Positions 1 through 34,019 of a stretch of 34,019 nt of DNA are shown here, piece by piece. The DNA comes from Thermoproteota archaeon. Lineage in GTDB: Archaea; Thermoproteota; Bathyarchaeia; Bathyarchaeales; Bathycorpusculaceae. Each line of letters begins with the position of its first letter. Positions within the stretch are counted from its first letter, which is position 1. The stretch covers positions 1-34,019 of the forward strand of contig JAAZBP010000010.1 of NCBI GenBank assembly GCA_012513715.1. The letters are read 5' to 3'. A model generated the notes under the pieces. That model worked only from the letters and a program-made list of their open reading frames with translations, was not told the DNA's origin and searched no databases. The translations under genes and the position numbers were made by a program.

Positions 1-2
1 AT

Positions 3-3000
3 TACTCTGGTAGTCAATGCCTAAAAGCTCTAAATGAAGAAGGTATAAAAACCGTTTTAATCAATCCAAATGTAGCCACTATACAAACTGATCCTCGATT
101 ATCAGGTAGGGTATATCTGCTACCCATAACCCCTGAATTTGTTGAAAAAGTAATAAAAAGAGAAAATCCCGATGGAATCCTATTAGGGTTCGGCGGTCAA
201 ACTGCACTTAACTGTGGTATAGAGCTTGAAAAACAAGGTATTTTAAAAAAATATGGTGTTAAAGTTTTAGGTACACCTGTTCAAGCTATAGAAGATACTG
301 GGGACCGTGAACGGTTCCGTCAAGCTATGCTCAAAGCAGGTGTTCCACCTCTAAAGAGCAAATCCGCTACTAGTGTAAACGAAGCTTTACAAATAGCTGA
401 GGAAATTGGTTACCCCGTTATTGTTCGTGTAGCTTATACTTTAGGCGGTAAGGGTTCTGGCATAGCTCATAACTTAAATGAACTTACAGAAATAGCGACC
501 CGTGGTATAGCTCAGAGCCGTATTAGCCAAATCCTTGTTGAAGAATATGTGGGCCATTGGAAAGAAGTTGAATACGAAGTAATGCGTGACTATGATGACA
601 ATTGTATAACAATATGTAATATGGAAAATTTTGATCCTATGGGTGTTCACACTGGTGACAGTATAGTAGTTGCTCCCTCTCAAACTATGACTAACCGTGA
701 ATATCATCTTATACGTTCAATATCAATAAATGCTATCCGTAGTCTTGGTATAGTTGGAGAATGTAACATTCAATGGGCACTCAACACTAAATCTGAGGAA
801 TGCCGCGTCATAGAAGTCAATTCAAGAATGTCCCGTAGCTCCGCACTAGCTAGCAAAGTAACTGGTTACCCTCTTGCTTATATAGCAACCAAATTAGCCA
901 TAGGCTACACTTTACCAGAACTCATAAACAAAGTAACTGAAGTCACTACCGCATGCTTCGAACCAGCACTAGATTACATAACTGTTAAAATCCCTCGTTG
1001 GGACCTGCAAAAATTCAAGAATGCAGACCGCCATGTCGGCCCTCAAATGCGTTCAGTTGGCGAAGTCATGGCAATCGGACGCTGTTTTGAAGAAGCACTA
1101 CAAAAAGCAGTGCGTATGCTGGATATTGGTAAGATCGGTATAGTTTGTAACCAAGACGACTACGAATCCGAATCAGAAGAACAACTACGTCGTGCGATTG
1201 CATTCCCAACTGATGAGAGACTTTACAAACTTGTTAAATCCATAAAAATTGGTATACCCATAATGGAAATTTACCGTTTAAGTGGTGTTGACCCATTTTT
1301 CCTAAACAAGATTAAGAATATAGTGGATATGGAAACCCAACTGTGTAAACTTAAACTCTCCGACGATAATGCCGCAGATATTATACATGAAGCTAAACGT
1401 CTAGGTTTTTCTGATGAGCAAATCGCTTTCTGTCAAAAAACAGATGAAATGACAATACGTTCATTCCGTAAGAAATTTAACCTTATTCCTGTGGTCAAAC
1501 AAATTGATACTTTAGCAGCTGAATGGCCTGCAAAAACCAATTATCTCTACATGACTTACGGTGGAGATGAAGATGACATAGAATTTAATAAAACACCCAG
1601 TAAGGTAATCGTTTTAGGTGCAGGTGTATTTCGAATCGGTTCAAGTGTAGAATTTGACTGGTGTGGCGTTAATACAATCTGGGCACTTAAAAAATATGGT
1701 ATAAAAGAAGCTATAATGGTCAATTATAACCCTGAAACTGTCTCTACAGACTACGATGTTTCTGATAAACTATATTTCGAAGAATTAACTACCGAACGCA
1801 TTTTAGATATTTATGACAAAGAAACACCATTTGGTGTTGTTACCAGCGTTGGCGGTCAAATCCCCAATAACTTATCTATGGTACTCTCTGAAGCAGGAGT
1901 AAATATTTTGGGTACCTCAGCCAAAGATGTGGATTTGGCAGAAGACCGCTCAAAATTCAGTGCCCTTCTTGATCAACTTGGGATTTCTCAACCTAAATGG
2001 AGCAAACTCCAATCTATAGAGGAAGCTAAACATTTTGCGCAAAAAATCGGGTATCCAGTAATTATTAGGCCAAGTTATGTACTTTCAGGGTCAGCTATGC
2101 GTGTAGCATACAATGAATCCGCTTTGGAAAATTTCTTGAATCTAGCGGCCAGAGTAAGTCGTGATCACCCTGTGGTCATAAGTAAATTCATCACCCGTGC
2201 AAAAGAAGTTGAAGTTGACGGCGTTTCTGACGGCGAAAATGTTTTCATCGGAGCAATAATGGAACACGTGGAAAATGCCGGTGTACACAGCGGAGATGCA
2301 ACAATGGTGATTCCACCTCAAGCATTAAAGCTCGAAGTTCAAAAAAATATTGAAGCAATAACACTTAGCATAGTTAAAGCACTTAAAATTCATGGACCTT
2401 ACAACATACAATATCTTGTTAAGGATGACGTAGTTAACGTAATCGAATGTAATTTAAGAGCATCTCGTTCTATGCCATTCGTAAGCAAAATACGTGGTAT
2501 AAACCTGATCGAGTTAGCTACTCTAGCGATGCTGGGTAGAAAAATCAACTGCTTAAATCTCTCACCGATGACAGTTGCACCACATGTTGGTGTCAAGGTT
2601 CCTCAATTCAGTTTTATGCGTCTAAGTGGAGCTGACCCAGTTTTAGGCGTAGAAATGCTTAGCACTGGTGAGGTAGCTTGTTTAGGCAAGAATTTTTCAG
2701 ATGCTTTCTTCAAAGCATTGCAGGCAGCTGAATTTAATATTCCACCCAACGGTGGTTCAGTTTTAATAAGTATAGGCGGAGATGAAGAGCGAAAAACCCG
2801 TATCGTGTCGATAGCTAAAGCTCTTGTTGATATGGGTTTCAAAATATATGCTACAATGAACACTGCAAAGGTACTTAACGCCAATGGTTTAGCCGCAATT
2901 GTACTCCATAAAGTTAGATCTCCAGAAGTCACTCCAAATATTCTTGACTATCTCCAAGAACGCAAAATCGATTTGGTTATAAATGTGCCTATAGCCAAAA

Positions 3001-3197
3001 AACGTTCAAACATAGCTGATATTATTACCGACGGCTATGTAATTCGTCGCCAAGCAGTAGAATTCAACATACCTGTAATCACTAACATACAACTTGCCGA
3101 GGCCCTAGTCGAGGTACTTAAAACAAAAGCTCAAAATGGCAACGATATTCGTTCACTTAACGAATATATGGCTGATTTATCCTGGAGACATTGGTGA
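3..3197 (+). CDS. carB: Carbamoyl-phosphate synthase large subunit, 5' end truncated by the window edge
   Basis: The frame of ORF 327..3197 stays open to the window start (YSGSQCLKALNEEGIKTVLINPNVATIQTD...GFGGQTALNCG), so the ATG at 327 is internal. Two ATP-grasp halves (VIVRVAYTLGGKGSGIA; VIIRPSYVLSGSAMRVA) and a C-terminal MGS-like domain. Confidence 0.96.
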   Translation, partial: YSGSQCLKALNEEGIKTVLINPNVATIQTDPRLSGRVYLLPITPEFVEKVIKRENPDGILLGFGGQTALNCGIELEKQGILKKYGVKVLGTPVQAIEDTGDRERFRQAMLKAGVPPLKSKSATSVNEALQIAEEIGYPVIVRVAYTLGGKGSGIAHNLNELTEIATRGIAQSRISQILVEEYVGHWKEVEYEVMRDYDDNCITICNMENFDPMGVHTGDSIVVAPSQTMTNREYHLIRSISINAIRSLGIVGECNIQWALNTKSEECRVIEVNSRMSRSSALASKVTGYPLAYIATKLAIGYTLPELINKVTEVTTACFEPALDYITVKIPRWDLQKFKNADRHVGPQMRSVGEVMAIGRCFEEALQKAVRMLDIGKIGIVCNQDDYESESEEQLRRAIAFPTDERLYKLVKSIKIGIPIMEIYRLSGVDPFFLNKIKNIVDMETQLCKLKLSDDNAADIIHEAKRLGFSDEQIAFCQKTDEMTIRSFRKKFNLIPVVKQIDTLAAEWPAKTNYLYMTYGGDEDDIEFNKTPSKVIVLGAGVFRIGSSVEFDWCGVNTIWALKKYGIKEAIMVNYNPETVSTDYDVSDKLYFEELTTERILDIYDKETPFGVVTSVGGQIPNNLSMVLSEAGVNILGTSAKDVDLAEDRSKFSALLDQLGISQPKWSKLQSIEEAKHFAQKIGYPVIIRPSYVLSGSAMRVAYNESALENFLNLAARVSRDHPVVISKFITRAKEVEVDGVSDGENVFIGAIMEHVENAGVHSGDATMVIPPQALKLEVQKNIEAITLSIVKALKIHGPYNIQYLVKDDVVNVIECNLRASRSMPFVSKIRGINLIELATLAMLGRKINCLNLSPMTVAPHVGVKVPQFSFMRLSGADPVLGVEMLSTGEVACLGKNFSDAFFKALQAAEFNIPPNGGSVLISIGGDEERKTRIVSIAKALVDMGFKIYATMNTAKVLNANGLAAIVLHKVRSPEVTPNILDYLQERKIDLVINVPIAKKRSNIADIITDGYVIRRQAVEFNIPVITNIQLAEALVEVLKTKAQNGNDIRSLNEYMADLSWRHW

Positions 3198-3411
3198 CTT
3201 CGGATCTGTTAACTTTTCGTCTTATATCCTTTTTACAACTGAACTTACACCTATTGCGGTTAACTCTTTAACATATTTACCTCGTATAAAATTGAATAAA
3301 CTTACAGTCAACTAACCTATTTTTTATACATCAATGTTTGTTCTCTTTTTATTTGCGTAAATAATATATCCTCCCGTCACCTTTTCGATTGGCATTAAGG
3401 GTAAGGCCACT

Positions 3412-4914
3412 TTGTCTAACCAAGGCAGAACACGAACAATAGAAGAAATTAATCAAAAAATCCGGAGTGGTGACGTTCAGGTTCTCACTGCCGAGGAAAT
3501 GAAAAAACTAGTTGAAAGTAGCGGAGTCGAAGTTGCATTCAAAGAAGTAGATGTTGTTACAACAGGTACTTTTGGTGCAATGTGTTCTTCTGGTGCAATA
3601 ATTAACATTGGGCACTCTGACCCTCCAATTAAGATTGACCAAGCGTGGATCAACGGAGTAGAAGTTTGTCATCCCGGTGCAGCTGTAGATTTGTTCATTG
3701 GCGCTACCAACATGTGTAAAAAACAGCCATATGAATACGGGGGAGGTCATGTGATTCACGATTTAGTAGCAGGCAAAGAAGTAGAGTTCAGGGCAATGGC
3801 AAATGGAACTGATTGTTATCCTCGCACATCAATTAAAACCACTTTCACAAAAGATGATATTAACCAATTTCAACTTCTGAATTTTAGAAACTGTTATCAA
3901 CGTTATAACTGTGCTGTTAACAGTAGTGATGAAATTATTTACACTTACATGAATAAGCTTCTGCCTCACCTTCGAAACGCTACTTTTTCAGGGGCAGGAG
4001 AATTAAACCCTCTTATGAATGATCCAGACTATGAAACTATAGGTATTGGAACAAGAATATTTCTGGGTGGAGGTCCAGGTTATATAATCGGTGAGGGCAC
4101 TCAACATAGCCCCCAGAACCTTGATGGAACATTAATGGTGAAGGGTGACGCAAAGAAAATGTCTCCCGAATTCCTACGGGGCGCCTCCTTTACCAAATAT
4201 GGAACTTCACTCTATGTGGGTTTAGGTATACCTATACCCATCCTTAACGAGGGGTTGGCTAAGAAGACAGCCATTCGTGATAGAGACATATTTACAAACA
4301 TAGTGGATTATAGTGTGCCCAGAAGAGACCGCCCTAAATTCGGAAAAGTAAGCTATGAAGAGTTGAAATCTGGCTTAATAACAATAAAAGGCAAAAAGGT
4401 TAGAGTAAGCTCACTTTCAAGTATAAAGATGGCCAAGAAAGTTTCGCAGACTTTAAAATCGTGGATTGCAGAAGGATTATTCACTTTAACCTCACCTGTA
4501 GAAAGGTTACCCACTACTGCTACCTTTAAGCCAATGCGTCAAACAGAAGAAATTCCTTTTGTTGTAAGTGTTATGCATCCTGCAGTTACCTGTACAGAAG
4601 ATGAAGAAATAAGAGCCATCGCAGAACGTATAGTAACAAAATCAGTTAATCATATTGTAGTTATTGATGAGGTAGGTAAACTTCTGGGAATTGTTACATC
4701 CTGGGATATAACCCGTGCAATGGCAGAAGGTAAAACAGCGCTATCCGACATAGAATCCCACAACGTAATTACTGCTAAACCTGACGAACCTCTAGAAATA
4801 GCTTCCAAACGCATGGCTCAACATAACATATCTGCTTTACCGGTTATTGATATTGAAAAGAAAGTTCTTGGTATAGTTACTTCCGAAGACGTATCAAGAC
4901 TTCTAGGACGGTAA
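3412..4914 (+). CDS. Homocysteine biosynthesis protein (DUF39/HcyBio, COG1900) with C-terminal CBS domain pair; L-aspartate semialdehyde sulfurtransferase-like
   Basis: TTG start. Conserved text GTFGAMCSSGAIINIGHSDPPIKI..., GGGPGYIIGEGTQHSP; two CBS repeats at the C-terminus (VMHPAVTCTEDEEIRAIAERI..., NVITAKPDEPLEIASKRM). Confidence 0.9.
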   Translation: MSNQGRTRTIEEINQKIRSGDVQVLTAEEMKKLVESSGVEVAFKEVDVVTTGTFGAMCSSGAIINIGHSDPPIKIDQAWINGVEVCHPGAAVDLFIGATNMCKKQPYEYGGGHVIHDLVAGKEVEFRAMANGTDCYPRTSIKTTFTKDDINQFQLLNFRNCYQRYNCAVNSSDEIIYTYMNKLLPHLRNATFSGAGELNPLMNDPDYETIGIGTRIFLGGGPGYIIGEGTQHSPQNLDGTLMVKGDAKKMSPEFLRGASFTKYGTSLYVGLGIPIPILNEGLAKKTAIRDRDIFTNIVDYSVPRRDRPKFGKVSYEELKSGLITIKGKKVRVSSLSSIKMAKKVSQTLKSWIAEGLFTLTSPVERLPTTATFKPMRQTEEIPFVVSVMHPAVTCTEDEEIRAIAERIVTKSVNHIVVIDEVGKLLGIVTSWDITRAMAEGKTALSDIESHNVITAKPDEPLEIASKRMAQHNISALPVIDIEKKVLGIVTSEDVSRLLGR

Positions 4915-4920
4915 AAGTAC

Positions 4921-5358
4921 ATGAAAAGGATACTAATTCGTTTCAATGAAAAGCAGGTTTCTGAACCAATAGCTACCGAAGTGCTCATAGAGCATAAAGT
5001 TCCTGCTGCAATTTTATCAGCACATATAAACTCAAAAGGCGGAGAAATAATAGCTGAAATCCCCGATGAATCACTAGATAAAATTGTTGAAGCCTTTCGC
5101 AAACGTGGAGTACTTGTAACAGTACCAAAACTAATTGATGTAGATAGCGAAAAATGTTTCAGTTGTGGTGCTTGCGTTGCACTATGTCCAGTAGAAGCAA
5201 TCAGTATTGATAACGATTATACCGTGCAGTTTGATAAAGAGAAATGTGTGGGCAGTACATGTAGTATATGTGTAGACGCTTGCCCCGTTAGGGCAATAAA
5301 ATCAATAAAACCCAACGGCGGTAACCACGCATTAAACAGTAAGGTAAAGAAAATTTGA
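4921..5358 (+). CDS. NIL domain + 4Fe-4S ferredoxin-domain protein
   Basis: N-terminal NIL-like segment, then CFSCGACVALCPVEAI and CVGSTCSICVDACPVRAI cluster motifs; 6 nt after the DUF39-CBS gene. Confidence 0.88.
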   Translation: MKRILIRFNEKQVSEPIATEVLIEHKVPAAILSAHINSKGGEIIAEIPDESLDKIVEAFRKRGVLVTVPKLIDVDSEKCFSCGACVALCPVEAISIDNDYTVQFDKEKCVGSTCSICVDACPVRAIKSIKPNGGNHALNSKVKKI

Positions 5359-6056
5359 CAGATAAACTGTTCAAAGAAAGTTTTGCCTTAAAAGATACTC
5401 AATGTACCATTATTTCTGATAGCCAAAAAGCAGTACATGCTGCTATAGAATCTATTAAAAAATCCCGCCAAGAACTTGAAATATATGTTAGATTCAATCC
5501 TGCTTTCTTACATTCACTCACACCTATTTTAACACCTGAAAAACCTCTTGTAGCAAAGTTGATGGCTGAAGCATCACAAGAAGCTCAAGTTGGACCAATG
5601 GCGGCAGTAGCAGGAGCTATAGCTGATTTAGCTGTTGAAGCAATGAAAACCGAAGGCTGTCAAGTTGCAGTAGTGGAAAACGGTGGGGAAATAATGGCGA
5701 TTTCAAATCAGCCAATAGATGTTGCAATGATTGCTGGCGATGAGCCTTTATCAAAAAAGTTTGGTTTTAGGCTTACTGAATTTCCAATTGCGGTGGCGAC
5801 TAGCTCCGGAAGGTTTAGTCATGCTTTCAGTTTTGGAGATGCCGAAGCAGCTACTGTTTTCTGTAAAAACGCTGCATTAGCCGATTCAGTCGCTACTGCG
5901 GTGTGTAATCTGGTGAAAGACGATAATCCGCAGGTTGGTATCACTAATGGACTAAATAAGGGTAAATCAGTAGAAGGTGTAGAAGGGGTTTTGATTCTTT
6001 ATAAGGGACAGGTTGGAACTTGGGGAAAAATTCCCGAGATTATAAAGATCAGCTAA
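5355..6056 (+). CDS. UPF0280 family protein (COG2122, ApbE-like)
   Basis: TTG start overlapping the upstream TGA (TTGA). Motifs AEASQEAQVGPMAAVAGAIADLAVEAM, VVENGGEIMA, ATSSGRFSHAFSFGDAEAATVFCKNAALADSVATAVCN. Confidence 0.87.
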   Translation: MTDKLFKESFALKDTQCTIISDSQKAVHAAIESIKKSRQELEIYVRFNPAFLHSLTPILTPEKPLVAKLMAEASQEAQVGPMAAVAGAIADLAVEAMKTEGCQVAVVENGGEIMAISNQPIDVAMIAGDEPLSKKFGFRLTEFPIAVATSSGRFSHAFSFGDAEAATVFCKNAALADSVATAVCNLVKDDNPQVGITNGLNKGKSVEGVEGVLILYKGQVGTWGKIPEIIKIS

Positions 6057-6574
6057 TTTCTGTCTTCCAATAAACGCGTATTTGATTGTGCAGAAAATAA
6101 CGCTTCTGAAATAAACAATTTTATGGTCTTCTGACGACAGCTTAATGAATTCTTTTTTCAACTAAAGAAATAGTTGCTATTAACCTCTCTGGCAAGAAAG
6201 GCTAAAACTCTTTTTATTGTTGCGCACTAACATAGTTTATCCAGCCTTCGCAAATTACCTTCCTTACCTTTATCCAGAGTATGACAAAAATACTCGGTTC
6301 TTGTATTTAGCTATCTTCAGTGTAATTTACCTTTTTTTCATATCTTTTGTGTGCCCAGTCAGATGCTTTTTTGCATCTATTTAGGTCTCTTATAGTTAAT
6401 CACTACTTTTTGTACAATCTAATAGGTTTGCAAGATTCAATAGTTGATGCCGTCTAAAAGGTAGCCTTCAGAAAAACAGTTCATAGTTTTTCAAGTAGTC
6501 CCTCATTTTTATAAAAATCCCTTTAACATTTTTTATGCCATTTGGCGATTAACTGTTAAATTATCAACGCGTTT

Positions 6575-6591
6575 CCGAAATGCTTATATTT
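6575..6591 (+). promoter_or_regulatory. Putative archaeal BRE/TATA promoter of the aromatic operon leader
   Basis: CCGAAA-TGC-TTATATTTT fits a BRE+TATA arrangement. TSS expected about 25 nt downstream (~6610-6615), leaving a ~160-nt leader before lysC. Confidence 0.5.
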
Positions 6592-6625
6592 TTTAAGCCC
6601 TGACTGATTGGGCAGGCTCGAAGCA

Positions 6626-6715
6626 ATGTCCAATGTACAAACAAAAAGTGATGTCAATGCAATACCGTTCAATAGCTTCGGCTACGTCTTTTACTCTTTC
6701 TATTATTTTACTTAA
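6626..6715 (+). CDS. Putative Phe/Tyr-rich leader peptide, MSNVQTKSDVNAIPFNSFGYVFYSFYYFT
   Basis: 29-codon ATG..TAA ORF read directly from sequence, absent from the ORF track (too short). 9 aromatic residues in the last 14. Sits between promoter-like sequence and the aromatic operon. Confidence 0.6.
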   Translation: MSNVQTKSDVNAIPFNSFGYVFYSFYYFT

Positions 6716-6753
6716 GCCCAGAGCTAAACAATTTTTTGAGAAAAGTTCTGGGC
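6716..6753 (+). promoter_or_regulatory. Stem-loop abutting the leader ORF stop codon; candidate attenuator hairpin
   Basis: GCCCAGAGCT (6716-6725) pairs with AGTTCTGGGC (6744-6753): 10 bp with one G.U, 18-nt loop containing T6 (6732-6737). SD-like GGTG at 6762-6765 precedes the lysC ATG at 6773. Confidence 0.6.
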
Positions 6754-6772
6754 AAAGCAAGGGTGTAAAACA

Positions 6773-8017
6773 ATGGTAGGACATATATCTGACAAAAAAA
6801 TTGTGGTTAAATTCGGTGGCTCTAGTCTAGCTGATCATGAAAAGCTCCTCAAGGCAGTTATGGCAGTGGTGGATGAATATAAAAAAGGCACAAAAATCGC
6901 TGTTGTCGTCTCAGCTATGGGTAAAACAACCGATGTTTTAATGTCGACAGCGAGAAGTACATCTAATGGTAAACTAGAGAAAAAAGACCTCGATGATATA
7001 CTATCAATGGGTGAGAGGACTAGTGTGCGAATATTCTCAGCCGCTCTCAAGAATAACGGTGTATCTTCTTGCTACTTTGATCCTCTTGATTGTAATTGGC
7101 CCATCATAACTGATGATTCATTCCAAAACGCAAATCCTCTGCTTAAAGAATGTGAGAAGAAAATTAAAGACTATATTTTACCCCTCGTCGATAAAGGAAC
7201 TGTACCCGTGATAGCTGGTTTTGTGGGTAAAACAAATGCCGGTAAAATTACTACCCTCGGTCGAGGTGGTAGCGACACTACAGCTTTCCTGATTGCACAA
7301 GCTTTGAATGCTAATCAAGTGGTGCTTGTTACAGACGCAGACGGAATTATGTCAGGTGACCCTAAAATCGTTAATTCATCAGTTCGTCTACCAGAGATTA
7401 ATGTTAACACACTTATTGGACTTGCAGATTCAGGTGCAAAATTTATACACAGTAAAGCTCTAAAATATAAACCTAAAAATATTGATGTTAAAGTCATGAA
7501 CCATGCTTTAGGCGATTTAAGCAAAGAAGGTACAATAATTAAAGGTGTATTAGCCACAGAACTCGATGCCGAAATAGCTTTTCCCACACCAGTTGCTGAA
7601 ATCACTGTTATTGGTGATGGATTGTCTGTGAATCCTCACGTCATTACCGATATGGTGGAAGCAGTCAAACAATATTCTTTGCTCTTAGGTATGTCTATGA
7701 ATACAAACTCCATAATCCTTTATGTTTCTCAGGAGAGAAACCTTGAACCTTTAGTAGATGAACTTCATAAAATCACAATAAACAATAAAGAAACAATTGC
7801 GATGGCAGTCAAGAAAGATTTGGTCTTTATCAAAACTAGCGGTGTTGGACTAGAAGAAACCCATGGTATAATAGGCAGAATCAGCGAAGATTTATGTGTA
7901 AACGGCATAAACATTTCAGGTATTCTTACGATTACTTCAAGTATTCTGCTTTTTGTAGATTGGAACTATAAAGAGACAGCGTTAAAGTTAATTAAAAACG
8001 CGCTCAAGACAAATTGA
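6773..8017 (+). CDS. lysC: Aspartate kinase
   Basis: VVKFGGSSLAD, VVSAMGKTTDVL, TLGRGGSDTTAFLIAQAL, VTDADGIMSGDPKIV; ACT-type C-terminal region. Confidence 0.95.
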   Translation: MVGHISDKKIVVKFGGSSLADHEKLLKAVMAVVDEYKKGTKIAVVVSAMGKTTDVLMSTARSTSNGKLEKKDLDDILSMGERTSVRIFSAALKNNGVSSCYFDPLDCNWPIITDDSFQNANPLLKECEKKIKDYILPLVDKGTVPVIAGFVGKTNAGKITTLGRGGSDTTAFLIAQALNANQVVLVTDADGIMSGDPKIVNSSVRLPEINVNTLIGLADSGAKFIHSKALKYKPKNIDVKVMNHALGDLSKEGTIIKGVLATELDAEIAFPTPVAEITVIGDGLSVNPHVITDMVEAVKQYSLLLGMSMNTNSIILYVSQERNLEPLVDELHKITINNKETIAMAVKKDLVFIKTSGVGLEETHGIIGRISEDLCVNGINISGILTITSSILLFVDWNYKETALKLIKNALKTN

Positions 8018-8030
8018 GGATGAAGTAAAC

Positions 8031-8822
8031 ATGAACGTAGGTAAAACGCGCAGACTTAAAAGAATCATGCAAAAAGATCATCGTACAGTGATTGTCCCTA
8101 TGGATCATGGCGTAACCATAGGTCCGATTCATGGAATAACTAATATGCAAATAATTACTAATCAACTTACAGCGGGCAATGTTGACGCTATCCTTGTTCA
8201 TAAAGGAATAGCTAAAACTATTGATGTGGATCGCGCAGGTTTAATTGTAATGCTCTCCGGTATGTCTAATCTTAGTCCCAACGTAGACGAGAAAGTTCAA
8301 GTGTGTAGTGTCCAAGAGGCAGTTCGTATAGGTGCAGACGCAGTATCAGTACACGTTAACGTGGGTGCGCAATACGAAGATAAAATGTTGAAGCATCTCG
8401 GGCGAGTTTCTGAAGAATGTGACATTTTTGGCATTCCACTTTTGGCTATGATGTATCCCCGGGGTCCAAAAATTCAAAGCGAACATGATGCAACTGTAGT
8501 TGCTCATGCAGCTCGAGTTGGCGCAGAATTAGGCGCAGATATTATTAAAACCAACTATACAGGTGACATTGACACCTTTAAAGGTGTAATTGAAAGCTGC
8601 CCTGTGCCTATCGTAATCGCAGGCGGACCGAAATGTAAATCACCTCAGGAAGTACTACAAACAACGTCTGATGCTCTGGTAGCAGGAGCAGCTGGTCTCT
8701 CAATTGGACGAAATGTATTCCAATTCGAAAACCCAACTAGAATAACAAAAGCACTATCAGCAATTGTTCATGAAAACGCTTCGGTAGAAAAAGCGATTAA
8801 AATTATTGGTGAAAAAAGTTGA
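8031..8822 (+). CDS. 2-amino-3,7-dideoxy-D-threo-hept-6-ulosonate (ADH) synthase, archaeal AroA'-type class I aldolase
   Basis: MNVGKTRRLKRIM..., VIVPMDHGVTIGPIHGI, AMMYPRGPKI, VGAELGADIIKTNYTGD, VPIVIAGGPK; followed by 3-dehydroquinate synthase II. Confidence 0.93.
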   Translation: MNVGKTRRLKRIMQKDHRTVIVPMDHGVTIGPIHGITNMQIITNQLTAGNVDAILVHKGIAKTIDVDRAGLIVMLSGMSNLSPNVDEKVQVCSVQEAVRIGADAVSVHVNVGAQYEDKMLKHLGRVSEECDIFGIPLLAMMYPRGPKIQSEHDATVVAHAARVGAELGADIIKTNYTGDIDTFKGVIESCPVPIVIAGGPKCKSPQEVLQTTSDALVAGAAGLSIGRNVFQFENPTRITKALSAIVHENASVEKAIKIIGEKS

Positions 8823-9841
8823 AGGAACTTTGGGTAGAACTAGATAAAAACTATAGAAAAGACGATTTGCTTCCTCTTGTAAAGCAATATGGTGATGCAA
8901 TTCTTCAAGGGGGCATTCTGCGTTTAATAAAAAGCGATGAGGCACTCAATGTTTTATCTGGAAAAGATGATGGAATTCTTCAACAGGATTTGAAAAATAA
9001 AGTAGTAAAAATTTCTATCATTGACAAAGAAACCGAGAATTTAACTGTTAAAATTGCCGACAAAGGCGCTAGATATTTAGTAATAAGCTGTGCAAATTGG
9101 CGAATCATTCCTTTAGAAAATCTCATCGCCAGAACAAAGGGTAAAAGTAAACTTATTGCTGAAGTAGAAACTTCTGAGGAAGCAAAAATAGCAATAGAAA
9201 CACTTGAACTGGGAACTGATGGTGTATTATTAAAAACTTCTTATTCAGACGAAATTCTGAAAACAGTATCAATAGTAAAACCTGAGGCATTGAAACTTGA
9301 ACTGAAAACTGCAAAAATCACCTGTATAAAACCAATTAGCACTGGCGCTAGAGTATGTGTTGATACCTGTGATATGATGCAGACAGGTGAAGGAATGCTA
9401 GTGGGTAGCCAAAGTGCTGGGCTTTTTTTAATTGAAGCAGAGGTCAACGAAAACCCCTACGTAGCTTCTAGACCTTTCAGAGTAAACGCAGGTTCTTTAT
9501 CAATGTACACTTTAGCAACACTACAGACTACTCGTTATCTCTCTGAACTAAAGGCAGGCGACGAAGTTATCATTGTAAATCGTGAAGGTAAAACACGCAA
9601 AGCTAACGTCGGAAGAATAAAAATTGAAATTCGTCCTCTGGTCCTTCTCGAAGCCCAAGTGGAAGGAAAAACAATAAAGACAATTCTTCAAAATGCAGAA
9701 ACAATCCGTGTAGTTACTTCAACATCGTCAAAGCCAGTAACAGAACTACAACCTAACGATGAAGTCATAGTTTATCTAGCTGCAAAGGGAGGACGACACT
9801 TCGGAATAAATGTATCCGAAGAAACGGTGATTGAAAAGTGA
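8819..9841 (+). CDS. 3-dehydroquinate synthase II (AroB'-type)
   Basis: TTG start overlapping upstream [50 protein letters not shown] is diagnostic of the archaeal family. Confidence 0.94.
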
Positions 9842-10521
9842 CTCCGAGAATCTGCGTTTCGATTCTCCCAAGGAACCTGATTGAAGCATTAGATTTAATT
9901 GAGAAAGCAGAGAATTCAAAAGCAGACTTTATAGAAGTCCGTTTTGACCTTCTAAAAGAAGCAATTAACCTGTCTGAACTTGTAAAAAGCACAAAGATTC
10001 CTTTAATAGCTACAAACAAATTACAAAGCGAAAACGGGTTTTTCTCAGGTTCAGAAATTGATCGACAGCGTATTCTGTTCGCTGCAGCAAAAAATGATTT
10101 CTCATATGTTGATATAGATTTTATGAGTCCATTACGGGATGAAACAGTGAAAACATTGAAAGATTTCCACGTTAAGTCAATTGTTTCTTACCACAACTTC
10201 CATCAAGTTTTGCCTGTTTCAAAAATGGAGAAAATCTTAGACGAACAGATTAATATTGGCGCTAATATTTGCAAAATTATTCTTACCGCAAATGAAATCG
10301 AAGATAATTTCTCTGTTCTTAGTTTTGTCTCTTTTGCTTCAATCAAAGCTAAGATAGTCTGTTTCTGCATGGGTAAACACGGAAAAATCTCAAGGGTTCT
10401 CTCACCTGCTCTTGGCGGCTTTTTCACTTTTGCTTCTCTTGACTCTGGTAGTGAAACTGCAAACGGGCAAATGAGTATTAGAGAAATGCAAACAGTATAC
10501 AATATGTTGGGGATACAATAA
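9838..10521 (+). CDS. aroD: Type I 3-dehydroquinate dehydratase
   Basis: GTGA overlap with upstream gene. KADFIEVRFDLL, SIVSYHNFH, ICKIILTANEIED, FCMGKHGKISRVLSPALGGFFTFASL. Confidence 0.92.
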   Translation: MTPRICVSILPRNLIEALDLIEKAENSKADFIEVRFDLLKEAINLSELVKSTKIPLIATNKLQSENGFFSGSEIDRQRILFAAAKNDFSYVDIDFMSPLRDETVKTLKDFHVKSIVSYHNFHQVLPVSKMEKILDEQINIGANICKIILTANEIEDNFSVLSFVSFASIKAKIVCFCMGKHGKISRVLSPALGGFFTFASLDSGSETANGQMSIREMQTVYNMLGIQ

Positions 10522-11378
10522 TGATTATTACAGGGAAAACTAGGGCTTGTGGAGTTATCGGTGACCCGATAAATCATTCTTTGAGCCCAATAATACAAAA
10601 TGCTGCTTTTGAGGCTGTTGATCTCAACTTCGTTTTTTTAGCCTACAAAGTAAAAACTTCTGGTTTAGAAGATGCAGTAAATGGTGCCCGTGCCCTCAAC
10701 ATACGTGGCTTAAACGTAACTATGCCTCACAAGACCAGAATTATTGATTTTTTAGATAGAATTGATTTATCTGCCCAAATCATCAAATCAGTCAACACGG
10801 TTTTGAATAAAGAAAATTTGCTTTTCGGTTTCAACACTGATGGTGTTGGTGCACTAAGAGCTTTGAAGGAAAATGGTGTTGAACCTAAAGGAAGAAAAGT
10901 TCTTTTACTTGGTGCTGGCGGAGCTGCAAGAGCAGTAGCTTACACCCTTGCTAAGGAAGCCGATGAGTTAGTAGTGCTAAATCGAACAGTCAAATCATCC
11001 CATAATTTAGCCAAGTTGTTAGAAAAAACAGTTGGCAAGAAAGTGGTTGCAGGTTCACTTTCGATAAGCGATATTCAAAGAAACCTTCAAGACTCTGACA
11101 TTTTAATTAACGCTACATCAGTAGGTATGAAACCTAAACCTCAAGAAAGTCCAGTCCCAATTAAACTATTACGACGTGATTTATCAGTCATGGATATAGT
11201 TTATAATCCAATAGAAACACGTTTGATAAAGGATGCCAAATCAATGGGTGCAGTTGTGATAGGTGGTATTGAAATGCTAATCTATCAGGGTGCTGCATCT
11301 TTTGAAATCTGGACTGGTAAGTCAGCACCTATTCAAGTAATGAAAAAAGCAGCTCTAAGTCACTTAAGGAAAGTGTAA
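10521..11378 (+). CDS. aroE: Shikimate dehydrogenase
   Basis: GVIGDPINHSLSPIIQNAAF, GLNVTMPHKT, FNTDGVGALRAL, LLLGAGGAARAVAY. Confidence 0.95.
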   Translation: MIITGKTRACGVIGDPINHSLSPIIQNAAFEAVDLNFVFLAYKVKTSGLEDAVNGARALNIRGLNVTMPHKTRIIDFLDRIDLSAQIIKSVNTVLNKENLLFGFNTDGVGALRALKENGVEPKGRKVLLLGAGGAARAVAYTLAKEADELVVLNRTVKSSHNLAKLLEKTVGKKVVAGSLSISDIQRNLQDSDILINATSVGMKPKPQESPVPIKLLRRDLSVMDIVYNPIETRLIKDAKSMGAVVIGGIEMLIYQGAASFEIWTGKSAPIQVMKKAALSHLRKV

Positions 11379-11381
11379 TAT

Positions 11382-12251
11382 TTGAGTGGAAAAGCTACAG
11401 CTTTAGCTTATGGTGCAGCAACTGTTGTTAATGCTATTGCATTGGGGAAGGGCGCTGCGTTTGGTGTTAATCTATGGACAAAAGCTGAAGTGGAGTTAAC
11501 TAACGAGCCGAATGTTATTACAGTAAATATAGTTTCTGACCCAAAAGAAAGCACGTTGCTAGTGGAAAAAACTGTTCAAATAGTACTAAACAAGTTTGGT
11601 TTAGCGAACTGTTTCGGTGCAAGAGTCAAAACTGAATCAAACATACCTGCTGCTAGAGGCTTAAAAAGTAGTAGCGTAGCTGCGAATGCGACTGCACTAT
11701 CAACAGTTGCAGCGTTAGGCAAGAAGTTAGACGACTTGGAAATCATCAGGATTGGTGTTGAAGCAGCTTTCAAAGCTAAGGTGACTGTTACCGGAGCTTT
11801 TGACGATGCATGTGCTTCATTCTTCGGTGGAGCAGTAATAACTGATAACCTAAATCAGAAAATTATCAGACAGCAAAAATTACCTGATGATTTACTGGTC
11901 ATGTTTCATGTGCCACACCAAAAAGAATACACAATAAACTCAGATGTTGAAAGACTCAAAACCGTTAAGCCATTAGTAGAATTAGCTTTCGAGTTAGCTT
12001 TGAAAGGTAATTTATGGGATGCATTAACACTTAACGGTTTAGTTTATTCTGCAGCATCGAATATGAACAGTAAAATAGCTATTGATGCATTAGCTGCTGG
12101 TGCCGTAGCGGCTGGATTATGTGGTAAAGGCCCTGCTGTGGCAGTTGTAACTTCAAATTATTATGTCGATAAAGTGCGCGCATCTCTCCAAAAATATGAA
12201 GGTGAAATTATTACTGCACACTTTAACAGTGAAAAAGCTAAGGTGTTATAG
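11382..12251 (+). CDS. Shikimate kinase, archaeal GHMP-kinase type
   Basis: TTG start. IPAARGLKSSSVAANATALSTVAAL (GHMP ATP-binding motif), GAFDDACASFFGGAVITDN; located between aroE and aroA. Confidence 0.93.
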   Translation: MSGKATALAYGAATVVNAIALGKGAAFGVNLWTKAEVELTNEPNVITVNIVSDPKESTLLVEKTVQIVLNKFGLANCFGARVKTESNIPAARGLKSSSVAANATALSTVAALGKKLDDLEIIRIGVEAAFKAKVTVTGAFDDACASFFGGAVITDNLNQKIIRQQKLPDDLLVMFHVPHQKEYTINSDVERLKTVKPLVELAFELALKGNLWDALTLNGLVYSAASNMNSKIAIDALAAGAVAAGLCGKGPAVAVVTSNYYVDKVRASLQKYEGEIITAHFNSEKAKVL

Positions 12252-12254
12252 CAC

Positions 12255-13541
12255 ATGGTAACTGTGGTAATTAGTAAAGCTGATGCATTAAATGGTGAAG
12301 TTTTTGCTCCATCGTCTAAGTCTTACACTCAACGTATGGTAATTGCAGCTGCTTTGTCGGGTGGTCAATCTAAAGTTTTTAATCCTCTTTTTTCTGAAGA
12401 TACCGAGGCAACGCTGCGGGCAGTAACTGCTTTAGGCGCAGAATATAAATCTCAAGATGGCTACTGGTTAATAACTGGAACTGGTCAGTTAAACTCTGCA
12501 GAAAAACCAATTGATTGTGGCGAATCAGGTGCAACATTGCGTTTTATGATACCAATTGCCGCTCTTGCTCTTGGGCCTTCAACATTGCTTTTTCACGGTT
12601 CATTTAAAAGGCGACCAGTTGAACCATTAATTGAAAGCCTAAAACAGTTAGGTACTGCTGCAACCACAAGTGAGCAAGCTGATTTAGGCTCTATTTACGT
12701 GGAAGGTGGTGGAATTGTTGGTGGCAAAACAAACATTGCTGGTGACATAAGTTCACAATTCATCTCTGGGCTTCTTTTTGCATGTCCAATGGCAAAAAAT
12801 GATACAGAAATCAACATTACCTCACCTTTAGAGTCGTCAGTCTATGTTAATATGACTGAATCTGTTCTCAATAAACACAAAATTTCGGTGAATATTGACC
12901 GCAATAAAATAATTATTCCCTCTAAACAGAAGTATTCTCCTGTAGATGATGTTGTTCCTGGAGACTTTTCTTCAGCCGCTTTCCTTTTAGCGGCAGCAGC
13001 AATCACCAAGTCCAACGTTACAATACACAATCTTAATACTGGATCTGTGCAGGGTGACAAAGCGATTTTAGAAATACTGAAGAAAGTAGGTGTCGATGTT
13101 ATAGTTGGCAATGATTGTGTTAAGATTTCGGGGTCTGTTAAAAATTTGTCTCCAATTGATATCAACGTAAAAAATATTCCTGATCTCGTTCCAGTAATCA
13201 CTGTTTTAGCCTGTTACGCTACAGGTACATCAAGAATTTATGGTGCTGGTAGGCTTCGATTAAAGGAGTCTGATAGGTTACAAGCTTTGTATGAAGAGTT
13301 TCGGAAGATGGGCGCTAATATTGAAGTAACTAACGATGGTTTGACTGTTATCGGTGAAAAACCTTTACACGGGGCAATTATTGACCCGCATAATGACCAT
13401 AGAATTGCAATGGCTTGTACGGTTGCGGCATTATTAGCTGAAGGCAAAACAACAATTCAAAATGCAGAATGCATTAGAAAGTCTTATCCACAGTTTTACA
13501 CTCATCTAAAACAATTAGGAGCTGAAATAGTTGGTAAGTAA
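12255..13541 (+). CDS. aroA: 3-phosphoshikimate 1-carboxyvinyltransferase (EPSP synthase)
   Basis: APSSKSYTQRM, DCGESGATLRFMIPIAAL, GDISSQFISGLLFACP, RLRLKESDRLQAL, DPHNDHRIAMA. Confidence 0.96.
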   Translation: MVTVVISKADALNGEVFAPSSKSYTQRMVIAAALSGGQSKVFNPLFSEDTEATLRAVTALGAEYKSQDGYWLITGTGQLNSAEKPIDCGESGATLRFMIPIAALALGPSTLLFHGSFKRRPVEPLIESLKQLGTAATTSEQADLGSIYVEGGGIVGGKTNIAGDISSQFISGLLFACPMAKNDTEINITSPLESSVYVNMTESVLNKHKISVNIDRNKIIIPSKQKYSPVDDVVPGDFSSAAFLLAAAAITKSNVTIHNLNTGSVQGDKAILEILKKVGVDVIVGNDCVKISGSVKNLSPIDINVKNIPDLVPVITVLACYATGTSRIYGAGRLRLKESDRLQALYEEFRKMGANIEVTNDGLTVIGEKPLHGAIIDPHNDHRIAMACTVAALLAEGKTTIQNAECIRKSYPQFYTHLKQLGAEIVGK

Positions 13542-14625
13542 CTCTTTAGGCAAATCTTTTACAGTCACAACTTTTGGTGAAAGTCACGGTCCAGTTATAG
13601 GCTTAGTTATAGATGGTTGCCCAGCAGGTCTACCCCTCGCTGAAATTGATTTTCAAGAAGAACTTGATAATAGAATCCCTGCTGAACCAAAAATTGTCTC
13701 TCCAAGAGCAGAAAAGGACGTAGCAAAGATTCTCAGCGGAGTCTTTAACGGCTATACTACTGGTGCGCCAATTGCTTTGATAGTTGAGAACAAAGACACT
13801 AATTCAAGTGATTATGAAGCAATAAAAAACACGCCCAGACCTAGTCACTCTGATTATCCAGCTCGATTGAGGTACGGTGGATTTAATGATTACCGTGGTG
13901 GTGGACGCTTTTCCGGAAGAGTGACTGTTGCACTTATAATGGCCGGTGTAGTAGCTAAAAAACTTTTAAATAAACATAAAATCGATGTTTTAGCATATAC
14001 CACTTCTATTGGTCAATTAAAATTAGATAAAAAATTAAGCATCCCAGAAATTCATAAAAATCGCTATGCCACTTCTACAAGATGCCCTGATTTTTCTAGT
14101 TCAGAACTTATGGAAAAAGCTATAATAGCAGCCAAGCAAGCAGGTGACAGTCTCGGCGGAATAATTGAATGTATCGTAATCAATATGCCCGCAGGTGTAG
14201 GAGACCCATTGTTTGATTCATTAGACGCAGACTTAGCTAAGGCTTTATTCTGTGTTCCAGCAGTGAAAGGTGTTGAATTTGGTACGGGCTTTAAATCAGC
14301 TGAACTTAAAGGGTCAGAGAATAATGATGCCTTCATTATTGGAAGTGGAAAGATTGTAACTGAAACAGAAAACGCGGGTGGCGTAATCGGTGGTTTATCT
14401 ACTGGATTGCCCATTGTGATCCGTGTTGCTATCAAACCAACTCCTTCGATTGCTAAGGAACAAAAAACTGTTGACCTTTCAAAGATGCAGAACACAGTAA
14501 TAACGATAAAAGGTAGACATGATCCTTGTGTTGTACCTAAAGCAGTGCCCGCAATTGAGGCGGTTGTTGCCATAACCTTAATTGACCACCTTATACGTTT
14601 AGGTCGAGTGCCTAAGGTTCTTTAG
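13531..14625 (+). CDS. aroC: Chorismate synthase
   Basis: TTG start, overlaps aroA. SLGKSFTVTTFGESHGPVIGLVIDGCPAGLPL, RGGGRFSGRVTV, GRHDPCVVPKAVPAIEAVVAI. Confidence 0.96.
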   Translation: MVSNSLGKSFTVTTFGESHGPVIGLVIDGCPAGLPLAEIDFQEELDNRIPAEPKIVSPRAEKDVAKILSGVFNGYTTGAPIALIVENKDTNSSDYEAIKNTPRPSHSDYPARLRYGGFNDYRGGGRFSGRVTVALIMAGVVAKKLLNKHKIDVLAYTTSIGQLKLDKKLSIPEIHKNRYATSTRCPDFSSSELMEKAIIAAKQAGDSLGGIIECIVINMPAGVGDPLFDSLDADLAKALFCVPAVKGVEFGTGFKSAELKGSENNDAFIIGSGKIVTETENAGGVIGGLSTGLPIVIRVAIKPTPSIAKEQKTVDLSKMQNTVITIKGRHDPCVVPKAVPAIEAVVAITLIDHLIRLGRVPKVL

Positions 14626-14636
14626 AGGCACTAAGA

Positions 14637-14897
14637 ATGGATGAAATTGAGCAATTAAGGAAAAAAATAGATGAAATTGACGATAAAATTATTAGTTCGT
14701 TATGTGAGAGAGCCAAGGTGTGTAGAGAAATTGGCGAAGCTAAGAAGAAATACGGCATCCCAATTCGTAACTTAGCTCGAGAAAATGAGGTTTATCAACG
14801 TATAAAAGAAAAAGCTGTACTTTTAGGTCTTGATTCAGATGAAATTCAAGCGGTTTACCGCGAAATAGTTAATATGTGCAGTAGTGTTCAGGTATGA
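14637..14897 (+). CDS. Chorismate mutase (AroQ class)
   Basis: MDEIEQLRKKIDEIDDKIISSLCERAKVCREIGEAKKKYGIPIRNLARENEVYQRI, typical AroQ helix pattern. Confidence 0.92.
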   Translation: MDEIEQLRKKIDEIDDKIISSLCERAKVCREIGEAKKKYGIPIRNLARENEVYQRIKEKAVLLGLDSDEIQAVYREIVNMCSSVQV

Positions 14898-14922
14898 AGA
14901 CTCTTAACGGAGAGTTAAACTG

Positions 14923-16002
14923 ATGCTTTATGAGATAAATGAGAAAGCTCTTAAACTTGAAAGCGAAGGAAAAAAAATAATCAGATTGAATATAGGTGAT
15001 CCTGATATGGCTACGCCTCCTGAGATAGTGGAGGCAGCTTACGCTTCTATGAAAGCAGGGAAAACAAAATATTCTTCTTCTTATGGGGAACTAAGTCTGC
15101 GAAAGAAAATTGCAGAGTTGCGTGGAGTTAAACCAGAAAATGTGGTTATCACTCCCGGTTCTAAATGGTCAATATTTGTTACATTATTTTTAATGTTAAA
15201 GAATGGTGGAAACGTCATTATTCCAACACCTTATTGGACTGCTTATGATTTAATAGCTAAAAATATAGGTGCAAAAACTAAACTTTTACGTACTGAGATG
15301 GAAGACGGCTGGAAAGTTGACTTAAATGAACTAGAGAACCTGATAGATAAAGATACTAAAATGATTATTCTCAATAATCCAAATAATCCAACAAGTAAAT
15401 CAATGGATGCAAAAACTTTAGATGGTATAGTCAAATTGGCTAATGAGAAGAAAATTACAATTCTTTCTGACGAAGTATATGGCGCAATTGCTTTCAATGA
15501 AACTAAAAGCATCTTAGATTATGGTAGTGATTCTGATCATATTCTCTCTAACGGTTTCTCTAAAACATTTACAATGACTGGTTGGCGTATCGGTTACATA
15601 ATAGCCAACAAAATGTTCGTAGACAAAGTTACTAAAATAAACCAGATAACATTCAATAACGTGCCTGTCTTTATACAAGACGCCGCACTAAAAGGTTTAG
15701 AATTACGTTCAAAAATAGCTTCTGATATAAAAGCTAAATACAAGCAACGCGCTGATTTGGCAAGTACAAAACTCGAAGCTGCTGGTTTCAAATTTACTAA
15801 GCCTGATGCCCCATTCTATGTTTTTCCAAAACTTGAAGGCTTAGTTTCTGATCAGTTTACCTTAGACCTTCTTGATAAAGGTGTGGCTGTGGCTCCGGGG
15901 AATTCTTTTGGTGAATACCCTGAGCACTTCCGTATTTCTTTAACAGCTCCAGATGACCAAATTGAAGTTGGCATCGATAAAATATGTGAGGCAGTTAAAT
16001 GA
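14923..16002 (+). CDS. PLP-dependent class I/II aminotransferase (aspartate/aromatic), N-terminus shorter than usual
   Basis: RLNIGDPDMATPPEIVEAA, NNPNNPTSKSMD, SDEVYGAIAF, LSNGFSKTFTMTGWRIGYIIA (PLP lysine motif). Confidence 0.9.
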   Translation: MLYEINEKALKLESEGKKIIRLNIGDPDMATPPEIVEAAYASMKAGKTKYSSSYGELSLRKKIAELRGVKPENVVITPGSKWSIFVTLFLMLKNGGNVIIPTPYWTAYDLIAKNIGAKTKLLRTEMEDGWKVDLNELENLIDKDTKMIILNNPNNPTSKSMDAKTLDGIVKLANEKKITILSDEVYGAIAFNETKSILDYGSDSDHILSNGFSKTFTMTGWRIGYIIANKMFVDKVTKINQITFNNVPVFIQDAALKGLELRSKIASDIKAKYKQRADLASTKLEAAGFKFTKPDAPFYVFPKLEGLVSDQFTLDLLDKGVAVAPGNSFGEYPEHFRISLTAPDDQIEVGIDKICEAVK

Positions 16003-16871
16003 GAACCGCCATTCTTGGCGCTGGAAAAATGGGTGTTTGGTTCGCGAAATACTGTAAAAGCAAAGGCGATACAGTGGTTATCGCAGATAGAAATCATACG
16101 AAACTTGAGATTTTAAAAACAGAGTTAGATATTGAAATAGCCAATTTTCCAGCTGCCGTAAAAGGCGCAGATCGTGTGCTAATTTGTGTATCGATTAGTT
16201 CTTTTGAAGAAATTGTTAAAAAGATAAGTTCAGCGATTCACAAAGACCAAGTGATAATGGACATTTGTTCAATTAAAGAATATCCAGTAAACGTGATGCA
16301 TCAGTATCTTAAAGATGCATTAGTGTTAGGTACGCATCCTGTTTTCGGTCCAGGTAGTACAGGGGTTAAGCATAAGGCATATGTACTTACACCTACAAAT
16401 CCCCGGGAAGCAGCTTATGCGGAAGAGTTTAAAAATTGGCTTGAGAAAGAGGGCGCACATGTTTTTATTATGTCTCCTCAGAAACATGATGAATTAATGT
16501 CTCTTATTTTGGGATTACCGCATTTTATTGGTTTAGTTGCTTGTGAAACATTACTATCTCGTCCATCTTTTCTTGAATCAAAAAAGCTGGCAGGTACAAC
16601 TTACCGTATGTTATTTACATTGGCAGAAGCAACTGCGCAAGAAACTCCTGACCTCTATGCGAATGTACAAACAAAACTTAGTGATTTGGGTAACCTTGAA
16701 GAGTCTTTTATTAAAAACGCCCAAGAATGGTTACATTTGATTAAGAAAAAAGATTCAGAAGCGATAATTTCTAGAATGAATCGTCTTAAAACTAAACTAA
16801 TTGAAGTTGATGATGATTATTCCAAATCATATGAAATTATGTATAAAATGTTGGAGTCTACTGAAGAATAG
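15999..16871 (+). CDS. tyrA: Prephenate dehydrogenase
   Basis: AILGAGKMGVWFAKYCKSKG Rossmann motif, LGTHPVFGPGSTG, LSLILGLPHFIGLVACETL-type segment; ATGA overlap with upstream gene. Confidence 0.88.
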   Translation: MRTAILGAGKMGVWFAKYCKSKGDTVVIADRNHTKLEILKTELDIEIANFPAAVKGADRVLICVSISSFEEIVKKISSAIHKDQVIMDICSIKEYPVNVMHQYLKDALVLGTHPVFGPGSTGVKHKAYVLTPTNPREAAYAEEFKNWLEKEGAHVFIMSPQKHDELMSLILGLPHFIGLVACETLLSRPSFLESKKLAGTTYRMLFTLAEATAQETPDLYANVQTKLSDLGNLEESFIKNAQEWLHLIKKKDSEAIISRMNRLKTKLIEVDDDYSKSYEIMYKMLESTEE

Positions 16872-16874
16872 TGG

Positions 16875-17690
16875 TTATGCCGCTTTAGGATATGAGCCTA
16901 AAACTTTGACAAACATTGAATGTTTTTCCAGCGCAAGTAATGCCTCTTTGCATTTTTGTTCTGTTCTATGTCCTTCAAAGTCTAAGTAGAAATTATATTC
17001 CCACGCAGTTTTTTTGGTGGGTCTAGACTCAATTTTAGTTAGGTTAATGTTACGTCCTGCGAACTCGCCTAACGCCTTATAAAGAGACCCTGGTTCATGT
17101 TTTGCTGAAAAGATGATGCTAGTTTTATCTGTCCCAGTAAATTTTGCGTCTTCATGGTCAATTACAAAGAACCTAGTATAGTTTTCTTTGTTATCTGCTA
17201 TATTTCGAGATAGAATTTGCATTCCATAAATCTGTGCTGCTCTTTCACTCGCTATAGCTGCAGCGTTTAATTTTTTTTGTTCTTTAATGATTTTAACACT
17301 GCCTGCTGTATCGTAAGTTGGTATTATTTCCCATCTTTGATTTTCAAGATATTTATGGCATTGAGCCAATGCTTGCGGGTGAGAGTAAACCGCCTGAATT
17401 TGATCTATATTTGTGTTAGGATTCACTATTAAGCAGTGTTCTATTCTAACAATTACTTCCCCTCGAACTTTGAGGTTATAATCAAAAAATAAATCATAAT
17501 TCTGGTTAACGCTACCCTCAATCGAATTTTCTACTGGTACAACACCTGCTGTAACTTTTTGCTTATTTACACTTTCAAAGACTTCTCTGAAGTCTTTGCA
17601 TGGTTGTGATTTGATTGTTGAATCAAAGAACTGGTAAACAGCCCTTTCGCTGTATGCGCCTGGTTCGCCTTGAAAGGCTACGGTTTTCAC
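16875..17690 (-). CDS. pheA: Prephenate dehydratase with ACT domain
   Basis: VAFQGEPGAYSERAVYQFF, VVPVENSIEGSVNQNYDLF, NYTRFFVI, GSLYKALGEFAGRNINLTKIESRPTKKTAWEYNFYLDFEGH. Confidence 0.94.
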   Translation of the reverse strand: MKTVAFQGEPGAYSERAVYQFFDSTIKSQPCKDFREVFESVNKQKVTAGVVPVENSIEGSVNQNYDLFFDYNLKVRGEVIVRIEHCLIVNPNTNIDQIQAVYSHPQALAQCHKYLENQRWEIIPTYDTAGSVKIIKEQKKLNAAAIASERAAQIYGMQILSRNIADNKENYTRFFVIDHEDAKFTGTDKTSIIFSAKHEPGSLYKALGEFAGRNINLTKIESRPTKKTAWEYNFYLDFEGHRTEQKCKEALLALEKHSMFVKVLGSYPKAA

Positions 17691-19207
17691 TTTTTAATTC
17701 CCTTACGATTCTTTAGTAAGCACTTGTTTATACCGTTTATCATCGCTTCAACGCTAGCCATCACTATATCTTCTCTTGCTGCACGAGCTGAGAAAATATT
17801 ACCTTTTTCATCTTCAACTTTTATTATTACCTCTGCTACTGCGTTGGACCCGCCTGTTATAGCTTCAAGTCGATACTCGCTTAATCTGATTTTTTCCAAG
17901 TTACTAGTTAGTTTCTGAATTGCTTTTAGAACAGCATCTACTGGTCCTACTCCAGTTTCTGCAGCTATGTGCTCTTTTCCGTCAAGCGTTAAACGGACTG
18001 AAGCTGTTGGGATTACTTTAATTCCAGTCACAACTGCCATATCGCATAAATCGACAATTTTTTCTTCTCCAATAACTTCTCCCATTACTGCGGAAGTTAA
18101 AGCTATTAAATCAGCATCTGTAACTGTTTTACCTTTGTCGCCTAGTTCTTTGACACGTTTCACAATTTCTGATAACTGTGTTTCATTTGGGTGAATACCA
18201 ATTTCTTCCAGTTCAGCTTTTATCCCTCGTGTTCCAGCTAACTTGCCTGCTACCAATTTTCTTGTTCTTCCCACTAGTTCGGGGCTTATAGGTTCAAAAG
18301 TTAAAGGCTTCTCAGTTACTCCACGTGTATGTATTCCTGATTCATGGGAAAACGCGTTTTCTCCTACTATGGCTTTGTTGACTTGCACAGAGATTCCTGT
18401 TAATGATGATACCATGCGCGAGGTGCTGTAGAGTAAGCGTGTGTTGATGTTTGTTTTATATTTGTAAATTACATGTAATGCAGTAACTGCCTCTTCTAGT
18501 GAGGCGTTTCCTGCGCGTTCACCTAACCCATTTACTGAAACATGTATCTGTGATGCTCCTGCTTCTACAGCTGCAAGACTGTTTGCTACTGCCATTCCAA
18601 AATCATCGTGACAGTGGATGCTTATAGGTACAGTTACGACTGATTTTATATCCTCAATTAGCTTAGCAGTAGTTTTTGGTATCATAATGCCTACCGTGTC
18701 AGGTATATTTATGCTGTTAGCTCCTGAGTTTTGTGCTGCCATACAGATTTTTTTTAGAAACCCTATCTCTGAACGTGTAGCATCCATTGGTGAAAACTCA
18801 CATTTAACACCATGATCTTTCACATATTCAATGGATTCAACTGCAGACTTCATTACTTGTTCAGGTGTTAAATTAACTGCATATTTCATTTGTACTTCTG
18901 AAGTGGGGATGAATACGTGGATTAAATCTACGTTACAGTCTAATGCTGCATCAATATCTTTTTTTGTAGCTCTTGATAATGCACAAATTTTAGATGTTAA
19001 GCCCAGTTTAGCTATGTCTTTTACAACTTTTCTTTCGCCTTCAGAAGAACTTGGAAATCCCGCCTCTATTATGTCTACACCTAGTTTGCTTAGTTGATTT
19101 GCGATTTCAATTTTATCGTCGGTTGTTAAAGAAACTCCGGGGGTTTGTTCCCCGTCTCTTAGTGTTGTGTCAAAAATTTGGATTGTTTTTTGGTTTTTAT
19201 TTGTCAT
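17687..19207 (-). CDS. leuA: 2-isopropylmalate synthase (LeuA family)
   Basis: Start reassigned to ATG at 19207 ([28 protein letters not shown]); the track's longer version reads through leuB. SIHCHDDFGMAVANSLAAVEAGA, GENAFSHESGIHTRG, C-terminal regulatory-like region. Confidence 0.9.
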   Translation of the reverse strand: MTNKNQKTIQIFDTTLRDGEQTPGVSLTTDDKIEIANQLSKLGVDIIEAGFPSSSEGERKVVKDIAKLGLTSKICALSRATKKDIDAALDCNVDLIHVFIPTSEVQMKYAVNLTPEQVMKSAVESIEYVKDHGVKCEFSPMDATRSEIGFLKKICMAAQNSGANSINIPDTVGIMIPKTTAKLIEDIKSVVTVPISIHCHDDFGMAVANSLAAVEAGASQIHVSVNGLGERAGNASLEEAVTALHVIYKYKTNINTRLLYSTSRMVSSLTGISVQVNKAIVGENAFSHESGIHTRGVTEKPLTFEPISPELVGRTRKLVAGKLAGTRGIKAELEEIGIHPNETQLSEIVKRVKELGDKGKTVTDADLIALTSAVMGEVIGEEKIVDLCDMAVVTGIKVIPTASVRLTLDGKEHIAAETGVGPVDAVLKAIQKLTSNLEKIRLSEYRLEAITGGSNAVAEVIIKVEDEKGNIFSARAAREDIVMASVEAMINGINKCLLKNRKGIKK

Positions 19208-19212
19208 ACCCT

Positions 19213-20250
19213 TCAACCAGTTTTCACTGTTAGGGCTGTGGCAATGGCTTCTGCCATTCCCAAGGTCGTGGTGTTGCCGCCACAGTCTGGAACAGTTTGT
19301 TTGTTCTCCAAAGCGTAAATAACACCTTTTTCTATAGCTGCGCCTGCTTGTAAGCATTTCTTATCGTTATATTTTTCACCTAACCAGTCTAACATCATTT
19401 TTGCGGAGAGAATCATGGAGATGGGGTTGGCTGTGTGTTTTCCTGCTCTGTTCGGTGCGGAGCCATGGATAGGTTCAAAGAGTGCAAAGTTGTCGCCTAT
19501 GTTTGCGCCTGGGGCCATGCCTAATCCTCCTATTAATTGTGCTGCTTCGTCAGAGAGTATATCTCCGAACATATTACAGGTGCATAGTACATCAAAGACT
19601 TGTGGTTCTTTAATTAAGCGCATTGATGCTGCGTCAACGTATAATTCATTGAATGCTATGTCTGGGTATTGTTTAGCTACTTCTCTGCATACGCTTGCAA
19701 ATAAACCGTCAGTCACACGCATTACGTTTGCTTTGTGGATAGCTGTAACTTTCTTTTTGCCATTGCGTAGGCGTGCTATCTCAAATGCTTTTTTGGCTAT
19801 TCTTTCAGAGTTTTTCCGCGTAATTATTCTTAGACATAATGCTGTGCCATCATCAATTTTGCATTCTATTCCTTTATAAACGTCCTCTGTGTTTTCGCGG
19901 ACGAAGAACATGTCAATATCAGGACGCGCAACTGGTACAGCTGGATATGCTTTTAGTGGACGCAAGTTGGCGTATAGATCAAACATCACTCTCAGTTTTA
20001 CTATGACATCGGCTGCTGATTCACCAACTGGACCTTTCATGCAGGCGTGAGAATTCTTGATTATTTCTACAGTATCTTCAGGTAATGCAACGCCTCTACT
20101 GGCTAGAGCACAGTCTCCCGCTTCAGTCTCAATTATTTTTAGTTTTATATCAAATTTTTTCTTGATTGCATCTAATACTATTTTTGTAGCGTCGGATAAT
20201 TCTGGTCCGATGCCATCACCTGGGATTAAAGATATTTTGTATTCAGTCAT
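19213..20250 (-). CDS. leuB: 3-isopropylmalate dehydrogenase (isocitrate/isopropylmalate dehydrogenase family)
   Basis: ISLIPGDGIGPELSDAT, VRENTEDVYKGIE, CTCNMFGDILSDEAAQLIGGLGMAPGANIGD, EPIHGSAPNRAGKHTANP. Confidence 0.9.
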   Translation of the reverse strand: MTEYKISLIPGDGIGPELSDATKIVLDAIKKKFDIKLKIIETEAGDCALASRGVALPEDTVEIIKNSHACMKGPVGESAADVIVKLRVMFDLYANLRPLKAYPAVPVARPDIDMFFVRENTEDVYKGIECKIDDGTALCLRIITRKNSERIAKKAFEIARLRNGKKKVTAIHKANVMRVTDGLFASVCREVAKQYPDIAFNELYVDAASMRLIKEPQVFDVLCTCNMFGDILSDEAAQLIGGLGMAPGANIGDNFALFEPIHGSAPNRAGKHTANPISMILSAKMMLDWLGEKYNDKKCLQAGAAIEKGVIYALENKQTVPDCGGNTTTLGMAEAIATALTVKTG

Positions 20251-20750
20251 TTCTTATTCATTCTCCTTAGTAAATTCTCAATTAATCCGCCGTCACCAAA
20301 GATTTCTAAGATGAACGGAGGTAGTTTCTCAACTTGGAATTTTTTGCCGTTAGATTTATTCTCTATCTTGCCGGCTTCAAAGTTTACATCTATTTCGTCG
20401 CCAGATTCAACCGCGTCTGATATGCCTTTGCATTCAATTACAGGTAAACCGATGTTAATTGAGTTGCGGAAGAATATTCGAGCAAATGATTCAGCGATTA
20501 CGCATTTTACGCCTGAGTATTTTAGAGCTAAAGGTGCCTGTTCTCGGCTTGATCCACAACCAAAATTCTTTCCACCGATTAAAATAACGCCGTCTTTGGC
20601 TTTATTTACAAAGTCAGCATCTAGACTTTCCAGTGCATGTTTTCCTAGTTCATATGGGTCAACCAGAATTAGGTATTTTCCTGGCAAGATTACATCTGTG
20701 TCAATGTTATTTCCGAATTTTATGGCTTTAGCTTTGATTTCGCTGTTCAT
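20247..20750 (-). CDS. leuD: 3-isopropylmalate dehydratase small subunit
   Basis: KFGNNIDTDVILPGKYL, ILIGGKNFGCGSSREQAPLALK, AESFARIFFRNSINIGLPVIE. Confidence 0.93.
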   Translation of the reverse strand: MNSEIKAKAIKFGNNIDTDVILPGKYLILVDPYELGKHALESLDADFVNKAKDGVILIGGKNFGCGSSREQAPLALKYSGVKCVIAESFARIFFRNSINIGLPVIECKGISDAVESGDEIDVNFEAGKIENKSNGKKFQVEKLPPFILEIFGDGGLIENLLRRMNKK

Positions 20751-22015
20751 TCTTTTACCTCCAGTAACAATGGGCTGGTAATTTTACCTGTAACTGCTGA
20801 AGCAGCTACTGTAGCCGGGGAAGCTAAATAGACATTAGCTTGGGTGCTGCCCATTCTACCTATGAAATTCCGGTTTGATGTCGAAATACATGTTTCTCCT
20901 GCTGCTAAAAGGCCAATATGACCGCCTAAGCATGGTCCACATGCAGAACCACATACAATCGCTCCTGCATCAGTAAAGATTTCCAATAATCCTTCTTGCA
21001 TGGCTTTTAGATAGACTTCTTGAGATGCCGGAATTATCAATGCACGTACATTGTCTTTTACATGTTTACCTTTTAGGATTTTAGCCGCTTCTCTTAAATC
21101 TTCTAATCTACCGTTAGTGCATGATCCGATGAATGCTTGATCGATTGGTACATCTCCAATTTCTGAAACAGGTTTTACGTTGTCTACAGAGGCAGGGCAT
21201 GCAACTTGTGGTTCCAGTTCCGAAACATCAACTTCAACTGTGCGTTCGTATTCAGCGTCATTTCCACTCTGTAATTTTTTAAAATCTGGAATAGATTTTA
21301 CTCTGCCTTCTAAGAATTCTCTGGTTGTTTCATCTGGAGTTATTATACCATTTTTAGCGCCCATCTCAACAGCCATATTACATAACGTCATTCTGCCTGC
21401 TACGCTCATTTTTCTGATTGTTGAACCAGTGAACTCAATGCTTTTGTATATTGCACCGTCAACTTTCACTTTATCTATTATGTTTAGAATCAAATCTTTT
21501 GGTGCTATTAACTTTTGGAATTTTCCCTCTACATTAATTTTTATGGTTGGTGGTACCTTGAACCAGATTCTACCTGTAGCAAACACTGCTGCTGCTTCTG
21601 TTGAACCTATACCTGTCGCAAAGGCTCCAAATGCTCCATAAGTACATGTGTGCGAATCTGCGCCGACTATTACTGACCCTGGTATTACATGTCCTTTTTC
21701 AGGCATTACTTGATGACATATTCCACCTTTTCCTACATCATAGATTTGTATTTTTTGTTCTTTGGCGAATTGTCTCATTGTTTTATGCAGTTCAGCTGCC
21801 TTTACTGATTCTGCTGGAACTTGATGATCCAGTATTATGACTACTTTTTTGTTATCCCACACCTTCTGGGTGCCTATTTTATTGAAGGCTTCAACTGTTA
21901 AAGGTCCAGTTAAGTCATGCACCATGATAACGTCAACGTTTGCGTCAACTATTTCTCCTGGGCAAACGGCTTGCTTTCCTGAAGCTTTAGCCAAGATTTT
22001 TTCTGTTATATTCAT
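20747..22015 (-). CDS. leuC: 3-isopropylmalate dehydratase large subunit
   Basis: VIVGADSHTCTYGAFGAFATGIGSTEAAAV, AFIGSCTNGRLEDLREAA, CGPCLGGHIGLLAAGETCISTSNRNFIGRMGS. Confidence 0.94.
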   Translation of the reverse strand: MNITEKILAKASGKQAVCPGEIVDANVDVIMVHDLTGPLTVEAFNKIGTQKVWDNKKVVIILDHQVPAESVKAAELHKTMRQFAKEQKIQIYDVGKGGICHQVMPEKGHVIPGSVIVGADSHTCTYGAFGAFATGIGSTEAAAVFATGRIWFKVPPTIKINVEGKFQKLIAPKDLILNIIDKVKVDGAIYKSIEFTGSTIRKMSVAGRMTLCNMAVEMGAKNGIITPDETTREFLEGRVKSIPDFKKLQSGNDAEYERTVEVDVSELEPQVACPASVDNVKPVSEIGDVPIDQAFIGSCTNGRLEDLREAAKILKGKHVKDNVRALIIPASQEVYLKAMQEGLLEIFTDAGAIVCGSACGPCLGGHIGLLAAGETCISTSNRNFIGRMGSTQANVYLASPATVAASAVTGKITSPLLLEVKE

Positions 22016-22111
22016 TGTTGTTCTCTTTTCCTTAAATTAATCCGATTAACCGAGGATAATGCCAAATTCTAAAGAACAGGCAATTAAGTATTTCCGCTTG
22101 AGCAGAACGGT

Positions 22112-22624
22112 TTATCCGTCGATTCTTATCGATTTAACGCCTCTTGACAGGGCTGTTATGCCCGTTCTTGCTAATTCTATTATGCCAAAATTCTTCATTA
22201 GGTTTAGGAATGCGTCGATTTTATCGGGTGTTCCTGTAATTTCAATGATTAGGCTATCTGTTGAAACATCTATTATTCTACCTCGGAATACTTCTGCAAA
22301 GTTTATTATGTCTGACCTCTCTTTCGAACTTTCAACTTTAACTTTTATCAGCGAAAGTTCACGCATAACAAAATTGCCTTCTTCTAATTCGCCGACTCTT
22401 AACACATCAATCTGTTTTGCTACTTGTTTCACAATTTGATCAATTGTTTTTTCATCCTCATTTACTGTTATAGTCATTCTTGCAATGTCTGCTTGTTCAG
22501 TTGGTCCAACAGTTATGCTTTCAATGTTGAAGTTTCTTCGTCTAAACAGGTTTGATATCGTATGTAGAACACCTGGTTTGTTTTCTACTAATACTGATAT
22601 GACTTTAGTTTTTCCAGTTTCCAT
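22112..22624 (-). CDS. ilvN: Acetolactate synthase small subunit
   Basis: ISVLVENKPGVLHTISNLFRRRNFNIESITVGPTEQADIARMTITV (ACT domain), GGRIIDVSTDSLIIEITGTPDKIDAF-type segment; adjacent to ilvB. Confidence 0.94.
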   Translation of the reverse strand: METGKTKVISVLVENKPGVLHTISNLFRRRNFNIESITVGPTEQADIARMTITVNEDEKTIDQIVKQVAKQIDVLRVGELEEGNFVMRELSLIKVKVESSKERSDIINFAEVFRGRIIDVSTDSLIIEITGTPDKIDAFLNLMKNFGIIELARTGITALSRGVKSIRIDG

Positions 22625-24336
22625 TAATAATCCCCCCTCTGTTGAGGCAGACCGCAGCCTGGAGGCACAAACGGGACAACATCGTTTTCAGAACTAATTG
22701 GTACATCTATTACAGTTGTAATGTTGCCGGTAGTTGCTGTTTTGATTGCCTTCTCAAATTCTTCTATGCTGTTAATTCTCAGTCCTTGTGCGCCATATGC
22801 TTCTGCTAGCTTAACAAAGTCTGGGGTTTTCCCCAAGTTTACTGCCATATATCTACGTTTATAGAGCGTTCGCTGCCACTGGGCTACCATGCCTAAGACA
22901 GAGTTATTGAGTACTATTACAGTGACTGGAATGTTTTCTGCAACGCTACAAGCTAGTTCCTGCTCAGTCATTATGAAACTGCCGTCTCCAGCAATGTCAA
23001 CTACCTGTCTTTCTGGGCAAGCTACTTTTGCTCCTATTGCAGCGGGAAAACCAAATCCCATAGTTCCAAGTCCTCCTGAACTGATGAATGTACGAGGTTG
23101 TAAAGCTTTAAAGTAAAGAGCTGACCACATCTGGTTTTGACCAACTTCTGTGGTGATAATTGCACTTGCCGGTAATAGTTTCCGTAATGTTATTAGCAAA
23201 TTCTTTGGGATAACATCTTTAGGTCTTTCTTTAAGAAGTGGACTCAGCTGTTCTTTTGCTTCTTTTACCATTTTATTCCACATTGTGCCCTCTGCTTTTT
23301 GTAATTTCTTTGATGTCGCTATAAGTAGCATTTTAAGTGCCTTCTTTGCGTCCGCAACTATTGGTATATCTATTTCTATATTTTTGTTAATTTCAGCATT
23401 ATCAATTTCTATGTGTATCTTCTTGGCATTAGGTGCAAAACTATCCAAGTTGGCTGTAGCGCGATCAGAGAATCGTGTGCCAACAGCTAATAATACATCT
23501 GATTCTCCAATTAATTTGTTAGCTGCTGGATTCCCATGCATACCTATACTTCCAAGTGACAATGGATGATTCTCAGGGAACGATCCTTTACCCATGAATG
23601 TGGTTGCGACAGGAGCCATAAGTAAATCTGACATCTGAATCAGTTCATCTGATGCTCCTGCTGTTATCACTCCACCTCCTGCTAAAATAATTGGTCTTTC
23701 AGCTTTAGCTAGCAAGTTTGCTGCTTCACTGATTCTTGTTTGATTAGGTTCAGTTGATAACTTATACCCTCTTAAACTGATTTTATTAGTGAATTCAACA
23801 TCTGCAATTTCGGATTGTATGTTCTTGGGTAAATCAATTAACACTGGTCCGGGTCTACCTGTGGTGGCTATGTAAAAAGCGTTGTTTACTATAGATGGAA
23901 TTTCAGGAATAGACCTAGGTTGATAGCTGTATTTGGTTACTGCAGTAACTATGCCTATAATATCCGCTTCTTGGAAAGCGTCTTTTCCTATCATATAACT
24001 GGTATTGGCACCTGAAGATGGAACCTGTCCTGTTAGCGCAATTATGGGTGAGGAGTCCATATAGGCATTAGCTATACCAGTGACCAAGTTTGTCGCTCCA
24101 GGACCGCTGGTTGCCATACATACACCTGCTTTACCACTCGCGCGTGCATAACCTTCAGCTGCATGGGCTGCACACTGTTCATGTCTAGCTAGTATGTGTC
24201 GAATTTTTTTATTACCGCAAAGCGCATCATATACTGGTAAAATGGCTCCACCTAGTATTCCAAATACTGTGTCAACTTTTTGTCGTTCAAGAGATTCTAA
24301 GAGTGCTTCTGCACCAGACATTTGTGTCATATTCAA
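22624..24336 (-). CDS. ilvB: Acetolactate synthase large subunit
   Basis: GAEALLESLERQKVDTVFGILGGAILPVYDAL, ARHEQCAAHAAEGYARASGKAGVCMATSGPGATNLVTG, GDGSFIMTEQELACSVAENIPV. TTG start with upstream AGGAG; ATG at 24330 is an alternative. Confidence 0.95.
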   Translation of the reverse strand: MNMTQMSGAEALLESLERQKVDTVFGILGGAILPVYDALCGNKKIRHILARHEQCAAHAAEGYARASGKAGVCMATSGPGATNLVTGIANAYMDSSPIIALTGQVPSSGANTSYMIGKDAFQEADIIGIVTAVTKYSYQPRSIPEIPSIVNNAFYIATTGRPGPVLIDLPKNIQSEIADVEFTNKISLRGYKLSTEPNQTRISEAANLLAKAERPIILAGGGVITAGASDELIQMSDLLMAPVATTFMGKGSFPENHPLSLGSIGMHGNPAANKLIGESDVLLAVGTRFSDRATANLDSFAPNAKKIHIEIDNAEINKNIEIDIPIVADAKKALKMLLIATSKKLQKAEGTMWNKMVKEAKEQLSPLLKERPKDVIPKNLLITLRKLLPASAIITTEVGQNQMWSALYFKALQPRTFISSGGLGTMGFGFPAAIGAKVACPERQVVDIAGDGSFIMTEQELACSVAENIPVTVIVLNNSVLGMVAQWQRTLYKRRYMAVNLGKTPDFVKLAEAYGAQGLRINSIEEFEKAIKTATTGNITTVIDVPISSENDVVPFVPPGCGLPQQRGDY

Positions 24337-24422
24337 ACATAGTCTCCTTTTATCATGTAGTCTATTTTTTTCTTCAAAAAAATTTTCTTTAGAAATTTTG
24401 TGGCTGTATTAGAGGTTAAGCT

Positions 24423-24548
24423 ATGGATATTAAAATAATTGTACCCGACGATCCCAGCTATGGAGGTGACGATCCCTCATTTTTCTTTCCTCTTTACTCC
24501 ACGTACTTTAAAGAGTACATAATGGATAAAATAAAAAGATTGTGGTGA
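24423..24548 (+). CDS. Small hypothetical protein, 41 aa: MDIKIIVPDDPSYGGDDPSFFFPLYSTYFKEYIMDKIKRLW
   Basis: ATG..TGA ORF absent from the track; SD-like GAGGT at 24412-24416 with suitable spacing; divergent from ilvB. Confidence 0.5.
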   Translation: MDIKIIVPDDPSYGGDDPSFFFPLYSTYFKEYIMDKIKRLW

Positions 24549-24722
24549 AATTGAAATCTTACGTTATTCAAGTAATAAAAAACAATTTTTTTACTTAATT
24601 TTTAGTGGGTTTTCCCATCTATTTCTTCCTTTGTGAAATAATACGATATTACTACTATCATAATCTTCTTTAACAATAAATTTATTGGATTGAAAAGCTC
24701 ACTAAATAAGTAGGTGAGTTAA

Positions 24723-25316
24723 TTGTCTTCAAAAGATGAGTTTAATGACTGGCTCCGAAAACGTCGTAGTACCTCCAAAGACCCGTTTTTTGGTGAAATA
24801 GACAATATGTTTAGAGAAATGGATCGGATGATGGATGACGAGTTAAAGCAATTTGCCGAGAGAGTGCCCAAGGAGTACGTAAAGGAACGCAAACTACCTG
24901 ACGGTAGTACTGTTAAGGAACTTGGGCCATTTGTGCACGGTTACACTATGAAAATTGGTTCTGATGGAAAACCTGAGATTAGAGAATTCGGCAATATAAA
25001 AAAGGGTGATAAAGGTACACCCCAAGTTAGGGGCGAAAGAGAACCTCTTGTAGATATAGTTGAAACTAACGGTGAAGTTAGAGTAGTAGTTGAGCTTCCA
25101 GGTGTGGAAAAAACTGACATTAAACTGCATGGAACCGAGGATTCATTAGAAATCTCAGTCGATACACCTCAATACAAGTACTACAAAGAAGTTGAATTAC
25201 CCGTAAAAGTACGTGTTAAAGAGGCAACTTCAACATATAAAAATGGCGTCCTTGAGGTTGTGTTGCCAAAAGAGGCTACCCCTAAATCTAGAGGTGACCC
25301 AATTAACATAAGCTAA
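24723..25316 (+). CDS. Hsp20/alpha-crystallin small heat shock protein
   Basis: TTG start with SD AGGTGAG. VDIVETNGEVRVVVELPGVEKTDIKLHGTEDSLEISVDTP...YKNGVLEVVLPK and a C-terminal I-x-I (INI). Confidence 0.9.
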   Translation: MSSKDEFNDWLRKRRSTSKDPFFGEIDNMFREMDRMMDDELKQFAERVPKEYVKERKLPDGSTVKELGPFVHGYTMKIGSDGKPEIREFGNIKKGDKGTPQVRGEREPLVDIVETNGEVRVVVELPGVEKTDIKLHGTEDSLEISVDTPQYKYYKEVELPVKVRVKEATSTYKNGVLEVVLPKEATPKSRGDPINIS

Positions 25317-25364
25317 AATATAGCTCCTTTTAAGTTCAAAAATTTTCTATTAGCTCGTGTAATC

Positions 25365-25775
25365 ATGACCGCCAACTCAGAAATCGATGTTTTAAATTCT
25401 GTTTGTAGGAGTGCCAAGGCAGCAGGTAAACTTTCCGGAGATGACCTTACAAAACTGTACGAGCACTTTGGACAACGATTCACAAAAGCACTTGACGCGT
25501 TAACTGAAGGCAGAGTTAAGAAATATGTTTTTAAGCCATCTGGCAGAATAGTCTGGATAGTTGTAGGTAGAGAACGAGATTATCTGATAATGCCCGAAGC
25601 TGAATTTTGTAGTTGCAATGATTTTTACTTTAGAGTTTTAGACAAAAAAGTACACATGTGTTATCATCTGCTAACCCAGATTATGGCGCAGAATCTAGGT
25701 TGGTTTGAAGCAATTGAAGAAAAAGACGATAGTTATAATATGCTTATGAATGAATGGAAAAAAGCTAAGCTTTAA
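25365..25775 (+). CDS. SWIM zinc-finger domain protein
   Basis: CSCNDFYFRVLDKKVHMCYHLLTQIMA matches CxC...CxH. Confidence 0.75.
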   Translation: MTANSEIDVLNSVCRSAKAAGKLSGDDLTKLYEHFGQRFTKALDALTEGRVKKYVFKPSGRIVWIVVGRERDYLIMPEAEFCSCNDFYFRVLDKKVHMCYHLLTQIMAQNLGWFEAIEEKDDSYNMLMNEWKKAKL

Positions 25776-26030
25776 CCAAAAACACAATTTTTTGCTTTAA
25801 AATATGCTTTTAACTTTTCTTGTATTTTCGATTTTTAATTTCACCCTATTCTGATTAGGCTATTTCGACTAGAAACTGCAAAATTATGCTCTTCGATATT
25901 TTATCCATACCTTTTCACATATTCCTGTTTTTTATTCCTAATTTAAAAAATAAAATACTACCCTTATGCTACAGTTTTAGACTTGAAAAAAGCTAATTTT
26001 GTTATATTTGAGATTTAGCTGTTAGTCTAA

Positions 26031-26040
26031 GTTTAAATAT
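26031..26040 (+). promoter_or_regulatory. Putative TATA element of the 40-aa ORF
   Basis: GTTTAAATAT about 40 nt upstream of the ATG at 26081. Confidence 0.4.
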
Positions 26041-26080
26041 GAAGAGTTACAAGAATAGAGTAAACTCAAGAGGGACCACA

Positions 26081-26203
26081 ATGGGCTTAAGTGAATATTT
26101 CATAATACTACAGTATATCCTAATGGGTTCAACATTTGTAGCTCTAGCTTTGATTTTTCTGTATACTTATTATGGCCGAGATGAAGAAGCAAAGCCTGAA
26201 TAA
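26081..26203 (+). CDS. Small single-pass membrane protein, 40 aa: MGLSEYFIILQYILMGSTFVALALIFLYTYYGRDEEAKPE
   Basis: ATG..TAA ORF missing from the track; one strong hydrophobic helix then a charged tail; GAGGGACC upstream and TATA-like element. Confidence 0.6.
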   Translation: MGLSEYFIILQYILMGSTFVALALIFLYTYYGRDEEAKPE

Positions 26204-26216
26204 ACAAAATACGTAG

Positions 26217-26501
26217 TCAATAAACTTTACTTGCCCCTATATTAAGGAGTACAAAAATAGTTATACCTACTAGAAAAATAAATATGCTAATCAATATTAC
26301 TGCGTTTAAGTTAGAATTTGCTCCTAAAAAAATTGGGATTGGACCTATTAAAATTATTCCTGTGACGCTGCCTTCTCCACCTGAAAATATAGATGCTATA
26401 ACTAATATAATGAACCCAAAACATATCAATATTATACCCAACAAAACTATGTTCTGTGCCTTTTTGGTGGCGATACCTTCACCCTCACTATAGCTTAACA
26501 A
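26217..26501 (-). CDS. DUF131 family membrane protein
   Basis: Transmembrane segments flanking GGEGSVTGIILIGPIPIFLGANSN. Confidence 0.65.
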   Translation of the reverse strand: MLSYSEGEGIATKKAQNIVLLGIILICFGFIILVIASIFSGGEGSVTGIILIGPIPIFLGANSNLNAVILISIFIFLVGITIFVLLNIGASKVY

Positions 26502-26508
26502 CTTATTT

Positions 26509-26772
26509 TCACCTCAAAAACCGGTAATACACTACAAAAACCACAAACATAATTACTGAAAATATTAAGGCAAGTACAATAACCTCCTTAATCGCCTTTT
26601 TATCAGTGCCAAATATTATTGGAATGGGACCAATCATAATAATGGCCCCTCCTCTCTCTTCACTTCTATTTTCTTTGGTGTGCCTATTAAATCGAAGCAT
26701 TACATAACTTATGATTAAGCCGGCTATAATCAAAACTGTTACTATTATACTGAGAGTTGCTAAATCTATCAT
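26509..26772 (-). CDS. DUF131 family membrane protein, paralog of its neighbour
   Basis: ERGGAIIMIGPIPIIFGTDKKA. Start reassigned to MIDLATLS (26772); the track start at 26823 overlaps the divergent gene's upstream region. Confidence 0.65.
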   Translation of the reverse strand: MIDLATLSIIVTVLIIAGLIISYVMLRFNRHTKENRSEERGGAIIMIGPIPIIFGTDKKAIKEVIVLALIFSVIMFVVFVVYYRFLR

Positions 26773-26889
26773 TGCCTTAAACGTCTCATATAAAAAAGTA
26801 GACTGCCCATTTTTAATATGCATAGCTCAAAACCATTTTTTATGACAAAAATTAAAAGCTACAAAGCCTCTTTATCGTGTCGGCTCCAA

Positions 26890-27729
26890 ATGACCACTCA
26901 AAATTTAATTGACGAAATTCAAGAAAAAAACCCAAATTTAAACAAAACACAAATCTTAGAAATGCTGCAGACTGAACGTGATAAAACTGGTGGTTTACTA
27001 TCTGATGAAACACTTCTCAGATTGGTTGCAGCTAAATTTGGAGTTAATGTAAAACAGAGTCTGTTTAAAAATACGGGGGTTCTTTCCTCAAGTCGTCTTT
27101 TCGCTGGTTTATATGACGTTAATTTTGAAGGGCGTGTTTTTGCTGTTTATCCAGTAAAAATCTTCAAAGGTGAAGAAAAAACGGGTAAACTTGCATCCCT
27201 CATTGTTGCAGATAATGATGGGCTTTTGAGGGTTGTTTTGTGGAATGAACACACTGCATTAGTAGAGAATTGTCAACTAGAGGTTGGAAAAGTAGTAAAG
27301 TTACTTCACGGCTATACTCGTGAAGATCGATATGGGAAAATTGAACTTCATTTAAGTAATAAAAGTCAGATTGAACTTCAGCCTGAATCTAAAATTGGTG
27401 ATTACCCCTCGATTGAGCAGTACGTTACAAAAATTGGCTCTCTCAAGTTAGTTGAAGGAAATGTGCATCTTTTAGGTGTTGTTAAAGCTGTTTTAAGCAA
27501 ATCTATTTTCCATCGAAATGATGCTGAAGATGGTATAGTGATGAGAGTTGTTATTAGAGATGACTCAGGCGAAGTGAATGTGGTTGTTTGGAACGAAAAA
27601 GTAGATGAATTGGAAAAAAAGTTGAGAGATAGTGCACAAGTGCTATTGATTAATGCTCATGTAAAGCCCACTAAAACTGATTGTATTGAAGTTCATGTTG
27701 ACTTTAATACTGTTATTGATATAAGGTAG
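26890..27729 (+). CDS. OB-fold single-stranded nucleic-acid binding protein (RPA-like)
   Basis: Start likely MTTQNLIDEI (26890) rather than 26818. Two OB-like repeats (VNFEGRVFAVYPVKIF...LASLIVADNDGLLRVVLWNEH; VEGNVHLLGVVKAV...VVIRDDSGEVNVVVWNEK). Confidence 0.82.
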   Translation: MTTQNLIDEIQEKNPNLNKTQILEMLQTERDKTGGLLSDETLLRLVAAKFGVNVKQSLFKNTGVLSSSRLFAGLYDVNFEGRVFAVYPVKIFKGEEKTGKLASLIVADNDGLLRVVLWNEHTALVENCQLEVGKVVKLLHGYTREDRYGKIELHLSNKSQIELQPESKIGDYPSIEQYVTKIGSLKLVEGNVHLLGVVKAVLSKSIFHRNDAEDGIVMRVVIRDDSGEVNVVVWNEKVDELEKKLRDSAQVLLINAHVKPTKTDCIEVHVDFNTVIDIR

Positions 27730-27899
27730 TCTACAAATTATTTTTCGCGTTATTTATCGGTTATTGTCTTTAATCGAATTATTATCTGTTTATTTTGAAT
27801 TATATTTCATATAAAAATTAAATGACTACTGGAGATTTTCAGTTTTTCTTGATTCCATATTTAAAATATTTTGCTCTCTTCCTTTTTTCTATTTAAAGG

Positions 27900-28394
27900 T
27901 CAACAAATTGTTTTTCTTTCGACTATTTTGTTATTATCAATTTTGCAGATACGTCTCAAGAGTACTGCGTTTGATTTAACTCGTTCAAACCGTTTTTTTC
28001 CATTGTCTTTGTCTTGAGTTACCACAACATCTTTTAATTTACTGAATTGTTCGTTGGTGCCGTCTTCTCGTATTCTTTCTACTTTTATGCAGTCATCAAC
28101 CATACAGTGTACTACACAGGCTCCACAGTAAACGCATAAATCATCAATTATGCCGACTTCGCCAGAACCCCAGTACAACGCATTCGTTGGGCAAACTTCA
28201 ATGCATAGTTTGCATTGCCCTCCTATACAAGTGAATTTGTTTATGCTGATTTTTCCTTCTTTGAAAAATTCTTTGACGCCTGTAGGCTCTAGAAGTTCTT
28301 GTCGTCTTTTCTTTTTTTCCTCATCTTCCGTTTTTATGCTACTATCTTTTGACAATAGCCCGAATATGTCAATAGAGGAAGAATCTGACGGCAT
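27900..28394 (-). CDS. 4Fe-4S dicluster ferredoxin-like protein
   Basis: CIGGQCKLCIEVCPTNAL and CVYCGACVVHCMVDDC. Confidence 0.82.
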   Translation of the reverse strand: MPSDSSSIDIFGLLSKDSSIKTEDEEKKKRRQELLEPTGVKEFFKEGKISINKFTCIGGQCKLCIEVCPTNALYWGSGEVGIIDDLCVYCGACVVHCMVDDCIKVERIREDGTNEQFSKLKDVVVTQDKDNGKKRFERVKSNAVLLRRICKIDNNKIVERKTIC

Positions 28395-28530
28395 TTTGCG
28401 AATCCCTATTTGTTCTGCAAATACAGTTTTTGAATTATAATTACTTATCTGGGCAATCTACGCAATTTTTCATATCATCCTGCATTTTTATAAACTCTAT
28501 TGATACACTAAAGCTATTACCGTCATACAA

Positions 28531-28548
28531 TTATTATAAATATAATAA
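28531..28548 (+). promoter_or_regulatory. Palindromic TATA-like element upstream of the LLM oxidoreductase
   Basis: TTATTATA-AA-TATAATAA, 8-bp perfect arms, 22 nt before the TTG start at 28570. Confidence 0.45.
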
Positions 28549-28569
28549 CGTTTCAGCGGTTGGGTCTGA

Positions 28570-29517
28570 TTGGGCAAAATAAAATTCGGCGTTTTTCTGC
28601 CGTTCTACGCTTATCAAAACAAAGATAACTCGCCAAGTCAGCAATACAAAATAATTCAAGATATTGCTTTAGAATCTGAAAAGCTCGGTTACCATTCAAT
28701 ATGGCTTGATGATCACTTGATGTATAATGAGTGCACAATTTTTGAGTCCTGGACTGTTCTTTCTGCTTTGTCCAATTTAACCAGTAAGATACGGTTAGGG
28801 ACAATGGTTACCTGCAACCAACATCACAACCCGGGTTTACTCGCTAAAACAGCTGCTACACTAGATGTTTTATCAAACGGTCGGTTAGAATTTGGTATAG
28901 GTGCAGGAATTCAAAAACAAGAGCATATTGCATATGGTTTTGGTTTTCCCGAATTAAGCACTAGGACGGAACGTTTAGATGAAGCTCTATCTGTAATGAC
29001 TGCATTATGGACAAAAGAAAAAGCAAGTTATAATGGCAAACACCACACTATCAAAGATGCGGTATGCGCGCCTAAACCCATCCAGAAACCGTATCCACCG
29101 ATTACTGTTGGGGGGGTCGGAGAAAAAATGTTAGAAGTAACTGCAAAATATGCAGATAGATTCGATTGGGGTTTTTTACCTTCAAAAAATATGTATGCAG
29201 ATAAACTTTTGTCTTTAAAAAAGAAATGCGAAAAAGTAGGTAGAAATTATGCTAAAATCGAGAAATCCTGTTGGCCAGCAGGTCAACTTTTGCTTGCCCA
29301 TAATCAGATTGAACTCAATAAAAAAATATCAATTTTCAAACCAGGAGGTGTTACCCTGGAAGATTTTAAAAAATATACATTAACTGCAACACCTGAAACA
29401 TGCATGGAAGAGCTACAGGTTTATTTGGATCTGGGTGTTTCTTATTTTATGTTATTCTTCGCGGATTTGCCTAGTATGGATAGTCTACGCCAGTTTTCTA
29501 GAGTAATGATAAATTAG
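28570..29517 (+). CDS. LLM-class flavin/F420-dependent oxidoreductase
   Basis: TTG start. KIKFGVFLPF, GYHSIWLDDHL, IRLGTMVTCNQHHNPGLLAKTAATLDVLSNGRLEFGIGAG, PPITVGGVGEKML. Confidence 0.88.
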   Translation: MGKIKFGVFLPFYAYQNKDNSPSQQYKIIQDIALESEKLGYHSIWLDDHLMYNECTIFESWTVLSALSNLTSKIRLGTMVTCNQHHNPGLLAKTAATLDVLSNGRLEFGIGAGIQKQEHIAYGFGFPELSTRTERLDEALSVMTALWTKEKASYNGKHHTIKDAVCAPKPIQKPYPPITVGGVGEKMLEVTAKYADRFDWGFLPSKNMYADKLLSLKKKCEKVGRNYAKIEKSCWPAGQLLLAHNQIELNKKISIFKPGGVTLEDFKKYTLTATPETCMEELQVYLDLGVSYFMLFFADLPSMDSLRQFSRVMIN

Positions 29518-29586
29518 TTTTTGCTTTTACAAAAAAATTAGCACTTTTTAACGTCATTTCTTTGTTTTAGTGCTATTTTTTCTTGT

Positions 29587-30756
29587 TCAAGTTGAACTAT
29601 TGTTCCAATAATATATTTTTGTATACTTACTTGAAAAATTGAAATTTTCGTCATTATAAATTATGTCGAGATTTGAACCATACTGATTTAACAATTTTTT
29701 TGTGTTATCCATAATTATTGGTGCTTTCTCGTCTTCAGGCCAGAGTCCCCAAATTCGATCGTTAGTTATATATTCGTTTCGTCTCATACCCCATCCGTAA
29801 TCTTTAGGTAAAACTAAAGCGGCTTCAACAACTGTTTTTTCACTATTAGTTCTTGGATTTCTGTTTGTATAGTTCCAGAAATTTTCCATGGCTTCTAAAT
29901 GTTCATCTGATAATATTCCGTATGGATTATTTTCAGGGTAAATAGGATAGTTAAATACTACAATATATTTTGCTCCTGACTTATACGCTAAAACCATGTC
30001 ACCGTATATCTCTTGGGCGTTTGCTAAATAGGGTGGTTCATAATACTTCCAGACGATTATAGTACCCCAGTCTTTGTTTTGAATATTTGCAGCACCCCTA
30101 CAAAGTGCTATTTGTTGAGTTGAATCGAGATTCCAACCTAACTCAACGAAGACAGTGTCATACCCAGCAAGGTAATCCCACCAGTAAAGAGCATAATCAG
30201 AAGTAAAAGTTAAGATACCTTTGTTTTTTATGTCTATCATGCTATTGGATAAAGCTATGTTATTGATGAACTGGTTTGCTGCATCACTATAGTCAGTGGC
30301 GTTTTGGATTGGTTCTTGTCCATCAATTTGTTTTCCTCCTGGTTCATCCCTGAGGTGAATGCCTAAGAACTTATCTCCCCAGCGTTCATGTGCTGTATCT
30401 AGCCATGTCTGGTGCCATGGATAGGTTTCTCTGGAAATCAAATCAAAATAGACAATAAATTTCAAATCTGCATCCGCTGCATAATCGCATACTTCATTTA
30501 AAGCTGTCTCGTTTGTTGTTAAGTCATGAGAGTTTATCAAGAAAAGATTCGTGTAGTTTTTGGTTCTGTCTATCAAGATTTTAGCTTCTAATGGTTCAAG
30601 TCCACCAAAGGAAACTCCAAAATAAAATTCGTCTTCTACTGTGCTGTTTTCTCTGGTCATCTGTTGGTGTGTATAGATGAGCGTTAAACTTACTATTATT
30701 AAAATGGCGATTATCAGTAAAAATTTTAATTTCGCATTCATTATATTCCAACTCAA
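29587..30756 (-). CDS. Signal-anchored extracytoplasmic protein with glycoside-hydrolase/TIM-barrel-like character, function unknown
   Basis: N-terminal hydrophobic helix (KFLLIIAILIIVSLTLIYT); Trp/Tyr-rich extracytoplasmic body with several N-x-S/T sequons. TTG at 30756 overlaps the upstream small ORF stop; ATG at 30741 also possible. Confidence 0.6.
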   Translation of the reverse strand: MSWNIMNAKLKFLLIIAILIIVSLTLIYTHQQMTRENSTVEDEFYFGVSFGGLEPLEAKILIDRTKNYTNLFLINSHDLTTNETALNEVCDYAADADLKFIVYFDLISRETYPWHQTWLDTAHERWGDKFLGIHLRDEPGGKQIDGQEPIQNATDYSDAANQFINNIALSNSMIDIKNKGILTFTSDYALYWWDYLAGYDTVFVELGWNLDSTQQIALCRGAANIQNKDWGTIIVWKYYEPPYLANAQEIYGDMVLAYKSGAKYIVVFNYPIYPENNPYGILSDEHLEAMENFWNYTNRNPRTNSEKTVVEAALVLPKDYGWGMRRNEYITNDRIWGLWPEDEKAPIIMDNTKKLLNQYGSNLDIIYNDENFNFSSKYTKIYYWNNSST

Positions 30757-30932
30757 TTTTTAGACTCTGCGTCTTTACTAATCAAATTATCAAGTGTGTG
30801 TTTTTTAATGGATATTGGGTAGTACTCCTGGTTTTTATTTATTAAAGTGGAAAGTTGTTCTGCACTGTTAACTATTGGGTTGTTTATGCTATAGTTAATG
30901 CGATTAATTTTGTCTAAACGCTCAGATTCCAT
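30753..30932 (-). CDS. Small hypothetical protein, 59 aa: MESERLDKINRINYSINNPIVNSAEQLSTLINKNQEYYPISIKKHTLDNLISKDAESKN
   Basis: ATG..TGA ORF below the track cutoff; its TGA overlaps the TTG of the downstream gene (TTGA). Confidence 0.45.
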   Translation of the reverse strand: MESERLDKINRINYSINNPIVNSAEQLSTLINKNQEYYPISIKKHTLDNLISKDAESKN

Positions 30933-31119
30933 GTCATATAAGCCGCTTCGTTATGTAAATAAAAGTGTTTTTGTCAAGGTTTATTTACTAAAATATGGTC
31001 TCCAACAAAAATTCCCATACATTTACTATGCCAAAAACAAGTGTAACTATAGAGGAATTCATCAGGGCTTCTTAATTTTATTACTCTTTAAAATATACCT
31101 TCAAAAAAAGTTTAATAGT

Positions 31120-31143
31120 GAAAAAACTGACCCCTACGGGTCA
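31120..31143 (-). terminator. Intrinsic-type terminator downstream of ilvD
   Basis: On the minus strand TGACCC-GTAG-GGGTCA (31143-31128) followed by GTTTTTT (to 31121), ~37 nt past the ilvD stop. Confidence 0.6.
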
Positions 31144-31179
31144 ATGGGTTTTTCTTGGTTGCCTATTTTTTATTGTCTT

Positions 31180-32823
31180 CTAATCTGTTGGTGTAGGGTT
31201 GTATCTCGAAAGAATCCCCTTAGTAATTTTGGGTAATCTTGGTTTCCAAGTTGATAAACGCTGCTTGAGTTCTTCATCAGATAACTCGACTTTTAAATTA
31301 CGGTTTTGAATATCAATGGTTATTACATCTCCGTTTTTGATGACCGCGATTGGCCCGCCATCAAACGCTTCAGGAGCAACATGTCCAATACTACCTCCTC
31401 TTGTGGCGCCAGAAAATCTGCCATCAGTGATTAAAGCTACACTCTCACTTAGACCCATACCTGCAATAGCTGCGGTTGGAAAAAGCATCTCAGGCATTCC
31501 CGGTCCACCTCGCGGGCCTTCATATCTTATTACAACAACGTCTCCTGCTTTGACTTCTTTATTGCGTATTGCAGTAATGGCTTCTTTTTCTGAATCGTAC
31601 ACTTTTGCTGGACCAGTATGTTTTAACATACTATCTGCAACACCTGCAGTTTTAATCACTGCACCTTTAGGTGCAAGGTTACCTGTTAAAATTGCGATTC
31701 CTCCCTCTTTATGAACAGGATCTTCTAAACGATGGATTACTGCGCGGTCTAAGACTTTGGCTTCTTTGATGTTTTCTCCAATATTCTTCCCTGTTACAGT
31801 GAGCATATTTAAGTTAAGCATACTTTTCAATTCACTCATAACTGCAGGTATTCCGCCTGCTACATCTAAATCTTCCATAGCGTAGATTCCGCTGGGAATC
31901 ATACTGCAGAGATGAGGAACTTTTTTGCCTATTTCGTCAAACGCTGAAAGTGGTAACGTTATTCCGGCTTCTTTAGCTATGGCAGTCAAATGTAGGATAG
32001 TATTAGTTGAACCTCCGAGTGCCATATCTACTGTAATTGCGTTCTCAAAGGCTTCTTTAGTCAAGATTAAAGAGGGTTTAATGTCCTCTTTTACCAATTT
32101 TACAATTTGTTTACCTGTTGCTCTAGCTATCCTAAGTTTAAAAGCGCTTGTAGCAAGAGAAGTTGCACAGTAAGGTAATGATAAACCTAAGGCTTCGGTC
32201 ATACACGCCATGGTATTTGCCGTAAACATTCCACTACATGATCCGCAGCTTGGGCACGCAGCATTTTCTAGCATATTCAGCTCTTTTTCGTTTATTTTTC
32301 CAGCAGTAAATTGACCAAGTGCCTCAGGAAGGTTTGCGTAGCTTACCTTTTTACCATCTAAATAGCCTGCTTTCATCGGGCCGCCTGTGACCATGATTGA
32401 CGGTATGTTTACTCTTGCTGCGGCCATAAGCATGCCTGGTGTAATCTTGTCACAGTCTGAAACCATGACTAACCCGTCTAGGCTATGTGCTTGTAGCATT
32501 ATTTCAACAGAATCAGCGATTATTTCTCTTGAAGGTAAAGAATATCGCATGCCAACATGTCCCATCGCTATGCCGTCACACACTGCAATGGTGTTGAATT
32601 CAAAAGGTATTCCGCCTGCTGACAGAATGCCTTCTTTTACAGCTTCACCAATTGTACGAAGATGAATGTGTCCTGGTACAATGTTTGTGTAACTGTTTGC
32701 TACACCAATGAATGGTTTAGTCATGTCATCGTCTTGTAAACCTAAAGATTTTAGTAATGATCTGTGGGGTGCTTTCTCTGTTCCTTTTTTAATTTCATCA
32801 CTTCTCAATTTAATATTCCTCAC
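31180..32823 (-). CDS. ilvD: Dihydroxy-acid dehydratase
   Basis: Start reassigned to GTG 32823 ([28 protein letters not shown]); the track's extension is intergenic. [56 protein letters not shown]. Confidence 0.94.
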
Positions 32824-32881
32824 ATCTGCTATGTCACCAATAATTTTATATTTAAGGTTGACGCCTTGAAAGCAGATGTGA
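32820..32881. promoter_or_regulatory. Divergent promoter region bounded by an 11-bp perfect inverted repeat
   Basis: TCACATCTGCT (32820-32830) and AGCAGATGTGA (32871-32881) flank an AT-rich TATA-like core (AATTTTATATTTAAGG). Confidence 0.5.
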
Positions 32882-32886
32882 TTTAA

Positions 32887-34019
32887 ATGGGGTATTGCTT
32901 TATTCAACCGTTTCCCTAAATCTGTAAAATTTTTAGATACCACCCTGCGTGATGGTGAACAAACACCCGGAGTATCACTTGTACCAGAACATAAATTACG
33001 TATAGCTCAGCGGCTAGACGAACTTGGCGTGGACTACATTGAAGCTGGCTTTGCAGCCGTTTCTGAAGGAGAACTAGAATCAGTTAAATTAATAGCTAAA
33101 CAAGGTTTACGGGCAGACGTTTCTAGTGCGGCTAGAGGAACAAAAGCTGACGTGGATGCAGTATTAAAGAGTGGCGCTTCAACCGTGAACATGATTATAC
33201 CTACATCTAATTTACATATAGAATGTAAACTTCGTAAGACTCGTGAACAAATCCTCAAAACAACCGAAGAATGCGTTACATACGCTAAGTCACACGGTCT
33301 AAAAGTTGAATTATTAGCTGAAGATGCAACCCGTTCAGACTTTGACTATCTGACCCAAGTATTCTTAACTGCAGTTGACGCTGGTGTAGATCGGGTTATC
33401 CCCTGTGATACAGTAGGCATCTTAACTCCTGAACGTTCCGCAGAGTTCTTCTCTAAACTTAAAGAAAAAATAAAAGTGCCAGTTGGTGTACATTGCCACA
33501 ATGATTTTGGTATGGCAGTTGCTAGTACTGTTGCAGCTTTGGGTGCTGGCGCTGAAGAAGTACACGCTACCATAAACGGTTTAGGTGAACGCGCTGGAAA
33601 CGCTTCGTTAGAGGAAATAGTTGTTGCATTAAAATCACTCTACAAATTAGATTTAAACATAAAAACTGAGTTGCTCTACAGTACTTCCCAACTAGTTTCT
33701 CGTTTAACAGGCATATATGTTCAACCCAATAAAGCTGTTGTAGGAGAAAACGCGTTTACTCATGAATCAGGTATACACACTCAAGGGATGCTATCTAATC
33801 CTCTAACCTATGAGCCCCTATCGCCTGAACTCGTTGGTTGCGTACGACGTATATCTCATGGAAAACATTCTGGTTCACACGCAGTACGTGCAGACTTATC
33901 CAGTATGGGTTTGAATCCCACTGAAGCACAGTTTAAAGAAATATACAAACGCATAAAAGAATTAGGTGACAAAGGCAAAATAGTGATGGACGCTGATGTG
34001 CTAGCCATAGCCGAATCTG
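32887..34019 (+). CDS. Second LeuA/CimA/homocitrate-synthase family enzyme, 3'-truncated by window, start codon unresolved
   Basis: Open frame from 32882 to the window end: [43 protein letters not shown]...[43 protein letters not shown]...[15 protein letters not shown]. Not in the track. Confidence 0.88.

Follow-up and report, generated by a model that had tools for sequence, protein, structure and literature searches.

A probable Phe/Tyr leader-peptide attenuator ahead of the common aromatic operon of Bathyarchaeia

Comparison of upstream regions indicates that the common aromatic (Phe/Tyr) operon of Bathyarchaeia, and of some other members of the phylum, is very probably controlled by a ribosome-sensing leader-peptide attenuator, with ribosome stalling at Phe and Tyr codons as the best explanation of how the signal would be sensed. 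The window analyzed here is a 34,019-nucleotide stretch within a 2.1-Mb archaeal assembly of 247 contigs, and the named relatives of the locus are Bathyarchaeota, including Candidatus Bathycorpusculum acetigenerans of the same genus. The window contains a short leader ORF, located between a promoter-like element and lysC, whose last 14 residues include eight Phe or Tyr (Table 1). A preliminary description made from the letters of this DNA had counted nine; its promoter-like element, ORF coordinates and post-stop hairpin all match the sequence, and it overlooked both a further stem that reaches into the leader (stem I) and the conserved GGGTG ahead of lysC. In the upstream regions of the genus the TATA-like element mostly lies 39-45 nt 5' of the leader start, which places the predicted start of transcription upstream of the leader, near 6612-6616 in the window.

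Table 1 Features of the proposed attenuator and its operon in the window (arm letters as used in the text).
Feature	Position	Strand	Basis or remark
BRE/TATA-like promoter element, CCGAAATGCTTATATTTTT	6575..6593	+	Sequence; recurs in genus upstream regions
Stem I arm A, TCGAAGC, in the short 5' UTR just ahead of the leader start	6618..6624	+	RNAalifold
Leader peptide ORF, MSNVQTKSDVNAIPFNSFGYVFYSFYYFT*	6626..6715	+	29 aa; ATG 6626, TAA 6713-6715; intact in 30/30 genus upstream regions
Aromatic codon run S-F-G-Y-V-F-Y-S-F-Y-Y-F-T, proposed stall region	6674..6712	+	Codon comparison, 30 genomes
Stem I arm B, GCTTCGG, overlapping the run's first aromatic codon	6675..6681	+	RNAalifold, pair statistics
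Stem II arm C, GCCCAGAGCT, from the base after the leader stop	6716..6725	+	Sequence, consensus fold
T6 tract in the stem II loop	6732..6737	+	Sequence
Stem II arm D, AGTTCTGGGC	6744..6753	+	Sequence, consensus fold
lysC Shine-Dalgarno-like GGGTG	6761..6765	+	Sequence; position kept just after stem II
lysC, aspartate kinase, first operon gene	6773..8017	+	NCBIfam asp_kinases TIGR00657 above cut-off; ATG 6773, 57 nt 3' of the leader stop
Remaining operon genes	8031..16871	+	Gene order kept together with the leader across families

The amino acids of the leader match the product of the operon behind it, which leads to chorismate and on into the Tyr/Phe branch, while the Trp operon is separate. 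Behind lysC, the first half of the remaining genes comprises 2-amino-3,7-dideoxy-heptulosonate (ADH) synthase, 3-dehydroquinate synthase II, aroD, aroE and an archaeal shikimate kinase, and the second half comprises aroA, aroC, chorismate mutase, a class I/II aminotransferase and prephenate dehydrogenase. These identities agree with the earlier reading of an operon that makes chorismate and then runs chorismate mutase, an aminotransferase and prephenate dehydrogenase, and in the families whose operon was read the genes follow the leader in a conserved order. In the genus, trp promoters have a palindrome like TGTACATTTATGTACA immediately 5' of a BRE/TATA-like element (L152-L181, upstream of trpE), which we take to resemble a TrpY-type box. 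Judging by these promoters, a DNA-binding protein seems to control the Trp branch, and the leader the Phe/Tyr branch.

An orthologue of lysC is present in 31 of the 32 genomes of the genus, and its upstream region is readable in 30; in one genome contig ends divide lysC, and one near-complete genome, G030, is without this orthologue. All 30 upstream regions contain an intact-frame leader of 25-29 codons with 5-10 Phe or Tyr in its last 14 codons, a TATA-like element, and a hairpin at the leader stop codon, and nearly all have a Shine-Dalgarno (SD)-like sequence ahead of lysC; the other two frames of the leaders contain stops in 17/30 and 28/30. Across the 30 genomes the 14-16 N-terminal codons vary freely, while the end retains S/N-F-D/E/G-Y-x-F-Y-Y followed by more aromatics. 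The Ser codon of this core is AGC in 27 of the 30, which shows a constraint at the nucleotide level. Conservation in orthologous upstream regions, on which the preliminary description had made its case depend, is thus found, with the ORF kept and the aromatic run preceding the hairpin. The hairpin pattern occurs at lysC and nowhere else in the 32 genomes, which rules it out as a dispersed element.

To follow the leader beyond the genus, we gathered lysC upstream regions through the family, order, class and phylum (families are numbered f and genera g). Within the window's family, f1, it was found in 21/21 further orthologues examined, for example as MMNRNRLKLPTMRFLSMRYFFKYYY and MDIPIATRTLFELPFSGYWYFFNY in other genera. 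The motifs of the genus are recognizable in six of these genera (g3, g14, g17, g21, g24 and g31) and have given way to unrelated sequence in five (g10, g11, g13, g18 and g33), where the Phe/Tyr leader persists. It recurs in nine families of the class (f1, f3, f4, f5, f12, f13, f14, f19 and f23) and in at least two families outside the class but within the phylum (f34 and f43), with MNSHSTTSTSNSSMFYSFSYFFYN, MSDPASLRNFFAHEFFFYYNYF and MASEGSRKKVFGFFYGFYFYFYFGP as examples from other families; f32 and f47 are weak or doubtful cases, and no Phe/Tyr-rich leader is present in the lysC upstream regions of f10, f15, f18, f38 and f52 or of two distant f1 paralogues.

Some of these upstream regions hold short frames of another kind. 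Loci of the f10/f15/f18 type (L105-L107, L109, L110, L112, L113, L115-L117, L121-L123 and L205), which are without the Phe/Tyr-rich leader, share in f10, f15 and perhaps f18 a different short frame, such as MGDHLFGDGVY... or MGDCVFGDGVYFSFN; its GGTGATC-like repeats match an extended SD sequence, and the frame partly overlaps an upstream extension of the lysC frame. In f32 (L202 and L206) a short ORF that ends only ~22 nt 5' of lysC holds CCTCCTGA...CAGGAGG-like repeats, the first half of which could pair with the lysC SD AGGAGG, and these repeats may possibly form an SD-sequestering switch.

Short ORFs rich in Phe and Tyr could arise by chance in T-rich DNA, a caveat raised in the preliminary description. 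For each 260-nt upstream region we took the best short ORF, counted Phe and Tyr among its last 14 codons, and compared the result with dinucleotide shuffles. At least seven Phe/Tyr were found in 68 of 104 real lysC upstream regions (65%) versus 16 of 10,400 shuffles (0.15%), an excess whose strength lies in its recurrence across families with unrelated nucleotide sequence, since sequences from the same genus are not independent. No comparable excess was seen for other residue pairs in the same upstream regions. Among 30 genomes, trpE upstream regions score 0-5 Phe/Tyr and no hisG upstream region has an ORF with seven or more; within ~1.5 kb, the genus shows no conserved His or Ile/Leu/Val leader at hisG or ilvC and no Trp leader peptide at the trp operon. 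Totals over 85 leaders are 317 Phe, 328 Tyr and 15 Trp. Lineages with ~46-54% GC around the leader (f3, f13, f14, f19, f34 and f43) still carry 6-10 Phe/Tyr, which answers the caveat; together, the shuffles, the control genes and the GC-richer lineages rule out a chance ORF in T-rich DNA.

The RNA around the leader is conserved as well. An unbiased RNAalifold consensus of 43 aligned leaders contains exactly two stems. Stem I joins TCGAAGC of the 5' UTR with GCTTCGA in the Ser-Phe-Asp/Glu codons and is paired in 99.7% of cells, with changes nearly all of the wobble type; stem II, represented in the window by a 10-bp hairpin, joins post-stop GCCCAGAAC with GTTCTGGGC and has both-side changes at three pairs. 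Taken together, the two stems pair in 98.7% of cells versus 25-46% when slid, with both-side changes in nine cells, and on 4 of 5 measures none of 500 shuffles reaches their pair statistics, which also exceed those of every slid control. The T6 tract of the stem II loop is present in one sub-clade of the genus and in several genera, and is absent in another sub-clade of the genus.

In other lineages the layout is kept with different sequence. Among 31 lineage representatives, about two-thirds have a stem II more stable than shuffles (p ≤ 0.05); its start is mostly at the stop codon or no more than a few nucleotides away. Equivalents of stem I, unrelated in sequence, are significant in g10, g11, g17, g18, f3, f19 and f23; in many lineages a single sequence gives no significant stem I. 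In f34 and g13 a post-stop arm can pair with the lysC SD. In f4 arm A is complementary to arm C in 11 of 12 sequences, and f5 shows strong B:C pairing in two sequences together with A:D pairing, both of which compete with stem II. In f5 and f12 a T-run comes after stem II, and the two together resemble an intrinsic terminator. At the f12 loci L108 and L111 this takes the form of a 14-15 bp post-stop hairpin and a T-run between the leader and lysC, in appearance a near-perfect bacterial-style intrinsic terminator in an archaeon. At the f5 locus L104, post-stop GCTGAAGAAAC can form either 11 bp with the Phe codons GTTTCTTCAGC or a hairpin with downstream GGTTTCTTC; by sequence this would be a textbook 2:3 versus 3:4 arrangement.

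We propose that scarcity of charged tRNA-Phe or tRNA-Tyr would cause the ribosome to stall within the aromatic run and that a ribosome halted on or before arm B would keep stem I open. The stalled ribosome would also change whether arm C stays in stem II or goes to another arm, and this would raise operon expression. In f4, a ribosome held on arm B would free arm A to take arm C from stem II, and in f5, pairing of arm B with C, or of A with D, would exclude stem II; since these competing pairings exclude stem II, they give the expected sign, in which starvation turns the operon on. For the window's genus, the candidate outputs are termination at the U-tract, FttA-dependent termination, or ribosome access to lysC.

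Folding with a masked ribosome bears on these outputs. In this folding, stem II survives when the ribosome is stalled on the early aromatic codons and melts when the ribosome occupies the last codon or the stop. With stem II intact under the stalled ribosome, a plain terminator would turn the operon off in starvation, which is the wrong sign and would make little sense for a biosynthetic operon, and folding revealed no competing pairing or classical 2:3 antiterminator evident in the window's genus. The stalling sensor put forward in the preliminary description gains support from the conserved ORF and the position of its aromatic run ahead of the hairpin. Its further suggestion that stalling alters the hairpin or the U-tract is supported only in part: a stop-codon ribosome melts the hairpin, a stalled one leaves it intact, and the U-tract lies in the loop or, in one sub-clade, is absent. 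We also considered whether stalling exposes the lysC start region, which was not supported (p = 0.08, no better than shuffled tracts, 32 leaders). FttA prefers U-rich RNA and, by hypothesis, is kept off by a coupled ribosome (PMC11616081); it is a plausible candidate for the archaeal output.

Within f1, the sequences of arms C and D hardly vary, which is more constancy than pairing demands. This would suit a structured 5' RNA that binds a protein or metabolite, in the manner of a riboswitch or TRAP, with the short ORF incidental. We consider such an element improbable, as an ORF present only incidentally would not have kept its frame in 30/30 genomes, 5-10 Phe/Tyr are kept in families with unrelated RNA sequence, and no Rfam family matches near any gathering score. 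The Rfam search likewise rules out a known riboswitch, and also a T-box, with no match to any family, T-box included, at E up to 5.

The core SF(D/E/G)YxFYY, conserved within the genus, could instead reflect nascent-peptide arrest, in which a specific peptide stalls the ribosome (SecM/TnaC/erm type) with Phe or Tyr acting as the small molecule. This too is unlikely, and clearly so once families are compared: the peptide sequence is wholly different between them, with unrelated order and spacing of residues (FYSFSYFFYN, FFGRFGYFGY, YYYYYYYCFF and FGFFYGFYFYFYFGP), while the Phe/Tyr composition is retained, which points to charged tRNA-Phe and tRNA-Tyr as what is sensed. Stem I moreover accounts for part of the core, given that the Ser codon there is almost always AGC.

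The paired elements of stem I might also be read as DNA, with TTCGAAGC near the start site and GCTTCGA in the leader serving as two sites for a DNA-binding aromatic regulator. The inverted repeat has a palindromic TTCGAA core, and the aromatic control known so far in archaea is exercised by DNA-binding proteins (PMC6737238). Almost every change within the stem, however, allows wobble pairing (A to G opposite T, C to T opposite G). Such changes keep the RNA pair but break the DNA repeat, and they speak for an RNA stem over a DNA operator; the spacing of the arms also varies by several nucleotides, and the sequence is absent in families that retain the layout. A DNA operator is accordingly a very unlikely account of these sites. 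Least credible is translational coupling by termination-reinitiation, in which leader translation would feed ribosomes to lysC: lysC has its own SD just downstream, and stem II is opened when a ribosome sits at the leader stop, but the stop-to-ATG distance of 40-74 nt (median 57) exceeds the ~30 nt above which coupling fades in E. coli and Haloferax (PMC12548453), and the Phe/Tyr enrichment would go unexplained.

Leader-peptide attenuation is a textbook bacterial mechanism that relies on transcription-translation coupling or on ribosome-driven refolding of RNA. A 2021 study stated that no example of transcription attenuation or antitermination was known in archaea (PMC8448881), and our literature search found no report of archaeal leader-peptide attenuation, although subscription papers lay outside it and an earlier report could exist. 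On the strength of that statement and that search, a leader-peptide attenuator in archaea appears to be new, its kind being known from bacteria. We further consider it likely that this is an old and widespread archaeal form of attenuation, in which a ribosome stalling on a Phe/Tyr leader would control the aromatic operon through stop-adjoining stems, possibly by FttA-dependent termination. The presence of the leader in ~11 archaeal families makes archaeal attenuation directly testable, and the leader offers a natural probe of ribosome-polymerase coupling, the mode of which is still open in archaea (PMC8116511, PMC11616081).

Like the attenuators of pheA, pheST, trp and his in E. coli and other bacteria, the archaeal element consists of a short, promoter-proximal leader ORF rich in end-product codons ahead of a biosynthetic operon, with RNA stems that overlap and follow the leader and with competing pairings in some lineages. 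It differs from them in its archaeal host and BRE/TATA promoter, and in that a single leader holds Phe and Tyr in equal number. The archaeal hairpin touches the stop codon, whereas those of E. coli trp and pheA lie further downstream. Members of the window's genus have a U-tract only within the loop, if at all, and showed no antiterminator. With translational attenuators of the ermC type it shares the proposal that a leader-stalled ribosome alters structure near the downstream ribosome-binding site, which the SD-pairing arms of f34 and g13 resemble; unlike them, it involves no inducer-dependent peptide arrest, and SD release by stalling is without statistical support here. TrpY of Methanothermobacter and Tar of Thermococcus likewise act at aromatic amino-acid operons of archaea (PMC6737238), but they do so as proteins that bind DNA at promoters. 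Hardly any Crenarchaeota genomes have TrpY or Tar, and a third regulator or mechanism has been raised as a possibility (PMC6737238); the leader fits this suggestion and, if the proposed attenuation is true, could be, for archaea with neither protein, a missing third mechanism by which aromatic operons are controlled.
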